Source of the DNA: Pseudothermotoga hypogea DSM 11164 = NBRC 106472
GTDB lineage: Bacteria; Thermotogota; Thermotogae; Thermotogales; DSM-5069
Reading direction: 5' to 3'
DNA: 64,000 bases
NCBI RefSeq assembly: GCF_000816145.1
Contig: NZ_CP007141.1
Coordinates: 744,001 to 808,000, forward strand
Position 1 is the stretch's first letter. Every line of letters starts with the position of its first letter. The notes beneath the pieces were generated by a model. The model did not search any database and had not been told where the DNA came from. It was given only the letters and a program-made list of their open reading frames with translations. Made by a program: the position numbers and the translations under genes. Below are positions 1 to 64,000 of this stretch, one piece after another.

Positions 1-2
1 CA

Positions 3-1094
3 AGGCTCATCTATTCGAAACTTGGTTCCATCCCAGGTGCAGGTACGATAACCAATCCAAGATCAAGCGCTTCAAACGTTTACCTAGCCACGTTCACGAT
101 GGGCATCGCCGGGTTCAAAGGCGAAGTTCCACTCTACGTGGTCGCCTACGATGCGAACGACAACAGATACGAAAAGATCATCTACCTCACCATCCAACAG
201 AGCACCTATGCGCTGGACAACCTCTACAGACCTGAAAAGGACCTGTTGATGGCCATCACGCGCAGGCGCGGGATTGAGTTTTACTCGTTACCAGGCCTTG
301 AGAACATCTTGCCGGAGGTGGCTCCGGAAGGTTCGAACCTGTTGGTCTTGATCAGATGGAAACTGTGGTCTGCGGCTAGCGGAAAGGACAGACCGGACGC
401 CTACAACGTCTACAGATCCTTCGACGGAGAGAACTATACCCTCATAGCCACTGTCCCGTACAGCACAACGTACAACTACGCCTACGACTTTTCATCGGAA
501 CTTTCACCGGGCAAGAGAGTTTGGTACGCTGTGAGCGCGGTCAAGGGCGACTTTGAGACGGAGTTGGTCGACTTTGGAAGCGTCGTTCCGCTGGATGTTT
601 TCAACGTTCAGTTGATCAGTCCAGCCGATAAAGAAACAAATGTTTCGAGAAGACCGATCTTCAAGTTCAAACCGACCAAACAGCTCTTTTCTCCGGAAGG
701 TACTGTAACTTACAACTTCAACGTTGCCATCTATCCCTGGGTGCAAAGCGAGACATACCCAATGACTGCCTTTGATGAAGAAGGCAATTTAGTTAACTTC
801 TCCACAACCAACACGAATGTTGTAGAAGTTTCATTCGCCGAGCACAAATGGTACATGTTCTGGGTTGCCAGCGGAGTAGTCAGCCCACTCTTTGAATGTC
901 CAGACATGCTCGAGGCTGGGCAGACGTACGATTGGACGGTTGGGTATGCCTATGCGATCGTTGAGGACGAAGATAGCGTCGCTATCTCCGTGGCGTGCGA
1001 TTGGATATATTCCTCTCTGCGATACAGATTTGATCCAATATCCTACATGGAACAGGACGCGTTCAACCAGTTCACGGTAGGTTCTGGACTGTGA
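3..1094 (+). CDS. Secreted protein with FN3-like domain, 5' end outside window
   Basis: The frame is open from the first bases of the window, so this is the C-terminal 363 residues of a longer protein; the first internal ATG (99) is not the start. A fibronectin-III-like beta domain is visible around 'DAYNVYRSFDGENYTLIATV' and 'GKRVWYAVSAVKG', where an aromatic-rich strand is followed by WYAVSA. A second segment begins at 'SPADKETNVSRRPIFKF', a pattern common in cell-surface Ig-like modules. No catalytic motif is seen. The stop lies 16 bases before the start of the subtilisin gene, so the two are probably co-transcribed. The surface location is inferred from domain type and neighbour; the N-terminus is not visible. 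Confidence 0.75.
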   Translation, partial: RLIYSKLGSIPGAGTITNPRSSASNVYLATFTMGIAGFKGEVPLYVVAYDANDNRYEKIIYLTIQQSTYALDNLYRPEKDLLMAITRRRGIEFYSLPGLENILPEVAPEGSNLLVLIRWKLWSAASGKDRPDAYNVYRSFDGENYTLIATVPYSTTYNYAYDFSSELSPGKRVWYAVSAVKGDFETELVDFGSVVPLDVFNVQLISPADKETNVSRRPIFKFKPTKQLFSPEGTVTYNFNVAIYPWVQSETYPMTAFDEEGNLVNFSTTNTNVVEVSFAEHKWYMFWVASGVVSPLFECPDMLEAGQTYDWTVGYAYAIVEDEDSVAISVACDWIYSSLRYRFDPISYMEQDAFNQFTVGSGL

Positions 1095-1110
1095 AAGGGG
1101 GTGAAGGGAG

Positions 1111-3039
1111 ATGAAAAGAATTGTAATTGTTGCTGTTCTGTTGGCCTTCTTAATGTTTGGATGCGTTTCGTTCAACCCGAACTCAACCCGTGATAGCGCC
1201 AAGAACCCAATAAACATCGTTGAACCGTTCGAGGCGGAGTACAGAGAGGGAGAAGTCCTGGTAGGCTACAGGACGTTGGAGGATTTGGAGAAATTGGCAC
1301 AGGCGATAGGAGCACAGATAGACGTCGTGGTGCCGCAGATAAAGGCAGCTTCCTTGAAATTCAGCGGAAGAACGGTCAAGCAAGTGGTCAACGAAATAAG
1401 AAAGCTCAAACTGAGCGGGATAGATTATGTCGAGCCGAGCTATGAAAGAAAGCTCCCCGTTCTTCCTCTGGAAGATCAGACGATCTCTTCGGTGTTTTTG
1501 AAATCAGCGCCGACCTCGCAAGATGATTGGTTCATATATCAATATCCACACAGGCTCTTCGATTCTCAATCCATCTGGTCCGCTGGCTACAAAGGCACCG
1601 GTGTGATCGTCGCGGTGATAGACACGGGTGTGAATGGAACCCATCCGGACCTTGTTGGCAGAGTTCTGACTGGTTACAATGCGAGAACCGGAGGCACTTT
1701 CCAGCCAGATTCTAACAGCGACACGCACGGCCATGGAACTCACTGCGCTGGAATCATAGCCGCGGCGATAGGCGGCGGTAAGGTCGTCGGTCTAGCACCG
1801 GAAGTTTACGTAATGCCGGTGAGGATATTCGATCCATCTTATGTTGGTGATATCAACACGGCAGCTGGTATAGTGTGGGCTGTGGAAAACGGCGCGCAGG
1901 TTCTGTCGAACAGCTGGGGTGGACCGGGTTATTCTGAGACTATCAAACGTGCTATAGACTATGCTCTCAGAAGGAACGTAGTGGTTGTCTTCTCGGCTGG
2001 CAACGATTACTCCGACCAAGCTTGGCACTATCCGTCCGCTCACACCGGTGTCATAGGTGTTGCCGCAACAACTGCGAACGACAAGGTCACAAGCTTCTCC
2101 TCGCGCGGTGAATACGTCTCGGTCGGAGCTCCTGGAGATTACGTCTTGTCCACTTACCACGTAAATGCGCTTCTCAATCAACCGTACGTTTTCATGTCCG
2201 GAACTTCCATGGCTTGTCCTTACGTCTCAGCTGCGGCAGCGCTGTTGAAACAGAAGTATCCGGACGCAAACTGCTATCAGATCAGAAAATTGCTCGAAAT
2301 GACCGCCGTGGACATAGAGAGTCCAGGATACGACGTCGCGAGTGGCCATGGAAGGATAGATCCAAAAGCTGCGCTTGGACTCGATCCAAACAAACCAGCG
2401 CCCGATTTGGACGAACTTCAGCCAGCGACTTTGAAGGTCAAGGTAGTTAATAGACAGGGAAATCCAATCGACGATGTCTTCGTGACCATAATCCACAGAG
2501 CAAGCGGCAAAGCCTATTACGAGAAGACTTACTACGATGAAGACGATGATGAACTCGTCGCCAGATTCGAATTCGTCGAACCTGGAACCTACGACGTTTA
2601 CATCGGCGGTCCGGACATGTATTTGGGTGAACTTTCCTTGAGCTTTCCAGAAGAACAACTCCACTACAAAAGGACGGTCACCTTGCTGGGCGGTCAGACC
2701 ACGCTGCTGACACAAACATTCCTCAGCTCTTTGAAGATAGAGCTTCCAAGAAGATCCTCGTCTTACACCGTTGATTTGATCAACGGCACAACTGGTGAAA
2801 CGATCAGTTTGAACGTTCCAGCTGGAACTGGTTACTTCACCTACGTTCTGCCGTCGAGCGCTTCACCTGGTAAGTACCTGATGGTCCACAACGTGGGTGA
2901 AGATTTGAGGGCGAACATCACACTGAACGGACACACCTTCGAGATGGAATCGTTGTATGACTCCAATATTGGTGCTTACGTTTTTGTCAGGTATTCCCTG
3001 CTCTTTGAAGACTGGCGGCCATTTCTGTACATCTTCTGA
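1111..3039 (+). CDS. Subtilisin-like (S8) serine protease lipoprotein
   Basis: 642 residues. The N-terminus is a lipoprotein signal (hydrophobic run ending LMFGCVSF, lipobox Cys near residue 19). Residues about 45-115 resemble an I9-type propeptide (GEVLVGY through IDYVEPSYE). The catalytic triad of the subtilisin family is complete: Asp171 in VIDTGVNGTHPD, His208 in HGHGTHCAG and Ser366 in GTSMACP, with oxyanion Asn298 in SAGNDYS. After the catalytic domain (to about residue 425) come beta-rich regions (VVNRQGNPIDDVFVTI) like carboxypeptidase-regulatory/Ig modules. It likely degrades peptides or proteins outside the cell, tethered to the membrane. The RBS AAGGGAG precedes the ATG, and a strong terminator follows. 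The fervidolysin-type architecture is a comparison from memory. Confidence 0.93.
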   Translation: MKRIVIVAVLLAFLMFGCVSFNPNSTRDSAKNPINIVEPFEAEYREGEVLVGYRTLEDLEKLAQAIGAQIDVVVPQIKAASLKFSGRTVKQVVNEIRKLKLSGIDYVEPSYERKLPVLPLEDQTISSVFLKSAPTSQDDWFIYQYPHRLFDSQSIWSAGYKGTGVIVAVIDTGVNGTHPDLVGRVLTGYNARTGGTFQPDSNSDTHGHGTHCAGIIAAAIGGGKVVGLAPEVYVMPVRIFDPSYVGDINTAAGIVWAVENGAQVLSNSWGGPGYSETIKRAIDYALRRNVVVVFSAGNDYSDQAWHYPSAHTGVIGVAATTANDKVTSFSSRGEYVSVGAPGDYVLSTYHVNALLNQPYVFMSGTSMACPYVSAAAALLKQKYPDANCYQIRKLLEMTAVDIESPGYDVASGHGRIDPKAALGLDPNKPAPDLDELQPATLKVKVVNRQGNPIDDVFVTIIHRASGKAYYEKTYYDEDDDELVARFEFVEPGTYDVYIGGPDMYLGELSLSFPEEQLHYKRTVTLLGGQTTLLTQTFLSSLKIELPRRSSSYTVDLINGTTGETISLNVPAGTGYFTYVLPSSASPGKYLMVHNVGEDLRANITLNGHTFEMESLYDSNIGAYVFVRYSLLFEDWRPFLYIF

Positions 3040-3056
3040 ACCAAACGTTGAAACAC

Positions 3057-3086
3057 AAAAAGAGGGGCGAACGCCCCTCTTTTTTT
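3057..3086 (+). terminator. Rho-independent terminator after the protease gene
   Basis: A GC-rich perfect stem AGAGGGGCG/CGCCCCTCT with a two-base AA loop is followed by seven T. It sits 18 bases after the protease stop codon and ends the FN3-protein/protease transcript. Confidence 0.93.
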
Positions 3087-3195
3087 GATCAGCCTGTGTA
3101 GTGCTGGCCTGTGGCCCTGTCACTTGCCCTCATCTCTCAAAAACGAGAAGTCCTCGCTATGAAATGATCCTTCTCCATCGGTATGGAAACTCTTT

Positions 3196-3233
3196 TTTGT
3201 CACGCCGTCGTGACAAATTTTGTCAATGACAAA
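3196..3233 (+). promoter_or_regulatory. Double palindrome, operator-like, upstream of the 3.3-10.9 kb operon
   Basis: Two inverted repeats built from the same half-sites lie side by side. TTTGTCACG/CGTGACAAA is a perfect 9-bp pair (3196-3204 and 3209-3217, 4-base spacer). TTTGTCA/TGACAAA follows (3219-3225 and 3227-3233, 1-base spacer). They lie about 55 bases before the first gene of the operon and downstream of the preceding terminator, the place expected for a dimeric repressor or activator site. No T-run follows, so a terminator is unlikely. I do not recognise the regulator. A good -35/-10 pair could not be placed with confidence. Confidence 0.5.
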
Positions 3234-3288
3234 CGTTCTTTGACCGAGAGCTTCCCACCGAGATCGGCTAAAGTTTGGTCAAGAAGGT

Positions 3289-3600
3289 GTGAGTGTGATC
3301 GGGGTGGCTTGTTTTCGTGTTCTGCTGAGGGTTGGTTTTTTCAAGAAACTACCTTACAAAATGTCGATCTCGGGCTCAGAGATACTGTTCGAACCCGTGG
3401 AACAAGCCGGAACAAGTTTCTCCGTTCACACTGATCGTCTCAAGAAGATCTTTCTCTACAGAGGTTCACTCTCTGAGCTCGAGATACAGACGCAGAACGG
3501 TTCAATCCTCGTAAACTTCGAATCGAGCGAAACCGCGGATCAGGCTGCCTTCGTGTTGAAGACCGTGTTCAACGAGAAATTCACCGTGTTCTCTCTTTGA
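3289..3600 (+). CDS. Small unknown protein, possibly PH-like fold
   Basis: 103 residues from GTG 3289; GTG 3295, six bases on, is an equally possible start because AAGGTG lies just upstream. The first 25 residues are mildly hydrophobic and basic. The rest alternates short strands (MSISGSEILFEPV, IFLYRGSLSELEIQTQNGSI) and ends in a helix (ETADQAAFVLKTVF), a strand-strand-helix pattern like a small PH/GRAM-type domain. That fold is a guess from the pattern. It is the first gene of the operon and is followed after 12 bases by the zinc-ribbon membrane protein. Function unknown. Confidence 0.65.
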   Translation: MSVIGVACFRVLLRVGFFKKLPYKMSISGSEILFEPVEQAGTSFSVHTDRLKKIFLYRGSLSELEIQTQNGSILVNFESSETADQAAFVLKTVFNEKFTVFSL

Positions 3601-3612
3601 GGAGGTGGTTGC

Positions 3613-4182
3613 ATGGTTGGCTTCTCAGAAAAGATCAACGATCCGATGTACGAAAACTACAGGAAGAAAACACGAAAATGGTCCTTTCTCTTCGCTATCA
3701 TACTCGCCGTAGTCACGATCGTCGGTTTCGTGGTGTACGGAGAGATGTCTGGGCAGATCAAGATGCCTCATTCGCTCTTCTACGGTCTCGGTATTGGTGC
3801 CCTGTTCATAGTCATCGCGCTCTTGCAAGAGGTGAAGAGAAAGACCGACACCACGTGGGACGGTGTCGTCGCCGACAGGCAAATTTTGCAGAAGACCGAG
3901 CGCGTTCGGTATGGAAACAAAATGAAAACCGTTCCTTACACGCTGTACGTGCTCAAGGTCAAGCGCGACGATGGCAAGATCTTCACGCACAGCGTACGTG
4001 ACAACCGCACCATCTTCGATTACTACCAGATCGGCGAGAGGGTCAGACACCACAAAGGCTTTTCCTACTACGAAAAGTACGACAAATCCAAAGATTCCAA
4101 GATCTTGTGCGTAGCTTGTCTCACCTTCAACGACATTCACGACGATTTCTGCAAAAAATGCAAGGTCCCGCTGCTGAAGTAA
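3613..4182 (+). CDS. Membrane protein with C-terminal zinc ribbon
   Basis: 189 residues, ATG with a strong GGAGGTGG RBS. Two membrane segments are visible at about residues 23-43 (WSFLFAIILAVVTIVGFVVYG) and 56-74 (LFYGLGIGALFIVIALL). A cytosolic domain follows (about 80-165; DUF3592-like in feel, as it lies between membrane segments and a 'VPYTLYVLKVKRDDGK' strand pair). The C-terminus is a CVAC-x11-CKKC ribbon, which probably binds zinc. No enzymatic motif was found. It ends 10 bases before the next membrane protein, so the two are co-translated. Function unknown. Confidence 0.8.
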   Translation: MVGFSEKINDPMYENYRKKTRKWSFLFAIILAVVTIVGFVVYGEMSGQIKMPHSLFYGLGIGALFIVIALLQEVKRKTDTTWDGVVADRQILQKTERVRYGNKMKTVPYTLYVLKVKRDDGKIFTHSVRDNRTIFDYYQIGERVRHHKGFSYYEKYDKSKDSKILCVACLTFNDIHDDFCKKCKVPLLK

Positions 4183-4192
4183 GGTGATTTCT

Positions 4193-4741
4193 ATGAAAAA
4201 TCGTGCAACGCTGGGCGCCATCTTACCGATGATGTTCAACCCCGGTGCGTTTCTGCAAGTTCGTTTGAAAGACGTGAATGTCTTGTTCTCTCTGTTCGTT
4301 CCAGCACTTGGTTTCGGTCTCTTCTTCATGCAGACGGGTTTGGACCTCTTCAAGACGGGACAAAAATCCATGAACTTCGTTTACACCATTTCCATCGTGG
4401 GTCTCGCCTATGGCGCCCTGGTGGTACCTTTTTTCGGTGTTCTTCTGTGGCTGTTTTTGAAGATCTCCAAATCCAAGGTGTCCTTCAAGGAAACGATCGG
4501 AGCCATGTGTTTGTCCTACAGTGGCTTGCTCGTCTACATGGCCTTTGGAATGATCTTTTCCATCTTTCTGAACTGGCGGACCTCGATCGCTTTCGGTGCG
4601 ACGGGTGTGGTTTGGTCCATGGGCGCCACGATGGGCACGATTCGCCAGCTGAGTGGTGGAAAGACTGCACTTTCAGTCATTCTATCTACAGTGTTCGGAG
4701 TTCTCGTGTTGCTCAGTTGGTACTATGTGGGCAACACGTGA
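4193..4741 (+). CDS. Polytopic membrane protein, Yip1-like
   Basis: 182 residues. An upstream in-frame GTG at 4184 exists, but the AAGGTGAT RBS overlaps it and lies exactly 4 bases before ATG 4193, the spacing used throughout this window, so 4193 is chosen. About five hydrophobic segments are visible: LFSLFVPALGFGLFFM, IVGLAYGALVVPFFGVLL, AMCLSYSGLLVYMAFGMI, a weaker one near SIAFGATGVVWSM, and LSVILSTVFGVLVLLSW. The layout 'MFNPGAFLQVRLKDVN' then repeated membrane spans recalls Yip1/YckC-type small membrane proteins. No active site is seen. Part of the seven-gene operon. Confidence 0.75.
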   Translation: MKNRATLGAILPMMFNPGAFLQVRLKDVNVLFSLFVPALGFGLFFMQTGLDLFKTGQKSMNFVYTISIVGLAYGALVVPFFGVLLWLFLKISKSKVSFKETIGAMCLSYSGLLVYMAFGMIFSIFLNWRTSIAFGATGVVWSMGATMGTIRQLSGGKTALSVILSTVFGVLVLLSWYYVGNT

Positions 4742-4752
4742 GGGGTGAGAAC

Positions 4753-7542
4753 GTGAGAAAGATCGTTCTGTTCCTTTCGGTTTTGAGCGTGCTCGTCTTC
4801 GCCGTTCAACCTCACGAGAAGGTCATCTTCAAAAATGGAAACTGGACCACGACGCAGGAAGAAATACAGGGCAGACAGGTGTTGATCGTCGGCTACGAGG
4901 GGATCCCCGAGCTTCTGAAAGAACTGGTGGGTCGTAAAGAAGCCACGAAAGATTCAATCTCTTTCACTGTTCCTTCGGACGTTGTCCTGATCTCGATCCA
5001 CACGATCTGTGATCCAAAGCAAGAACAGAAGATCACATTGTTGGACGAGAAGGGCAGAGCTTATACGACCTTCGATGTTCAAAGGTTCGAGAAAGATCAT
5101 GTGGTCTTCACACCGATGGGAGAGCTTGTGCTCAAGAAGGGTAAATACACGCTGAAGTTCTCGAATCTCAAGAGTCTGGAGAGAGACATCGTCAACTTCG
5201 AACCGGTGGTCCTCTTGATTGGTAGAGAATACGACGCACTCAAAGAGAACATCGCAAAAGAAGTGCAAACGCAACCAGCGAAAGTTCAAGGTGAGAACGC
5301 ACTGTTGGAGGGTAAGTCTGTCCAGACTCAGTCACCGCGAACGGTCCAGCGTAAACCCATCGAGTTCACCTTGAACGAATCTTCTCTCATCGAAGCTGTC
5401 GCGATAGATTTGGTCGACATCCCCAAGGACTTTCCCCAGACCAACATACTGATCGTCGACAAGAACTCAAGATTGTTCGGCCCATACCAAGTCAGCGATT
5501 TCGACGAAGAAAACAGCGTGATCTTCTTCAGCCCTAAGCTTCCGCTCGCGTCGGGAAGTTACACGATCAAGTTCTCGGACGAATCTGTCTTGAACTACAG
5601 ATCCGATGGAAAACCGATCTTCGCTCTGAAATTCTTCCCGTACGATCCTCCTTTCGACTTCACAGGCACTTACAAAATGAGTTTCGTCGTGAAAAGGGTG
5701 GCGACGATCTTCGGACCTTCCGAGAAAAAGACGCTCGACGTGAAGAATTTCGAAGTTGGACTGATAGACCACTTCGACTACGTAGAACTGGTAGGAAAGA
5801 TCGATCTCAATCAGATCGTTCAGTTGCTCGAAGAACAGACTGGCAGAAAAGTGAACGCCGAATACACCGAGGTCTTTCCTTTCTCTCAACCTTGCAAGGT
5901 GATCGACCGCAAGAAAGACAGCCTCAGCTGCGCCTTCGACTTGAGCTTGAATTTCAGTGACATGCCCGCTGTGAACAGGTTCATAGTTGGTACTACTACG
6001 GTAGCGGTCGTTTTGACCTTCAAGACACGACCAGGCTTGACACCTGGTGTGATGATCTCAGGTTCCGCGAAATACATAAGAATCGACGATCCACACCTTG
6101 GAACCGACGTCAACGACTACGTTATCAGCGGCGATGGATACAGGTTCATGGAGCAACTTCCTCCCTTCGTCACCTACGCCATGAACAAGAAACTCGGTAG
6201 CGCCGGCAACATCCCAGGCCCCTCCTCTGCCGAGCAGATGGCGACGGGCTTGCTCTTTCCACCACTCGTTGCGGCCATAGGCTATGCGCTCCAAGAACTT
6301 TTGAAACCGAAACCCGGCGGTGTCGCGGAGGTCTTTCAAGATTACACCCGCGCTCAGAGGGGTGCGGCGAGGAGGGCAGCGGCGCGAGAGGCTGCGAGTG
6401 AAGCTGTTCAGTCTGAAGCTGTCAGTGAAACTGAATCAGAAGTGATAGAAGAGGAAACTGAAGAGTACGAAGAAGCTCCAATCCACGAGCCAGAACCAGT
6501 TGAAGAAACGCAGCGACCTTCACAGAAAGAGCCAGAAGTGACGATCCCAGAGATACCACAAACAGTCCTCGAAGTTCCCGTGGACATCTACGGCAGGACG
6601 GTCCAGATAGCTTACGATCCGCTGACCGACGAATGGTACAACACTGAAACTGGCAACATTTTCAACATGGAGATCTACAGCAAAGTGGTCCTGCCGAACC
6701 TTCCCAAAGACAAAGCCTTCATCGAGGCACAGAGGCAGAAGATGCAACAGCCGACCAAATTGGAGGGTATCGACCTAACCCGAGAAGAATACATGAGACG
6801 TCTGGAACAAAAGTACGGCGTGAGCAGGGATCAACTGAAGGATAAGATAAGCCAATCTGTGGAACGTTCCAGCAGAGACGCCGAAAGGTACAAGCGTGAT
6901 GCGGAATGGTATGAGACCGCAGAGACAGTGGCAAAAGTGACGGAGATAGTCGCGGACAATGCCGTGGACGCGCTCGCCAACTGCACAGGTTTTCCAGGAA
7001 GAATGGTGAGGGCTGCATACAAGGGTGTCAAGGGAGTTGCTGGAGCCGCTGCGGAAGGTAATCTAACCATAGGCACCTTGATCGACACGGGCACGGACAT
7101 CGCCAGCGATTTCATAAATTTCGACTCGTTGGGCGAAGGTTTCAAATACGGCAAAAGCATCGTGGGACCTGCGACAGAAGCCGTCTTCAAGACTGCGGGT
7201 TCGACGATCGGTGGTCTGATCGACGGAGGGTTGGAGGGAGCGAAAGAGAGCTTCATAGAATCGGCGATAGACAACTCCTTCGAGGCACTCGCGAAATCGA
7301 TCTTCAAAGGCTACGGTGATGAGGTCACGGCAACTCGCGGCGAATGGTGGAATCCCGAGCTCTCAAAGCTTTCCATACCTGCCAGACCTTCAAACGCTTC
7401 CATCCTTACATCCCCAACCGGAGAGGATCTGTCCCGCATCGTCGCCAAAAAGCTTGTCAACGAGACGGCACAGATGACCGCAAAGACAGCTAATGCTCTC
7501 ACCAGCGAGTTCGCCGTTAAACCCGTGATTTTGGGTGAATGA
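4753..7542 (+). CDS. Large exported multidomain protein of unknown function
   Basis: 929 residues from GTG 4753 (RBS GAGGGGTGAG), giving a signal peptide ending LSVLVFA. The open frame extends further upstream, but that part only shadows the previous gene. Two related beta domains occur near residues 110-140 and 240-275 (VLKKGKYTLKFS and LASGSYTIKFS, each after an acidic strand), an internal duplication. A further beta region (TGTYKMSFVVKR through GVMISGSAKYI) follows. Then come an Ala/Arg coil, an acidic Pro-rich linker, a 'YDPLTDEWYNTETGN' module, a charged helical stretch and a Gly/Ala-rich hydrophobic C-terminal third (GVAGAAAEG, GSTIGGLIDGG). The order resembles secreted effector-like proteins, but no toxin motif is seen. 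Central gene of the operon. Confidence 0.75.
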   Translation: MRKIVLFLSVLSVLVFAVQPHEKVIFKNGNWTTTQEEIQGRQVLIVGYEGIPELLKELVGRKEATKDSISFTVPSDVVLISIHTICDPKQEQKITLLDEKGRAYTTFDVQRFEKDHVVFTPMGELVLKKGKYTLKFSNLKSLERDIVNFEPVVLLIGREYDALKENIAKEVQTQPAKVQGENALLEGKSVQTQSPRTVQRKPIEFTLNESSLIEAVAIDLVDIPKDFPQTNILIVDKNSRLFGPYQVSDFDEENSVIFFSPKLPLASGSYTIKFSDESVLNYRSDGKPIFALKFFPYDPPFDFTGTYKMSFVVKRVATIFGPSEKKTLDVKNFEVGLIDHFDYVELVGKIDLNQIVQLLEEQTGRKVNAEYTEVFPFSQPCKVIDRKKDSLSCAFDLSLNFSDMPAVNRFIVGTTTVAVVLTFKTRPGLTPGVMISGSAKYIRIDDPHLGTDVNDYVISGDGYRFMEQLPPFVTYAMNKKLGSAGNIPGPSSAEQMATGLLFPPLVAAIGYALQELLKPKPGGVAEVFQDYTRAQRGAARRAAAREAASEAVQSEAVSETESEVIEEETEEYEEAPIHEPEPVEETQRPSQKEPEVTIPEIPQTVLEVPVDIYGRTVQIAYDPLTDEWYNTETGNIFNMEIYSKVVLPNLPKDKAFIEAQRQKMQQPTKLEGIDLTREEYMRRLEQKYGVSRDQLKDKISQSVERSSRDAERYKRDAEWYETAETVAKVTEIVADNAVDALANCTGFPGRMVRAAYKGVKGVAGAAAEGNLTIGTLIDTGTDIASDFINFDSLGEGFKYGKSIVGPATEAVFKTAGSTIGGLIDGGLEGAKESFIESAIDNSFEALAKSIFKGYGDEVTATRGEWWNPELSKLSIPARPSNASILTSPTGEDLSRIVAKKLVNETAQMTAKTANALTSEFAVKPVILGE

Positions 7543-7553
7543 GAGGTGAAACC

Positions 7554-8474
7554 ATGAAACTGACGCTCGAAGAAATCAGTTATCTTTCCAAGATCTTTCC
7601 TCACAAGAACGCGATAGGACTGCTTTCGAACGTGAACGCACCTTTGAAGGGAAACGAGCAGGAAACTCTGACCAAGAAAGGCTTCTTAGAGAACGACAAG
7701 TTCGCTCCGGGGATCGAAGAGTTTCTTGCGATCGTAGCTCAGCCTGAAAGAGTGTGCCGACTGGTCGTTCAGAGTGGCTATCTGTTCGTCGAAAAGTACA
7801 GCTACCGCAAGAAAGACAAGCTCGTCTTGGTCGAGAACGAGAACAGAGATATCTTGCTCAGCGTTCCGGATGATCTGAAGAGAGTCGTCCACCAGATGAT
7901 CGACCTTTTCGGTGGCTCGAATTTGAAAACGGTCGATTTTTCTCAGAAGTTTTCGAAGAACGAGTTGTTCACCTTCTTCGCCATCGTCGATCTCTACAGG
8001 AAAGACACACTGCGCGCGTATTTGAACGAAACTTCCACCACCGAGAGCTTCACTTTGGAACAGATCGCTCAGCAGTTGGAGAAACCTTCGAGCACCGATC
8101 TCGTGGCCATGTTGAAGGCGAACTACAAACAACTAACGCTTTTCGATCTGAACGAACCGCTTTCGGAACTGAGAAAGAGAGGTCTGATCGAAAAAGAAGG
8201 ATCAACGAAGTTCACACTCGTTCCAATGCTCTTGGCTCGAAACTCGCTTTTCGTTCGCTCGATAACTCTTCTCGAGATCCTCGCTCTGAAGCAGGACGTG
8301 CTTTCGGTTCTGAGCGTTTTGTTCTTCAACTTCTCGGTCCACGACGTTCTCAGGTTGCAATTCTTGAAAGACGAGATTCTCGTCGAGAGCGTGGCGGCGA
8401 GGGACCAGATTCAGGAGATAGAGTTGGCCATGGCCTGTCCAGAGATAGAGCAAGGCTCAACACAAGGCAGGTGA
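7554..8474 (+). CDS. Conserved-looking cytosolic protein of unknown function
   Basis: 306 residues from ATG 7554, placed by the RBS GAGAGGTGAAACC; ATG 7539 would overlap the previous gene and has no RBS. There is no signal peptide or membrane span. It is helical at both ends (KLTLEEISYLSKIFP; LEILALKQDVLSVLSVLFFNF) with a winged-helix-like feel near FTLEQIAQQLE-x-PSS and LSELRKRGLIEKEGS. That is typical of 'helix, then strand-turn' DNA- or protein-binding wings, but it is not enough to name a family. Its place between an exported protein and a membrane protein suggests a cytosolic partner or chaperone for the operon products (inference). Confidence 0.7.
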   Translation: MKLTLEEISYLSKIFPHKNAIGLLSNVNAPLKGNEQETLTKKGFLENDKFAPGIEEFLAIVAQPERVCRLVVQSGYLFVEKYSYRKKDKLVLVENENRDILLSVPDDLKRVVHQMIDLFGGSNLKTVDFSQKFSKNELFTFFAIVDLYRKDTLRAYLNETSTTESFTLEQIAQQLEKPSSTDLVAMLKANYKQLTLFDLNEPLSELRKRGLIEKEGSTKFTLVPMLLARNSLFVRSITLLEILALKQDVLSVLSVLFFNFSVHDVLRLQFLKDEILVESVAARDQIQEIELAMACPEIEQGSTQGR

Positions 8475-8479
8475 TCGCT

Positions 8480-9034
8480 TTGAGAGAGAACGTTCTGAAG
8501 TTCAGCCGCTCGAAGGGGCTTATCAAGACATTGTCGTTCGCGATCTTTGGTTTGGTCGCGTTCTCAAAACCCGCCAGAGAGATCGATCCACTGAACGCGC
8601 TCTTGAGTTTCTCGATGGGCCTGTTCTTCGGCGGGTTTTATCAGCTCTTCCTCGTCGGGTTCATAAAACTTTTCAACCGAGACCTGAAACAGAAGTACGA
8701 CAAGAAAGCCGTCAAGAGGGCCGCGCAGAATGGGTTGGTCTACTTTTTCCCCTTCGCCGTCGTCTCCTTCGTCGCACGGTTCTTCCTCGGCTGGTCCTTG
8801 GTCACTCCTTTGTTTTCGAGCGCCTTGGTGGTCTGTGCGTTCGCTGCGGCGAACAGCGTGAACTCGCTCAGAGAAAAACCGAAGGTCGCGAACACGATCG
8901 TAGCTTTCGTCGTGAGCTCAATCTTTGCTGTACTATGGATCTACTATTCCGCCTTCGCTGCGAGGTTGCCCCTGTATGCGGAGGGTGGAATAAAACTGTT
9001 GTACGTGTTTTTGACGAACTTCTTCAAAACCTGA
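8480..9034 (+). CDS. Polytopic membrane protein, Yip1-like
   Basis: 184 residues from TTG 8480, preceded by AGGTGAT at 4-base spacing; an in-frame GTG at 8471 lies inside the RBS and is the alternative. Five hydrophobic segments are visible: IKTLSFAIFGLVAF, ALLSFSMGLFFGGFYQLFLV, FFPFAVVSFVARFF, LFSSALVVCAFAAA and TIVAFVVSSIFAVLWIYY. A basic loop (NRDLKQKYDKKAVKRAAQNG) separates the second and third. The topology resembles the 4193-4741 product, so the operon has two small membrane proteins of similar type. No function can be assigned. Confidence 0.72.
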   Translation: MRENVLKFSRSKGLIKTLSFAIFGLVAFSKPAREIDPLNALLSFSMGLFFGGFYQLFLVGFIKLFNRDLKQKYDKKAVKRAAQNGLVYFFPFAVVSFVARFFLGWSLVTPLFSSALVVCAFAAANSVNSLREKPKVANTIVAFVVSSIFAVLWIYYSAFAARLPLYAEGGIKLLYVFLTNFFKT

Positions 9035-9052
9035 ACTTGCGAGGTGATCGTT

Positions 9053-10870
9053 ATGAGGTGGCTGAAAGAACTCACGATCCTTTTGGTCATCGCACTCGTG
9101 GTCCTTGGCTTCACTCAAAGTTCCATCAAAACGCTCGGTATGGGTCCGGTCACATCGATAGCCTTCTCCCCAGATGGCAAGTACATGGCCGCCGGCAGCA
9201 TCGCCGTTCATCTGATCGACACCAACACCTGGCAGGTGATCCGCACCTTCGAGGGGCACAAACTTCCAGTTTTCAGCGTATCCTTCAGTCCAGACGGAAA
9301 AAAACTTGCCAGTGGTTCTTGGGACAGATCCATAAAACTCTGGGACGTGGCAACGGGTAAGGAGATACTCACCCTCAAAGGCCACAAAGACGAGATCTTC
9401 TCTGTAGCTTTCAGCCCCGACGGCAAGGTCCTTGTTTCAGCATCCGCGGACGAAACGATAAAGCTTTGGAACGTGAGCAACGGCAATGAAATCCGTACGT
9501 TGACCGGACACACAGAGGGTGTTTCCCACGTTGTCTTCAGTCATGATGGTAAGTTCCTCGTGTCCAGTTCGGGCGACAAAACGATCAAGGTATGGAACGC
9601 TTCAAAGGGTAGTTTGGTTCGAACCATCACAGGACACGAAGGAGCCGTGTACCACGTTGCGATCAGTAAAGACGACAAGCTCATTGCCTCATGCTCCGAC
9701 GATGGTACAGTCAGACTCTGGAACATGAAAACGGGTAAGTTAGAAAAAACGCTTGAATCCGGTAGCCAAATGATCTTCGCCATCTCTTTCAGCCCAGACG
9801 GTAAGGTTTTGGCATGCAGTCGTGAGGACGGAACGGTAAATGTGTGGGATGTTGCGAGTGGCAAACAGATCGTACAACTCACCGGCGGTGTCAGTTACGC
9901 CTACTCGGTCACCTTCAGTCCCGACGGCAAGCTCATTGCGTCAGGCAGTGAAGATGGATCTATCAGGGTCTGGAAGGTGGGAAACTGGGAACTCTCGCGA
10001 GAAATGCATTACGGTAGCAACGCCCCAGTTCGCGTCGTTGCGGCCAGTCCAGATGGCAAGACGATCGCGTCCGGTTCCGATGACTACAAAATAAGACTTT
10101 GGAACATTGAGACAAACCAGTTGATCCGTACCATCGAAGGTCACACCAGCACCTTGAACACGATCTCGTTCAGCCCAGACGGCAAGTTGCTCGTTTCCGC
10201 GTCGGACGATGGAACGGTGAGAGTTTGGGAGGTGAACTCAGCTAGACTCGTCCGCGAACTCAAATCTGAACAGGAACACTTCTACGCTGTCATGAGTCCC
10301 AACGGCGAACTGATCGCCTCTCCGGGGAATTTGATCGACATTGAACTTTGGAGTACATCAACAGGTCAGCTACTTAGAACTTTGAAAGGAGGCTTCGAAA
10401 CGTTCGTATGCCTATCTTTCTCACCGGACAGCAAGTTGCTCGTAGCCGGTTCCAATGATTCGTACGTTGTCAACGTCTGGAACGTAGAAACCGGTAAGTT
10501 GATCCACAGCATCCCGGCTCATGACCGTTCCGTCACGACGGTCGCCTTCAGCCCAGACGGGAAAACCTTCGCCTCTGGTTCGCACGACAAAACGATCAAG
10601 ATTTGGGAGACAGCGACTGGCAAGATGATCGCAACACTCGTGGGACATGCATCGAGCGTCACGTCAGTCTGTTTCAGCCCTGATGGGAAGACCTTGGCGG
10701 CTGGCTCGCTCGATGGAACCATCAGACTTTGGGACGTCAGCTCGGGCAAAGAGATCAGCTTGCTTGTGGGGCACGGGGAAGCAGTCAATTCTGTCTGTTT
10801 CAGCCCAGATGGAACGCTGCTCTTCTCCGCTTCCTTCGACAGGACAGTCAAGGTATGGAAAGTGAAGTGA
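9053..10870 (+). CDS. Exported WD40 protein with 14 repeats
   Basis: 605 residues; ATG 9053 is placed by GAGGTGAT at 4-base spacing. A signal peptide or anchor (LTILLVIALVVLGFTQS) is followed by 14 consecutive WD40 repeats with the pattern 'SPDGK-LASGS-D-T-LW-V-TGK'. Most of the inter-blade GH dipeptides are also clear. Fourteen repeats fit two seven-bladed propellers. Repeats 10 and 11 are the most divergent (SPNGELIASPGN). No enzyme domain is attached, so the protein probably acts as a binding scaffold outside the membrane. Repeat-to-repeat identity is high, as in WD40 genes that keep duplicating blades. It is the last gene of the operon; a related, truncated gene lies at 15275. Confidence 0.93.
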   Translation: MRWLKELTILLVIALVVLGFTQSSIKTLGMGPVTSIAFSPDGKYMAAGSIAVHLIDTNTWQVIRTFEGHKLPVFSVSFSPDGKKLASGSWDRSIKLWDVATGKEILTLKGHKDEIFSVAFSPDGKVLVSASADETIKLWNVSNGNEIRTLTGHTEGVSHVVFSHDGKFLVSSSGDKTIKVWNASKGSLVRTITGHEGAVYHVAISKDDKLIASCSDDGTVRLWNMKTGKLEKTLESGSQMIFAISFSPDGKVLACSREDGTVNVWDVASGKQIVQLTGGVSYAYSVTFSPDGKLIASGSEDGSIRVWKVGNWELSREMHYGSNAPVRVVAASPDGKTIASGSDDYKIRLWNIETNQLIRTIEGHTSTLNTISFSPDGKLLVSASDDGTVRVWEVNSARLVRELKSEQEHFYAVMSPNGELIASPGNLIDIELWSTSTGQLLRTLKGGFETFVCLSFSPDSKLLVAGSNDSYVVNVWNVETGKLIHSIPAHDRSVTTVAFSPDGKTFASGSHDKTIKIWETATGKMIATLVGHASSVTSVCFSPDGKTLAAGSLDGTIRLWDVSSGKEISLLVGHGEAVNSVCFSPDGTLLFSASFDRTVKVWKVK

Positions 10871-10925
10871 GCGAAGTCTTTTTGGTTTCAAAACTCTGCC
10901 TTCATGGCGAGAGAGGAGGTTTATC

Positions 10926-12602
10926 ATGAAAAGGGTGATGGTTCATCTGGTGATGGTTTGTGTGGTTCTGCTTCTCTTTGGATGTTTCAAACCTGCGCCG
11001 CAGAATCCACCGAGTCCTCCGCCCACTCAGCCGCCTACACAGCCACCAACTCAGCCACCCAGTCAACCACCGGGTGAGGAACCGAGCTAACCAACTGGTT
11101 ACACGATCCAAGGTGTGGTGAAAAAATGGAACGGTGAACCACTTCAAGGTGTGACGATCAGCGCGGGTGGAGTCAGCACAACGAGTGATTCACAAGGACA
11201 TTGGTCCATCTCAGGTTTGAGTGGAACCGTCGTGGTGAGTGCGCAGTTGCAGAACTACTACATCGTGGTGGATGGGACGAATTATGAAACTCAGATCGAA
11301 GCGTCCAACGAGAGGACAATAAACTTCACAGATTATTCTGAAACAGAAGAGTTCGGCGGTGGTAATGGCACGCAAGAGAATCCATACATCATAGTGAACG
11401 TGCAACAGTTGCTGAATATGGCGAACCATGTCCCAGACAGCTCAGATTCAACACCTCTGTATTTCACGCAGATAAGGGATATCGACTTGAACGACGCTGT
11501 TGTACCCAGAAATATATCTTCAGATCCACAGCCAAACTGGACACCACTTGGAAGATCTGATCAACCATACATCTGCGTGTACAATGGCTCGGAGTTTTCA
11601 ATAAAGAACATGGTCGTGGTCGACGATGGTTCACTGAGCAACGGCTTCTTCCACGCTATTGAGAACTCAACTATTCGGAACGTCATCTTCGAGAACGCCA
11701 CTGTCGTCGCTACGAAAACTTTTACCAACACGGGAATCCTGGCTGGCTCGGTTTACTCAGGCTGCACGATAGACAACGTCGTTGTTCGGAACTCTCGCGT
11801 GATCATTAGGGTTGCGAATCCTGATTTTATAGGCGGTCTCGTGGGTGCAACTTACGATTCTACCATCACGAATTGCAGGGTCGATGAGTTGACGATCGAA
11901 GCCGAGTACGATGTCAGCATCGGTGGTGCAATCGGTGGTTTCGTTGGTTCTGCTCAGGATTCTTCTTCTTTCGAGGAAAATCTTTTGAGAACGACAACGA
12001 TCAAAGGTAAGTTCTCTCAACTTGCTGGCGGGTTCGTGGGACTTGCAGAAAACTCTTTCTTTGAGAACTGTGATCTCGATACGCTGCTCATGCAGGACTT
12101 GCGCTCGACTGTTGGTGGCTTCGCTGCTCATTTATCGCATTCTTCGTTTGTCGATTGCGATGTGGTGGAAGCAACGCTGTCGGCCAGTGATTGTCAATAC
12201 GCGGGCGGGTTCGTGGGATTCTCACGAACAAACAACTTCACAAACTGCACTTTCAAAGGTCGTGTGGAAGTTGGAACATCGAATTCCCCACAGGCATACA
12301 TCGCCGGCTTCGCCGCTTTGGCTTATGCGAACACGGATAACAGCAACTTCGAAAGCTGCAAAGTCTTGTCGGGCTCTTGGCTCATCCTAACGGCCGACCG
12401 AGCGGGGACTAATTATATTTGCGGATTGATAGGATATGGTTATGGCTACGGTAATGATGCAAAACTCATTCTCGACAACAGTTTCGTCCGTGCCAAGTAT
12501 ATCACTCCCGACGGGAACACAAATGTTATAAGTTCGGCACCCTTAGGTTTTTTTGGTGATTGGGTTCAAAATGGTTCGCCCGATGCGCAATGGGAGCAGT
12601 AG
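10926..12602 (+). pseudogene. GLUG-repeat lipoprotein broken by an in-frame stop
   Basis: ATG 10926 (RBS GAGAGGAGG) starts a lipoprotein signal (VCVVLLLFGCFKP) and a Pro/Thr/Gln linker (PPTQPPTQPPTQPPSQPP). The frame then meets TAA at 11088 (GEEPS-stop). The same frame continues at once with PTGYTIQGVVKKWNGEPLQG, matching the intact paralogue at 12788. So this is one gene interrupted by a nonsense codon rather than two genes; a GTG at 11115 could restart translation without a signal. Downstream are about eight GLUG-type repeats (GGFVG-x6-FENC). It also lacks the last 60 or so residues of the paralogue (no counterpart of CYWDNQ or the WAINAVKNDGYPYLRW end). Probably a decaying duplicate. Confidence 0.8.
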
Positions 12603-12681
12603 GATTGCGAGATTTGGTAACAATTAACGCATAGTCAACGGCGAGAAGACTGGACCGAACAGTTCCTGACCGTGAGGTTTG

Positions 12682-12784
12682 CTCTCCTCCTCTCAGGTGA
12701 ATTTCTGTTCGATCGAAGTTTCTAATCGTTTTTTAACGATCTTGGTTCAATATAGAGAAGTTCCACACCCTGAGAGGAGGAGAG
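12682..12784 (+). promoter_or_regulatory. Long-range hairpin masking the RBS of the second GLUG gene
   Basis: CTCTCCTCCTCTCAGG (12682-12697) is the exact reverse complement of CCTGAGAGGAGGAGAG (12769-12784), which contains the whole Shine-Dalgarno sequence just before ATG 12788. In RNA this gives a 16-bp perfect stem closing a 71-base loop. Inside the loop a second hairpin ATCGTT-TTTT-AACGAT (12725-12740) is visible. Either this is a translational switch (RBS occluded unless the left arm is bound, cut or untranscribed), or a promoter inside the loop removes the left arm. No homologue of a known riboswitch class was recognised. Confidence 0.55.
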
Positions 12785-12787
12785 TTC

Positions 12788-14671
12788 ATGAGAAAGTGGC
12801 AGATTCTGTTGGTTTCATCGCTGGTTTTGTTTTTGCTGTTCAGTTGCGCCGCACCAGTTGTACCAGGGGAACCTTCGACTTACACGATCCAAGGCGTCGT
12901 GAAGCTGTGGAACGACACACCATTGCAAGGTGTCACGATCAGTGCGGGCACGAAGACGGCGACTACCGACGCGAACGGGACTTGGACGATCGCAGATTTG
13001 AGTGGTGCGGTCACGGTGAGAGCGCAGAACACTGATTATCACATCGTCATCGCGGGCACTGTACAAACCACCAAGAACGTTTCGAACGCTTCGACGATCA
13101 ACTTCACAGCCTATTCCGAAACCGAAGAGTTCGGTGGCGGGTACGGTACACAAGACGATCCTTGGATCATTGTGAACGTGTGGCAGTTGGACAACATGAG
13201 ACACTACGTCGATCCATCCACACCGAGACATTACAAACAGATGAGAGATCTGGACTTGAACGATCTGATAGCAAGGGTCACTCCGACCGAAGCGAACTGG
13301 ACACCCGTCGATTCGATGGGTCCAGACAAACCCTTCAACGGAAGCTACAACGGGATGGGATTTTCCATAAAGAACATGGTGGTTTTGACGGGCAACAACA
13401 CCAGCGACAGATACTCTGGTTTCTTTGGGCGCCTCTTTGAGGCAACGATCACCAACGTGGTCTTCGAGAACGCTCAGGTTGACTATGCAGATGCCTTCGA
13501 CGCGGGTGTTCTGGCTGGAAGGATCGACGACAGCACCATCGATAATGTGATCGTGCTCAACTCGAGAGTCTCTCAAGCTTCCTACATGGGTGGGCTCGTG
13601 GGGTTTGCCAGCTCTTCGACCTTCAAGAACTGTTCGGTTCAAGTCATCCTCAACTCACCACAGGCTAACCCATCGTTCTACGTGGGAGGGTTCGTAGGTG
13701 ATTCGAGTTTTTCGAACTTTCAAAACTGCACCGTGCGATCGAGCGCGATAACCGGTAAGTCTACAAGAATCGGAGGCTTTGCGGCAAATTCAGACACGAG
13801 CGTCTTTCAGAATTGTCGTTTCCAAGGTACCATAGAGGATGTTACAGCAACCTACGTTGGTGGTTTCGTGGCCTATGCTGAACAGGACGAAGATCTCAGT
13901 GTGAACGTCTTCGAAGATTGCGCTGTGTCGGCTTCTTTGAGCGCGCAGAGGGATACTTCGACGATGGATATGGTCAGAATAGGTGGCTTCGTTGGTTTTA
14001 TCGACGCAGTGAAGAGAATTTCTTTCAAAACCTGCGTTGTTCAAGCGGACATAGAAGTTCCGCACTACGGTTTCACTGCGGGTGGCTTCTTCGCAGAGAT
14101 TAGCGGGCTCAACACATTCCACCAGTGTGGCTTTCAAGGTTCGATCACGGGCAATTCTGAGGAATTTTCCGACATAGGTGGTTTTGGTGGTTTTGCTTAC
14201 AATCCAGCAACTGGTGAAGTGAACATTCAAGAATGTTACGCGAGGTTCGAAGTCAACGCAGATTCGAACGCCAGGGTCGCCGGATTTTTGAGCATGACGG
14301 ATGGAAACAACATCACGATCAAGAACTGCTACGCGAAGGGTTCAACGAGTGCTCAAGCACAATCGGCAGGTTTTTTGAGGATGAACACATTAGATCAAGT
14401 TCCAGACGTGTCAAAAAACTACGTCGCCGTTTCGAACACCGATCATGGTTTTCTGTACAACTTTTCATCTTCTTCGCTTCAAACTCCTCATTGCTACTGG
14501 GACAACCAACTGACCAGTACGATCCAAGACCACTCAACGGCCGAAGGCAAGGGCACCAGCCAGATGAAGACGCAGAGCACTTATTCAACTTGGGATTTCA
14601 CAAATGTTTGGGCGATCAACGCTGTGAAAAACGATGGTTATCCCTATCTCAGGTGGGAAGACGGTATTTGA
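12788..14671 (+). CDS. GLUG-repeat lipoprotein
   Basis: 627 residues. The lipoprotein signal peptide ends LLFSCAAPV. Residues about 35-100 form a carboxypeptidase-regulatory-like/SdrD-B-type domain (YTIQGVVKLWNDTPLQGVTI through GTWTIADLSGAV). The rest is a run of GLUG repeats (GGFVG-x5-FKNC, repeated about ten times), which form right-handed beta-helix or solenoid structures in adhesins and surface proteins. The C-terminus has the usual cap (CYWDNQL, WDFTNVWAINAVKNDGYPYL). Probably an outer-envelope binding or adhesion protein. It is a tandem duplicate of the broken gene at 10926. The RBS GAGGAGGAGAG is fully covered by the upstream inverted repeat. Confidence 0.9.
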   Translation: MRKWQILLVSSLVLFLLFSCAAPVVPGEPSTYTIQGVVKLWNDTPLQGVTISAGTKTATTDANGTWTIADLSGAVTVRAQNTDYHIVIAGTVQTTKNVSNASTINFTAYSETEEFGGGYGTQDDPWIIVNVWQLDNMRHYVDPSTPRHYKQMRDLDLNDLIARVTPTEANWTPVDSMGPDKPFNGSYNGMGFSIKNMVVLTGNNTSDRYSGFFGRLFEATITNVVFENAQVDYADAFDAGVLAGRIDDSTIDNVIVLNSRVSQASYMGGLVGFASSSTFKNCSVQVILNSPQANPSFYVGGFVGDSSFSNFQNCTVRSSAITGKSTRIGGFAANSDTSVFQNCRFQGTIEDVTATYVGGFVAYAEQDEDLSVNVFEDCAVSASLSAQRDTSTMDMVRIGGFVGFIDAVKRISFKTCVVQADIEVPHYGFTAGGFFAEISGLNTFHQCGFQGSITGNSEEFSDIGGFGGFAYNPATGEVNIQECYARFEVNADSNARVAGFLSMTDGNNITIKNCYAKGSTSAQAQSAGFLRMNTLDQVPDVSKNYVAVSNTDHGFLYNFSSSSLQTPHCYWDNQLTSTIQDHSTAEGKGTSQMKTQSTYSTWDFTNVWAINAVKNDGYPYLRWEDGI

Positions 14672-14684
14672 ATCAAGTTTCAAG

Positions 14685-14717
14685 ACCGCTGGGTGAAGCT
14701 TCCCAGCGGTTCTTCTT
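14685..14717 (+). terminator. Terminator after the GLUG gene
   Basis: Stem ACCGCTGGG/TCCCAGCGGT with a short TGAAGCT loop, followed by TCTTCTT. The T-run is impure but the stem is strong. A TACAAT at 14720-14725, just after it, may be the -10 box of the next gene. Confidence 0.75.
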
Positions 14718-14753
14718 GGTACAATCTTGAAAAATCATCTCGAGGTGATCGAT

Positions 14754-15224
14754 GTGGGCAAATACTTCAAACCCCTGCGCAGAAAGGACCGAGCTTTGAA
14801 AGACGATGAAGCACTCGAGATTTTGTCAAAGTCTAACTACGGTGTATTATGTGTCTTCGATGGAAACTATCCTTACGGTGTGCCAGTGAACTACGTCTAC
14901 GAAGATGGTTTCATCTACATTCATTCCGCAAAAGAAGGTCACAAGATCGAGAGTATAAAGTCTTTCGACAGAGTTTGTTTCACCGTCGTTGGGAGTTCTC
15001 AAGTGATGGAGAACGAGTTCTCAACCAAGTACGAAAGTGTCGTCGTCTTTGGCAGGGCAGACATCTTACACGATGAACAGGTCATACCGGCTCTCAGAAA
15101 GTTGGCGCAGAAGTACAGTCCACGCTACACAAATGAGGCAGAGAGAATCATTCAAGATTCTTTCAAAGATGTCGCTGTAATAAGAATAAAGATCGAACAC
15201 GTACAAGGCAAGGCAAACCGCTGA
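14754..15224 (+). CDS. NimA-like pyridoxamine 5'-phosphate oxidase family flavoprotein
   Basis: 156 residues from GTG 14754, placed by GAGGTGAT at 4-base spacing; a TTG at 14727 lies upstream but has no RBS. The N-terminus MGKYFKPLRRKDRALKDDEA matches the 'MRRKDRAL' opening of the NimA/nitroimidazole-resistance-type branch of the split-barrel FMN-binding family. The barrel core 'YGVLCVFDGNYPYGVPVNYV', 'FIYIHSAKEGHKIE' and 'VCFTVVG' is typical. Such proteins bind FMN or haem-like cofactors and reduce or sequester small molecules; the substrate here is unknown. Monocistronic by context (terminator before it). Confidence 0.87.
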   Translation: MGKYFKPLRRKDRALKDDEALEILSKSNYGVLCVFDGNYPYGVPVNYVYEDGFIYIHSAKEGHKIESIKSFDRVCFTVVGSSQVMENEFSTKYESVVVFGRADILHDEQVIPALRKLAQKYSPRYTNEAERIIQDSFKDVAVIRIKIEHVQGKANR

Positions 15225-15274
15225 TCACGGATCGTGTTAGACTACGTTCGAAGCTCATCCAAGGGGGAATGAAG

Positions 15275-15895
15275 ATGAGATCGTTGAACGTACTGATTCT
15301 GGTACTTGTGTTTGTTTGTAGCACTTTTGCACTCGTTCAGGACATCACAAGGCCGGTCCTCTCAATTGCAGCTGGACCTGTTGTTTCACTCGTGATCAGT
15401 CCAGATTCGAAGTACATCCTCGTCGGCACTCAAGATGGAAACGTGAAGATCTTAGACGCACAGACCAATCAACAGGTGGGTGAGACGATACGCTGTGGTG
15501 CGACCGTCTACGGTCTTGCCATAGAAGCGAGCGGAAAGTACTTCGTCACGGGCTTGGGAGACGGTTCGATCATTGTCTGGGACTTCGAGACGAGACAGAA
15601 GATTCGAAGTTGGTCGGCGCACAACTTCACGGTTCGTTCTGTAGCCATCAGCCCAGATGGGAAGTACATAGCTGCCGGATCGTACGACTCGACAGTCTCG
15701 ATCTGGGAGCTCGAGACGGGCGAACTCGTGCAAACCTTGGTCGGTCACAAAGACTGGGTTCACACCGTCGCCTTCACACCTGACAGAAAATACTGCCTCG
15801 CAAGCCTTTCTTCTTCAGGGGGATGGGTAAGAGGCTTGATTTTTATTAGCACTTGTGTTATCATCATAGCGTGGAAACTATGCCATTCGGCATAG
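15275..15895 (+). pseudogene. WD40 protein gene truncated by a mobile element
   Basis: ATG 15275 (MRSLNVLILVLVFV) lies 7 bases after AAGGGGG; ATG 15269 is too close to the RBS. A signal peptide is followed by three complete WD40 repeats and the start of a fourth (WVHTVAFTPD). At 15785 the reading frame enters the mobile element, and the last 37 residues (starting RKYCLASL) are element-encoded. The sequence after the element resumes with GGCGTGGTTCTG, which would restore 'FTPD-G-VVL', the WD40 'SPDG' motif. This supports insertion into a longer gene, but the frame then closes within a few codons, so the remaining 3' part is gone. Relative of the 9053 gene. Confidence 0.82.
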
Positions 15896-16055
15896 GTATC
15901 TTGGGAAGAAGTTCCAAGTAGTAGCGGGATTGGCACCCGTCAGAGGTGTAAGGTTAAACCACACCTCTGTGGCCATGGAGTATCAAATGCTCCATGGAAG
16001 GCAGCCTAAAGAGCTGCTAAGAATCCCATCCCCTTCAGGGGATTGGGAGTGTCAA
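15785..16055 (+). mobile_element. Short IS200/IS605-derived element (MITE-like), copy 1
   Basis: 271 bp. The left end begins AGAAAATACTGCC directly after TGAC, and the right end finishes GGGAGTGTCAA. It matches the second short copy at 29432 almost base for base, and matches both ends of the tnpB element at 34906-36527. tnpA and nearly all of tnpB are missing. The junction (AACTATGCCATT joined to CGGCATAGGTATC) is identical in both short copies, so they descend from one deleted ancestor that moved in trans. A left-end subterminal hairpin (CAAGCC/GGCTTG) and a right-end hairpin (TCCCC/GGGGA) are kept, as expected for recognition by a Y1 transposase. It interrupts the WD40 gene. Confidence 0.88.
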
Positions 16056-16075
16056 GGCGTGGTTCTGCCTGGACG
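15895..16075 (+). ncRNA. Candidate stand-alone TnpB guide RNA (omega RNA), copy 1
   Basis: Five consecutive hairpins are visible by eye: 15900-15918 (CTTGGGA/TTCCAAG, one G-U), 15941-15969 (CAGAGGTGT/ACACCTCTG), 15973-15997 (CCATGGAG/CTCCATGG), 16001-16017 (GCAGC/GCTGC) and 16025-16047 (CCCATCCCC/GGGGATTGGG, one bulge). The element ends at 16055, so about 20 following bases would be the guide. That TnpB guide RNAs come from the 3' end of tnpB plus the right end is established; expression of this solitary copy is inference. Confidence 0.42.
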
Positions 16076-16171
16076 GTACTAATAATGGCCCGCTCTAACG
16101 GACTATCAAGTTGATTCGGCGCGCTACCAAACAGGCGCGAAACAACGCCGCTTTCCAAATTGTCGTTCTTT

Positions 16172-17488
16172 TCACGTCTCAGTAGCGTGCATCTGTTTCA
16201 GTCTCTCTTTGACCTGCTCGAGATATTCACCTTCCAGTGGATACTTTCTGAGTACGAATATGCCCAACAAGGTGGCGGCAATCGGTATGAAACTACACAG
16301 AGCACGGATTCCAAGGATCGCACTCGCAGGCTGGCCTTCCACAGGCAAGTTCGGATCGTAGCCACTTTTTGAAAGAACCAAACCCATGATCAGAGAGTTC
16401 AACGATATTCCAAGTCTTATAATCAACGCGTTCGCCCCGAAGTACATGCCCTCCCTTCTTCTTCCTGTCTTGACTTCGTCTTCGTCCGCAATTTCCGCGA
16501 TCATTATGTCCAATATGATGAAGGCTCCCGCGAGACTCAGCGCCAAACAGCAGGCCAAGATCAGACCCTGAACGAACGTTTTGATGAACGCAAAGCCACT
16601 CAACAGGATCGCCCAGAGGATCATCGAGACCATCATCGTTTTCTTCGCGCCGAGTTTCGGCGTGAACCTCTGCCAAACTGGTACGAGCAGGAAGGTGAAG
16701 ACGAAGATCATAGCGAGCAAGAGCGTGGTCTGTGTCTCGTTCAGCTTGAGGACGTACTTCGCGTAGAAAGGCAGTGCGGCGAGGAGGGCTGTGTAGGTGT
16801 ACTGGAGCAAAAACGAAGCGGAAACATACGTGATGAAAGATTTGTTGAGAAACGTGTGCTTGATAGCCTCTGAGAGCTTGAGAGTCTCCTTGCTGTAGAA
16901 CTTGGGATTCTCCCTCACACCGAGCAGCGAGAGATACAGCAGTGAGCCTCCCACAATCGCAAAGATCACACCCATCTTCTGCCAGCCGAGCCTCGCAACG
17001 ATCATCGGTGTGGCGGCGACACCTATGAGCAAACTCGGAATGCCGAGGATCTGCCTCAGCGCGGATACCTTTGCCCTTTGCTGCAACGTTGGATACATCT
17101 CTGGAAAGAGAGCAGTCCAGTTCAGTATGACGATGGTGAAGAAACTGTCAAAGAGGAAGATCATCACAGCGTAGTACAGGACCAAGGCTGTGGGCTTGGA
17201 AGCGTCGAAGGGTGGAGCCCAGAAGAACGCAAAACTCAAAGCGAGTGGAAGAGAGAAAAAGAAAATGTACGGTCTACGTCTTCCCCACCTTGTTTTAGTG
17301 ATGTCTGACAGATAACCGAACAGAGGATCGTTCACCGCGTTCCACAGACCATACAGAAGCATCACCAGGCTGATCTTTTCCACGGGTGCCTTCAAAACAT
17401 CCACGTAGTAGAAGATTGCGAAAGTTGAGATGGGATTTGAGAGTAAGCCAGCGCTGAAAGAACCGAGACTGTACAAAAAATCCTTCAT
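16172..17488 (-). CDS. GPH-family (MelB-like) sugar/cation symporter
   Basis: 438 residues, about 12 membrane segments, inner membrane. The N-terminal half carries the GPH/MFS signature: 'LWNAVNDPLFGYLSDITKT' and then 'RWGRRRPYIFF', the conserved Asn-Asp-Pro and RxGRRRP loop of sodium/glycoside symporters. The loop 'DEDEVKTGRRREGMYFG' near residue 335 is also typical of the family. Substrate probably a glycoside or oligosaccharide, coupled to Na+ or H+; the specific sugar cannot be told. The RBS GAGGGAGG lies before ATG, with a TATAAT box upstream. It stands alone, with no glycosidase next to it. Confidence 0.9.
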   Translation of the reverse strand: MKDFLYSLGSFSAGLLSNPISTFAIFYYVDVLKAPVEKISLVMLLYGLWNAVNDPLFGYLSDITKTRWGRRRPYIFFFSLPLALSFAFFWAPPFDASKPTALVLYYAVMIFLFDSFFTIVILNWTALFPEMYPTLQQRAKVSALRQILGIPSLLIGVAATPMIVARLGWQKMGVIFAIVGGSLLYLSLLGVRENPKFYSKETLKLSEAIKHTFLNKSFITYVSASFLLQYTYTALLAALPFYAKYVLKLNETQTTLLLAMIFVFTFLLVPVWQRFTPKLGAKKTMMVSMILWAILLSGFAFIKTFVQGLILACCLALSLAGAFIILDIMIAEIADEDEVKTGRRREGMYFGANALIIRLGISLNSLIMGLVLSKSGYDPNLPVEGQPASAILGIRALCSFIPIAATLLGIFVLRKYPLEGEYLEQVKERLKQMHATET

Positions 17489-17532
17489 CTCGAATCCTCC
17501 CTCTTTTGAGCAATCAAGAACTCTCGATGAAA

Positions 17533-17538
17533 ATTATA
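17533..17538 (-). promoter_or_regulatory. -10 box of the sugar transporter gene
   Basis: TATAAT on the minus strand, 45 bases before the start codon. The -35 region is weak (TGTTTG at 17-base spacing). Confidence 0.5.
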
Positions 17539-17829
17539 CCAAGCCACATCATTTTCAAACACTCTCTGTCCAGATGGATCGATCAAGAATAGTCACAAGT
17601 TTTAAAATCACAACAACCCGTTTGAATCACACACTTTCAAGCAAATTGTGCGAGCGTAAAAGGAAGGTATTTGATTATAATCATGCAGATCACGCGAGCG
17701 ACTCGAGGCACAACTGTGCTCAAAGAACGTTCCAACAAAACACGTGCGCTTAGACGAGCGCGCTCAGAAAGAACAATTCCAAACCAATGGAAGTGAGTTC
17801 ACGAACGCAAGATCAAAATCTGTCGGCGT
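17539..17829. other. Intergenic region, no gene seen
   Basis: About 290 bases between two leftward genes. It contains ATTATAAT at 17674-17681, which reads as a -10 box on both strands, but no RBS-start pair with a credible protein. No terminator stem with a T-run was found. Short imperfect repeats of CGAGCG occur near 17692-17700 and 17756-17762. Confidence 0.4.
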
Positions 17830-18531
17830 TCACCAACTCGTCGTCGTGTACCAATCCACTATGTTGTTGATGTTCCAGAGCAGTCCATCGTCGTAATGCT
17901 CAACGGCCAACAAAATTGGCAAGGTGCTTCGGATGTCCACAACTCCACTACCCTGTTGTACGTACTTGATCAAATTGACGTAAGCCGCAGCGAAAGGCTC
18001 TATCTCTCCTTCCAGGTCCTTGACAAGTTGTCCAGCTTCATCGTAGATCCAAACGGCCACGTCGATAGTCTTGTCGTTGGGATTAACCAAGATCAAAGCT
18101 GGTTGTGACTCTTCAGCGTTCACATAACCAGCCGAGTACCAATAATACTTTGCGTCCTTAGAAAAGTTGAGTGGCTCAATGATGTGGTTACTGTTGAGCA
18201 GAGTTCCCTCCTCTTCTCGGTACAAGACCATCACGTGCAAGAGTTGATCGCACTGAACCAGCACCAGCCCCCAGCTACTTTCGGAACGATTCACAACTTG
18301 CGAAAGGTCGATGAAGACCGAACTGTACGGTGGTTTGTTGTAAGTTTCCCTCCACAGTCTCTGACCGTTGGAGTCGTACACCGTCACTCTGAAGTACGCC
18401 TTCTCATCGCTCAGATTCGATATCAGTACGCTGGTCTTGTAATCAGGTGTGCAGTCGTAGTAGATTACGTAGTTTGCAGCGAGGTAGATCGTCGCAAGAA
18501 GAATGAGCGAAAAAATCACCAACGCCCTCAC
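17830..18531 (-). CDS. Membrane-anchored extracytoplasmic protein, unknown
   Basis: 233 residues from GTG 18531, preceded by GGGGGGTGATC; the frame is open 15 codons further, but without an RBS. The N-terminal signal anchor is LVIFSLILLATIYLAANYVI. The remainder is beta-rich, with two similar halves: 'KTSVLISNLSDEKAYFRVTV-YDSNGQ' and 'QPALILVNPNDKTIDVAVWI-YDEAGQ'. This internal duplication, each half a strand pair followed by YD-x-x-GQ, suggests two Ig-like domains. No catalytic residues are apparent. Function unknown. Confidence 0.72.
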   Translation of the reverse strand: MRALVIFSLILLATIYLAANYVIYYDCTPDYKTSVLISNLSDEKAYFRVTVYDSNGQRLWRETYNKPPYSSVFIDLSQVVNRSESSWGLVLVQCDQLLHVMVLYREEEGTLLNSNHIIEPLNFSKDAKYYWYSAGYVNAEESQPALILVNPNDKTIDVAVWIYDEAGQLVKDLEGEIEPFAAAYVNLIKYVQQGSGVVDIRSTLPILLAVEHYDDGLLWNINNIVDWYTTTSW

Positions 18532-18564
18532 ACTGATCACCCCCCTCTGGAAGATGTTGAAATA

Positions 18565-18570
18565 ATTATA
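18565..18570 (-). promoter_or_regulatory. -10 box of the anchored protein gene
   Basis: TATAAT on the minus strand, 34 bases before GTG 18531. No clear -35 hexamer at 16-18 bases. Confidence 0.5.
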
Positions 18571-18798
18571 CAACAACGAGTGAAGCTTTGAACCCTTCGT
18601 TGAATTTGGGTTCGATGTGTCGAGAAATATAATTTATTTAACTTCCTACTCAATCTTTGAAGGACTATAAAATGAGGGCTTTCCATAACTATTCCTGATC
18701 ATTTCGTCCAACTATTAGGGTTTCATCAGGAATGTTATGTACTGTCACAACGAGAATGGTATTTTGTAGGAATCAATTCGTGAAGTGCGAGTTTTTCA

Positions 18799-19398
18799 TT
18801 GTTGAAGGGGGTATCAGATACGAAGGGCGGAAAAGAAGAAACTCTTGGCTCAAACGATCGCGAGAGTCGAAAAAAGTTCGCTCTGATAGTCTCTTCAGCG
18901 ATTCTCATCACCTCGTTCGCGGGTTGGATGACTTACAGGGCGAACGCGGAATATCGTCAGGACCCCATATTGTTGAAGCCGGAAAGTTGGACGAACAGGA
19001 ATGGGGGACGATGAAGACACACGTTCAGATCGGCGTGAGAGTTTTGGAAAACAATAGAACCCTTGTCGATAGGCGGGCTTTGCAGACGGCGATCAACATC
19101 GTTGCGGACCACCACGAACGTTGGGATGGAACTGGTATCCTGCCAGAAAAAAGGTGAGGATATCAGTATCGAAGGAAGGATAGTTGCGGTTGCTGACGTT
19201 TTCGATGCGCTCACCAACAAAAGACCTTACAAGAATCCGTATCCTTTCGAAGAATCAGTCAGGATCGTCGAAGAAAACAGTGATAAACATTTCGACCCAG
19301 CGGTGGTGAAAGCCTTTAAAGACAACATCGACAAGATCTACGCGATATACCAAGAACTCATAGATATCGAACCTGGAGAAATCAAATTGCATCTGTGA
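18799..19398 (+). pseudogene. Decayed HD-GYP phosphodiesterase gene
   Basis: Three pieces in different frames join into one HD-GYP relic: a membrane anchor (FALIVSSAILITSFAGWMTY), then ILLKP|GKLDEQEWGTMKTHV, then HHERWDGTGILPEK|KGEDIS, and finally EGRIVAVADVFDALTNKRPY. The first frame change is at about 18977 (AAGCCGGAAAG). The second falls in the A6 run at about 19150. The first part of the HD domain, including the HD dyad, is absent between anchor and ILLKP, and the GYP motif is altered (GTGIL). It would have hydrolysed cyclic di-GMP. It is dead in this strain unless the frameshifts are sequencing errors. Confidence 0.85.
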
Positions 19399-19513
19399 CA
19401 ATCGATCATGCTCGTGAATTTTTCTGCTAATCCACACAATATGGAAACACAAAGGCACAAGCTCTACGAATCGTTCTGCACTATGCTGAACATGAACGTC
19501 GTCAGCGATTTTT

Positions 19514-21067
19514 TCAGGACCTTTTGAACTCTGCCTTCATTCTATACATCTCTGTGTCAACGGCACGCAGAGTTTGCTGGTAGGAGCCTTCAAATCTCTT
19601 GATCCCGTACGAAAACGTGGGTTTCAACTCATGTGAGTTCTGGAACTCAACGAGGGCCTCATCGAACAATTTCTTCACACTCACAGGATCACAGTCCCTC
19701 ACAATCACCAAGAACTCGTCGCCACCCATGCGCACCACGATGTCGTTTTGTTTTATCTTCGCTCTTATCGTGTTGACGAGTAAGACCAAGATCTTGTCAC
19801 CAACTTCGTGTCCATGTGTGTCGTTTATCTGCTTGAAAGAATTCAGATCAAGATAGACGAAGCAATCTTTTTCATTGAAGGCAGTTTCAACCAATATGCC
19901 TCTGTTGTAGGCACCCGTCAATGGATCCACCAGACTCCTCATGTGTGAAACGGTCGCTTGGACCATCATTTCTCTGTATTCGAGGACCAGATTGTAGGAA
20001 AAGCCGAAAAAGAGCGACACAACACCAAAGTTTGATAGGAGTTTGAATTTCACGTTGAACAAAAGTATGAACGCGTCGAATGCGACGGTCAAAACGAAGA
20101 AGAACGAAAATCCAAACAGAATCTTCGAGTAACTATGGAAAATCTTGTAGCCAATGTGGAAAGCATTTAAGAGCAGTACCAGCCCGAATCTTGATGTTGT
20201 GAGCTTGAACGTGTAGTTGTCTGGTGCAAACCATAGAACGATCGCAGCCGAAAGGTTGAGAAAAATCATTGCAAGATCAATGCGGGACAATTTCTCGAAG
20301 AATCCCAAACTAACTGCTGTAAAAAGACAGGCAAAGCCAAAATAAGCCGAGGTCACAAAAATCTTTCTTAAAAGAAGCATCCCACCGACGCTGTACATCG
20401 AGGAGAGAGTGATCAAATCAAGCATCCATAAAGCTGCAAGCAACGTTGATATAGCGAATAGTCGGTTCGATCTTCGTTTGTTTTGAGGCATACTACGAGA
20501 AACGAGGTAAAGCACCAGAAAAAGAGTGACACATAAGCCCATGCTGATATTCAAGAAATTATCACACAAGAAGTTCAGGACACTGAATCTAAATCTTTCT
20601 TTTTCTTCGATCAGACGTGGCACTATATCCAAACCAAGTTCGTAGATACCGCTCAACTCGATCGTTATGCTTTCTGTATTGGCTGGCACTTCCAACAAAA
20701 AGGGTTTATACCAAAAATGCCCGGTCCTATCGTTTCTGAAACCCATCGAGCCGATCAGATGATCGTTTGAATAAACAGCCCAGAATGATCCGCTCACTTG
20801 TGGCAGATAAAGATAGAGCGGTTTTGAGGTTTTCTCGACTGTAGTCGTGAGAATCACAGTGGAAGGTTTTCGCAACAGCTTGTAGAAAGGTGCTGTAACG
20901 TTCTGAGCTTGAAAAAGACGATTCTCGTCACTCAGAACCTGCCAAGAGAGTAGCTGAACACCATGCGCATTCAGAGCCCATCTGAAGAGTAAAAACAGTC
21001 CTAAGAAGGCTAAGGTTGAGAGAAACAGCACCTTTGAGTAGTATTTTAGAAGCTCCAGTTGCTTCAC
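19514..21067 (-). CDS. Membrane GGDEF diguanylate cyclase
   Basis: 517 residues. After an N-terminal anchor and a periplasmic domain of about 120 residues (PQVSGSFWAVYSNDHLIGSM) come about seven membrane spans (residues about 170-370), a 7TM-type sensor layout. The C-terminal GGDEF domain starts at SLVDPLTGAYNRG. The active loop is intact (VVRMGGDEF), as is the nucleotide-binding YLDLNSFKQINDTHGHEVGD. The allosteric I-site (RxxD five residues before the loop) reads KQND, so product inhibition may be lost. It should make cyclic di-GMP in response to an external signal. Start GTG 21067 is uncertain. It is divergent from the M16 genes and shares a symmetric ATTATAAT region with them. Confidence 0.92.
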   Translation of the reverse strand: MKQLELLKYYSKVLFLSTLAFLGLFLLFRWALNAHGVQLLSWQVLSDENRLFQAQNVTAPFYKLLRKPSTVILTTTVEKTSKPLYLYLPQVSGSFWAVYSNDHLIGSMGFRNDRTGHFWYKPFLLEVPANTESITIELSGIYELGLDIVPRLIEEKERFRFSVLNFLCDNFLNISMGLCVTLFLVLYLVSRSMPQNKRRSNRLFAISTLLAALWMLDLITLSSMYSVGGMLLLRKIFVTSAYFGFACLFTAVSLGFFEKLSRIDLAMIFLNLSAAIVLWFAPDNYTFKLTTSRFGLVLLLNAFHIGYKIFHSYSKILFGFSFFFVLTVAFDAFILLFNVKFKLLSNFGVVSLFFGFSYNLVLEYREMMVQATVSHMRSLVDPLTGAYNRGILVETAFNEKDCFVYLDLNSFKQINDTHGHEVGDKILVLLVNTIRAKIKQNDIVVRMGGDEFLVIVRDCDPVSVKKLFDEALVEFQNSHELKPTFSYGIKRFEGSYQQTLRAVDTEMYRMKAEFKRS

Positions 21068-21097
21068 TCCCTGTGTGTTTCATATCTATTTCTCTAT

Positions 21098-21103
21098 TAT
21101 AAT
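21098..21103 (+). promoter_or_regulatory. -10 box of the M16 peptidase operon
   Basis: TATAAT, 31 bases before TTG 21135. The overlapping ATTATAAT is self-complementary, so it could also serve the divergent GGDEF gene. Confidence 0.45.
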
Positions 21104-21134
21104 GGAATTGAATTCAACGTGGGAGGTGGTCACT

Positions 21135-22442
21135 TTGAAGAGGTTGCTCTTGACCGTGTTTGTTCTCCTCACGCTGACACTCTTGGCCATCGAAGTGCCC
21201 ACAGTTCAGTACGTCTACCACCGGCTTCCAAATGGGTTGCAGATCTACGTCTTCGAAGATCACACCGTTCCACTGGTAAAAGTTCAGGTTTGGTACAAAG
21301 TTGGATCGATCGACGAAGAAGAGGGACGAACGGGGTCAGCTCACCTTTTGGAACACGAGATGTTCAACGGTACGGAAGCTCTTGAAAAAGGCGAGATCGA
21401 CGAGCTCATCACCTCGGTCGGAGGTCAACTCAACGCAGGAACTTACTACGATTACACCGTCTATTACGAAATCGTGCCCTCTGCAAAGCTCGAGCTCGCA
21501 TTAGCAATAGAAGCGGACAGGATGAGGAATTTGAAGATCGACCCAATTGACTTCTACAGAGAACTGGAGGTCGTCAAACAAGAACGAAGACAGCGAATCG
21601 AGAACAACTACATCCAATCTGGCTGGGAAGAGCTTCAAAGCGCCGCTTTCGCCGGGACACCGCTTGGACATTTCGTCATCGGATGGATGGAAGATCTCAA
21701 CAACATGACGCACGATTACATACGAAGTTTCTACGAGATGTTCTACGCTCCGAACAACGCGATCGTTGCCATATCCGGGGATGTGGATCCTCAGGAAGCC
21801 ATAGCGCTCGTTGAGAAATACTTCGGTGACTACGAGCCCATGGAGATCAAACGACCAATCTATGCAAGGACGAAGTTCGAGGGAGAGAAGGTTCTCAGAC
21901 TCCCGAGGATCACGAGGTACGCGCTGATGTTGCAACTGTACCAAATCCCACGTGGTGACCACGAGGATTTACCTGCGATCGAAGCCCTACTCGACATCTG
22001 GCTGAACAGTGAAAGCTCAAGGGTGGTTAATGAACTCTACTACAAGAGGGGTATGATCCTGGGCTGTGGAGGCTTCACCACCGCACTGAGGATACCAGGC
22101 TACGCCTTGGTCTACGCCTTCGGCTACAAGGAGGATGATCTGGACCAGATAAAAGCGGCGATGGACGAAGAACTAAGAAAGATTGCAGAAGAAGGAGTTT
22201 CCGAAGAGGAACTCGAAAAAGTGAAGAAAGCCCGCCTTAAAGAGATCATCTTTGGCTTGAAGGACATACGGGAGTTCTCCGACGTGATCGTTCTCAGCGC
22301 TCTGCGATACGACGATCCGTATCTCTACAAGAAACAGATCGAGACCATATCCAGGCTCACCAGTGAAGACATCCAACGCGTCGCGAGACAGTACTTCCTC
22401 TGCAAGGATCGATACGTCGGTTACATCGTTCCCAAGAACTGA
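21135..22442 (+). CDS. M16 zinc metallopeptidase, catalytic member
   Basis: 435 residues from TTG 21135 (RBS GGGAGGTGG); the frame runs 20 codons further upstream without an RBS. Signal peptide LLLTVFVLLTLTLLA. The inverted zinc motif HLLEH is in 'AHLLEHEMFNGTE', and the distal glutamate is in 'ELEVVKQERRQRIENN', so the active site is complete. The C-terminal half is the inactive-type M16 domain (EEGVSEEELEKVKKARLKE). Members cleave peptides in a clam-shell chamber, often as a heterodimer with a non-catalytic partner, which here is the next gene, 20 bases downstream. Exported. Confidence 0.93.
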   Translation: MKRLLLTVFVLLTLTLLAIEVPTVQYVYHRLPNGLQIYVFEDHTVPLVKVQVWYKVGSIDEEEGRTGSAHLLEHEMFNGTEALEKGEIDELITSVGGQLNAGTYYDYTVYYEIVPSAKLELALAIEADRMRNLKIDPIDFYRELEVVKQERRQRIENNYIQSGWEELQSAAFAGTPLGHFVIGWMEDLNNMTHDYIRSFYEMFYAPNNAIVAISGDVDPQEAIALVEKYFGDYEPMEIKRPIYARTKFEGEKVLRLPRITRYALMLQLYQIPRGDHEDLPAIEALLDIWLNSESSRVVNELYYKRGMILGCGGFTTALRIPGYALVYAFGYKEDDLDQIKAAMDEELRKIAEEGVSEEELEKVKKARLKEIIFGLKDIREFSDVIVLSALRYDDPYLYKKQIETISRLTSEDIQRVARQYFLCKDRYVGYIVPKN

Positions 22443-22462
22443 GACGAGGGGGGTGAAGCGAG

Positions 22463-23926
22463 ATGAAAAGAGACGTTCTGAGAAAAGTTTTTGTTATCCT
22501 ACTCGTCGTTCTGTCTGTCTTAGTTTACGCATCCAAATTCACACCTGAGCTGTTCAAACAATTGGCGGGTGCGAAGAACAAGATACCCACGATACCTATC
22601 CCCGCGTACGAGAGATTCGTTCTACCGAACGGGATGGTGTGTTACATAGCCCAGGATAAGCGTCTGCCAATCGTGGAAATAAAAGGGTACGTAAGGTACG
22701 GCATTTTGAATGAAACACCTGAGATCGCTGGAATATCCGCCTTCATGCTCGATCTGATGAACTCAGCGACCAAGAACCGCGACGAGTTCACCCTCGCCGA
22801 GGAGAAGGAGCTGAAAGGAGTTTCGATCTCTTTCTTCGCTCAGCCAGATTACTACCAGATTAGTGCCTCTGCTCTATCAGACGATGTGGAAGCCTTGTTT
22901 GAACTGCTTTCGGACGAGCTGAGAAATCCAGAATTCAGAGCGGACAACTTCGCCAGAAAACAACAAGAATACATGCAGAGCTTCGCTCAGGCGAAAACTC
23001 AAGAGCAACCAATGGCGAGGAGATATTTCTACACAGCAATCTACGGCGAGAACCATCCCTACTCGTTCTCAACGAACTACGCGTTGTTATCGAAAGTCAT
23101 GCCGACGTTGACGCCAGACATCGTGGAGGAGTTCTACAGCAAAGTCATCGTTCCTGACAGAATCGTTCTGGCGATCGCTGGTGATTTCGAAATAGAAGAG
23201 CTCAAGAACCTGCTGTTGAAATACTTTGGCGATTGGAAATCACCCGAGTCCGAAAGGTTTGAGCTACCGAAGATCGAGCACACTCCACCATATGGCAAAG
23301 TTTTTGTCCTCGACAGACCGACCTCCACACAGGCATATCTCATGATGGGATACGAGTTCTTCGACCACAGATTCCCAGAGAGAATCGCGTTCTTGATGGC
23401 GAACAGGGTCTACGGCAGCGGCATGTTCAACTGCAGGTTGATGAAATCCCTCAGAACAGAGAAAGGCTACGTGTACGGTGTGAGCTCTTCGATGCAACTC
23501 TACGAGCTTGGTGGCGAATATTACGTTACAACTTCCGTCAAATACGACGCGGTCGCTGACACCATACGCTCGATCATCGAAGAGATGAAGGCCATCAAGA
23601 GTGGAGAAAAAGCGATCGGTGAGGACGAGCTGTTCGAAGTCATAAATCTCTACAACGCACAGTTCCCAGACGCCTACAAGGACACCATATCCATCTTGGA
23701 CAGCGTCGTGCTGAACGCAGAGATCAGAGGTAGAAGCCCAAACTACGTCAACGAGTTCATTCAAGCCTACAACGCACTGGATGCGAAAACAGCAAACGAG
23801 GTCTTTTCCAAATATTCGTATCCCGAGAAATTCGTTGTCGTTTTGGTTGGACAAAAGGATAAAATCGTCCAGAATCTGGAAGCGAATGGATACACAAATT
23901 ACGAAGTGATTGAGTTCGGTAAGTGA
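22463..23926 (+). CDS. M16 family protein, non-catalytic partner
   Basis: 487 residues, ATG with RBS GAGGGGGGTGAAG. Signal peptide VFVILLVVLSVLVYA. It has the M16 fold (YERFVLPNGMVCYIAQDKRL near the start; GSGMFNCRLMKSLRTEKGYV in the C-terminal domain). Where active members have HxxEH, this one reads 'GISAFMLDLMNSAT', so both zinc histidines and the glutamate are missing. The R/Y pair of the C-terminal domain that binds substrate (LRTEKGYVYGV) is kept. It probably forms a heterodimer with the product of the preceding gene, supplying the substrate-binding half. Confidence 0.92.
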   Translation: MKRDVLRKVFVILLVVLSVLVYASKFTPELFKQLAGAKNKIPTIPIPAYERFVLPNGMVCYIAQDKRLPIVEIKGYVRYGILNETPEIAGISAFMLDLMNSATKNRDEFTLAEEKELKGVSISFFAQPDYYQISASALSDDVEALFELLSDELRNPEFRADNFARKQQEYMQSFAQAKTQEQPMARRYFYTAIYGENHPYSFSTNYALLSKVMPTLTPDIVEEFYSKVIVPDRIVLAIAGDFEIEELKNLLLKYFGDWKSPESERFELPKIEHTPPYGKVFVLDRPTSTQAYLMMGYEFFDHRFPERIAFLMANRVYGSGMFNCRLMKSLRTEKGYVYGVSSSMQLYELGGEYYVTTSVKYDAVADTIRSIIEEMKAIKSGEKAIGEDELFEVINLYNAQFPDAYKDTISILDSVVLNAEIRGRSPNYVNEFIQAYNALDAKTANEVFSKYSYPEKFVVVLVGQKDKIVQNLEANGYTNYEVIEFGK

Positions 23927-23927
23927 A

Positions 23928-24026
23928 ATGTCGAACAAAACACCGATTCTTCCTCACGATCAGCTGATGTTCAGAAATTCCGTGCCGATCTTCACCACCA
24001 TACCGAACGAAGGTGAACCAAGGTAA
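23928..24026 (+). CDS. Possible small ORF, 32 residues
   Basis: ATG 23928 starts two bases after the stop of the M16 partner and runs to TAA 24024-24026. The sequence, which includes HDQLMFRNSVPIFTTIPNEG, has a plausible composition but no recognised family. It could instead be the remnant of a longer gene's end. A terminator follows 28 bases later, so it would be on the M16 transcript. Weak support. Confidence 0.25.
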   Translation: MSNKTPILPHDQLMFRNSVPIFTTIPNEGEPR

Positions 24027-24054
24027 CCCAGTGACCCACAGAAATGAACCAGAG

Positions 24055-24081
24055 GGCGGTTCCGTAAGGAACCGCCTTTTG
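24055..24081 (+). terminator. Terminator of the M16 operon
   Basis: Perfect stem GGCGGTTCC/GGAACCGCC with a GTAA loop followed by TTTTG. Confidence 0.88.
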
Positions 24082-24297
24082 TTCAGTTCGGCTCGTCCTC
24101 AGAGTGCTGAATGCTTGAGATGGTGGGCTATAAACTCTCGGTGTAGAGCTGTACTGTCGGCGCACCATCCGTTTCCTCTCATAGGTTCGTTTCGACTTTC
24201 TTGAGTCGCCGTTGAACCAAAAACGGCCTCGGCTGGGAATCATTCAAAGACTTGATCGTCGCACTGGGGCTCAGGAGTAAAATCTTACACGAAGACC
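24082..24297. other. Intergenic region upstream of the FtsX-type permease gene
   Basis: No convincing gene. TTGATC (24252) and TAAAAT (24278) resemble promoter elements, but their 20-base spacing is too long for a standard promoter. The sequence holds no T-run terminator or tRNA-like fold that I can see. Confidence 0.35.
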
Positions 24298-24309
24298 GAG
24301 GTGATTTGA

Positions 24310-26913
24310 ATCTTCAAGGCCATCGTCAAAATAGCGTTGAGAAATTTCTTGATGCGTTTCAAATCGACTTTTGTGCTGATAGTCGGTATGAGCATTCCCG
24401 CGATGTTGTTGGTGGGTGGTTTATCGCTGAACGACACCGTCGCGAACTGGGTGAATAGGAGCTTGAAGGAAAACTTCGGACCCGCAGATGTGTACGTGGA
24501 AAATCCGAGGAACAACATCTTCGTGAGGTTGACGCTCGATCAACAGACGGTAGATGCGATCAAAGCGGGACAAGATGTCTTGGCGATCCTCCCAGTTTCA
24601 GAATCGCTCGTCCGGCTGAAACACAACGACAAAACGATCGACTGTCTCGCAATGGGTGTGAGATCTGAAGATCTCAGTAATTTCGTGGGAAAAGAGATCA
24701 ACATTCCTCCATGGAGCGTGATAGTTTCAAGGGATCTCGCGGAAGCTTTGAATATCAAACAAAATGACATCGTTTCAATCAACATGACGGGTCAAGCCAG
24801 TGAGTTCAAAGTGGTTCAGATAGGTGAGGAAGGTTTCCTCAACTTCAAAGGAGATCACCTTCAGCTGCCCGGCGTCATTTTCATGAACGTAGACGAATTG
24901 ACTGGAGTCGTGGGTTTTCCAACGCGCGTGTACCTTCACATAGGCGGAAAGATTGAAGAGCACGAAGCTTTCGTCAACAATTTGAGACAGCAGGTTAGAG
25001 TCTCCGCTGTCGCCATGAAATCGAGGCTTCTGAATTCGCCTGTCAACAAGGCTCTCGGCTATCTGACGATCGCCTTCGGTGGTTTTTCGATACTGGCCTC
25101 TCTGATCTTGGTCTATCTCTTCGTGCAAAGCTTTTTGGATGAACGCAACACGACGCTCGTCACGTTGAGAATCCTCGGTTTTAAATCTTCCCACGTCCTT
25201 CTCCTCTTGATCTTGGAGGGATTCGCTTACTTTTTGGTCTCTGGCTTGTTCGGTGCGAGCGTTGGGATGTTGTTGGCTCAATTTCTGCTCGAGAGGTTGA
25301 AGAATTTTTCAAGCGCTATGATGAGTGGTACGCTCTGGCTGTCGAAGCTGGAGCTACGAGTGTCGTTCTTGTCGATCTTGACGGGTGTTCTCGGCGGATT
25401 AGCGATGCCTCTGATGATATTCGTTCTGAAGGCCAGAAAGATCGTCTCGGGTCCAGCCGTTCGCTTGCTCCGCTTTGAGGAAGAGGGTCAGTTCTCTTTA
25501 AAGAAATCCAGCATAAGATATGTTGGGTTAGCCACAACCATGCTTGCGATTCTTTTGATGTTCTTATATCCGAGATTTTCCATCGCATTGATCTTATTGG
25601 CCGTTATAGGTGTTCTCATAGCTTTTCCTTCTTCTTATCTTGGAATCTTTCTCGCAACAGGGCTTTTCGCCTACGTGATTTGGTTCCGGCCAGCCGACCT
25701 AACAAGTTGGGACGTTCTTCAAAGGGGTGGAGCTTTCTTTTTGGCGAGCTGGCTTCTTTTTTTCTCGCTCCTTACGCTGTTGAGGAAGCTTTTTTCAAGA
25801 TCGGCCTTCGAAGGTTCCGTCTCAACGTTCGTGGCACTTTCTTACGTACAGAGGAACAAGAGAAACAGCTTCATCATCGCACTGATGTTCAGCCTGATCG
25901 TTTTCGTGGTGATATTGACCTTGGTGATTCCCTACAATCTGCGAATGTTCGTCAGCGAGCAACTCGAAACGGGCATCTTCGGTTACAACTTCATGGTTGT
26001 GCAGAATCCCTTGAAGCTGATCTTCACAAGGACTGAACTTGAGATAGCGGAAGGGATCGAGAAATATGCGAGAGTATACGTGGCGCAGCTGAACAACGAT
26101 CCGATAGCGTTCGTGGATGAGAACTTCCTGAGGGATGCGCTGGTGAAGAGTATAAAGAACAACGAATGGAGGAAGATCCTGCTCGAGACTGGAACAATCG
26201 CGGTGGGCGTACTCGGGGACGAATCCGTCCCAGAGCAGATCAACGGTAGAATTCGTCCACTTTTTGGCCTTGGTGGATCGGAAAACTTGACTTTCCAAAT
26301 CATAGGCAAATTCGATCTCAGGCAGATCCTGGTGCCGATCAAATACGTCGCATCGATCAACAGCATGCCCAAGAACGTGAAGTTGGTACCCGTTCTGCTC
26401 GCCAAGGTCGATGAACAAAACGTATCGAAGGTCAAGGACTTCTACAGCGAAAGGTTCGACTTTCCCATGCACATAGCCGAAGAGTTGAATCGTATGTTTT
26501 CCGGTATCGATTTTCTTATAAAGACGGGATTGATCTTGCTTTACTTCGGACTGTTGAGTGGACTCTGCGGTGTCGTTTTCCACACGATGAGGAGTATCGT
26601 GGTGAGAAGGAGACTGACCGCAGTCCTGAAAGCCATTGGAATGACGAACAAGAGTGTCGGGCTTGCGTTCATCGTAGAGAACGTTGCCATGGCGTCACTC
26701 GGGATTCTCGTAGGCGTGTTCGCCGCAGTTTTGTTCTCGAAGGACGTGATGGACCAGATATTTTCAATGATCGGATCTGGACAGTTCGTTTTCCCTGGTT
26801 GGAATGTACTCAGTTTCATGGCAGGACTCTATGTGATCGTGACTGTTACGATCGCTCTACCAGTAATCCTCAATAAAGCAAACCCAGCTGAATCTTTGAG
26901 AACCCAGGATTAA
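24310..26913 (+). CDS. FtsX/MacB-type ABC transporter permease, apparent ATC start
   Basis: 867 residues if started at ATC 24310. About ten membrane segments in two FtsX-like groups: a first anchor (FVLIVGMSIPAMLLVGGL), a periplasmic domain, then LGYLTIAFGGFSILASLILV; and a second copy ending in IGMTNKSVGLAFIVENVAMA. Such permeases work with a LolD/MacB-type ATPase to move lipids, peptides or drugs across the envelope, or to transmit force. No canonical start lies near the RBS. GAGGTGAT (24298-24305) is exactly 4 bases from ATC, and the residues FKAIVKIALRNFLMRFK that would follow are a typical FtsX-family opening. The first canonical start is TTG 24337, which lacks an RBS and clips this opening. 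The ATPase gene follows after 15 bases. Confidence 0.9.
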   Translation: MFKAIVKIALRNFLMRFKSTFVLIVGMSIPAMLLVGGLSLNDTVANWVNRSLKENFGPADVYVENPRNNIFVRLTLDQQTVDAIKAGQDVLAILPVSESLVRLKHNDKTIDCLAMGVRSEDLSNFVGKEINIPPWSVIVSRDLAEALNIKQNDIVSINMTGQASEFKVVQIGEEGFLNFKGDHLQLPGVIFMNVDELTGVVGFPTRVYLHIGGKIEEHEAFVNNLRQQVRVSAVAMKSRLLNSPVNKALGYLTIAFGGFSILASLILVYLFVQSFLDERNTTLVTLRILGFKSSHVLLLLILEGFAYFLVSGLFGASVGMLLAQFLLERLKNFSSAMMSGTLWLSKLELRVSFLSILTGVLGGLAMPLMIFVLKARKIVSGPAVRLLRFEEEGQFSLKKSSIRYVGLATTMLAILLMFLYPRFSIALILLAVIGVLIAFPSSYLGIFLATGLFAYVIWFRPADLTSWDVLQRGGAFFLASWLLFFSLLTLLRKLFSRSAFEGSVSTFVALSYVQRNKRNSFIIALMFSLIVFVVILTLVIPYNLRMFVSEQLETGIFGYNFMVVQNPLKLIFTRTELEIAEGIEKYARVYVAQLNNDPIAFVDENFLRDALVKSIKNNEWRKILLETGTIAVGVLGDESVPEQINGRIRPLFGLGGSENLTFQIIGKFDLRQILVPIKYVASINSMPKNVKLVPVLLAKVDEQNVSKVKDFYSERFDFPMHIAEELNRMFSGIDFLIKTGLILLYFGLLSGLCGVVFHTMRSIVVRRRLTAVLKAIGMTNKSVGLAFIVENVAMASLGILVGVFAAVLFSKDVMDQIFSMIGSGQFVFPGWNVLSFMAGLYVIVTVTIALPVILNKANPAESLRTQD

Positions 26914-26928
26914 CGGGAGGACAAGACT

Positions 26929-27627
26929 ATGATAGTTGTTAAAGAGCTCTGGAAGATCTATGGAAAAGGAGAAAGAAAGGTGGAAGCGCTGAAAGGAATA
27001 AACGTCACCATAAAGGACGGTGAGTTCGTCGCCATCTTCGGACCGTCTGGATCTGGAAAAACCACGCTTTTGAATTGTCTATCTGGAATAGACTCACCAA
27101 CGAATGGAGAGATCTACTTCGACGATTTGCCGTTTCACACCCTCAGCGAAGAGCAAAAGACGCAGTTCCGTGCCCGTCACATGGGTTTTGTCTTTCAGTT
27201 CTTCAACCTCATACCCGTGCTCACCGCACTGGAGAACGTCCTGTTGCCACTCAAGATTCTGGGAATCAACCACGGTGAGGCAAAACAGCGCGTGGTGGCT
27301 ATGCTCGAAAGGGTTGGCTTACGCGACAAGATCGACAGGTTTCCATCGCAGCTTTCCGGTGGAGAACAGCAACGAGTCGCCATAGCCAGAGCTTTGGTGC
27401 ACAACCCTAAGGTCGTCTGGGCGGATGAGCCTACGGGTAATCTGGATTCCGAAACTGGCATGAACGTGATAGAACTTCTGGAGTCGATGAAGAAAGAACT
27501 TGGCACCACACTCGTCGTTGTGACACACGATGAACGCATCGCCCAGAGAGCCGATAGAATCCTGTTCATGAGGGACGGCCGGATAACAGAGGTGCGTGAA
27601 AAAGAGAATTTGAACAATGAAAGTTGA
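26929..27627 (+). CDS. ABC transporter ATPase, LolD/MacB type
   Basis: 232 residues. All ATPase motifs are present: Walker A GPSGSGKTT, Q-loop region FVFQFFNLIP, signature LSGGEQQR, Walker B VVWADEPTGNLD and H-loop VVTHD. 'NLIPVLTALENVLLPLKI' and 'ADEPTGNLDS' are hallmarks of the LolD/FtsE/MacB branch that pairs with FtsX-type permeases. It therefore energises the upstream permease, with which it forms an operon (RBS CGGGAGGA). A strong bidirectional terminator follows. Confidence 0.95.
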   Translation: MIVVKELWKIYGKGERKVEALKGINVTIKDGEFVAIFGPSGSGKTTLLNCLSGIDSPTNGEIYFDDLPFHTLSEEQKTQFRARHMGFVFQFFNLIPVLTALENVLLPLKILGINHGEAKQRVVAMLERVGLRDKIDRFPSQLSGGEQQRVAIARALVHNPKVVWADEPTGNLDSETGMNVIELLESMKKELGTTLVVVTHDERIAQRADRILFMRDGRITEVREKENLNNES

Positions 27628-27678
27628 ACGTTGATCTTCGATCTGATGATCGTAAGAGCCTCTCTATGTAAACAAAAG

Positions 27679-27706
27679 AGCCGGGACGACCCCGGCCCTG
27701 TTTTTT
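27679..27706. terminator. Bidirectional terminator between convergent genes
   Basis: Stem GCCGGG/CCCGGC with an ACGAC loop, TTTTTT on the right and AAAA on the left. It can end both the ABC operon (rightward) and the gene at 27706-29343 (leftward). Confidence 0.88.
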
Positions 27707-29343
27707 CAAAACGTCTTCGTGCCACTCGCCAGCGTCCTGCTCCATTCCCAGAAGGTGTAGCTGACAGAAGGCACGTTTCCGCAGAGCGTTTTCAACCAAC
27801 CCGCCATCTCCACACCACCTGAAGCTTTCACGCCGCCGCTGATCGTGTAACCCACCTGGTTCGCCCCGCCCATTGAAGCGTTGGTCTCTGACTTTATCCA
27901 CGGCGTCAACCTCAAGAATGGCCCAGCGACATCGTAGAGGTAGGCACTGAATGTGATGGGAAGCTCACCCTTGTTCTCACTGTTCAGCTTCGCGTTGGCG
28001 TCGAAGTTTATGTTCGAGTAGTTCACGCTGTAGGTGGGTGTGAAGCTCCAACCGTTTTGGTATTTCACTGTGACCGCGGCTGTCGCACCGAAAGTCGTGG
28101 ATGCGTCTATGTTCATCCTTCCGTTCATCTTCGTGTTCGTCTGCGCGTTCAACCTGGCTTGAAAGACTATCACGACTGGGATCCCAGAGACCGTGAAGGT
28201 CTTGGTTTGACCCACTGAGAAGAGTTCTTTAGACCAGCTCTTGTCGACGTTCCCGTTGGCGCGCACTTGCAACGAAGGTGTGAAGGATGGAGAAAAAGTC
28301 AGCGTCGTTTCGAACCTTTTGAGCTTGTAGCTCCATTTGAACTTGCCAGTCTTGACCCAGTGATGTTCCCAGAGGATCTTGGTATTCATGCTCAACGTCA
28401 CGACGATCTTCGTGGTGATGGACGAATTTTGCTCAGTGAAGGTGGTTGAGAACTCCCTCTGGTTCCACACATCGTAGTTCCAGCTTTTGGAAAAGTCATC
28501 CTTCACAGGGTGCGGTGTGGGTTTGGTGAGCGCAGAAATCTTGTTGGTCGAAAAAACGACTTGGAAAGCGGTGTAATCTCTAAGCTTTTCGAGGACGATC
28601 TCGCTCCGTTTTTCATCCGCGAGGTTCGACGGATTTGCCCCACTGCTCACGATGGTTTCTTTGAGAACGAAACCATCTGGACGTTTTTCGAAAGTTGCTT
28701 TGTAAGAAGTCCCCCCTCCAAAGTCCACAGACCAACTACCAGTGAAAGCACTTTCAAAGATGGGATTTATTTGTTGTATCTGCGAACCAGCGGGTAAGAC
28801 CACGACCGTTGTTTTTTCTGTGACGATCGTGTCGCGCCCTGATTTCAGAAAGATCGATTCGAAGATTCTGGCGTCTATCTCGTACTCGAAGTACTTCGGT
28901 ATGAGTTTTTCCGCCAACGTTTCATCCCCAAACATCTTTCTCGAGATCGCGAAGTTTCCACCCTTGGCCGTGACGAAGCCGTTCGCCCTCAGCTGAAGAA
29001 CACAGGTGTAGTTGCCCGCACCGTCGATGGTGACGCTCATACCATTTTGGACGAGCGTGGGAGCGGTGTTGTACAGAAAGTAATAACCTTTGGCGATCTC
29101 GTTGATGTATTCTTGCTGAAGCTCCGAGATCCTCGCCGCCAAGCTGCTTGGCGCACTCATCTCACGGTAGTGTGTGACGTAGATCTTCGAAAGTTCGGAC
29201 GCCGGCAAGTACTCTTTTCGTGTTATCAAAGCGGAACCATCCTGTTGGATCTCGATTCTCTCTTCGATCGTCCTTCTGTACTCAACTGCACCGACGACGA
29301 TCGAAAAAACCAAGATCAGTACGAATACGATCCTTCGGGTCAC
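27706..29343 (-). CDS. Exported beta-rich protein, unknown
   Basis: 545 residues from GTG 29343 (RBS AGGAGGGG). Signal peptide IVFVLILVFSIVVGAVE. Residues 20-290 mix strands and helices (RTIEERIEIQQDGSALITRK opens like several secreted Thermotogales proteins). From about residue 300, long alternating strands rich in Thr, Ser, Asn and aromatics (TKIVVTLSMNTKILWEHHWV, TTLTFSPSFTPSLQVRANG, WSFTPTYSVNYSNI) suggest a beta-barrel or beta-solenoid in the outer sheath. Only two Cys are present, one in a C-terminal TLCGNVPS. I recognise no family. Monocistronic, transcribed leftward to the shared terminator. Confidence 0.75.
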   Translation of the reverse strand: MTRRIVFVLILVFSIVVGAVEYRRTIEERIEIQQDGSALITRKEYLPASELSKIYVTHYREMSAPSSLAARISELQQEYINEIAKGYYFLYNTAPTLVQNGMSVTIDGAGNYTCVLQLRANGFVTAKGGNFAISRKMFGDETLAEKLIPKYFEYEIDARIFESIFLKSGRDTIVTEKTTVVVLPAGSQIQQINPIFESAFTGSWSVDFGGGTSYKATFEKRPDGFVLKETIVSSGANPSNLADEKRSEIVLEKLRDYTAFQVVFSTNKISALTKPTPHPVKDDFSKSWNYDVWNQREFSTTFTEQNSSITTKIVVTLSMNTKILWEHHWVKTGKFKWSYKLKRFETTLTFSPSFTPSLQVRANGNVDKSWSKELFSVGQTKTFTVSGIPVVIVFQARLNAQTNTKMNGRMNIDASTTFGATAAVTVKYQNGWSFTPTYSVNYSNINFDANAKLNSENKGELPITFSAYLYDVAGPFLRLTPWIKSETNASMGGANQVGYTISGGVKASGGVEMAGWLKTLCGNVPSVSYTFWEWSRTLASGTKTF

Positions 29344-29431
29344 CGCGACCCCTCCTTTTGTGGGATGACCGATTATTGCACGAACTAATTAGAAAATCGT
29401 TAGAAGGTTTCTTCAACACACCGAGGTTGAC

Positions 29432-29700
29432 AGAAAATACTGCCTCGCAAGCCTTTCTTCTTCAGGGGGATGGGTAAGAGGCTTGATTATTAGCACTTGT
29501 GTTATCATCATAGCGTGGGAACTATGCCATTCGGCATAGGTATCTTGGGAAGAAGTCCCAAGTAGTAGCGGGATTGGCACCCGTCAGAGGTGTAAGGTTT
29601 AAACCACACCTATGTGGCCATGGAGTATCAAATGCTCCGTGGAAGGCAGCCTAAAGAGCTGCTAAGAATCCCATCCCCTTCAGGGGATTGGGAGTGTCAA
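29432..29700 (+). mobile_element. Short IS200/IS605-derived element (MITE-like), copy 2
   Basis: 269 bp, beginning AGAAAATACTGCC after TGAC (29428-29431) and ending GGGAGTGTCAA. The same internal junction as copy 1 (CCATT joined to CGGCATAGG) shows common descent. It lies in an intergenic space, so no gene is broken. The differences from copy 1 are single bases and one short indel near 29494. Confidence 0.88.
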
Positions 29701-29720
29701 AAAGAAGAGACATGCAAACA
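29539..29720 (+). ncRNA. Candidate stand-alone TnpB guide RNA (omega RNA), copy 2
   Basis: The same five-hairpin series as copy 1. Hairpin 1 here is perfect (CTTGGGA/TCCCAAG). Hairpin 3 has CTCCGTGG where copy 1 has CTCCATGG, changing a U-A to a U-G pair and keeping the stem. Hairpin 2 carries one mismatch. The guide would be the bases after 29700 (AAAGAAGAGACATGC). Confidence 0.42.
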
Positions 29721-29721
29721 A

Positions 29722-29750
29722 AAAGCGGTCCCACACGGGACCGCTTTCTT
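29722..29750 (-). terminator. Terminator of the leftward lipoprotein gene
   Basis: Perfect stem AAAGCGGTCCC/GGGACCGCTTT with a four-base loop. On the minus strand it is followed by TTTTTG, so it serves the gene at 29780-30306. On the plus strand the trailing TTTCTT is weaker. Confidence 0.85.
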
Positions 29751-29779
29751 CGAACATCACTTCTGAACTGTTTTTCTCA

Positions 29780-30306
29780 CTACAGGAATGGTACAAATGT
29801 AGGATAATACTTTAGCTCAGTCGCTCCACCCGTTTCCTGGATCCAAGTTGCGAAGTAATACCCCTTGTCTTGCACGATTATCATCGGAAGGTTGACCACC
29901 GTTGTCGAAGCGCTTCTTGTGCACACGTATGTGACTGAATAGACGTTCTCGACGAAAGTTGGTTTTCCATCGCTGAACCAAGGTATCAGCTTCGTTTCGA
30001 TCTTACTCACACCAGCCACGCTGATCGATGTCGGTATAGATGGTGTACACAACGTGAAGACGACAAACTCGGTTGCTTCGAAAGCCAAATCCTCTACATC
30101 CTCGTTCGAAGCATCTTCGTCTGGTACATAGATGAGCTCGCGTAGTTCCTCGTAAGTTGGACTCCACCCGACTCAACCAACTCCATGATCTTGTCCGCCA
30201 AGGCTTTTGCGAGATCTTCTGGTTTCGGACCAGTGGGAAAAATTCCACCACAGCTGGCAAAGAGCAGAACCGCTACCACGGCAACAAATACCAGTACACC
30301 TTTCAC
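29780..30306 (-). pseudogene. Small lipoprotein gene with a frameshift
   Basis: GTG 30306 lies 7 bases after AAGGGGG and opens a lipoprotein signal (GVLVFVAVVAVLLFASCGG). The first frame reads to VESGGVQLT and then drifts to a stop at 30094. The coherent continuation (TYEELRELIYVPDEDASNED then VEDLAFEATEFVVF) is in another frame and runs to 29780 (TELKYYPTFVPFL). The change falls at about 30155-30165, with no obvious slippery heptamer, so a one-base indel is more likely than programmed recoding. Total about 175 residues. Family not recognised. Confidence 0.72.
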
Positions 30307-30334
30307 CTGACATCCCCCTTGGAAGAGTTGACTG

Positions 30335-30340
30335 ATTATA
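30335..30340 (-). promoter_or_regulatory. -10 box of the lipoprotein gene
   Basis: TATAAT on the minus strand, 29 bases before GTG 30306. -35 not clear. Confidence 0.5.
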
Positions 30341-30653
30341 ACTCCAAAGGAGGAAACTTCTGCAAGATTTCTCCGACGAGGTAGACCTATCCCAAAGTAC
30401 ACCTTCCCGTGTGCACACGGACCGCCCAGGCGTTGCTGTCCATTTCATAATATACGGACGGACAAAAACAGAAATCTTTGAAACTCTTGTTCCAAGACCA
30501 AGAGCGTCTCTTTTTGTAAGCTCTTCACGAATGGGCCTCGATCTTCGTCTATCACACCTTGTGGTAATGCTTCGTTAATCATACAGACACCGTGTCACAT
30601 TGAATTCTGACCTTGAGTTCAAAGATGTTAAGATCTCCTTGGGGGGTGAGCGA

Positions 30654-31406
30654 ATGTACATCTCTCAAAGCGCAAAGATCGGTTCCAACGTAACTTTAGG
30701 CCACAATGTGGTCATCGAAGACAACGTGGTGATAGGTGACAATGTCACCATAGGTCACAACGTGGTAATAAGGAAAGACACGATCATAAGTGAGGGATGC
30801 GTGATCGGTGACAACACCGTTTTGGGTAAAGAACCCTTCAAAGCAAGCATTTCAGCAACCACAGAGAAGAAAGAATTAGCCCCTCTCGTTCTTGGAAAAT
30901 ACGTCACAATAGGCGCCAGCTGTGTCATATACCGCGGTGCGATTTTAAAGGATCACGTCTTCGTGGGAGATCTGGCGAGCATAAGAGAGGACGTGACAAT
31001 TGGCGAGTACACAGTTATAGGAAGGGGCGTCACCGTGGAGAACAAAACGACCATAGGCAAATACGTGAAGATCGAAACCGAGGCTTACATCACGGCTCTG
31101 TCGACGATAGAAGATTATTGTTTCATCGCACCAGAGGTCACGTTCACCAACGACAATTTTTTGGGTAGAACGGAGGAAAGGAAGAAGTACTTCAAAGGTC
31201 CTACGATCAGAAAAGGTGCCAGGATAGGTGCGAACGCGACCATCTTACCAGGCATAGAGATTGGTGAAGACGCGTTGATAGGCGCCGGTGCGGTGGTCAC
31301 GAGGAACGTGCCTGCAAGAAAGATCTACGTTGGAATTCCTGCAAAGGAGTTGAAAGATGTGCCAACTGAGCAATTGTTGGAGAACCAAGTTTATTACAAA
31401 GGTTGA
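30654..31406 (+). CDS. Left-handed beta-helix (hexapeptide) acyltransferase
   Basis: 250 residues from ATG 30654, preceded by GGGGGGTGAGCGA; an in-frame upstream start (30600) lacks an RBS. Two long runs of [LIV]-G-x4 hexapeptides are visible: [20 protein letters not shown] and [20 protein letters not shown]. They are separated by a loop with [20 protein letters not shown], and the [20 protein letters not shown] end is typical of sugar O/N-acetyltransferases of the WbpD/LpxA-like superfamily. It probably acetylates a nucleotide sugar or glycan precursor in the cytosol. The exact substrate is unknown. The rmuC gene follows after 19 bases. Confidence 0.88.
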
Positions 31407-31425
31407 ATCCTGAGGGGGAGTCGAG

Positions 31426-32610
31426 GTGCTCGGCTTGTTCCTGCTTGGAATTCTCATCGGTGTTTTCGTTGGTTATTACATGGGGATTTTAAAGTTACGC
31501 GGTGAGCGAAAGAGCTTCGAAGAATCGATCAAGAATTTGAGGGAACAGATCAACTATCTCGTTTCCCAACAAGGCGCTCTATCTTCTTCACTTGGAACTC
31601 TGAGTGGACTGTCGAGCTTGGTGAGTGAACTCAAAGCGAGGTACGAGGAGACGAAGGAAGCAGAGAAGAGATTGAGTGCGGAGAGAGATAAGAGACTTGA
31701 AGAGTTCATTGAGAACATGAGAAAGATGTTCGAAGAAGTTTCCAACAGAACCATAAAGCTTGACGAGGAGAAAGAAAAGCGAATCACCGAACTACTCGAG
31801 CAAATGAGGCGCTTTTCCGGTGAACAACGAGCCGCGATGGAGAGATTTCTTTTGCAACAGGGTCAATCACGGGAAGAGATCGAGAAGAAAAGAGACGCGG
31901 AACTCAAGGACATGAGGAGGATCGTAGAAGAATTTGTGAAAACCGTCTCTGGGACCAAGACGAGAGGCCAAATCGGTGAGATGCTTCTGAGTGAGGCTCT
32001 AAGTGAGTCAATCAAGGTTGGTACCGTCGTGAAAAACCTTTCTGTTGGTTCGATGGTTGTCGAGTTCGCTTGGAACCTGAATGATGGCAAATACATCCCG
32101 ATAGATTCAAAGTTGCCGGCCCTTTCGGATTTGGTAGCACAATTTGAGAGCACACAAGATCAGGAAATTCGAGAACAGAGGAAGAAAGAGATCGTTCAGA
32201 AAATAAGGCGCGAGATAGATAACGTGAGAAAGTATCAAAATCAACCAAATACCATTGATAGTTGCATCATGGTGGTACCCTCAGCCGTGATAGATATAGC
32301 ACCAGAGTTGATTGCAGAAGGAAAAAAGCAAAACGTGTTCCTCTGCACATACAGAGACATCTTCGCGGTCGCGCACTATCTGGAAGCGAGACACATGACG
32401 ATGAAACAAGACGAAATCGGAAGATACAAACAGTTGATCCAAAGTCTTTTGAACCTTCTCGAGCAGGTGGATCAGAAGACCCATTCTCTGGACAGGGCGT
32501 TGAAACAGATAACCAACGCGAACAACGAGATCAAGTCCTTGGTTTCACAAGCATTTTCAGTTGCAAATGTGAAGACAGAAAGCAATGAAGGTATGGACCA
32601 AGGCGTATGA
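31426..32610 (+). CDS. rmuC: RmuC family protein (DNA recombination)
   Basis: 394 residues from GTG 31426 (RBS GAGGGGG). An N-terminal anchor (LFLLGILIGVFVGYYMG) is followed by a long coiled coil (about residues 25-170, KSFEESIKNLREQINYL and so on). The RmuC core then starts at TKTRGQIGEMLLSEAL and includes 'IPIDSKLPALSDLVAQFEST' with the PIDSK nuclease-like motif, and 'VPSAVIDIAPELI'. RmuC proteins limit inversions at short repeats and resemble PD-(D/E)XK nucleases. The length and domain order fit the family. Confidence 0.93.
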   Translation: MLGLFLLGILIGVFVGYYMGILKLRGERKSFEESIKNLREQINYLVSQQGALSSSLGTLSGLSSLVSELKARYEETKEAEKRLSAERDKRLEEFIENMRKMFEEVSNRTIKLDEEKEKRITELLEQMRRFSGEQRAAMERFLLQQGQSREEIEKKRDAELKDMRRIVEEFVKTVSGTKTRGQIGEMLLSEALSESIKVGTVVKNLSVGSMVVEFAWNLNDGKYIPIDSKLPALSDLVAQFESTQDQEIREQRKKEIVQKIRREIDNVRKYQNQPNTIDSCIMVVPSAVIDIAPELIAEGKKQNVFLCTYRDIFAVAHYLEARHMTMKQDEIGRYKQLIQSLLNLLEQVDQKTHSLDRALKQITNANNEIKSLVSQAFSVANVKTESNEGMDQGV

Positions 32611-32650
32611 GTTTCGATAGATTGCTTTACGTAGAAGTTACTCACATTTT

Positions 32651-32679
32651 TTTCAATGGTTCCAGACACAATTTAGAAT
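32651..32679 (+). promoter_or_regulatory. Promoter of the cytochrome b5-like gene
   Basis: TTTCAA (32651-32656) and TAGAAT (32674-32679) with a 17-base spacer, 23 bases before ATG 32703. Moderate match to the sigma-A consensus. Confidence 0.45.
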
Positions 32680-32702
32680 AATCACTGAAAGGAGGTTTGA
32701 CT

Positions 32703-33632
32703 ATGAAAAACATCTTAGTCCTTCTTTTGTTGTCCCTGCTGGTGGCGATCGTCTTTCCACTGAACCTCGCTCAATTCAACGTCAAAGAGTTCAAAGGTCA
32801 GTATCCTTTGATAAGTCTGAGTAGACTTCTTGAAACGGACGAATTCGTGTCGGTGGAAGGCATCGTCTACAGAATAAGTGCTTCGAAGAGATTCCTCACC
32901 AGGGACGAGGTTGATCCGAAGCTCCTAAACGAGTCCAACTTGGTTGGAATCTTAGCCATAGACATAGACGAACTCAGCACTTTCACTGGAAAGGAAAAAC
33001 AAGCGCTCGTTGCGGCGAACGGGATAGTCTACGATGTCACACCATCCAGACACTGGCCTGCTGGTAATCACAAGAACAGACACAAAGCCGGCGAAGAACT
33101 GACTCACGAACTGGTGAGGAATTCTCCACACGGTGTTGGGAAAATCGCCAACGTCAAACCGTTCGGAGTTTTGGTCTTCACAATTGAGCAACTTGCCAAG
33201 TTCAACGGTAAGAATCGTGCAAAGTCTTACATCGCCTTCCAAGGTGTTGTTTACGATCTGAGCCACCTAAGGCCTGCTCCGAACTATCCATTCGGAACCG
33301 AGGCGACTTCTGAACTTCTGAAAATCCCAAACTATGCAGACACACTCTCGAAGTCCTACGCTATAGGACTTTTGGTATTCGATGAAAAAAACCTTGCCAA
33401 GTTCGATGGTCAGCAAAATGTGGAAGCGTTCATAAAAGTCGGGAACATTGTCTACGACGTCACAGAAGTTCCGGACTGGAGGGAAAAGTTACACCTCGAA
33501 CCGGACGCGGTCGCTGGAAAGGATTACACTTCCCAATTCGAGTGCGAGCTGGAAGAAACTTGCGGTCACGATCATCCTGACTCAGATGTGCTCAAAGAGT
33601 TCAAGATCGTCGGCTTTGAGCTGGTGAAATGA
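32703..33632 (+). CDS. Exported protein with tandem cytochrome b5-like domains
   Basis: 309 residues from ATG 32703 (RBS AAAGGAGG). Signal peptide ILVLLLLSLLVAIVFP. Four similar units are visible, each 'F-[TD]-x-[EK]-L-[SA]-x-F-x-G-K' then 'AANGIVYDVT', 'AFQGVVYDLS' or 'KVGNIVYDVT', the opening of cytochrome b5-like haem-binding folds. Only the second keeps candidate haem histidines (PAGNHKNRHKAGEELT and NSPHGVG). The third has lost them. The C-terminus has a Cys/His cluster (ECELEETCGHDHPD). It probably acts in electron transfer outside the membrane with the following gene, which overlaps by 4 bases. Haem binding is inferred. Confidence 0.8.
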   Translation: MKNILVLLLLSLLVAIVFPLNLAQFNVKEFKGQYPLISLSRLLETDEFVSVEGIVYRISASKRFLTRDEVDPKLLNESNLVGILAIDIDELSTFTGKEKQALVAANGIVYDVTPSRHWPAGNHKNRHKAGEELTHELVRNSPHGVGKIANVKPFGVLVFTIEQLAKFNGKNRAKSYIAFQGVVYDLSHLRPAPNYPFGTEATSELLKIPNYADTLSKSYAIGLLVFDEKNLAKFDGQQNVEAFIKVGNIVYDVTEVPDWREKLHLEPDAVAGKDYTSQFECELEETCGHDHPDSDVLKEFKIVGFELVK

Positions 33633-33991
33633 CGTACAAAGTTTTCGCTTGGATAAGTGTGGTTCTGTTGTTCTACAATTTCTCTCTATTTCCATTGCGC
33701 AGGATTTTGAAGCGCTACAAAGGCGCACAGAAGTTTCTCATTTTTGGATCCAAGCTGCACCGATTCACTGGTATTCTGCTTTTAATCACAGGTGCGATCC
33801 ACGGTTATCTCGCGCTCGGAACGATAACATTGCACACCGGATGGTTGCTATGGTCCGGTGTGCTTTTGCTCTTTATCTACTATTTGCTGAGAAAGCGTTT
33901 GAAAAGAAGATGGCTGATCCTTCACAGATTCACAGACTTTTTCGTTGTCGCATGGTTCTTCGTTCATTTCTTCTTCCCATGGTTGTTCTGA
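33629..33991 (+). CDS. Small membrane protein with cytochrome b-like histidines
   Basis: 120 residues, ATGA overlap with the previous gene. Four membrane segments: FAWISVVLLFYNFSLFPL, FTGILLLITGAIHGYLAL, LLWSGVLLLFIYYLL and FFVVAWFFVHFFFPWLF. Histidines sit at membrane-facing positions (KLHRFTG, GAIHGYL, TLHTG, LHRFTD, FFVHFFF), the pattern of ferric-reductase-like or cytochrome b561-like proteins that hold two haems between helices. Paired with the b5-like protein, it could pass electrons across the membrane. No flavin domain is attached. Family assignment is from pattern only. Confidence 0.7.
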   Translation: MTYKVFAWISVVLLFYNFSLFPLRRILKRYKGAQKFLIFGSKLHRFTGILLLITGAIHGYLALGTITLHTGWLLWSGVLLLFIYYLLRKRLKRRWLILHRFTDFFVVAWFFVHFFFPWLF

Positions 33992-34031
33992 CACCGTAGG
34001 TGAGTCAAGAACGTGCGAGTAGGCCATGAGA

Positions 34032-34905
34032 TCAATACAAAACACACCTAACCTTTCTTCCATCCACTTCTCTTAGCTGGACCGGCTCTTTGCACTCTGC
34101 TTTTGCGTACTTGCATCTCGGTTCGAAGGGACAACCTAAAGGGGGATCGATCAAGCTTGGAGGTTCACCGACGTCCACCAAGGTCGTGGACGAACCTCGG
34201 TCCGGATCTGGTGCGGCCTCTCTGAGCAACATCGTGTAAGGATGCATGGGTCTGTTGACGATCTCTTTAGCGTCTCCCTCTTCGACGATCAATCCGGCGT
34301 ACATGACGACAATTCTGTTTGAGATGTACTTCGCCGCCGCCAGATCGTGTGTGACGTGCAGGAAGGATATTCCGTGTTCCTCTTTCAGCTTGAGCATCAA
34401 GTTCAAAATACCTGACTTTATCGAAACATCCAGCATTGATGTGGGTTCGTCCGCCAAAATTATCTTTGGTTTCGTTATGATCGCCCTCGCGAAAACGATG
34501 CGCTGTCTCTGGCCACCAGAGAGTTCGTGTGGAAACTTTTCCAAGAAGCTCTCAGGTGGGATGAGTTCGACGTCTTCGAGAACATTTTTCAGGATCTGTT
34601 CTTCGTTCTCTATTCTGTGAATCTTCAGAGGTCTCTCCAGTATGTGAGATATCCTCTTTGTCGGATTGAGTGAGGCGAACGGATCTTGAAACACCATCTG
34701 CACGAGTTTTCTGAACTTGAGTTCTTCTTTCCGATTGAGTCGTCTTGGCAACTCCTCGCCAAAGAGCAAAATCTTTCCTGCTGTTGGTTCATACAATCTT
34801 GCCAAAACTCTCAGCAGCGTCGTTTTCCCACAGCCGCTCTCGCCGACCACCGAGACAATCTCGTTTTCGTTCAGTTCAAGATCGACACCGCGTAAAGCTT
34901 TGAGC
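34032..34905 (-). pseudogene. Oligopeptide-type ABC ATPase, N-terminus removed by the IS
   Basis: The frame runs from the IS boundary (LKALRGVDLELNENEIVSVV, then GESGCGKTTLLRVL) to 34032. Walker A, signature (LSGGQRQR), Walker B (IILADEPTSMLD) and H-loop (LHVTHDLA) are intact. The C-terminal extension with CPFEPRCKYAKAECKEP is the cysteine-bearing tail of the DppF/OppF dipeptide and oligopeptide ATPases. Only the first 20-25 residues and the start codon are lost; GTG 34850 could give a protein lacking the first strands. No partner permeases are next to it, so the original operon was disrupted. Confidence 0.85.
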
Positions 34906-35067
34906 TTGACACTCCCAATCCCCTGAAGGGGATGGGATTCTTAGCAGCTCTTTAGGCTGCCTTCCACGGAGCATTTGATACTCCATGGCCACAGAGGTGT
35001 GGTTTGAACCTTACACCTCTGACGGGTGCCAATCCCGCTACTACTTGGGACTTCTTCCCAAGATACC
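34886..35067 (-). ncRNA. Candidate TnpB guide RNA of the full element
   Basis: The 162-bp right end (35067 down to 34906) overlaps the tnpB 3' end and folds into the same five hairpins as the short copies. Hairpin 1 (CTTGGGA/TCCCAAG) and hairpin 2 (CAGAGGTGT/ACACCTCTG) are perfect. The guide would be the flanking bases from 34905 downward (GCTCAAAGCTTTACGC), that is, within the truncated ABC ATPase gene. Production of such RNA from the tnpB 3' end is known for the family; here it is inferred. Confidence 0.5.
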
Positions 35068-36169
35068 TCTGCCAGATGTTTATCGCTCCTACTCCGTCCC
35101 TGTGATACCTAAATCCACAACTTTTACATTCATAGTTGCGACCAACCGCATGATTCTTGCTACCACATACAGGACAGACCTGACTCGTATATTCTTCCGA
35201 AGCAAGTTTCACTTCAATTCCCAGTAGCTGTGCTTTGTAGGTTATCATGTCCACCATCTTTCTGAAACACCACTGATGAACTTTTTGATTAAAGTTATCG
35301 TTCCCTTCTACACGCTCTCGAATATTTGTGATATCACCAATTACAATAGTCCCATACCCTTTCTGTAAACACATCTTAAGAAAGTTGCTGGTTATCTTGT
35401 GCAGTATGTCCGTTATTTGATGTTTTGTTCGTTTCAGCATTCGCTGCTTTGCTTTCAACAGTTTTCTATACCTCTTGGAACCTTTCTTGCATTTGCTTAA
35501 CGTTCGCTGAAAGTCTGCCAACTTCTTGTTGCGATATCTGATTAGACTGTTGAGAATACCACCGTGATACGAAATCACTTCAGAGCCATCAAAGCAAGTT
35601 ATTGGACGAAGTATGCCAAGGTCTACAGACATAACTTCAACAGACTGTTTCTTCTTATGCTCATTCTTCACCTCTATTGCAAGGTGAAGATAATATTTCT
35701 CAGCCTCATACACAAGTCTTACTTGCCTAATTGTTGTACCGGCTGGCAGTGTCGTTTGTATCAAAATTGGCTCCTGACTACTACCCATTGAAAGTCTCAG
35801 AACCCCTTCTGGTGAAAGTTTTATAGCAGTATCTTTCCAGATGAACGGCATAAACCTTTTCTTCTTATGTGGTGGTTTCAACTGTGGGTTTGTCTTGACT
35901 GCAGTAAAGTAACTGTTAAGCGCCTGAAAGTATTGCTGAACTATAGCCTGTTTGGAATGGGTATGGATATTGATAGTGCTACTCCAACGCAGGATATATT
36001 TTTGTGTTGCTCCTGGTGAAAGCCAGAAACCTTTCTTGCTTTTTACTTTCTTGACCAGCGACATGGTTTTGTTGTAGATTCGACCAGCGAGCCTGTTCAG
36101 CTCAGAACACAGAGGATACAATTCTCTCGGAACAGGCACTTTGTAAGTTCTGACTATATATCTTGACAT
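34952..36169 (-). CDS. tnpB: TnpB, RNA-guided nuclease of the IS element
   Basis: 405 residues from ATG 36169 (MSRYIVRTYKVPVP); a longer frame to 36241 only overlaps the tnpA remnant. N-terminal helical/beta recognition region, then the RuvC core: Asp183 in MSVDLGILRP, the second block GTIVIGDITNIRE (275-285), a zinc ribbon CPVC-x12-CKSC (332-351) and Asp358 in YHRDGVGAINIW. The usual RuvC-II glutamate position holds Gly278 followed by Asp279. Glu325/Glu326 before YTSQVC or Glu285 could substitute. TnpB cuts DNA next to a short motif under guide RNA control and keeps IS copies in the genome. No disabling mutation is visible. Confidence 0.93.
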   Translation of the reverse strand: MSRYIVRTYKVPVPRELYPLCSELNRLAGRIYNKTMSLVKKVKSKKGFWLSPGATQKYILRWSSTINIHTHSKQAIVQQYFQALNSYFTAVKTNPQLKPPHKKKRFMPFIWKDTAIKLSPEGVLRLSMGSSQEPILIQTTLPAGTTIRQVRLVYEAEKYYLHLAIEVKNEHKKKQSVEVMSVDLGILRPITCFDGSEVISYHGGILNSLIRYRNKKLADFQRTLSKCKKGSKRYRKLLKAKQRMLKRTKHQITDILHKITSNFLKMCLQKGYGTIVIGDITNIRERVEGNDNFNQKVHQWCFRKMVDMITYKAQLLGIEVKLASEEYTSQVCPVCGSKNHAVGRNYECKSCGFRYHRDGVGAINIWQRYLGKKSQVVAGLAPVRGVRFKPHLCGHGVSNAPWKAA

Positions 36170-36439
36170 TCTTCGATGTACCTCCTGATAGTCTCTTCTG
36201 AAACCGTTCCTGCTGAGCCAACATAATATGTTCTGCTCCATAATCCTTCCTTTGTTCTTAGATGTGGAAACTTCTCAAGAAGTTTTTTAGAAGACACTCC
36301 TTTAAACAAATTGGCTATTTGAGCTGGGGATAAGCGCGGTGGTGCTGAAACAAAAGATGGACATGGTCTGGCTGAACTGATAGAGATAGGACTTCAATCC
36401 CATGTTTTTTGGCGTTGTTTTTCTTAATTGCATAGTTTT
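36154..36439 (-). pseudogene. tnpA: tnpA (Y1 transposase) remnant
   Basis: Joined frames read NYAIKKNNAKKHGIEVLSL, then SVQPDHVHLL, then VSAPPRLSPAQIANLFKG, and end at RRYIEECQDI (stop 36154). This is the C-terminal two thirds of a Y1 transposase, with the HUH histidines in HVH. A one-base loss right after HVHLL shifts the frame, and roughly 35 N-terminal residues are missing. The catalytic Tyr helix region (around SEETIRRYIEE) survives but cannot be made in frame. Its 3' end overlaps tnpB by 16 bases, the usual arrangement. A TATAAT (minus strand, 36451-36456) still lies upstream. Confidence 0.88.
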
Positions 36440-36518
36440 CACCCTATACAATTATAACACATGCTAATAACGAACAAGCTCCTTACCCATCCCCTGAAGG
36501 AGAAGGGCTTGCAGAACA

Positions 36519-37025
36519 CTATTTTCTGTCAGTTGAATGTATCGAGAACTGGAGTTGAAATCTACCTTTGTAAAAGCGATCCTTTATTCTTAAGAGTTCT
36601 TCAAAGAACTGGTCGCAACCGACCGGTGCCACCGTTGAAATGGATGGAATCAGATTGTCGTAAAATGACAGTTCTTCCAAGACTTCGAGGACATGGTGGT
36701 TGAAAGCCGGTTCTCCGACCCTCGCGAACTGCACCTTGAACTTCTTAGTGTTCACTTTCCCGGCCGGGTACCGTTTTTTCACCATGAAATCTATCTGCTC
36801 GAGTATTTCGTCTTTGTCCAGAACACCGGCGTACGATCCACCCGCATCGCACATCTTACACTTCACCGGACACCCGTTGAGCGTTGAGACTATGAGTACC
36901 CACTTTTCTTCCCTCGGAAAGGGAGGTTGGAGGGCCTCAACAAACTCGACCAAATTTCCTTTCGAAGTTTCCCCAAGATAAACGATCGCGATGTCCTCTT
37001 TTCCAAACTGGGCCAATATCCTCAC
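36519..37025 (-). pseudogene. Radical SAM protein truncated by the IS
   Basis: GTG 37025 overlaps the TGA of the upstream flavoprotein gene (GTGA) and has an RBS (GAGAGGTG). The cluster motif CPVKCKMC is followed by 'DAGGSYAGVLDKDEI' and 'FARVGEPAFNHHVLEVLEEL', an arrangement like the RlmN-type radical SAM branch (GEP motif). The frame enters the IS left end after QFSIHSTD and stops three codons later (36519). The family then expects 'SLHA'-like continuation, so about half of the protein is lost. Its partners upstream suggest a small redox operon. Confidence 0.85.
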
Positions 37026-37819
37026 GACAAACACCTCTCTTCGACGATCTTCATACAAACTTCGATCGCCTGACCCATGGCAATGGCAATTTGTCTGAAT
37101 CCACCACGCGCATCTCCAACCACTTCCAACCCCTCTAAGGACGTCCTTATAAAAGAAACGTTTGGGATTCTACCAATGCATATGAGCAACCCTTCAAAGT
37201 CGTAGGAACCCTTTTCCGTCCAAATTCTCAGACCGTTACAAGAACGTTCCACTGCAATTATTGGTTCCTGCTCATGGTAAACGATTCCACTGTTTCTTGC
37301 CAAACTGACGAGCCTTGGCAAAGCCTTTATAGTGTTGGATCTGTTAAAAATATGCACATCTACGCCAAATTCTCTGGCCTTTAACGCACCATCGAAGGCC
37401 ACATCGCCAGCACCGTAAATCGCCAAGGTTCTCAATCGCTTTGGCAATTTTCTGAACTCGTAGACGACGTTTTCATCAACCTCGAACTCCTCGATTCTCC
37501 TCGGGACCGTTCCACTCGCCACTATTATCTTGTCGAACTCGAAGGTTCCAAGTTTGGTCTTCAATAAGTTTCTGTCCACGGACACAACCTCTTCGAAGAC
37601 TAACGTCGCGTTGGACTCCAGCAGTCTCGCCTTCAAAACCTCGGCCAGCTCTTCTCCACTACAGGGCGAAATAATGGGTAAATTCTCGATTCTCCAAGCG
37701 TTTCTGATGAGTCCCCCGATCTCTTCCTTTTCGAAGACGGTCACATCAAAATCGTATCTCTTCAAGAAGACGGCTGCTGTTATACCTGCCGGTCCGGCAC
37801 CAACGATCGCAACGCGCAT
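37022..37819 (-). CDS. Thioredoxin-reductase-like FAD/NAD(P) oxidoreductase
   Basis: 265 residues. FAD Rossmann motif VAIVGAGPAGITAA at the start, 'IIVASGTVPRRIEEFE' after it, a second nucleotide-binding motif 'LAIYGAGDVAFDGALKA' and the C-terminal 'GDARGGFRQIAIAMGQAIEV' that seats FAD. The thioredoxin-reductase CxxC redox pair is absent, so it uses another acceptor. It is slightly shorter than thioredoxin reductase (about 310). It overlaps the isochorismatase-like gene by 40 bases and the radical SAM gene by 4, so the three form one operon. Substrate unknown. Confidence 0.88.
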   Translation of the reverse strand: MRVAIVGAGPAGITAAVFLKRYDFDVTVFEKEEIGGLIRNAWRIENLPIISPCSGEELAEVLKARLLESNATLVFEEVVSVDRNLLKTKLGTFEFDKIIVASGTVPRRIEEFEVDENVVYEFRKLPKRLRTLAIYGAGDVAFDGALKAREFGVDVHIFNRSNTIKALPRLVSLARNSGIVYHEQEPIIAVERSCNGLRIWTEKGSYDFEGLLICIGRIPNVSFIRTSLEGLEVVGDARGGFRQIAIAMGQAIEVCMKIVEERCLS

Positions 37820-38370
37820 AGCAGTTCATTGGAATTCGTGATCACGCTGAAACCGTGTGCCAAGTTCTTCAGTGCCGCGAAATGATACCAGTCATCTTTG
37901 TCCCAGCACACATCTTCAACGATGATCACGTCAAACCCCCTGACGAATCCACTCCTCGCCGTTGTCTCAACACACAAATGTGTCATGACTCCTCCTATGA
38001 TGATTTGTTCCACTCTTCTCTTTCTGAGCGTTTCTTCCAAGTCCGTCATGTAGAAGGCATCGTAAGAATCTTTGTACAAAAGGATCGTACCTGCGCAGTC
38101 CAGACTTGGTTCCGACTGCTCGTCTTCAACAACGTTGTTCCACCATCTCATCATGGACGGGCTGTTCCCCCTGTGGATGGTCATGATCACTGGCAAATCC
38201 TTCTCAACGAACGCTTTCAGCAACTTTTGTGCCGTGGGAAGTATTCTCTCAACCCCCGGAAGATAAGCCTTGCCCTCCCTTTGGCAGAAATACTTCTGAA
38301 GGTCTATAAGGAGCAAAGCGGGTTTACTCAGTACGAGCGGATGCTTGGTCCTTTCCCTTTCGAAGTACAC
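37780..38370 (-). CDS. Isochorismatase-like cysteine hydrolase
   Basis: 196 residues from GTG 38370, preceded by GGGGTGAT; the frame extends to 38415 but that part is the upstream gene's terminator. Catalytic Asp in LLLIDLQKYF and nucleophile Cys in GGVMTHLCVETTARSG, with the cis-peptide 'GGVMTH' before it, are the family hallmarks. The usual catalytic Lys may lie in 'LYKDSYDAF'. Family members hydrolyse nicotinamide, N-carbamoyl compounds, isochorismate and similar; the substrate here is not clear. First gene of the three-gene redox operon. Confidence 0.88.
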   Translation of the reverse strand: MYFERERTKHPLVLSKPALLLIDLQKYFCQREGKAYLPGVERILPTAQKLLKAFVEKDLPVIMTIHRGNSPSMMRWWNNVVEDEQSEPSLDCAGTILLYKDSYDAFYMTDLEETLRKRRVEQIIIGGVMTHLCVETTARSGFVRGFDVIIVEDVCWDKDDWYHFAALKNLAHGFSVITNSNELLCALRSLVPDRQV

Positions 38371-38385
38371 ACCATCACCCCAAGG

Positions 38386-38418
38386 ACAAAACGAGGGGGA
38401 CAAGCGCCCCCTCATTTT
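38386..38418 (-). terminator. Terminator after rny
   Basis: Stem GAGGGGG/CCCCCTC with a CGCTTGT loop and TTTTG on the leftward side. It lies right at the rny stop codon. The isochorismatase-like gene begins 16 bases further, so some read-through is possible. Confidence 0.85.
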
Positions 38419-39941
38419 GCGTAAGCAACGGACCTCTTCTCTCTTATCACAACCACCTTGAGAACTCCTGGATACTCCATCTCTTCCTCTATTTTCTTTG
38501 CGATCTCGTAAGCCATCTTGTCCGCTTCGGCGTCGTCCACCTTGTCTGGTTCGACGATGACTCTCACTTCTCTACCCGCCTGTATTGCGTAGGCCTTTTC
38601 CACGTTTTTGAAACTCATGGCGATCTTTTCCATCTTCACCAATCTTCTGATGTAGTTCTCAAGATCTTCACGTCTCGCACCGGGTCTTGCAGCAGACAGA
38701 GCATCTGCGGCGGCCACGAGAACCGATTCTGGATAGGAGGGCTCGGCTTCTCCATGATGACTCATGATCGCATTCACCACGTAATCTGGTTCACCGTAAC
38801 GCTTGACTATCTCGGCTCCGATCTCCGTGTGTGAACCTTCGACCTCGTGATCCAAAGCCTTGCCTATATCGTGCAACAAGCCTCCGCGCTTTGCCTTCTC
38901 CGCATCCAAGCCGAGCTCCTCGGCCATCAACGCGGCAAGCTGAGCCACCTCTATCGAGTGGGCCAGCACGTTCTGTCCATAGCTCGTCCTGTACTTGAGC
39001 TTGCCGAGCAGTTTGATCAATTCCGGATGAATTCCTGTCACGCCCACCTTCAGCGCAGCTTCTTGCCCAGACTCTTTGATCGACTTTTCAACTTCCTGTT
39101 TGGCCTTTTCGTACATTTCTTCTATTCTCGCAGGATGTATCCTTCCGTCCGCGACCAATTTTTCCAGCGTGATGCGGGCTATTTCCCTGCGAATCGGATT
39201 AAAACTCGAAAGTACCACGACCTCTGGTGTATCGTCAATCACAAGATCAACGCCGGTGATCTTTTCGAACGCCCTTATGTTTCTTCCCTCTCGACCTATG
39301 ATCCTTCCTTTCATTTCATCGTTGGGTAAGCTGACCGTTGAAACGGTGATCTCTCCGATGTATTCTGGTGCGTAACGCTGCACGGCTGTTGCGATGATCC
39401 TCTTTGCTTCCTTCTCAGCCTCTTCTTCGTACCGTTCCTTGATCTGCTTGAACATCAACGCCAGATCGTGTTCGTAGCGGTTACGTGCTTCCTCCAGCAC
39501 TATCTTTCTCGCTTCTTCCACGGTCATGCCTGCCAGTTCCGTGAATTTCTCATCGAGTTCCTTCTCCCTTTGTTCGATCCTCTTCTTCGCCGCTTCGAGC
39601 TGGGACCTCAGGGATTCTAGGTGAGTTTCCTTCTTTTCTACGATCTCTTCTCTCCTTGAAAGCATTTCTTCTCTCTTCAGAAGTCTTTCCTCGATGGCTC
39701 TGATCTCCTGCTCTTTCTTGCGGAGCTCCGACTCCATCTCTTCTCTGAGTCTGTGCGCTTCCTCTCTCGCCTCAACTATCGCCTTTCTCCTCAACTCCGC
39801 AACCTCTTGTTCCGCTTTTTTGATGATGCTTTCAGCGTCTTTCTGTGCCTTTCTGTAGGATCTCTCTATGCTCGATTTTGCGATCAAATATCCTAACAGC
39901 AAGCCTGCTACAGCACAGGCCAATGCGATGACTATCGTCAC
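38412..39941 (-). CDS. rny: Ribonuclease Y
   Basis: 509 residues. N-terminal anchor ([18 protein letters not shown]), a long coiled coil (about residues 28-190), KH domain with the GREGRNIR loop (about 215-222) and HD domain with [17 protein letters not shown] and HSIEVAQ. The order matches RNase Y, the membrane endonuclease that starts mRNA decay. The catalytic HD dyad is intact. It overlaps recX by 4 bases, so it is translationally coupled at the end of the recA transcription unit. Confidence 0.97.
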
Positions 39942-40372
39942 ATCTCAGCACCTCCTTCTTTGAGCAGATCTATTTCTTTTGCGGTAAAACCGCGACGAAA
40001 TAGGTATTCTCTCGCCTTGGGGCCTTCAAGTTTTTCTTTCTCCAGGATCCTCCTCATTATCTGTTTCACATCCTCTTCCTTCATAACTCTCTCCAAAACT
40101 CTTTCGATTACTTCCTCGTCCACCTTGAGCTGTTTCAGTTTCATCTTTATCTTGAGAGGTCCATAGCCATGAACAGTCAACATGTCGTCCGCGTAGAGAT
40201 AGGCAAACTTCTCATCGTCGAGAAAGCCACTTCTCTCGAGACTTTCCAAGGCTGCTTCGACCGTTTCCGCATCAAAGCCTTTCATCAAAAGTCTGTCTCT
40301 CAGTTCCGCTCTGGACCTCAGTCTGAACTTCAAGAGCCTTTTTGCGTACTTGATCGCCTCATTCAGCTGCAT
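39938..40372 (-). CDS. recX: RecX, regulator of RecA
   Basis: 144 residues from ATG 40372, which lies 5 bases after GGGTGA; GTG 40381 is three codons upstream and also possible. Three-helix repeats of the RecX family are visible: '[20 protein letters not shown]' with 'GF', '[19 protein letters not shown]', and the final '[16 protein letters not shown]'-like repeat (here [18 protein letters not shown]). RecX caps or inhibits RecA filaments. It overlaps the end of recA, the usual pairing. Confidence 0.93.
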
Positions 40373-41408
40373 TCTTTTCACCCATCGGCAAGTTGTACTT
40401 TTCTCTTATTTTCCTCTCCATCTCCGTAGCTATTTGAGGATTCTGTGCGAGGAATAACACAGCATTGCTCTTGCCCTGCCCAAGCGTGTACTCTTTACCA
40501 TCGTCGGCGACGTAGAAGAACCAGCTACCCTTCTTCTGGATCAGTTCTTCGGCCACACCGAGATTGAACAACTCGTTTTCTCTCACGATTCCCTTGCCGA
40601 ATATGATGTCCAGTTCAGCCTTCTTGAAAGGTGGGGCGACCTTGTTCTTGACAATCTTCGCCGTGACCGTTATGCCAACCGGTTCGGTTGCATCCTTTAT
40701 CGTGTCCGTCCTTCTGACCTCGATTCTCATCGTCGCATAAAACTTCAGAGCCAGACCACCTGTTGTTGTCTCGGGGTTGGCGAACATCACACCGATCTTC
40801 ATCCTGATCTGGTTAGTGAAGATAACTACAGTCTTGGATTTGCTCACGCTACCGGCGATCTTCCTCAGTGCCTGGGACATCAGGCGCGCCTGAAGACCTA
40901 CCTGCATGTCCCCCATGCTTCCCTCGATCTCCGTGCGGGGAACCAGGGCAGCGACGGAATCAACGACGATGAGATCGACCGCGTTGCTTCTAACCAGTTC
41001 GTCCACGATTTCCAGAGCTTGCTCGCCGTAGTCCGGTTGCGAGATCAGCAGACGCTTCAGATCGATTCCAAGCGCCTTCGCGTACAGAGGATCCAGAGCG
41101 TGCTCCGCATCGATTATCGCTGCCACACCACCTGCTCTCTGCGCCTCAGCTATCGCGTGCAGTGCGAGAGTAGTTTTTCCACTGGATTCCGGGCCAAAGA
41201 TCTCTATGATCCTTCCTCTGGGATATCCACCGACGCCTGTGGCTATGTCCAGAGCGAGTGAACCTGTCGAAATGACTTCCACCGGTGTGACCTGCGCCTC
41301 TTCTCCAAGAATCATGATCGAACCTTTTCCATAACTGCTCTCGATCTTCTTGATAGCCTTTTCAAGAACCTCGAGTTTTTCCTTTTGCTCCTTCTCATTC
41401 ATGCTCAA
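40359..41408 (-). CDS. recA: RecA recombinase
   Basis: 349 residues. Walker [14 protein letters not shown] (about residue 70), Walker [13 protein letters not shown], the MAW-type '[16 protein letters not shown]' loop and '[22 protein letters not shown]' (loop L2). Start TTG 41408 lies 5 bases after AAGGAGG; ATG 41402 is the alternative. It binds single-stranded DNA, pairs homologous DNA and activates SOS cleavage. It overlaps thpR by 14 bases and recX by 14 bases. Confidence 0.98.
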
Positions 41409-41964
41409 TCAAACCTCCTTCAAAGAGACACTCATAAACCTTTCTGTAGATCGAACCTTTAGGCGTGAGAGTGGAAGAGTACACGACGATTCGATCCACC
41501 GCAACTGTTATGGGATCGTAGGTGATGTCTTCTATCAGATGTTGCCAAGCTGCTGGGAAATCTTTGATTCTACCGATCGTTATGTGCGGTGAGAACCTCT
41601 CCTCAAAGCTAAAACTGTGCTTGGCCAGTTCAGCCTTGGTTTCGTCGTAGAGCCTGTGGAGAAGTTGATTGGCCCTCACACCAAGCCAGATCACCCTTGG
41701 TTGATTGTTTCGAGCGAAATAACCCACCTTTTCGACCACGAACGAAAACGAGGGGAAACCTCTGATCCTGTGGGAGATGTGCTGAACAGCCTCGGCAACC
41801 CTCTTCGGATCAACCTCACCAAGGAAGAACAAAGTCAGGTGCACGTTCTCCCTGCTGACCCAGTTCGCCTTGAATCCCCTCCTCATGAGTTTCTCGATCA
41901 CCTGTTGTGATACGTCTCTCACCGTGTCGTTGACATCGATCGCAATGAAGGTTCTCACGTTCAT
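41395..41964 (-). CDS. thpR: RNA 2',3'-cyclic phosphodiesterase (ThpR/LigT)
   Basis: 189 residues from ATG 41964, which overlaps the stop of pgsA (ATGA); a much longer frame upstream only shadows pgsA. The two catalytic HxT motifs are HLTLFFLG and HITIGRIK, the signature of the 2H phosphoesterase family. The N-terminus [13 protein letters not shown] is typical. It opens 2',3'-cyclic phosphate ends of RNA. Its place between pgsA and recA looks typical of this order (from memory). Confidence 0.94.
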
Positions 41965-42479
41965 CCCCCCAGCGCTTTCCTGTTCTGGTAAAGATACACT
42001 ATAGCCGACAGCATTGTGAAGAACGCACACAGATATATCAGGATTACCTCCAGCGCAGCAAGTGAGACGGAAAGACTTCTGAAGAACAGTACCACGACTA
42101 TGAGGATCATCTGCACAACTGTCTTCAGCTTTCCATAGATGTTGGCCTGAACTATCGTTCCCTTGCTGGCTGCCAAGATCCTCACGGCGCTCACGACGGT
42201 ATCCCTCGCCACGATGAACGCGACCAACCATGCTGGGACCAGGGGTATGAGGGCTATGAGTGTGGAGTTGACGAAGACTTTGTCGACGATCTGATCGATG
42301 ACTTTGCCCGTGCTTGTGACCTGGTTCAACTTCCTGGCGAGGAAACCATCCAAATAATCGCTGAGCGCTCCAAGTACGAAGAACAACAGAGCCAACTTCC
42401 ACGATCTCGCTTCGATCGCAAGGAAGACTGGAACAGTCAGTACCAGTCTCGAAAGTGTGACCGTGTTGGGCACGTTCAT
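41961..42479 (-). CDS. pgsA: CDP-diacylglycerol-glycerol-3-phosphate phosphatidyltransferase
   Basis: 172 residues, about five membrane spans. The CDP-alcohol phosphatidyltransferase motif D-G-x2-A-R-x8-G-x3-D-x3-D reads SDYLDGFLARKLNQV then TGKVIDQIVDKV, with all catalytic acidic residues present. N-terminus MNVPNTVTLSRLVLTVPVF is typical for PgsA. It makes phosphatidylglycerol phosphate in the membrane. ATGA overlaps with both rimO and thpR indicate coupling. Confidence 0.95.
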   Translation of the reverse strand: MNVPNTVTLSRLVLTVPVFLAIEARSWKLALLFFVLGALSDYLDGFLARKLNQVTSTGKVIDQIVDKVFVNSTLIALIPLVPAWLVAFIVARDTVVSAVRILAASKGTIVQANIYGKLKTVVQMILIVVVLFFRSLSVSLAALEVILIYLCAFFTMLSAIVYLYQNRKALGG

Positions 42480-43768
42480 GCGAGCACCCCTCTCAGGTCA
42501 AAGCCATCTGTGTCAAGTATTCTGACGAGTTGAAACGACGGAAGGTTTAGTTTCCCATTCTTACGAACTTTGACGATTCCATCCACCTCCGGGGCGTCCA
42601 GATGTGAGCGGGCTATGTAGTGATTTTTCGTCTCTTTTTCCACGAGAACCTGCAGTTTTTCACCCACGAACCTGGACAGACTCTCTCTCGCAAGCTCCGC
42701 CTGCAGTGCCAGGATCTCTTCCATCCTTTCTTTCGCGATCTCTTCGTCCACTTTGCCTCGCAACTCGCTCGCCAAGGTCCCTTCTTCGTCCGAGTAAACA
42801 AAACAGCCAAGTCTTTCGAACTTCGCTACCTTGAGGAACTCCAACAGTTCCTCAAAGTTTTCCTCCTTCTCCCCAGGAAATCCGACGATAACACTCGATC
42901 GAATGGCTGCGTCCGGCAGGGCTTTGCGTATCGAAAAGATCATTTCCAGTAGCTGATCACTCTTTTTGACCCTACCCATCTTAGCGAGCACCTCATCGCT
43001 GCCATGCTGGACTGGCAGATCAAAATAATGCAGAACTTTACGAGCATTACAGAAACTGCTCAGTATTTCTTCGTCGAAATGGTCAGGGTGCATGTACATG
43101 ACCCTCAAGCGGAATTCACCTTCTACAGAGTCCAGAGCTCTCAAGAGTTTTGGAAGGGAAGGTTCACCGTACAGATCGATCCCATAACCGGTCGTATCTT
43201 GAGCGACGAGTATGATCTCTTTAACACCGTTTCGAACGAGTTCTCTCACTTCCGCCTCTATGCTCTCGATGCTGCGACTCCTGAACCTTCCCTTGAACGA
43301 CGGAATGGCGCAGAAAGTGCAGTTTCGATCACATCCGTCCGCGATCTTGACGTACGCATAACTGTTGAACCTCGAGCGCGGGGCACACTCGTAGACTGTC
43401 TCTGGCTGTTCTACCAGAAAGCGGACTCTCTTTTCGAGGGCCTCGGCAAGCCGTTGAGGAGAAAGCACACCGTACCAGGCATCCACTTCGGGCAGTTCCT
43501 CGACAAGTTGCGGAGCATACCTCTGTACGAGGCAACCCTTTACACAGAGAAAGAAAGGCTTTTTCTTCTTGTACTCTATGAAATCGAGTATTTCATCTAT
43601 TGACTCTCTCTTCGCGTCTTCTATGAAGCAACACGTGTCTATGACTATGGCGTCTGCCGCATCAACACTGTGTACTATCTCATGGCCCCTGCCCCGAAGG
43701 ATCGCCTCCAGTACATCGCAGTCCGCCTCGTTCTTCGGACAACCCAGAACTTTTATACCTATTTTCAT
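42476..43768 (-). CDS. rimO: Ribosomal protein S12 methylthiotransferase RimO
   Basis: 430 residues from ATG 43768 (RBS GAGGAG). N-terminal MTTase domain with conserved Cys in LGCPKNEADCD, DTCCFIEDA and CVKGCLVQRY (second iron-sulfur cluster). Radical SAM motif DGCDRNCTFCAIPSFKGRFR. C-terminal TRAM domain (KLQVLVEKETKNHYIARSHL). It adds a methylthio group to S12 Asp. The 'CPKNEADCD' and 'CAIPSFKG' spelling separates RimO from MiaB. The gene starts 89 bases inside the end of the DUF4416 gene. Confidence 0.95.
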   Translation of the reverse strand: MKIGIKVLGCPKNEADCDVLEAILRGRGHEIVHSVDAADAIVIDTCCFIEDAKRESIDEILDFIEYKKKKPFFLCVKGCLVQRYAPQLVEELPEVDAWYGVLSPQRLAEALEKRVRFLVEQPETVYECAPRSRFNSYAYVKIADGCDRNCTFCAIPSFKGRFRSRSIESIEAEVRELVRNGVKEIILVAQDTTGYGIDLYGEPSLPKLLRALDSVEGEFRLRVMYMHPDHFDEEILSSFCNARKVLHYFDLPVQHGSDEVLAKMGRVKKSDQLLEMIFSIRKALPDAAIRSSVIVGFPGEKEENFEELLEFLKVAKFERLGCFVYSDEEGTLASELRGKVDEEIAKERMEEILALQAELARESLSRFVGEKLQVLVEKETKNHYIARSHLDAPEVDGIVKVRKNGKLNLPSFQLVRILDTDGFDLRGVLA

Positions 43769-44318
43769 CGATCTCCTCACCCTTTAAAAAATGTTTCCTC
43801 TTGCGCATGTAGAGTTCTCTGATGTTCTTCAGCGCCTGCTTGTACTCGTCGCTCCTGTAGTTCTGATAAGTGAATTCCCAATGCTTGAATTCTCCAGAAA
43901 GATAAAGCAAAGTAACTTCAGCGTACACGCCGTTCTTCAAATATACCCTGTTACCCCACGATTTCGTCGATGCCAAGACGAAGTTCGAATGATGAACATA
44001 ACCAGGATCAAGATTGAACTTTCTTTTTCCCTCTACACTGTACTTTCTCTCGAGCTCGTTCGTGTAAATCTTCACGTCGGCGAGCAACGACGGGTGAATC
44101 AAATTCTCGAAACTCAGAAGTACGCCCCAGAGATCTGAACCCAGCTCTCTGTCGTAATAGCTGGTATAGACACTGAACGGCAACTTCTTTGAGATGTAAT
44201 CTATCTTACCGAAGGCCGACTCGAGCTCGGGTTTCAACGCTTCCACCCAGTAATCGACGTATTGGGAGAACACAAAGATGACCAAGTTCACCAGATCCGG
44301 CTTTTTCACCTCTCCCAC
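43680..44318 (-). CDS. DUF4416 family protein
   Basis: 212 residues. The DUF4416 signature is visible: 'KRKFNLDPGYVHHSNFVLAS', 'TKSWGNRVYLKNGVYAEVTL' and 'WEFTYQNYRSDEYKQAL'. N-terminus KPDLVNLVIFVFSQYVDYW is also typical. Function is not established. The last 30 residues (SSGLSEERGGLRCTGGDPSG) lie over the start of rimO, and their composition suggests the original stop was lost and the end now extends into rimO. Overlaps the next gene upstream by 13 bases. Confidence 0.88.
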   Translation of the reverse strand: MGEVKKPDLVNLVIFVFSQYVDYWVEALKPELESAFGKIDYISKKLPFSVYTSYYDRELGSDLWGVLLSFENLIHPSLLADVKIYTNELERKYSVEGKRKFNLDPGYVHHSNFVLASTKSWGNRVYLKNGVYAEVTLLYLSGEFKHWEFTYQNYRSDEYKQALKNIRELYMRKRKHFLKGEEIDENRYKSSGLSEERGGLRCTGGDPSGQGP

Positions 44319-44890
44319 AGGACCACCTCAAAGTTCTCGACCCTTATGAGCCACTGTTTGTTCGCTGAGACAATCGCACAACCGTCTTTGTTGTTCTTCA
44401 CTTCGTACCTGTTGCCGACCTTCAGTAAGACCGACTCTCCCGGCACGACAGGCTTGTCATCGAGCAAGATTGCCTGACCGCCCGTGTTCACAAGCTTGGC
44501 GCCCGGTTGACCGAGCACGCTGAAAAACCTCACCACTGAATAGAAAAACAGTATCGCTGCGATCAAGCACATCGCAAGCATGAGCAAATTGACTTTCTCG
44601 GAGAACGCAGACTTTTTCGGCTTTGCCTGAGCCGACTCTCTCGAGAGGTCTTCTGTACCTATCAGTTGACCCGCATCGAGCCCAAGCTGTTCTGCGCACA
44701 ACTTTATGTAATGCCTCACGTAGAAAGGTGCATCGACCCTGTCGAATTGTCCCTCTTCTATGAGCCTGAGCTTCCACACGGGTATGGCCGTCTTTTCTGA
44801 AAGTTGCTCAAGCGTCAAACCAAGCGCTTCACGCGCTTTTTTCAGCGTTTCACCGACGACGATCCACTTTTCCTTTTCCACGCAGACCAC
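44306..44890 (-). CDS. HTH/transmembrane protein, RodZ-like
   Basis: 194 residues. Cytosolic Xre-type helix-turn-helix (GETLKKAREALGLTLEQLSE, then KTAIPVWKLRLIEEGQFDRV, then YVRHYIKLCAEQLGL), a single membrane span (LLMLAMCLIAAILFFYSVV) and a short outer beta domain (AILLDDKPVVPGESVLLKVG). This is the RodZ layout, in which the HTH domain binds MreB and helps set cell shape. The outer domain is smaller than in Escherichia. Start 44890 or GTG 44881 (better RBS distance). Confidence 0.85.
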   Translation of the reverse strand: MVCVEKEKWIVVGETLKKAREALGLTLEQLSEKTAIPVWKLRLIEEGQFDRVDAPFYVRHYIKLCAEQLGLDAGQLIGTEDLSRESAQAKPKKSAFSEKVNLLMLAMCLIAAILFFYSVVRFFSVLGQPGAKLVNTGGQAILLDDKPVVPGESVLLKVGNRYEVKNNKDGCAIVSANKQWLIRVENFEVVLWER

Positions 44891-44903
44891 ACCTCAAACT
44901 TGG

Positions 44904-45578
44904 CTAAACTTTATTATACCAGCTCTCTAAGGTTCTGAGACCGCCGCTGTCCAAGCACCGAACAGCCTCTGTCCTCAAGCTTCTCTCAATTGCTTCGAGC
45001 ACAAGCGTTCTGTGCCGTTCATTCTCGACGAAGTCCAGATCGTCACCGTCCACGATCAGAACGTTTCCTTTCATATCCGCAAAGAATGCCTCATCATAGA
45101 ACTTCACCAGTTGTTTCCAGTATTCTTCTTCGACGTTCATTTCGTACGGTCTACCTCTCTTTCTGATACGTCGCATTGCCGTTCTGACGTCACACTTGAT
45201 GTACACCAACAGTTTAGGCTGTGGCGAGATCTTCGACATAGTCTTGTAGAACTGTTCGTAGATGGTATACTCCACCGGCTGAAGGAAACCCAAATGCTTC
45301 TGCATCCTTACGAACACGAAATCTCCGAGCATTGATCGGTCCATGACCGCACGCTCGATCTGGCTGGCTTGCTGCAACTGAAGAAATCTCTTGTGCAAGA
45401 AGTAAAGTTCCATGGTGAGACACCATCTGTGCCTGTCGGCATAGTATCTCTCCAGAAGTTGATCGGCGAGCTCGTCGTTCATCTCGTAAAAACCTTTCAT
45501 ATTCCATTCTTTCTCGAGTATCTCGACCAGTGCGGTCTTCCCTGCTCCCACAGTTCCTTCGACAATGATTTCAAGCAC
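44904..45578 (-). CDS. Deoxynucleoside kinase, first paralogue
   Basis: 224 residues from GTG 45578 (RBS AAGGAGGAA). P-loop VEGTVGAGKTALVE, the substrate-binding/catalytic DRS motif (VMDRSMLGDFVFVRM), and the Arg-rich lid RTAMRRIRKRGRPYE are those of the dCK/dGK family. It phosphorylates deoxynucleosides for salvage (dA or dG types are most common in bacteria). It overlaps the second paralogue by 8 bases. In Gram-positives such pairs form a heterodimer with different specificities; the same may hold here. Confidence 0.9.
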   Translation of the reverse strand: MLEIIVEGTVGAGKTALVEILEKEWNMKGFYEMNDELADQLLERYYADRHRWCLTMELYFLHKRFLQLQQASQIERAVMDRSMLGDFVFVRMQKHLGFLQPVEYTIYEQFYKTMSKISPQPKLLVYIKCDVRTAMRRIRKRGRPYEMNVEEEYWKQLVKFYDEAFFADMKGNVLIVDGDDLDFVENERHRTLVLEAIERSLRTEAVRCLDSGGLRTLESWYNKV

Positions 45579-46230
45579 GTTGATTCCTCCTTTTGAGCTC
45601 TTTGCCATCGTATAGCCAAACTCCTTTTTCCTCCGTTTCCAAGACAGAGACGATGGCGTTCTCGATGTTGGAAAAACTTTCGTCCATCGAATCGGACTCG
45701 ACGATCAGCAAAGAGGAAAGATCGTAATCTGCAAAGTATCTCTCGTACTCTACATTCAGAGCATGCCAGTACGCTTCGTCAATCACGAGTTCCCAGTTTC
45801 TTCCTCTCTTTTTGATTCGTTCTATCGCCGTTCGGGTTGAACAGCGTAGATAGATCATCAACTGCGGGGGAACCGAATACTTCAAAAACTCCCTCTGAAC
45901 TTCCCGATAGATCTCGTACTCGAGCTGGTTCATCTCTCTCCTTTTCAAAAGTACCGTTGGAAAGATGTGATCGCAGAAAATGCACCTGTCCATCACCACG
46001 TTTCCGATCTGTTTCGCCAGCTCAATTTGCTGAAACCTTTTCGTCAGAAAATAGATTTGCAGATGGAAACCCCATTTTGCAGGATCAGCGTAGAAGTTGC
46101 TCAGAAGATCGACAATCTTTTCGTCCGTCAACTCATAGAGAGGTTTCAAACCGAGCCTCTCCGAAATGACCCTGATGAGCGTGGTCTTACCAGCTCCGAC
46201 CGTTCCTTCGACAACGATTTTCGGTCTCAC
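45571..46230 (-). CDS. Deoxynucleoside kinase, second paralogue
   Basis: 219 residues, GTG 46230 in a GTGA overlap with the preceding suhB-like gene. P-loop VEGTVGAGKTTLIR, DRC in VVMDRCIFCDHIFPTV (Cys replaces Ser of the DRS motif in its sister) and lid RTAIERIKKRGRNWE. About 40 percent similar by eye to its neighbour, hence a tandem duplication. The DRC change may alter sugar or base choice. Confidence 0.9.
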   Translation of the reverse strand: MRPKIVVEGTVGAGKTTLIRVISERLGLKPLYELTDEKIVDLLSNFYADPAKWGFHLQIYFLTKRFQQIELAKQIGNVVMDRCIFCDHIFPTVLLKRREMNQLEYEIYREVQREFLKYSVPPQLMIYLRCSTRTAIERIKKRGRNWELVIDEAYWHALNVEYERYFADYDLSSLLIVESDSMDESFSNIENAIVSVLETEEKGVWLYDGKELKRRNQRA

Positions 46231-46991
46231 AATTCCATCAGAGCAGATCTCAACTGCTCGAATATTGATGGCACGGCAGCGACTATCTCTCCACTCTCCA
46301 GATCGAACTCACCGTTCAATCCCCCAACCACGACACCGGCCTCCTGAGCGATCAAGGCTCCTGCAGCCACGTCCCAAGGCTTAAGGGCAACTTCCCAGTA
46401 TCCATCGAACCTGCCACAGGCAAGATAACACAGCTCGAGGGCTGAGGAACCTATGATTCTGACTTCCTGGCACATTTCGCTGAGCTTCTCGACGCTTCTC
46501 ATCGACCATTTCAGCTTTGTTTCATCGTAAGGCCATCCAGTCACCAAAAGGGATCGATCCATGGTCGGTCTCTTTTTATTTACGATACGTTTGTCATTCA
46601 GGAATGCTCCCCTTCCGAGTTCTGCATAGAACATCTCGTTCGTGAAGGGTATGTAGATCGCTCCCTCCACAATCTTGCCAAAGCTCAGTCTGGCCACGCT
46701 CACAGCAAAGTACGGCAAGGAGTGCGAGTAGTTCAACGTACCGTCGATGGGGTCAACGACGAAGACCGTTTCGACGCTGGGTATCTTTGCCTCTTCGTAT
46801 CCTTCCTCAAGAACGAATGTGGCGCTGGGATAATACTTCTTCAAAACCTCGACTATGGCCTTCTGGCACTCAACGTCTGCCTGGGTCACTACGTCAGATC
46901 TCATGCTCTTCATCTTTATCGAGAGTTCCTTCTCGAAGAAATGCATGGCGATCTCGCCAGCCTTTTTGGCAGCCTCACAGATGGGTCTCAT
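46227..46991 (-). CDS. suhB: Inositol monophosphatase family phosphatase
   Basis: 254 residues. Metal-binding motifs of the Li+-sensitive phosphatase family: VLEEGYEEA (Glu of site 1), [13 protein letters not shown] and the C-terminal [19 protein letters not shown]-like segment (here [20 protein letters not shown]). It dephosphorylates inositol 1-phosphate or fructose 1,6-bisphosphate; Thermotogales homologues do both, and inositol phosphate serves solute synthesis. It overlaps uvrB by 17 bases. The gene symbol is by family only. Confidence 0.92.
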
Positions 46992-48975
46992 TTTTCCTCA
47001 GCTCCTCCTTCAACCTGAATATCTCATCTCTCAGAACGGCCGCATCTTCGTACCTCAATTCACTCGCGGCTCTGTACATCTCTTCCTCCAAGATAGCTAT
47101 GCGTTCTTCCAGGCTGAGATCTTTTACAAGATCGAGATATTCCAGCTTGGGCTTTTCCTCGATGAACCTTTCGAATATCTCTATTTGCAATGGCTTTATG
47201 ATGGGTTTGGGTGTTATGTTGTGTTTTCTGTTGTACTCGATCTGGATCTTTCTCCTCCTGTTGGTCTCCTCTATCGCCCTCTGCATTGCTGGGGTGATCC
47301 TGTCTGCATACATGAGAACTTTCCCGTTGAGATTTCTCGCGACCCTTCCCATGATCTGTATGAGCGTGGTTTCTGATCTCAAAAAGCCTTCCTTGTCACA
47401 GTCCATTATTGCGACAAGAGAAACTTCTGGAAGGTCCAAACCTTCTCTGAGGAGGTTTATTCCTACTACAACGTCGACATCGCCACGCCTGAGCTTCTTG
47501 AGTACCTCGATTCGCTCGATCGCATCGAGCTCCGAATGTATGTACAGCGATCTGATTCCCAGTTCTGTGAGATATTCGCTGAGTCTTTCGGCGGTTTTCT
47601 TCGTGAGAACGGTCACCAGAGCCCTTTCTCCTCTCTCCACGACCTTCCTGATTTCGAAGACGAGATCGTCTATCTGTCCTTTCGTGGGCCTGACTTCGAC
47701 TTCTGGATCCACCAGTCCTGTCGGTCTGATGAGTTGTTCAACAACCTGCTCGCTCACCTGCAATTCGAACGGACCGGGCGTTGCGGAGACGAAGATGATC
47801 TGTGGCACCTTCTTGAGAAACTCTTCGAAGGTGAGGGGCCGGTTGTCGTAGGCCGAAGGTAATCTGAAACCGTAGTCCACCAAGTTTTTCTTTCGTGAGA
47901 ACTCGCCACGCCACATGGCTCTCAACTGTGGTACGGCGATGTGCGACTCGTCTATGAAGACTATGAAGTCCTCGTCAAAATAGTCGAGAAGCGTGTAGGG
48001 TGGTTCGCCAGGCTTACGAGCATCGAAATGCCTCGAGTAGTTCTCTATGCCCGGACAGTGTCCTATGGACATCAAGAGTTCCAAGTCATGCATCGTTCTC
48101 TGTTGAAGCCTCTGCATTTCAAGCAATTTGCCTTGTCTTTTCAACTCCTCGAGCCTCTCTTTGAGCTCTTCCTCGATCGATTCAACGGCGCGTCTCAGCT
48201 TTTCTTCGGTGGTTATGAACTCCACCGCTGGATAGATCGTGATCTTCTGGTACTCTTCGATGCTGGTCCTGTTCATTTTGTCGAAGGATTCTATCCTGTC
48301 CACATTTGAACCGAAGAATTCGACACGTATACCCTCGTCCTGATATGTCGGATAAATTTCCAGCACGTCTCCCGCGAGCCTGAAACATCCTTTCAGAGTG
48401 ATCTCACTGCTTCTGGAATAACCGATCCTCGCAAGCTTTTGAGCCACCTCGTGCGGATCGATCCTTTGTCCAACGTGCAACTGGATGTTCATCGTGTCGA
48501 AATCCGTTGGATCACCCGAGGCGTAGATACAGGAAACGCTCGCAACCACCACGACATCCCTTCTGGTCCTCACGGACTTGAACGTGGACATCCTCATGCG
48601 CACCAGAACGTCGTTTATGTCGGCGTTCTTTTCGATGTAGAGGTCTTTCGAGGGCACGTACGCCTCGGGTTGGTAGTAATCGTAGTAGCTGATGAAGTAT
48701 TCGACCCTGTTTTTCGGAAAGAAGGTCTTGAACTCTCCGTAGAGTTGTGCGGCGAGCGTTTTGTTCGGTGAGATGACCAGTGCTGGTCTGTTCAACCGTG
48801 CGATGACGTTGGCCATCGTGAAGGTCTTACCACTGCCCGTGACGCCTATGAGCGTCTGGAACCTGTAACCCTTCAGGATTCCTTCAACGAGCTTTTCTAT
48901 CGCTTGAGGTTGATCACCCGTGGGTTCGAAATCGCTTATCAGTTCGAACAAATTGTGATACCTCCGATCACTCAC
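46975..48975 (-). CDS. uvrB: UvrB, excision nuclease subunit B
   Basis: 666 residues. Walker [14 protein letters not shown], the beta-hairpin with '[20 protein letters not shown]' (DNA wedging tyrosines), helicase motif '[13 protein letters not shown]', '[17 protein letters not shown]' and 'QIMGRVARN', and a C-terminal UVR domain '[19 protein letters not shown]' that binds UvrC. Complete length. Start GTG 48975 overlaps the SYLF gene by 8 bases. Confidence 0.98.
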
Positions 48976-49639
48976 CCGGCTGTAGATAGATCATGCTGTT
49001 GAGGTACTTGATCAGTTCGACGGCTTCTTTTGTTTGAGGTTCGCGCCTCATCATCTCATCGCTTGTCAGCAGAGAGCCATAGTACTCCTTGTTCGCGTCG
49101 TTGTCAACTTGGACGATTGAACCCTGCAAGGATAAACCTGCGAAGAATCCTTTGCTCACGGAGTAGGAATAGATCGAAGATTGGAGTCTGTAGTCCGTTT
49201 CCGCTGACAGCGATCTTCCCATAGGTCCTGCCGCGATGCTGATGTTGCCACCGAGTGTCACGTTGCCCGACACGAGATTTTTCACCGCCTGTTCGTTCAT
49301 CAACACGAGGACCAATCCGACATTCTGAATTCCCAGTTGCGCTCCGAGGCTCAAGCCCGTGAGCTTCAAAAAAACAGGTCCGTACCATTTACCACTTGGA
49401 ACGTCACGTTTGAGCAGAAAACCTTCTCCGTACTGCCCACCTATGACCAAACCAACTCTGATCAGCGATGGAAAGATTGCGACGCCCTCGGACTGTCTCA
49501 ACAGTTCCACGAAAGCCCCGCTGTCTGGAATGCTCGACAATTCTCTCAGGATCGAGAGTGCGGAACTGAGCCTTTCGTTCGCGGGAACCGCGAATATCAC
49601 CAAAGGCACGCACAACATGAGGACCACCGCCTTTTTCAT
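48968..49639 (-). CDS. Exported SYLF-domain lipid-binding protein
   Basis: 223 residues, ATG with RBS GGGAGGTG. Signal peptide [17 protein letters not shown]. The body is a SYLF/Ysc84 domain: '[20 protein letters not shown]', '[20 protein letters not shown]' and '[20 protein letters not shown]'. The domain binds phospholipid in known members. It may sit in the periplasm. First gene of the long leftward transcript and divergent from the ferredoxin gene. Confidence 0.9.
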
Positions 49640-49661
49640 GTTAACACCTCCCGGAAAGAGT

Positions 49662-49690
49662 TTACTACGTTAGGGTGTTTCTACTATAAT
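49662..49690 (+). promoter_or_regulatory. Ferredoxin promoter
   Basis: TTACTA (49662-49667) and TATAAT (49685-49690) with 17-base spacing, 36 bases before ATG 49727. The -10 is perfect and the -35 weak. Confidence 0.6.
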
Positions 49691-49699
49691 AAGACTTAG

Positions 49700-49907
<208 letters not shown>

Positions 49908-49909
<2 letters not shown>

Positions 49910-49941
49910 AAAGAGGCGGAGATCCGCCTCTTTTCTTTTTT
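49908..49941 (+). terminator. Ferredoxin terminator
   Basis: Stem AAAAGAGGCGGA/TCCGCCTCTTTT with a two-base loop and a T-rich tail (TTTTCTTTTTT), right after the stop codon. Confidence 0.93.
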
Positions 49942-49986
49942 CTGGGAGTCGGTGGAACTTTTTTAGAACATAAACAATTCTGTTCC

Positions 49987-50015
49987 TTGATCTTTCCCCA
50001 CCCCGGTTGGATAAT
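49987..50015 (+). promoter_or_regulatory. dnaA promoter
   Basis: TTGATC (49987-49992) and GATAAT (50010-50015) with 17-base spacing, 39 bases before ATG 50054. Good match to sigma-A. Confidence 0.62.
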
Positions 50016-50053
50016 AGTAATTGCTCACCTCTCACACAGATTGGGGTTTCACT

Positions 50054-51376
50054 ATGAAAGAAAAGATCATAGAGGCTTTGAAGGCCAAACTTAATCGTCG
50101 GGTTTGGGACAGCTGGTTCAGCACTTTTGATGTGAAGGACATTGGGGAGAATCTCGTCGTTTTTGAGGTTGGTAACCTCTTCATCAAAGACTGGCTCGAG
50201 ATGAAGTATGGTAGCCTCATAGCGCGCACATTGAGAGAGGTCTTCAATCGTCCGATCGAGTTCAAGATAGAGCACGCACCGCTACAGAACCAACCCGAGG
50301 AAGACGAGCATGAACCTTTGGTGAGGAAGAGGCCACTCGTTTTGACACCGCTCAACCCCATCTTCACCTTTGAAAACTTCGTGGTAGGTACAGGCAACAT
50401 GTTCGCCTACAGTGCATGTCTTGAGGCAGCAAAGCATCCCGGCAAGTACAATCCGCTGTTCCTATATGGGGGTGTGGGCCTCGGTAAAACTCATCTGCTG
50501 CAAGCTATAGGGCATTACCTTTTCAAAAACCAGCCAGAGATGCGGGTCGTTTATCTGACGAGTGAACGCTTTCTGAACGAGTTGATAGAGGCCATTCAGA
50601 GGGGCACGACACAGGAGTTCAGGGAACGCTACAGAACGAAGATAGACGTCCTGTTGCTGGACGACGTGCAATTTCTCATCGGGAAAAACGGCATTCAGAC
50701 CGAACTCTTCCACACCTTCAACGAACTCTACAACGCTGGCAAACAGATCGTGATTTGTTCTGACAGAGACCCGCAGATGCTCGATGGTTTTCAAGACAGA
50801 CTGATAAGCCGTTTCCAGATGGGCGTGGTCGTGAAGATCGAAAAACCAGACATCGAAACGTGTTTTAAGATAGCGCAGAAGATGGTCAAGCTCGAGGGCG
50901 CAGAACTGCCTGAAGACGTTTTGATGCTCGTCGCAGAAAAGTTCAGCGACAACATGAGGAGGCTTAAGGGTGCGATCGTCAAGCTCTTGATGTACAAGCA
51001 GATCCACAACGAAGACATCGACCTTGCCAAAGCGAGGCAGATACTCTCCATAGAACCATCCACCAAGTTTACGACAGTAGAAGAAAGATTGTTCGAAGTG
51101 CTGTGCCAGTTCTTTAGGGTCACCACGGAAGAACTCAGGGGAAACAGCAGGAAAAGCAACGTGTTGATTGCCCGCCAAATGGGCATGTACGTTGCGAAGA
51201 ACTACCTGGGTCTGTCGCTGAGGAAGGTCGCCGAGATGTTCAACAAATCACATCCGACCGTATCCAACGCGATCCAGAGGTTCGAACTGAACGCGAAGAG
51301 CAACAAATCGCTCGAGACCATACTCAACAAACTCTTGGAACAGTTCAGAGAGAAGACGGCAAATCAAACGCTGTGA
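50054..51376 (+). CDS. dnaA: Chromosomal replication initiator DnaA
   Basis: 440 residues from ATG 50054 (the frame is open 11 codons further without an RBS). Domain I (RVWDSWFSTFDVKDIGENLV), short domain II linker, AAA+ domain III with Walker A YGGVGLGKTHLLQAIGHYL and Walker B VLLLDDVQFL, and DNA-binding domain IV with the basic loop and helix-turn-helix (VLIARQMGMYVAKNYLGLSL and NKSHPTVSNAIQRFE). Full length. No DnaA-box cluster is seen beside it. Its 3' end overlaps gpsA tail to tail by 32 bases. Confidence 0.98.
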   Translation: MKEKIIEALKAKLNRRVWDSWFSTFDVKDIGENLVVFEVGNLFIKDWLEMKYGSLIARTLREVFNRPIEFKIEHAPLQNQPEEDEHEPLVRKRPLVLTPLNPIFTFENFVVGTGNMFAYSACLEAAKHPGKYNPLFLYGGVGLGKTHLLQAIGHYLFKNQPEMRVVYLTSERFLNELIEAIQRGTTQEFRERYRTKIDVLLLDDVQFLIGKNGIQTELFHTFNELYNAGKQIVICSDRDPQMLDGFQDRLISRFQMGVVVKIEKPDIETCFKIAQKMVKLEGAELPEDVLMLVAEKFSDNMRRLKGAIVKLLMYKQIHNEDIDLAKARQILSIEPSTKFTTVEERLFEVLCQFFRVTTEELRGNSRKSNVLIARQMGMYVAKNYLGLSLRKVAEMFNKSHPTVSNAIQRFELNAKSNKSLETILNKLLEQFREKTANQTL

Positions 51377-52355
51377 GACAACTCTCCAGCTTCAATGGGC
51401 GTTCCATCAATTCCTTAATGCTCGAAGCTGGATTCTTTTTCTTGAAGAGGATCTCATACACCTGCTCGCATATGGGCATCTCAACGTCCAAATCTCTCGC
51501 CAGTCTCAAGAGCGGTCCCACGGTGTGAACGCCTTCTGCAACCATCTTCATGTGTTCGAGCACTTGTGATAGTTCGGCCCCCTTCGCAACCATCTCGCCA
51601 ACGTATCTGTTCCTGCTGTAAGGACTGTTGCACGTGACGATGAGATCACCGACTCCTGCCAAGCCCATGAACGTCAGAGGATTCTCTGCCCCAAAAGCCA
51701 ACCCAAAGCGAGCCATCTCGTGCAAACCACGAGTGATGAGCGAAGCCTTGGCGTTGTGCCATCCTCCCAGCCCGTCCACAACACCGGCCGCAATGGCAAT
51801 CACGTTTTTCACAGCACCACTGACTTCCACACCGAGCACATCGTGACTGAGGTAAACTCTGAAGTAAGAGTTGCTCACCGCTTTTTGCAGTGTTTTGGCA
51901 ACTTCCAAGTTTCTGGACGCGACGACCACAGCCGTGGGTAGTTTCCTGGCAACCTCTATCGCGTGACAGGGACCAGACAGCACCGCATAGGTCGTATCGG
52001 GCCAAATCTCTTGAACGATTTGACTCACAGTCTTCAAACTTTCATCGATGCCCTTGGACAGATTCAGAACCATTCTTGGAGCAGGCCATAACCTCTTCAA
52101 AACTTTTCTCACATGCTTCACAGGCACTGCTATCACGACCAGATCGGAAAAACGACTGAGCTCTTGGAGATCTGTTGTCGCTCTCAGTTCGACTGGAAGC
52201 TCGATGCCTTCAAGGTATTCACTTTTGTGATCATCGTTTATCTTCCGGGCCACCTCTTTTCTTCTCGCCCACAACAGCACATCGTGCCCGTTTTCAACCA
52301 AAAGCTTCGCGAACGCAGTTCCCCAGCTACCAGCACCGAGGATCGAGAACTTCAC
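51345..52355 (-). CDS. gpsA: NAD(P)-dependent glycerol-3-phosphate dehydrogenase
   Basis: 336 residues. Rossmann motif ILGAGSWGTAFAKLL, 'LNLSKGIDESLKTVSQIVQE', catalytic Lys in EVSGAVKNVIAIAAGVVDGL and 'AGVGDLIVTCNSPYSRNRYV'. It makes sn-glycerol 3-phosphate for phospholipids. The last ten codons overlap the dnaA end on the opposite strand. Four-base overlap with trmB. Confidence 0.96.
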   Translation of the reverse strand: MKFSILGAGSWGTAFAKLLVENGHDVLLWARRKEVARKINDDHKSEYLEGIELPVELRATTDLQELSRFSDLVVIAVPVKHVRKVLKRLWPAPRMVLNLSKGIDESLKTVSQIVQEIWPDTTYAVLSGPCHAIEVARKLPTAVVVASRNLEVAKTLQKAVSNSYFRVYLSHDVLGVEVSGAVKNVIAIAAGVVDGLGGWHNAKASLITRGLHEMARFGLAFGAENPLTFMGLAGVGDLIVTCNSPYSRNRYVGEMVAKGAELSQVLEHMKMVAEGVHTVGPLLRLARDLDVEMPICEQVYEILFKKKNPASSIKELMERPLKLESCLTAFDLPSSL

Positions 52356-53284
52356 GTGGTTATCACCTCAGCGATCTTTCTGACGGAGAACTTGACCACA
52401 TACGTTCTGTACGCGAGAGCGTCGGGGTCCAGCTTAACTAACCAACCATCCTGTTTCTTCTCAACACTTACGAAGTATCTCTGTTGAAAGTTCGATTCGT
52501 TCGACACTATTCTCAAAAGATATTCATTTTCTGAGGCGTAAACACCTTTAACGACAAACACCCCACGTTCGTGGTGAAAAACTTGTTCTTTCAATCGAAG
52601 CAATTTTTCGACATCTACGTTCTTGACGTGTACGTGCGGCATGGTTATCTCTCCCCACGTCCATCTTTCTACCCTTCTGTGATTCACTTTAACAGCTTTG
52701 ACCGTGAAACTCACCTTCCCCTGCGAGAACCACTTCTTTTCGTACCGAGTTCCCAAAACAACACGTTCGTTCTTCCAGACAAAGATCTCACCGAAACATC
52801 CGCTCGCTTCGATCAGTTTCGCCATGTCATGGACGTACCAGTCGACATCGCTCGTGAGTTGAAAAAAACCGTTCTTCTTCAGAACGGCAGCCACGATCCG
52901 AACGAACTCTTCGTTCGTGAACCTCCGGTGCTCGTGAGATTTCTTGGGCCAGGGGCATGGAAAGTTCACATAGATCTCCTGGATGGATTCGTCCTCGAAA
53001 AATTCTCTAAGGCCGAACTGCCCGTCCACGATGAAGACTCGAACGTTTTCAAGGCCTTCTACTTGAATTTTCTTCTGGATCTTGACGATGCTCGTGAGGG
53101 ATGTCTCGAAACCAACATAATTTCTTGAAGGATTCTCCTTCGCGAGGTTCACCAGGAATTCCCCATTACCAAAACCGAGCTCCACGACGAGCTCGGCCTC
53201 CCTGTTGAAAACGCTCCTCCAATCTATTGGAAGAGTCAACTTTTTGGCATCGATGCAGTACGAAAAGACGTTTTTGTTCATCAC
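52352..53284 (-). CDS. trmB: tRNA (guanine-N7)-methyltransferase with C-terminal extension
   Basis: 310 residues against the usual 210-230. SAM motif VVELGFGNGEFLVNLAKENP, 'VGFETSLTSIVKIQKK' and the catalytic FPCPWPKKSHEHRRFTNEEF. It forms m7G46 in tRNA. The extra 90 residues (from about 215: VKVNHRRVERWTWG) are beta-rich and look like a second RNA-contacting domain; similar extensions are known in Thermotoga/Aquifex TrmB. Confidence 0.94.
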   Translation of the reverse strand: MMNKNVFSYCIDAKKLTLPIDWRSVFNREAELVVELGFGNGEFLVNLAKENPSRNYVGFETSLTSIVKIQKKIQVEGLENVRVFIVDGQFGLREFFEDESIQEIYVNFPCPWPKKSHEHRRFTNEEFVRIVAAVLKKNGFFQLTSDVDWYVHDMAKLIEASGCFGEIFVWKNERVVLGTRYEKKWFSQGKVSFTVKAVKVNHRRVERWTWGEITMPHVHVKNVDVEKLLRLKEQVFHHERGVFVVKGVYASENEYLLRIVSNESNFQQRYFVSVEKKQDGWLVKLDPDALAYRTYVVKFSVRKIAEVITT

Positions 53285-53760
53285 TCTATGCGATTCAAGA
53301 AATTCCTCGCATGCACAACGTATACACTCTCTGGATATTTTTCTAAAAAGCTCTCGAAGCTCTTCTTTGCTTCATCGCTATTACCAGCAGAATAATAACT
53401 CAGAGCCATGTAATAGTGCACATCGTCTTTGAAATAGACATCGTCACTCAATTGATCGAGCAGGTTTCTGAGTATCTCTGCGGCGTCGAGATAGTATCCC
53501 CTCCTGTAGAGGTTGTAGCCGAACAACCAGATGGATCGTGCGGTCTCGATATCGAACTTCCCGCGCAACGTGTATTCAACCTTTTCAGAAGCTTTTCCCA
53601 CACTGTTCAAAACCTGCTCGATCCGTTTCAATGTCTGTTTGATTTCATCCATTGACTCGACGTTCCTTTGTTCAGAAGACTGGATCATCGTAATCGCACT
53701 GTTCACACTGAGTCTCAGTTCCGAAAACTCCTGAGACAGTTCGTTTTGCGAACGCATCAC
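53281..53760 (-). CDS. Coiled-coil/TPR protein, YbgF-like
   Basis: 159 residues. Residues 1-55 are a heptad-rich helix (EFSELRLSVNSAITMIQSSE and EIKQTLKRIEQVLNS). Residues 75-155 hold two to three TPR units (SIWLFGYNLYRRGYYLDAAE, VHYYMALSYYSAGNSDEAKK, ESFLEKYPESVYVVHAR), as in CpoB/YbgF. No signal peptide is seen, unlike true YbgF. It overlaps both neighbours and probably works with the membrane TPR-like protein encoded just upstream. Confidence 0.75.
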   Translation of the reverse strand: MMRSQNELSQEFSELRLSVNSAITMIQSSEQRNVESMDEIKQTLKRIEQVLNSVGKASEKVEYTLRGKFDIETARSIWLFGYNLYRRGYYLDAAEILRNLLDQLSDDVYFKDDVHYYMALSYYSAGNSDEAKKSFESFLEKYPESVYVVHARNFLNRIE

Positions 53761-54443
53761 ACCTTGAAGCTCGATTCTATGTTTGCCGTCTTCGCGGTCA
53801 ACGTGTTCGATGTCACGCTGAGTTTGTCTATCTTTTCTGACAGTGGAGTGATCTTTTCTTCCACAACACTACCGATCGAGACTCTGTCCACACCTGATAG
53901 CATCAGGCCAATGAAACTAACAGCGAGCGTGGCACAGACCAGAATCAGAGTGATCAGATCGACGGGACTCCTGCGTGCAGTCTCAGCTTTTTTCGAGAGA
54001 CTTGGATGTGAAGAATCGAGCTTTTTCAACAACTCTTCGAACACCTTCTCTCGCGCTTTGTCACCCTTTTTACGTGCAAGTTCGAGTTTCAGAGCGATCG
54101 CTTCGACCAGTTCTGGATAAGCTTTGGATACGGATTCCAGGATCGCCATCGCGCCTTCGAAGTTGGTCCTATCAATCTCTTCGAGAGAATCTTTGATGTC
54201 CTCTCTGTAATCCTCCCTCACCCTCTCCTGAGCGGTCTTGTACAGAGTCTTGTACTCTTCTTTTTTCTCATCGCTCAACCGTTCGTAGAGTTTCAGCACT
54301 GCAATCCAGTTTCCAGACGCGGCCTCAAGCTCGAGCAAAAGATGCGGATAATCCTCCTGAAAGATGCTCAGAACATCACGCGCACGAGACAATTGATTTT
54401 CCCTGATCAGTTCCCTCACCAGTCTCTCAACGGCATCGCTCAT
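53757..54443 (-). CDS. Membrane protein with helical repeats, unknown
   Basis: 228 residues. Cytosolic helical-repeat region (LVRELIRENQLSRARDVLSI, FEGAMAILESVSKAYPELVE) like degenerate TPRs, one membrane segment (LITLILVCATLAVSFIGLML), and an outer helical tail (IGSVVEEKITPLSEKIDKLS) that could form a coiled coil. No named family. Overlap of 4 bases with nnr and with the YbgF-like gene. Confidence 0.72.
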   Translation of the reverse strand: MSDAVERLVRELIRENQLSRARDVLSIFQEDYPHLLLELEAASGNWIAVLKLYERLSDEKKEEYKTLYKTAQERVREDYREDIKDSLEEIDRTNFEGAMAILESVSKAYPELVEAIALKLELARKKGDKAREKVFEELLKKLDSSHPSLSKKAETARRSPVDLITLILVCATLAVSFIGLMLSGVDRVSIGSVVEEKITPLSEKIDKLSVTSNTLTAKTANIESSFKV

Positions 54444-55969
54444 CTCGCCACCTCCTCAACGGCGTACGGTATGAGATCCACCAGTTCGCTGACCAACATG
54501 GTCCCTTCCCTCATGCTGTATTTTTCGCTCGCAAGTCCATGCACGTAAACGCCCAAAACACAAGCCTCCGTAGGTGCCACACCCTGGGCGAGGAAACCTC
54601 CTATGACACCAGACAGAACATCTCCACTGCCGGCCTTGGCCAGCGAAGTGTTTCCAACCAGATTGTAATACGTGTTCTTACCATCAGTGACAATCGTTGT
54701 GGCCCCTTTCAAGACCACGATGACGTTGTGGTCCAAAGCGAACCTCTCAGCCAGCAAGTAGTTGTACTTGACCTGCTCAGTTGGTTGCTTGACCAAGCGG
54801 GCGAACTCCCCAGGATGTGGTGTAATTATAACTGGAGCTCGCACCGAATTCAGAACATCCACATTCTTAGAAATGCAGTTCAGTCCATCCGCATCGATCA
54901 GCACAGGTTTATCAATCTGCATAAGAAAGTTCATCACGAACTCACAGACATGTTCCCGATTTGTCAGACCTGGGCCGAGCACGATCGCGTCAGACTCTTG
55001 AGCCAGTTCCAGTGCCAGATCGAGCTCTTTCAGAGAGAAACTGTCTCCATCAATACTTGTGAAAACCAGCCCCGGTTCCCGACCCACCGCCAGTCTTCCA
55101 ACTTCTTCACAGCTGAGCAGCCTCACATATCCACAGCCAATCCTCAACGCCCCCAGACACGTCAGTATGGGAGCTCCCAGATACTGACGCGAGCCTGCGA
55201 TCACGAGCAGGGTGCCGAAGGTTTTTTTGTGCGAATCTTTCTTTCTCTCTGGCAGGATTCTCTTGACATGGCTTTTGGTGATGATGCTTCTTTTCAAGTT
55301 CATCGATTCGCACAGTGATCTGGGAATTCCTATGTTCGCCACCTTCAGTTTGCCCGTCAGTTCCCTGCCAGGAAAGAGCACGTGACAGGGCTTTGGAAGT
55401 ACGAAAGTGACAGTCAGATTCGCTTTGATGGCCATACCGAGAATTCTTCCCGTGTCGCACTCCAGGCCGGAGGGGAGGTCCACAGAGACAACGTAGCCCG
55501 CGTATAGGTTCACCAGATTTATGATGTCCGATAACGGGTTTCTCACTTCGCCCCGACTGCCCGTGCCGAGCAGCGCATCCACGATCACATCGCTTCTTTT
55601 TATCATTTCTGCCAAACCGTCGAGGTCGATGTCCACTCCGAACTTTTTGACGTCAACACCGAGCAACCTCAGCCTTTCAAGATTCTCACGGGTCAAGTTC
55701 GTCATTCTTTCTTCTTCACCTACGATGACACAACTCACCATGTCTGTGTGGTCCAGCAAGTTTCTCGCCACGACCAGGCCATCTCCACCGTTGTTGCCAG
55801 TTCCACACAGAACGAGAAAGGATTTGCCAGACAAATCACCGAGCTCCTGTTCGAGCGCCAGCACCACCGCAAGCCCGGCCCGTTCCATCAGAAAAGATGC
55901 AGGAATCTTCAAAGACTCCTCCGTCATGCGTTCGAGTTCTCTCATCTCTTCACCGCTGATGATCTTCAT
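54440..55969 (-). CDS. nnr: Bifunctional NAD(P)HX epimerase/ADP-dependent dehydratase
   Basis: 509 residues, a fusion. Residues 1-220 form the YjeF N-terminal epimerase (LCGTGNNGGDGLVVARNLLD, SVDLPSGLECDTG). Residues 235-509 are the ribokinase-like dehydratase (VIAGSRQYLGAPILTCLGAL, ADGLN, TPHPGEFARL, AGSGDVLSGVIGGFLAQG). It repairs hydrated NADH and NADPH, which form faster at high temperature. It overlaps the next gene upstream by 20 bases. Confidence 0.96.
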   Translation of the reverse strand: MKIISGEEMRELERMTEESLKIPASFLMERAGLAVVLALEQELGDLSGKSFLVLCGTGNNGGDGLVVARNLLDHTDMVSCVIVGEEERMTNLTRENLERLRLLGVDVKKFGVDIDLDGLAEMIKRSDVIVDALLGTGSRGEVRNPLSDIINLVNLYAGYVVSVDLPSGLECDTGRILGMAIKANLTVTFVLPKPCHVLFPGRELTGKLKVANIGIPRSLCESMNLKRSIITKSHVKRILPERKKDSHKKTFGTLLVIAGSRQYLGAPILTCLGALRIGCGYVRLLSCEEVGRLAVGREPGLVFTSIDGDSFSLKELDLALELAQESDAIVLGPGLTNREHVCEFVMNFLMQIDKPVLIDADGLNCISKNVDVLNSVRAPVIITPHPGEFARLVKQPTEQVKYNYLLAERFALDHNVIVVLKGATTIVTDGKNTYYNLVGNTSLAKAGSGDVLSGVIGGFLAQGVAPTEACVLGVYVHGLASEKYSMREGTMLVSELVDLIPYAVEEVAR

Positions 55970-56450
55970 TTCCCCACCCCAACCAGAAATAGAGCGTTTT
56001 GTATATCTTATAGTAACTCATCACCTTTTTCACATAGTTCTTGGCCTCGCGTTCAAAATCGTTGACTCGCGAGGGTCCTACGTAGTAAGCCGCGAGCGCC
56101 TTTTCAAGATCTCCGTCGTACAGGTTCGACAAGTACCTCAAATAGAACAAACCGAACGCGATGTTGTCCTCAGCCTGGCGAATGTCTCCGTCCAGTTTGA
56201 ACCTCTCTTTCAGCCACGAAGCCGTGGACGGCATCAATTGCATCAGTCCGATCGCACCAGCCGCGGAAACTGCGTCTTCGCGGAAGCCACTCTCGACCTT
56301 TATCAGCGCCATGACGAGTAAAGGATCAACACCTTGAGCTTCTCTGAGCACAACCTCGTAATACTTTATAGGAAAAAGTTTGTAGAACATGAAGACCACG
56401 ATACACATCGAGAAAAGCAAAAACGCAAGAACGTACTTCCAATTTTCCAT
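55950..56450 (-). CDS. Lytic transglycosylase (Slt family)
   Basis: 166 residues. N-terminal anchor VLAFLLFSMCIVVFMFYKLF, then the goose-lysozyme-like SLT domain: catalytic Glu in ALIKVESGFREDAVSAAGAI, GLMQLMPSTASWL, and 'AAYYVGPSRVNDF' (usual AAYNAGP). It cleaves peptidoglycan with anhydromuramic ends. It sits between the NAD(P)HX repair and prepilin peptidase genes. Confidence 0.94.
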   Translation of the reverse strand: MENWKYVLAFLLFSMCIVVFMFYKLFPIKYYEVVLREAQGVDPLLVMALIKVESGFREDAVSAAGAIGLMQLMPSTASWLKERFKLDGDIRQAEDNIAFGLFYLRYLSNLYDGDLEKALAAYYVGPSRVNDFEREAKNYVKKVMSYYKIYKTLYFWLGWGNEDHQR

Positions 56451-56473
56451 CCGTGACCCCCTTCAGAACACAC

Positions 56474-57187
56474 TCACATCAACAAGTTTATCAGCAAGAT
56501 GGTGTATCCAGCCGGTGCCAAGAACGTTCCAAAGGGGATCTTCTGCTTCGGATCCAGTTTTCCTTTTCCCCTCACAAGTGCGTAGATTATCGCAGACACC
56601 GAAGACAACAGCAACACGTAGAAAGACTCGATGAACCCGAGCGCTATACCGATCGCACCTATGAGAATGATGTCACCTTCACCCATACCACCTTTGTACG
56701 CAACGCCCAAAAGCCACAGAAGGATCATCGCTACGACCGCACCGAGGACGTTCCACACGGGAAAACCCCGCACCCACCAGATGAGAAGACCCGAGACCCA
56801 GCTGAGAGCAAGCGTCACATCGGGTATGGCGAGGAACTCCAGATCGATGCAGCTTATGACTATCGCAGAGGAAAAGAACAAACACATGGAGAGATAGAGG
56901 ACCACGTTGGGAATGAAAGAGTTGGCCAGAAAAGCGAGCGCACTCACGATTTCCACCAACGGGTATCTGACGCTTATGGGTGAACCACAGCTCCTACATC
57001 TTCCCTTCAGCAGAAAGTAGCTCAAGATCGGAACGTTGTCGTACCAAGGGATCTGTGCTCCGCACTTGGGACAGAGTGATCTTGCAGGCTTAACTATGCT
57101 CAGATGCACCCTTGGCAGTCTGTATATGACCACGTTTAGAAAACTTCCAATCGCCGCTCCGAGCAGAAAGTTCAAGAAATGCCACAA
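56474..57187 (-). CDS. pilD: Type IV prepilin peptidase
   Basis: 237 residues, about eight spans. A cytosolic Cys tetrad CPKC...CRSC (residues about 40-70) is kept. The two catalytic aspartates are in SCIDLEFLAIPD and GGMGEGDIILIGAIG (GxGD). It cleaves and N-methylates prepilins. No pilin or pilus motor gene is in the window. It overlaps the TPR gene by 16 bases. Confidence 0.94.
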   Translation of the reverse strand: MWHFLNFLLGAAIGSFLNVVIYRLPRVHLSIVKPARSLCPKCGAQIPWYDNVPILSYFLLKGRCRSCGSPISVRYPLVEIVSALAFLANSFIPNVVLYLSMCLFFSSAIVISCIDLEFLAIPDVTLALSWVSGLLIWWVRGFPVWNVLGAVVAMILLWLLGVAYKGGMGEGDIILIGAIGIALGFIESFYVLLLSSVSAIIYALVRGKGKLDPKQKIPFGTFLAPAGYTILLINLLM

Positions 57188-58245
57188 GCACGCATTTCCT
57201 CCTCGTTCAGGAACTCGGAAAGAAAGTCTTTGTTACCGTACAGATACCAAGGACTGTGATCCTTGACCTCAAAGAATGTGCGCTTGGCCTGTTCCAGATT
57301 TCCCTGTTTCAAGGCGCAGAGCGCCAACAGCAACTTCACGTAAGGTTTCATCCTCTCCGAATCCGGTAACAGGTTCAAAAATTCTTCGACACGTTTGTAG
57401 TTACCATGCTTCAACTGTATCCTCGCCCAGGGCTCAACATCTTCTGCACGTGTTGGTCTCAAGCTGAGTATCTGCTCCTCCATGCGTTTTGCGTCCTCGA
57501 GCCTTCCAGCGTCCCCGTAGGCCTGTACGAGCTGAAACATCGCCATGATACTATCCGGATCTCTCTTCAACAGACGCTCCAGAACCTCGCACACTTTGTC
57601 GTAAGCTTTGAGCTTTCTGTAGGCGTCGGCGAGCATGAAGTAAGTGAGCTTGTTGTCCGGTGCGTACTCGATTTCCCTTTCCCAATAAGAAGCAGCCCTC
57701 AGATAATCACCACTGTTGTAGTAAGCCTCACCGAGTGAAGAATAGGCAGGTACAAGCCACGGGTCTATCTCGATCGCTTTGTCTAAGTACTTGATTCCCT
57801 GCTCGATTTCTCCCTTTTCGATGAGAAGCGACCCGTAAAGTTCGTACGCGGGGGCATAATTTTTGTCCACTTCGAGAATGTACTTGACCACCTTGAAAGC
57901 CTCTTCGTGAAGGTCCCTGTCGGCGTAATCCAGAGCCAGATCGTAAAGGCCAGCCAAAGATGCGTGAACGAAGTCTTTCGGGAAAATCTTCTTACACTCG
58001 AGCCATTCTTTGAGTTCGTCGAAACAGACCGGGTCGTAGATTCTCTCATCGAGCAACACAACGTTTTCTTCGATAAAAGCGCACTTCTCGATCTCCTCGA
58101 CCACGTCCTTCTTTTCCTTGAGATCCTGCTTCATGGTGTGCCAGTCACCATCGTAGAGCAGGTCTCTAACCATCACAACCATAGGCGTATCCGTCGTAAC
58201 CTCGATCCTTCTGTCACCAATGATGAGATCGATGACTCGTTCCAC
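57172..58245 (-). CDS. TPR-repeat protein
   Basis: 357 residues from GTG 58245 (AAGGGAG 7-8 bases before); the frame is open ten codons further. The first 100 residues (VIDLIIGDRRIEVTTDTPMV) are not repeat-like. From about 105 there are six to seven TPRs, e.g. APAYELYGSLLIEKGEIEQG, VPAYSSLGEAYYNSGDYLRA and LTYFMLADAYRKLKAYDKVC. No signal peptide. Likely a scaffold; partners unknown. First gene of the leftward block; -10 at 58287. Confidence 0.85.
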   Translation of the reverse strand: MERVIDLIIGDRRIEVTTDTPMVVMVRDLLYDGDWHTMKQDLKEKKDVVEEIEKCAFIEENVVLLDERIYDPVCFDELKEWLECKKIFPKDFVHASLAGLYDLALDYADRDLHEEAFKVVKYILEVDKNYAPAYELYGSLLIEKGEIEQGIKYLDKAIEIDPWLVPAYSSLGEAYYNSGDYLRAASYWEREIEYAPDNKLTYFMLADAYRKLKAYDKVCEVLERLLKRDPDSIMAMFQLVQAYGDAGRLEDAKRMEEQILSLRPTRAEDVEPWARIQLKHGNYKRVEEFLNLLPDSERMKPYVKLLLALCALKQGNLEQAKRTFFEVKDHSPWYLYGNKDFLSEFLNEEEMRACGIS

Positions 58246-58286
58246 CGAACCACTCCCTTGAAATCTTCGCTTCACCTCTACTTTAC

Positions 58287-58292
58287 ATTATA
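58287..58292 (-). promoter_or_regulatory. -10 box of the TPR/gpsA block
   Basis: TATAAT on the minus strand, 41 bases before GTG 58245. An imperfect direct repeat (58302-58331 and 58369-58395, sharing AGATACAACC and CGCATCC) lies upstream of it and may be a regulator site. Confidence 0.5.
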
Positions 58293-58604
58293 ACCCATAT
58301 CTTCAAGATACAACCAGCCTCACGCGCATCCCTTTCACCATTCTCTTGCGCACTGAGCCCCATTCTCTTTCGAGATACAACCTTCATTCGCATCCAATTA
58401 AAGTATGCCAGATCGTGAGGCAAATGCGACAGATGAAGCGTGAATTCCACATGATTCAGTGGAAATCGATGTTAAGGTGCGAAACGTGACGGATAAGCGA
58501 GGATTAAGGAACTGAAAAGTGGTGCGAAGCAATGTTATTATGAAAGTGAAAATATTGACGGCCACCAGCAACCTCTACCCATACAAGCACCTTCTCACAC
58601 ATTT
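58293..58604 (+). other. Gene-free region with a likely small RNA
   Basis: About 310 bases without a convincing protein gene. It holds the direct repeat near the TPR promoter and a hairpin TTCCAC/GTGGAA (58445-58450 and 58459-58464). A possible rightward promoter reads CTGAAA then 18 bases to TATTAT near 58535, and a strong rightward terminator follows. A 28-codon frame beginning ATG 58540 (MKVKILTATSNLYPYKHLL) has no RBS. Confidence 0.4.
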
Positions 58605-58628
58605 GGGGGCAGTGCCCCCGTTTTTTTT
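58605..58628 (+). terminator. Rightward terminator with no annotated gene before it
   Basis: Stem GGGGGC/GCCCCC, AGT loop, then G and eight T. The T-run is on the right only, so it ends rightward transcription, although every annotated gene from 51.3 to 61.7 kb is on the other strand. Confidence 0.88.
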
Positions 58629-59419
58629 CAAATGTTTCGCACCACGCATTCGTAGGCCTGCATCAGTTTTCTCGAAAATTCGTGACAGAAGGTTTGAACA
58701 TCGAAGCCTGAGAAGAACTTATCGTACTCTATGCAAACGCTCGTCAAGATCGGTGACGTTGAGGTGATGCTCTTGAACTTCGCTTCGCACGCGAATCTGT
58801 ACCTTGACTTTAAAATCTGTGCCATCTCGGCAAGCAGAGGAACGCGCGATCTTTCCACTTCGTTTGGTGCCCTCAGCAAGCACAAAATACCTTCGTCCAG
58901 CAATCGAATTGTCATCAGATCTATCGAAGAGTTGTTGAGAGAAACCAGCTGTTTGTAGATCGAATCGTTTATGAGTTCTGCAAAGGACAACTTTCTTTCC
59001 CCATAGACCTTCTCCTTGAAGATCTCCTTGGCCAAAAAGTCTTCATCACCCAAGCCACTGATCATTTTGAACTTAAACGGAAGTCGCACGATGCCACATT
59101 TGTGGTAGTTCGATTGGACCGAGAAGAGCTTTTCATAAACGTCATCGATCGGAACTGTCAGTTGCAACGAGTATATGGGAAGGTTCTTCTCGAAAGGGTT
59201 CACGATCGAAACGCCCACCATCCGCCTTGCAAGATGGTCCACAGCCACGAACAGATGAAAGTTATCGGGATTTCCTGTACAGAACAACAACGCGTGTCTG
59301 TGATATTGGTCCAATTTCTCTTTGAAAACCTCCATGTGGCTCAGAAGCTGATTCGCATCGATTCTCTCGAGAACACGTCTCAAATGGTCCACAACTTCAC
59401 TGGAGCCGAGGCTCACCAT
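58628..59419 (-). CDS. Unknown protein of the MoxR/VWA operon
   Basis: 263 residues, ATG 59419 inside the end of the VWA gene (ATGGTGA). No signal or membrane span. Mixed helix and strand; 'HALLFCTGNPDNFHLFVAVD' and 'YHKCGIVRLPFKFKMISGLG' look like core strands. No recognised family. It is the last gene of the three-gene operon, so it may act with the metallopeptidase-like VWA protein and the MoxR ATPase. Confidence 0.65.
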   Translation of the reverse strand: MVSLGSSEVVDHLRRVLERIDANQLLSHMEVFKEKLDQYHRHALLFCTGNPDNFHLFVAVDHLARRMVGVSIVNPFEKNLPIYSLQLTVPIDDVYEKLFSVQSNYHKCGIVRLPFKFKMISGLGDEDFLAKEIFKEKVYGERKLSFAELINDSIYKQLVSLNNSSIDLMTIRLLDEGILCLLRAPNEVERSRVPLLAEMAQILKSRYRFACEAKFKSITSTSPILTSVCIEYDKFFSGFDVQTFCHEFSRKLMQAYECVVRNI

Positions 59420-60591
59420 TCCAGCACCACCACACTCGAACGGCCGTACGTTTCACGAGCCTGAAGCAGAAATTCGTCGTTGTGATACTTCGAAAGCACG
59501 AAGAGCACCCTCCTCTTCACTTTCGGCAGGTCCGCATAACCGTCCGTGAAGACGATCAAACCTTCAGGTCTGTAGTTGTGCTCGAGATAATCCACAGCTG
59601 GTTGCAAGTCCGTCTCACCACCACCCACGATCTGCATGTTCCTCCACATACCCTTGGTGTAATTCACCTTCAAGTTCACAGCTCGGTCCACCTGCACGAG
59701 TACCAGACTCGTATCAACGTAGCGTGAGAGCGCTTCGATCTCGGTGAAAAAAGCGTCCAGTTCTTCCTGCACTATGCTTCCGCTCGTGTCGACGATGAGA
59801 CCGAGCCTCGCGGCGCTTTCTGTTTTCCAACCCGGTTGGTCCGCATAACGCCTGTTGGGTTTCAGGGGCGTCAGGTATCTCTCTCCATGTTCGGAAACGC
59901 CGGCGAATCTCCTGAGCGTGTCTCGCCAGTTCAAAAACGGTTTGAATATCGAAAGTTCCACCATCCTTCTCACACCGGAAGGTAGCTCTTTCCCGTAGAG
60001 GTTGAACGCCTTCGATAGCAGGCTCTGGCTCAACTCGAGCACCATGTCCACACTGTCCTGCGTGTAAAGCTTCTCGTGAGAATCCAAACTGTTCTCGCGT
60101 GATCTTGCAACGATCAACACGTCAAACCTGCCAAGTTTCTCCATTTCTTCAAGAATCCACGCGTGGTACTCCTCGGCCGATCTATCGGGCATCCAGTCTG
60201 GCGGAAGGACGAAAAGATTCTCGTTGTCCACACCATGCCCTTCTTCAACGAGCAGATTCAACGGTACACCGAACGCCGCCAGTTCGGGGATATGCTGGTT
60301 GATCGCAGCATCCATCGCCAGGTCCCACACGGCTCTGTCACGATCGTTCTTGGGTCTGATGAGAAAGTGAAGGTTTATCAGGTGCATCAGCTGGTGTAAA
60401 AGAAACGCCTCGATAAATTGTTCGGACTTTCGCTCCACCCACCGTGGGTTGTAAACGACGGTGAACCTTCCGTTCCTGAAGGACACGTGCATTTTCTCAG
60501 CCTCAACTGAAGGCTGAACGGACATGTTCAAAAGCAAATACATGTAGAACGGTGAACGCCGCGCGAGGTTGATGAAGATCTTTTCCATCAT
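59413..60591 (-). CDS. VWA domain protein, DUF2201-type, with altered HExxH
   Basis: 392 residues. The N-terminal domain is the DUF2201/COG3864 metallopeptidase-like type; where members have HExxH this one reads HQLMH (in FLLHQLMHLINLHF), followed by 'WDLAMDAAINQHIPEL'. The C-terminal domain (about 255-392) is VWA-like, with the MIDAS motif LIVDTSGSIV and later 'VGGGETDLQPAVDYL' and 'IVFTDGYADLP'. The Glu-to-Gln change probably abolishes peptidase activity. Translationally coupled to moxR (4-base overlap). Confidence 0.88.
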   Translation of the reverse strand: MMEKIFINLARRSPFYMYLLLNMSVQPSVEAEKMHVSFRNGRFTVVYNPRWVERKSEQFIEAFLLHQLMHLINLHFLIRPKNDRDRAVWDLAMDAAINQHIPELAAFGVPLNLLVEEGHGVDNENLFVLPPDWMPDRSAEEYHAWILEEMEKLGRFDVLIVARSRENSLDSHEKLYTQDSVDMVLELSQSLLSKAFNLYGKELPSGVRRMVELSIFKPFLNWRDTLRRFAGVSEHGERYLTPLKPNRRYADQPGWKTESAARLGLIVDTSGSIVQEELDAFFTEIEALSRYVDTSLVLVQVDRAVNLKVNYTKGMWRNMQIVGGGETDLQPAVDYLEHNYRPEGLIVFTDGYADLPKVKRRVLFVLSKYHNDEFLLQARETYGRSSVVVLEW

Positions 60592-61658
60592 AGGTCTCTG
60601 AGCACCGTTTTCGTGTTGTTAAGGTTCGAGAGTCTTTCGAGGAGTCTTTCGAAAAACTGCGAGCTGTTCTCATCTTGGTTTGCCCTGTCAACGATGAATC
60701 TCACCAGTGCGTAGAAGGAATCTCTTGGCAGAATTGAAGCGAGTTTATCCAAATTCTGCGCCACCCTCGAGATGTGTGCAGACAGCAATTCTATCTCTTC
60801 ATCGCTCAGCTTGGAGAAGTAGTCTATGAGCCGGACCACCAACGAGTTCGATCTGTCCACATCGTCCTTGTAAGATGCTTCCAGACCCTCCAGCAAGATT
60901 TTGCGTGGCATGGGCACGTATTCAGATTTCTTGAATTCAACGAACGCCTTCGCAGCTTCGGCACCAACGATCGCCGAAGCGAGGATGTAACCGTACTTGT
61001 CGATCTCATCCTTCGAAAGCAGTCTCAGAACGTTGCTGAGCTTGTACCAGCTCCTCGGGCTTGGTCTCAACTCCACTCTGAGGGATAGTGGCGAACTCGT
61101 GTAGAGAAACTCAGGATAACTCGCTACGAAATCTATCACCTTTGGGTCGACACCGTTGATCTGTGCCCACTCTTTCCATTCATCCACCGTGGGGTTCACG
61201 TGCAGGACAAAGAAACGCGATATGAAGGCTGGATCCGTGATGAGGTCTGCTTGGTCGTACTCCTCATCCGGCGGGTTCATCGTGGCCATGATCCAGACTC
61301 CGTCTGGCAACACGTGGTTGTGTATGCGCTTGTCTATCAAAAGTTGCATGATTGCGTTCCTTATCGACCTGTGGGCACGGTTTATCTCATCCAGCACGAT
61401 GAGATAGTTCCCATCCTCTGGCCACCAATCCGGCCTCAAGAAGGTCGTTCTGTCTTCCCCTCTCGCAGGAAGTCCTATCAAGTCACCAGGCTCCATCTGT
61501 GAGAGAACGAGAATGACGATCTTTTTGTCATTCTCCGCTGCGATCTGTCTTGCTATGTCGGTCTTGCCCACACCGAAGTGTCCCACGAGCAGAGGAACTT
61601 CGCCTGCTTGCATGATCTTCTTGCACAGAAACTTCGCCTCGTTGACCGTCACGTTCAT
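60588..61658 (-). CDS. MoxR-type AAA+ ATPase
   Basis: 356 residues from ATG 61658 (GTG 61652 has a better RBS distance). Walker A LLVGHFGVGKTDIARQIAAE, Walker B YLIVLDEINRAHRSIRN, sensor 1 IMATMNPPDEEY and an arginine finger region ITDPAFISRFF. MoxR ATPases act as chaperones with VWA partners, here the next gene. Its substrate is unknown. -10 at 61674. Confidence 0.92.
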   Translation of the reverse strand: MNVTVNEAKFLCKKIMQAGEVPLLVGHFGVGKTDIARQIAAENDKKIVILVLSQMEPGDLIGLPARGEDRTTFLRPDWWPEDGNYLIVLDEINRAHRSIRNAIMQLLIDKRIHNHVLPDGVWIMATMNPPDEEYDQADLITDPAFISRFFVLHVNPTVDEWKEWAQINGVDPKVIDFVASYPEFLYTSSPLSLRVELRPSPRSWYKLSNVLRLLSKDEIDKYGYILASAIVGAEAAKAFVEFKKSEYVPMPRKILLEGLEASYKDDVDRSNSLVVRLIDYFSKLSDEEIELLSAHISRVAQNLDKLASILPRDSFYALVRFIVDRANQDENSSQFFERLLERLSNLNNTKTVLRDL

Positions 61659-61673
61659 CACTCCCGACCAAAA

Positions 61674-61679
61674 GATTAT
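61674..61679 (-). promoter_or_regulatory. -10 box of the MoxR operon
   Basis: TATAAT on the minus strand, 15 bases before the ATG, with TGAACA as a possible -35 at 17-base spacing. The short leader is notable. Confidence 0.55.
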
Positions 61680-61752
61680 AGAACAGTTGAAAACTTTTGT
61701 TCAGTTCAAAACACCATCGAACAAAATTCATGTGAATTTCTCCTCTGCGGTC

Positions 61753-61758
61753 TATAAT
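61753..61758 (+). promoter_or_regulatory. -10 box of rlmN
   Basis: TATAAT 18 bases before TTG 61777. The -35 region is not clear. Confidence 0.5.
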
Positions 61759-61776
61759 CGTTCTTGAGGTGATAAA

Positions 61777-62805
61777 TTGAACCTACTCGAGATGAGTTAC
61801 GAAGAAGTTGTGGACGTTGTTAAGCAGATGGGTTTGGAAAAATACCGTGCGGACCAGTTGCTGGATTGGGTTTACAAGAAGCGTGTCTTCACCTTCGAAG
61901 GCATGACGAACCTTTCCAAGGAGCACAGAGCGCTCTTCAGAGAGAAGTTCACTGTAAAGTTGCCAAGGTTGATCGAAAAGAGAGTGTCGAAGATAGATAA
62001 GACAACGAAATTTCTCTACGAGCTGGAAGATGGCAACACCATCGAATCGGTGCTTTTGTTCCACGAAGGCTATGCCACCGCATGCATCTCCACGCAGGTG
62101 GGCTGTCCCATAAAATGTGCTTTCTGCGCAACCGGCCAAAGTGGTTATGTTAGGAACCTGACCGTTGCCGAGATCGTCGGACAGGTGCTCGCGGTAGAGA
62201 ACGATTCGGGTAGGAACATCAGAAACGTCGTTTACATGGGCATGGGAGAACCATTTCTGAACTACGATAACGTGGTGAAGAGCATCAAGATTTTGATCCA
62301 TCCGAAGATGAAAGACATGGGAGTTAGAAGGATCACCGTGAGCACGGTGGGGATACCAGACAAGATAACCAGGTTCGCCGATGAAGGCCTCGATGTTCGA
62401 CTGGCCATATCGTTGCACGCTGCGAGTAACGAGAAACGAGACACGATAGTGCCCATCAACAGAAAATACTCGATCGAGGAAGTGTTGCAGGCCGCAAAGA
62501 TCTACCAGGAAAAGACCGACAGACGAATCACGATCGAGTACATCCTCATTAAGGAATTCAACGACTTTGACGAAGACGCTCGCAGGCTCGCGAAGCTGTT
62601 GAAAGATCTGAAGGCCTATGTCAACCTGATTCCCGTCAATGCAACCTCGGCCAGTTTCGAAAGACCATCGCACTGGAAAATGGTCAGATTCAAGGAGATT
62701 CTGCTTGAAAATGGTATCGAGGCAGAGCTCAGGCAGGAGAAAGGAGCGGACATAGAAGCGGCATGCGGTCAGCTCAGGTTGAGAAGAATGCAAGCAAAGT
62801 CTTGA
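61777..62805 (+). CDS. rlmN: Dual-specificity 23S rRNA/tRNA adenine-C2 methyltransferase RlmN
   Basis: 342 residues from TTG 61777 (RBS GAGGTGAT, 3-base spacer). Radical SAM cluster motif CPIKCAFCATGQSGYVRNLT, 'VYMGMGEPFLNYDNV', 'ISLHAASNEKRDTIVPIN' and the catalytic C-terminal Cys in EAACGQLRL. It methylates A2503 of 23S rRNA and A37 of some tRNAs. It overlaps the PASTA gene by 43 bases. Confidence 0.97.
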   Translation: MNLLEMSYEEVVDVVKQMGLEKYRADQLLDWVYKKRVFTFEGMTNLSKEHRALFREKFTVKLPRLIEKRVSKIDKTTKFLYELEDGNTIESVLLFHEGYATACISTQVGCPIKCAFCATGQSGYVRNLTVAEIVGQVLAVENDSGRNIRNVVYMGMGEPFLNYDNVVKSIKILIHPKMKDMGVRRITVSTVGIPDKITRFADEGLDVRLAISLHAASNEKRDTIVPINRKYSIEEVLQAAKIYQEKTDRRITIEYILIKEFNDFDEDARRLAKLLKDLKAYVNLIPVNATSASFERPSHWKMVRFKEILLENGIEAELRQEKGADIEAACGQLRLRRMQAKS

Positions 62806-63284
62806 AAGCAATCTTTGGATTCATCCTCTTCTTTCTCATCGGTTCCTTGCTTGGGACGTTCGTTTTTTTGATCTTTTTCTGGTTCAGGCCAGCCCAAGTG
62901 ATCGTTCCCGACGTGGCGGGTATGAGCGTTGATCGAGCAAAACAAATTCTCCAAAATGCTGGGCTCAAGGTGGGACAAATCCACGGTGAAGGCTTGGTTC
63001 AGTTCACCGTACCTCAGGAGAAGAGCAGGGTTAGAAAAGGTAGGACGGTGAACTTGTTCTGTGAGGAACCTCGCAGACTCACCGTGCCGAACTTGGTTGG
63101 AGCGCCGAGAGAAACGGCCGAAGTCATTCTGCAGAGCATGGGCTTCAAGGTTAGAATAGCTCAGATGCCGTTCAAAGGTGCAGACGGCAGGGTGATGGGC
63201 ATTTATCCACCCGTAGGTACAGAGCTGAAGAAGGGTGAGGAAGTTTCGATCCTCATAGACGTGGGTGAACCGGGGAGGGATTGA
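62763..63284 (+). CDS. Membrane protein with two PASTA domains
   Basis: 173 residues. One membrane span (AIFGFILFFLIGSLLGTFVF), then two PASTA domains: VIVPDVAGMSVDRAKQILQN and LTVPNLVGAPRETAEVILQS. PASTA domains bind peptidoglycan fragments in serine/threonine kinases and penicillin-binding proteins; this protein has no kinase domain, so it is a free PASTA module, often seen beside rsgA in this order (from memory). TTG 62802 (TTGA overlap) is an alternative start. Confidence 0.88.
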   Translation: MRSAQVEKNASKVLKAIFGFILFFLIGSLLGTFVFLIFFWFRPAQVIVPDVAGMSVDRAKQILQNAGLKVGQIHGEGLVQFTVPQEKSRVRKGRTVNLFCEEPRRLTVPNLVGAPRETAEVILQSMGFKVRIAQMPFKGADGRVMGIYPPVGTELKKGEEVSILIDVGEPGRD

Positions 63285-63285
63285 C

Positions 63286-64000
63286 ATCAGAAACAGAGGT
63301 GTGGTGGTCAAATTCATGTCGAACGCTCTGATCGTTGAAGACATCAACACCAAAGAGAGGATCAGATGCGTTCTCAGAGGAAGATTCAGACTAACCGATC
63401 TCAAACCCGTTGTAGGAGACATCGTCGAGTATGTGCGCGTGCACGACATCGGTGTGGTTGAGTCCATACTGAAACGCAAGAATGAACTACCCAAGCCTAA
63501 GATCGCGAACGTCGATCAAGTCGTGTGCGTTTACACGCTCCGCAGGCCCGAGGTCCCCCTTTTGGTCCTCGACAAGCTCCTCGTGCTCGTCGAAGAGGCC
63601 AATCTGAACGCCTTGATCGTGCTGAACAAGATCGATCTGCTCACGGAAGAAGACGAACAACGAAAGAGACTTTTCCTCGAAACTTACTCGAAGCTGTATC
63701 CTGTGGTGATGACGAGCGCCAAGACCAAGCATGGTATAGACCAGCTTGTGGAACACTTCAAAGACAAAACCTCTGTTTTCGCTGGCCCTTCGGGCGTTGG
63801 AAAGAGCAGTCTGCTCAACGTGATCTGCCCGGGGGCAAACCTCAAGACTCAGGAAGTTTCCGAAAAACTCGAACGCGGAAGACACACAACCACGGCCGCC
63901 GAGCTGCTACACCTTCCCTTCGGAGGGCTCGTTGCAGACACCCCGGGTTTTTCATTGATAGAGGTCGACCACATACGAGCAGACAAGTTGAAGTATTATT
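63286..64000 (+). CDS. rsgA: Ribosome biogenesis GTPase RsgA, 3' end outside window
   Basis: OB-fold domain (GVVVKFMSNALIVEDINTKE and CVLRGRFRLTDLKPVVGDIV), then circularly permuted GTPase motifs: NKIDLLTE (G4), TSAKTKHG (G5), AGPSGVGKSSLLNVICPG (G1), RGRHTTTAAELL (G2) and VADTPGFS (G3). The zinc-binding end is beyond the window. The codons before GTG 63301 (ATCAGAAACAGAGGT) encode the expected N-terminus (R-N-R-G), but no canonical start precedes them. ATC 63286 is 7 bases after GGAGG and is used here. GTG 63301 would clip the conserved start. The domain assignment is firm, the start is not. Confidence 0.9.
   Translation, partial: MRNRGVVVKFMSNALIVEDINTKERIRCVLRGRFRLTDLKPVVGDIVEYVRVHDIGVVESILKRKNELPKPKIANVDQVVCVYTLRRPEVPLLVLDKLLVLVEEANLNALIVLNKIDLLTEEDEQRKRLFLETYSKLYPVVMTSAKTKHGIDQLVEHFKDKTSVFAGPSGVGKSSLLNVICPGANLKTQEVSEKLERGRHTTTAAELLHLPFGGLVADTPGFSLIEVDHIRADKLKYY

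What the first reader, a model, noticed from the sequence alone, without database searches (positions are those of the whole stretch)
15895..16055. Five consecutive hairpins in the shared right end, with pairing kept between copies
In all three copies the right end folds into the same series of stems. Hairpin 1 is CTTGGGA/TCCCAAG in two copies and CTTGGGA/TTCCAAG (G-U) in copy 1. Hairpin 3 is CCATGGAG with CTCCATGG in copy 1 and CTCCGTGG (U-G) in the others. Hairpin 2 is perfect in two copies and has one mismatch in copy 2. Such pairing-compatible changes suggest selection on RNA structure, beyond the single terminal hairpin that the transposase needs.
Basis: seen in the sequence. Interest (0 to 1): 0.65.

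Follow-up and report, generated by a model that had tools for sequence, protein, structure and literature searches.

The report
Guide-RNA gene ending a TnpB transposon
The row of hairpins is the guide-RNA scaffold (omega RNA) that a bacterial jumping gene uses to steer its DNA-cutting enzyme TnpB; two of the three copies in the window are stripped-down elements that keep the RNA but have lost the enzyme gene.

Summary
The three copies are right ends of one IS200/IS605 element family with about 15 right ends in this genome. Copy 3 encodes TnpB, an RNA-guided nuclease. Copies 1 and 2, with two more elsewhere, are ~275-bp derivatives joining left end to right end. The hairpins sit where TnpB omega RNA (reRNA) lies: over the 3' end of tnpB and up to the transposon terminus.

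In 45 homologous right ends, 94% of predicted pairs form, against 38-44% when partners are slid. Compensatory double changes number 23, against 2.5 expected on the tree. The pseudoknot matches the one solved in ISDra2 omega RNA. One of its bases is a synonymous alanine codon position that covaries through all four Watson-Crick pairs with a non-coding base 115 nt downstream. Stems 2 and 5 have no separate covariation support.

Most interesting are the solo omega-RNA elements, bacterial counterparts of Fanzor 'ghost' loci. RNA expression and nuclease activity are untested. A new member of a known kind.

The parts
15781..15784 (+). TGAC target site of copy 1, presumed TAM; the element proper starts at 15785
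   Evidence: All 13 copies with a left end begin TGAC|AGAAAATA or a close variant; empty sites are continuous across TGAC| in relatives
15785..16055 (+). Copy 1: non-autonomous IS200/IS605 derivative (left end joined to right end, no tnpA or tnpB)
   Evidence: interrupts a WD40 ORF whose frame is restored as ...TPDG... when the flanks are joined
15836..15864 (+). Promoter-like site in the left end, TTGATT-17-TATCAT with TG before the -10, pointing into the omega RNA
   Evidence: consensus match only; not tested
15896..16055 (+). omega RNA (reRNA) scaffold of copy 1
15900..15918 (+). H1
   Evidence: 4 compensatory double changes against 0.16 expected, p=0.001
15924..15940 (+).
   Evidence: 4 doubles against 0.22, p=0.001; corresponds to stem 1 of ISDra2 omega RNA (PMC10097598)
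15930..15935 (+). Pseudoknot 5' strand TTGGCA
   Evidence: 99.3% of cells paired; 3 doubles against 0.14, p=0.001; broken pairs 2 against 5.4, p=0.01
15941..15969 (+). H2
   Evidence: 97% of cells paired but covariation not significant (p=0.36)
15973..15997 (+). H3
   Evidence: 2 doubles against 0.24, p=0.024
16000..16018 (+). H4; the tnpB stop codon lies in its loop in most autonomous copies
   Evidence: 8 doubles against 0.73, p=0.001
16025..16047 (+). H5, the right-end subterminal hairpin expected to be bound by TnpA as DNA
   Evidence: no covariation support, p=0.46; GAAT precedes it and the element ends TCAA
16050..16055 (+). Pseudoknot 3' strand TGTCAA = 3' terminus of the element
16056..16075 (+). 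Predicted guide of copy 1 (host flank directly 3' of the element)
   Evidence: inference from ISDra2 (PMC8612924); not tested
29432..29700 (+). Copy 2: non-autonomous element; omega RNA 29540-29700
34906..36527 (-). Copy 3: element with intact tnpB and damaged tnpA; omega RNA 34906-35066
34952..36241 (-). tnpB, 429 aa
   Evidence: NF040570 guided_TnpB 195 bits, cut-off 100; PF07282, PF01385; predicted fold matches TnpB and Cas12f structures 8h1j, 8j12
36169..36431 (-). Damaged tnpA (Y1 transposase) of copy 3
   Evidence: PF01797 in two broken pieces; intact tnpA present in three other copies

Best explanation
The hairpin series is the scaffold of the omega RNA (reRNA) of an IS200/IS605-family TnpB. 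Shown: a ~160-nt structured region covers the last ~40 codons of tnpB and runs to the exact 3' end of the element; it has six stems plus a pseudoknot that ties the loop of the second stem to the terminal TGTCAA; the element inserts 3' of TGAC. Inferred: the transcript continues into host DNA, and the first ~16-20 nt after TCAA act as guide; TnpB with this RNA cuts TGAC-guide, the site left when TnpA excises the element, so the element is restored by recombination and not lost. Copies 1 and 2 (and two more) lost both genes but keep left end, promoter-like site and the whole omega RNA. They are most likely moved by TnpA in trans and may supply their own guides to TnpB in trans.
For: Same right end in tnpB-bearing and gene-less copies. 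Copy 3 protein is guided_TnpB by NCBIfam and matches Pfam TnpB domains, and its predicted fold matches TnpB/Cas12f. Position over the tnpB 3' end and the right end matches ISDra2 (PMC10097598). Structure conserved with compensatory change in 45 homologues. Pseudoknot topology as in ISDra2, where -5..-3 pair with -103..-105 in the loop of stem 1. The pseudoknot base at 15935 is the third position of an Ala codon (GCA/GCC/GCG/GCT) that pairs with the non-coding base at 16050 in all four Watson-Crick combinations. A covariance model finds the RNA in 23 of 103 genomes of the phylum. Intact Y1 tnpA in three copies. Exact ends shown by a radical-SAM gene that has no insertion at the TGAC| joint in five relatives. 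Frameshifted copies (L097, L104, L122) keep most stems although the protein tail is destroyed.
Against: No expression data, so transcription, processing and TnpB binding are not shown. The canonical RuvC-II glutamate of TnpB is Gly in the whole clade, so nuclease activity is uncertain, although such rearranged clades are known (PMC10278001). No Rfam family matches. H2 and H5 lack covariation support. A strict per-pair APC-G test passes one pair only. A 56-bp left-end/right-end element without the RNA exists once in a relative, so the RNA is not always kept.
Confidence: 0.92

Rival explanations
1. The hairpins are DNA structures for the transposase only: TnpA binds subterminal palindromes at the ends, and the other stems are by-products.
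For: H5 is a classic right-end hairpin preceded by GAAT with terminal TCAA (sequence; IS608 comparison from general knowledge). H5 shows no RNA-type covariation.
Against: H1, H1b, H4 and the pseudoknot lie up to 150 nt inside the element and covary. G-U pairs are common, which fits RNA better than DNA.
Confidence: 0.04
2. Coding constraint: the stems are an accident of a conserved TnpB C-terminal tail.
For: H1, H1b, H2, H3 and part of H4 are in the tnpB reading frame.
Against: A synonymous Ala codon position covaries with a base beyond the stop codon. Gene-less and frameshifted copies keep the stems. H5 and the 3' strand of the pseudoknot are non-coding.
Confidence: 0.01
3. Solo copies (1, 2) are inert deletion derivatives: they move because TnpA recognises their ends, and their omega RNA is a passenger that is never used.
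For: Few independent solo types are known (this genome's type, G096 L188, possibly G091 L189). A relative holds a 56-bp element without the RNA. Copy 2 has a broken pair in H2. Only one founding deletion in this genome.
Against: Two solo types with different deletion junctions (G000 and G096) keep a promoter-like site and complete omega RNA. Fanzor 'ghost' omega RNAs without a protein gene are functional (PMC10432273).
Confidence: 0.45
4. TnpB of this clade is not a nuclease (RuvC-II Glu replaced by Gly) and the RNA guides binding, for example repression.
For: Glu to Gly in all clade members. Three copies (L030, L034, L036) also lack 11 residues, EVKLASEEYTS, that hold a conserved Glu.
Against: The two Asp of RuvC are invariant (D207, D382), and a Glu 47 residues downstream is conserved in the clade. 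RuvC-II rearrangements are a known TnpB class for which inactivity is not assumed (PMC10278001).
Confidence: 0.2

Closest known systems
ISDra2 TnpB omega RNA / reRNA (Deinococcus radiodurans; PMC8612924, PMC10097598)
   Same: Overlaps the tnpB 3' end and right end; pseudoknot between the loop of an upstream stem and the 3' end next to the guide; terminal right-end hairpin; insertion 3' of a short fixed motif
   Different: Motif TGAC, not TTGAT; an extra 5' stem (H1) and a different set of middle stems (H2-H4 in a row, where ISDra2 has stem 2 enclosing stem 3); TnpB lacks the canonical RuvC-II Glu
Fanzor 'ghost' elements of Spizellomyces punctatus (PMC10432273)
   Same: Elements with both ends and the omega RNA but no nuclease gene, present beside full copies
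   Different: Eukaryotic, much more numerous (134), omega RNA function shown; here bacterial, four copies, function untested
Non-autonomous IS200/IS605 derivatives (MITE- or PATE-like; general knowledge)
   Same: Short elements with IS ends and no transposase, moved in trans
   Different: These keep the complete omega RNA and a promoter-like site, more than TnpA is expected to need
RuvC-II rearranged TnpB clades (RII-r, PMC10278001)
   Same: Canonical RuvC-II Glu missing, both RuvC Asp kept
   Different: Which RII-r clade this belongs to was not determined

Membership tests
TnpB omega RNA (reRNA) | Lies over the 3' end of tnpB and the transposon right end | tested here: met
TnpB omega RNA (reRNA) | Conserved stem-loops with covariation | tested here: met
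   H1, H1b, H4, pseudoknot p about 0.001 each, H3 p=0.024; H2 and H5 not significant
TnpB omega RNA (reRNA) | Pseudoknot pairing the 3' end next to the guide with an upstream stem loop | tested here: met
   (by covariation; no structure solved)
TnpB omega RNA (reRNA) | RNA is expressed, bound by TnpB and carries a guide from the flank | not testable with these tools
   no RNA data at hand
RNA-guided endonuclease TnpB | TnpB domain architecture (RuvC core and zinc ribbon) | tested here: met
RNA-guided endonuclease TnpB | Canonical D-E-D RuvC catalytic residues | tested here: not met
   D207 and D382 kept; Glu of RuvC-II is Gly (VIGDI) throughout the clade; TnpB clades with rearranged RuvC-II are described in PMC10278001, so this does not exclude TnpB membership but leaves activity open
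IS200/IS605 transposon family | Y1 HUH transposase TnpA | tested here: met
   PF01797 intact in three copies, up to 136.8 bits against cut-off 23; HVH motif read
IS200/IS605 transposon family | Insertion 3' of a fixed short motif without target duplication; subterminal palindromes | tested here: met
   TGAC in 13 of 13 left ends; empty sites in five relatives
Fanzor-like ghost / solo omega-RNA element | Both ends and full omega RNA, no nuclease gene, mobile as a unit | tested here: met
   Four copies with the same internal deletion at four different TGAC sites; use of the RNA not testable here

The most novel reading that the evidence does not exclude
Copies 1 and 2 and their kin are mobile solo guide genes in a bacterium: promoter plus omega-RNA scaffold, which pick up a new guide at each insertion and recruit in trans a TnpB with a rearranged RuvC-II site, so that gene-less elements are protected from loss and give TnpB an expanding set of targets.
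Probability: 0.4. Interest if true: 0.6.

Novelty: new member of a known kind. Interest (0 to 1): 0.42.

Why it matters
The window offers a clean comparative case for TnpB guide RNA. A pseudoknot known from cryo-EM of ISDra2 TnpB is seen here in natural covariation, across a coding/non-coding boundary, in Thermotogota and Firmicutes. If the solo copies work, bacteria have their own version of Fanzor ghost elements, and it becomes testable whether gene-less transposons borrow TnpB for their own retention.

Tried and rejected
Rfam with the gathering threshold and with permissive E-values: no usable match. Covariation from this genome's copies alone: not significant. Strict APC-G scan with a tree-based null: one pair only, low power because 14 of 45 rows are near-identical; I then counted same-branch double substitutions against the same kind of null. 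Both results are reported. Coding-only and DNA-only explanations rejected. Terminator or attenuator: no terminator-like site on the + strand at or within the right end. Literature searches for bacterial omega-RNA MITEs found no direct report in the held library, which is not proof of absence.

Full report
OBSERVATION. Copy 1 occupies 15781-16055, copy 2 29428-29700 (both +), copy 3 36531-34906 (-). The right-end RNA of copy 1 folds at -74.1 kcal/mol against -46.6 +/- 4.0 for shuffles (z -6.8).

WHAT THE COPIES ARE. Searching the own genome (2.17 Mb, one contig) gives 14 full right ends plus decayed ones; a covariance model gives 18. Ten of the 14 belong to elements with tnpB or its remains; four (copies 1 and 2, L027, L028) are ~275-bp elements in which the left end is joined directly to the last ~46 codons of tnpB. 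Copy 3 carries an intact TnpB of 429 aa and a broken tnpA; three other copies have intact Y1 tnpA. All 13 copies with a left end begin TGAC|AGAAAATA. Joining flanks restores host frames: a WD40 repeat (...TPDG...) for copy 1 and a radical-SAM gene for one flank pair. The radical-SAM joint has no insertion in five relatives. Hence insertion is 3' of TGAC, without duplication, and the element ends ...GTGTCAA: the IS200/IS605 pattern.

STRUCTURE ACROSS HOMOLOGUES. Right ends were collected from Thermotogota, Thermoanaerobacter and Caldicoprobacter: 45 distinct sequences. RNAalifold found most of the stems and, unasked, a pairing of TTGGCA with the terminal TGTCAA. With a sixth stem (H1b) and this pseudoknot, 94.4% of cells form standard pairs. 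Sliding the partners by 1-3 columns gives 38-44%. Both-side changes are 141 cells against 35. Counting substitutions on a FastTree tree, 23 same-branch compensatory pairs occur against 2.5 expected, with at most 9 in 1000 simulations. H1, H1b, H4 and the pseudoknot each have p about 0.001 (the floor of 1000 simulations), H3 0.024, H2 0.36, H5 0.46. The number of pair-breaking changes over the whole structure is not lower than expected (76 against 81, p 0.26). A strict all-against-all APC-G test with the same kind of null passes one pair only, so single pairs should not be over-read.

THE PSEUDOKNOT. Position 15935 is, in coding copies, the third base of a conserved alanine codon. It is A, C, G or T, and the partner at 16050, beyond the stop codon, is T, G, C or A respectively in 44 of 45 sequences. 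Protein constraint cannot produce this. ISDra2 omega RNA has the same topology: bases -5 to -3 pair with -103 to -105 inside the loop of stem 1, next to the guide (PMC10097598). Here -6 to -1 pair with about -126 to -121.

WITHIN-GENOME SIGNAL. Among the 14 copies in this genome, 7 of 11 stem variants keep the pair; random transitions would keep 54% (p 0.37).

MECHANISM. By analogy with ISDra2 (PMC8612924; PMC11870625), TnpB with this RNA should cut TGAC followed by the flank copied into the guide, that is the empty site left after TnpA excision, so that the element is restored by repair. Shown here: anatomy, ends, target motif, conserved structure. Inferred: expression, guide use, cutting. 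TnpB of this clade has Gly at the RuvC-II glutamate position but keeps both Asp; a Glu 47 residues later is conserved. Rearranged RuvC-II clades are known (PMC10278001). The AlphaFold model (mean pLDDT 76) matches TnpB and Cas12f folds, but coordinates could not be measured, so active-site geometry was not checked.

SOLO ELEMENTS. The four gene-less copies share one deletion junction yet sit at four TGAC sites, so they moved after losing the genes, presumably with TnpA in trans. They keep a promoter-like site pointing into the RNA (TTGATT-17-TATCAT with TG in copy 1). A second solo type, with a different deletion junction, a left end, a TACAAT box and full omega RNA, occurs in G096 (L188); its tnpB remnant is frameshifted (L104). 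Fanzor ghost loci are the closest precedent, and their omega RNAs work (PMC10432273). Against use of the RNA: few independent cases, and a 56-bp element without it in G059.

VERDICT. A TnpB omega RNA, a new member of a known kind. The solo copies and the natural covariation of the pseudoknot are its points of interest.

Noticed in passing
window 1-34905 and 34906-36531; G000:C1:704978-780531: Copy 3 and another copy of the element (L033, ~705-706.7 kb, same strand) have exchanged flanks: radical-SAM N-part lies beside copy 3 and its C-part beside L033, and the start of an ABC ATPase gene appears split in the same way. This is as if the ~72-kb block between them had entered as a circle by recombination between element copies.
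   Followed up: partly
L030, L034, L036 (G000:C1 ~1599, ~1882, ~195 kb): Three tnpB copies share a deletion of 11 residues (EVKLASEEYTS) just before the zinc ribbon, removing the conserved Glu that may replace the missing RuvC-II Glu.
   Followed up: partly
window 34952-36241: TnpB clade with RuvC-II Glu replaced by Gly (VIGDI) in the Thermotogota, Thermoanaerobacter and Caldicoprobacter members examined.
   Followed up: partly
L190 / G059:C1:302298-302353: A 56-bp micro-element: left-end hairpin fused to the right-end terminus, single copy in that genome.
   Followed up: yes
L041 (Thermoanaerobacter thermocopriae): TnpB 83% identical to copy 3, closer than the homologues in other Thermotogota genomes (up to ~75%), suggesting transfer between Thermotogota and Firmicutes thermophiles.
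   Followed up: no
window 15269-15895 and 9044-10870: Copy 1 interrupts a WD40-repeat gene; a longer WD40-repeat gene lies ~5 kb upstream.
   Followed up: no
window 11099-12948: Two neighbouring ORFs (11115-12602, 12788-14671) share an 80% identical 69-nt stretch near their starts, probably tandem paralogues.
   Followed up: no
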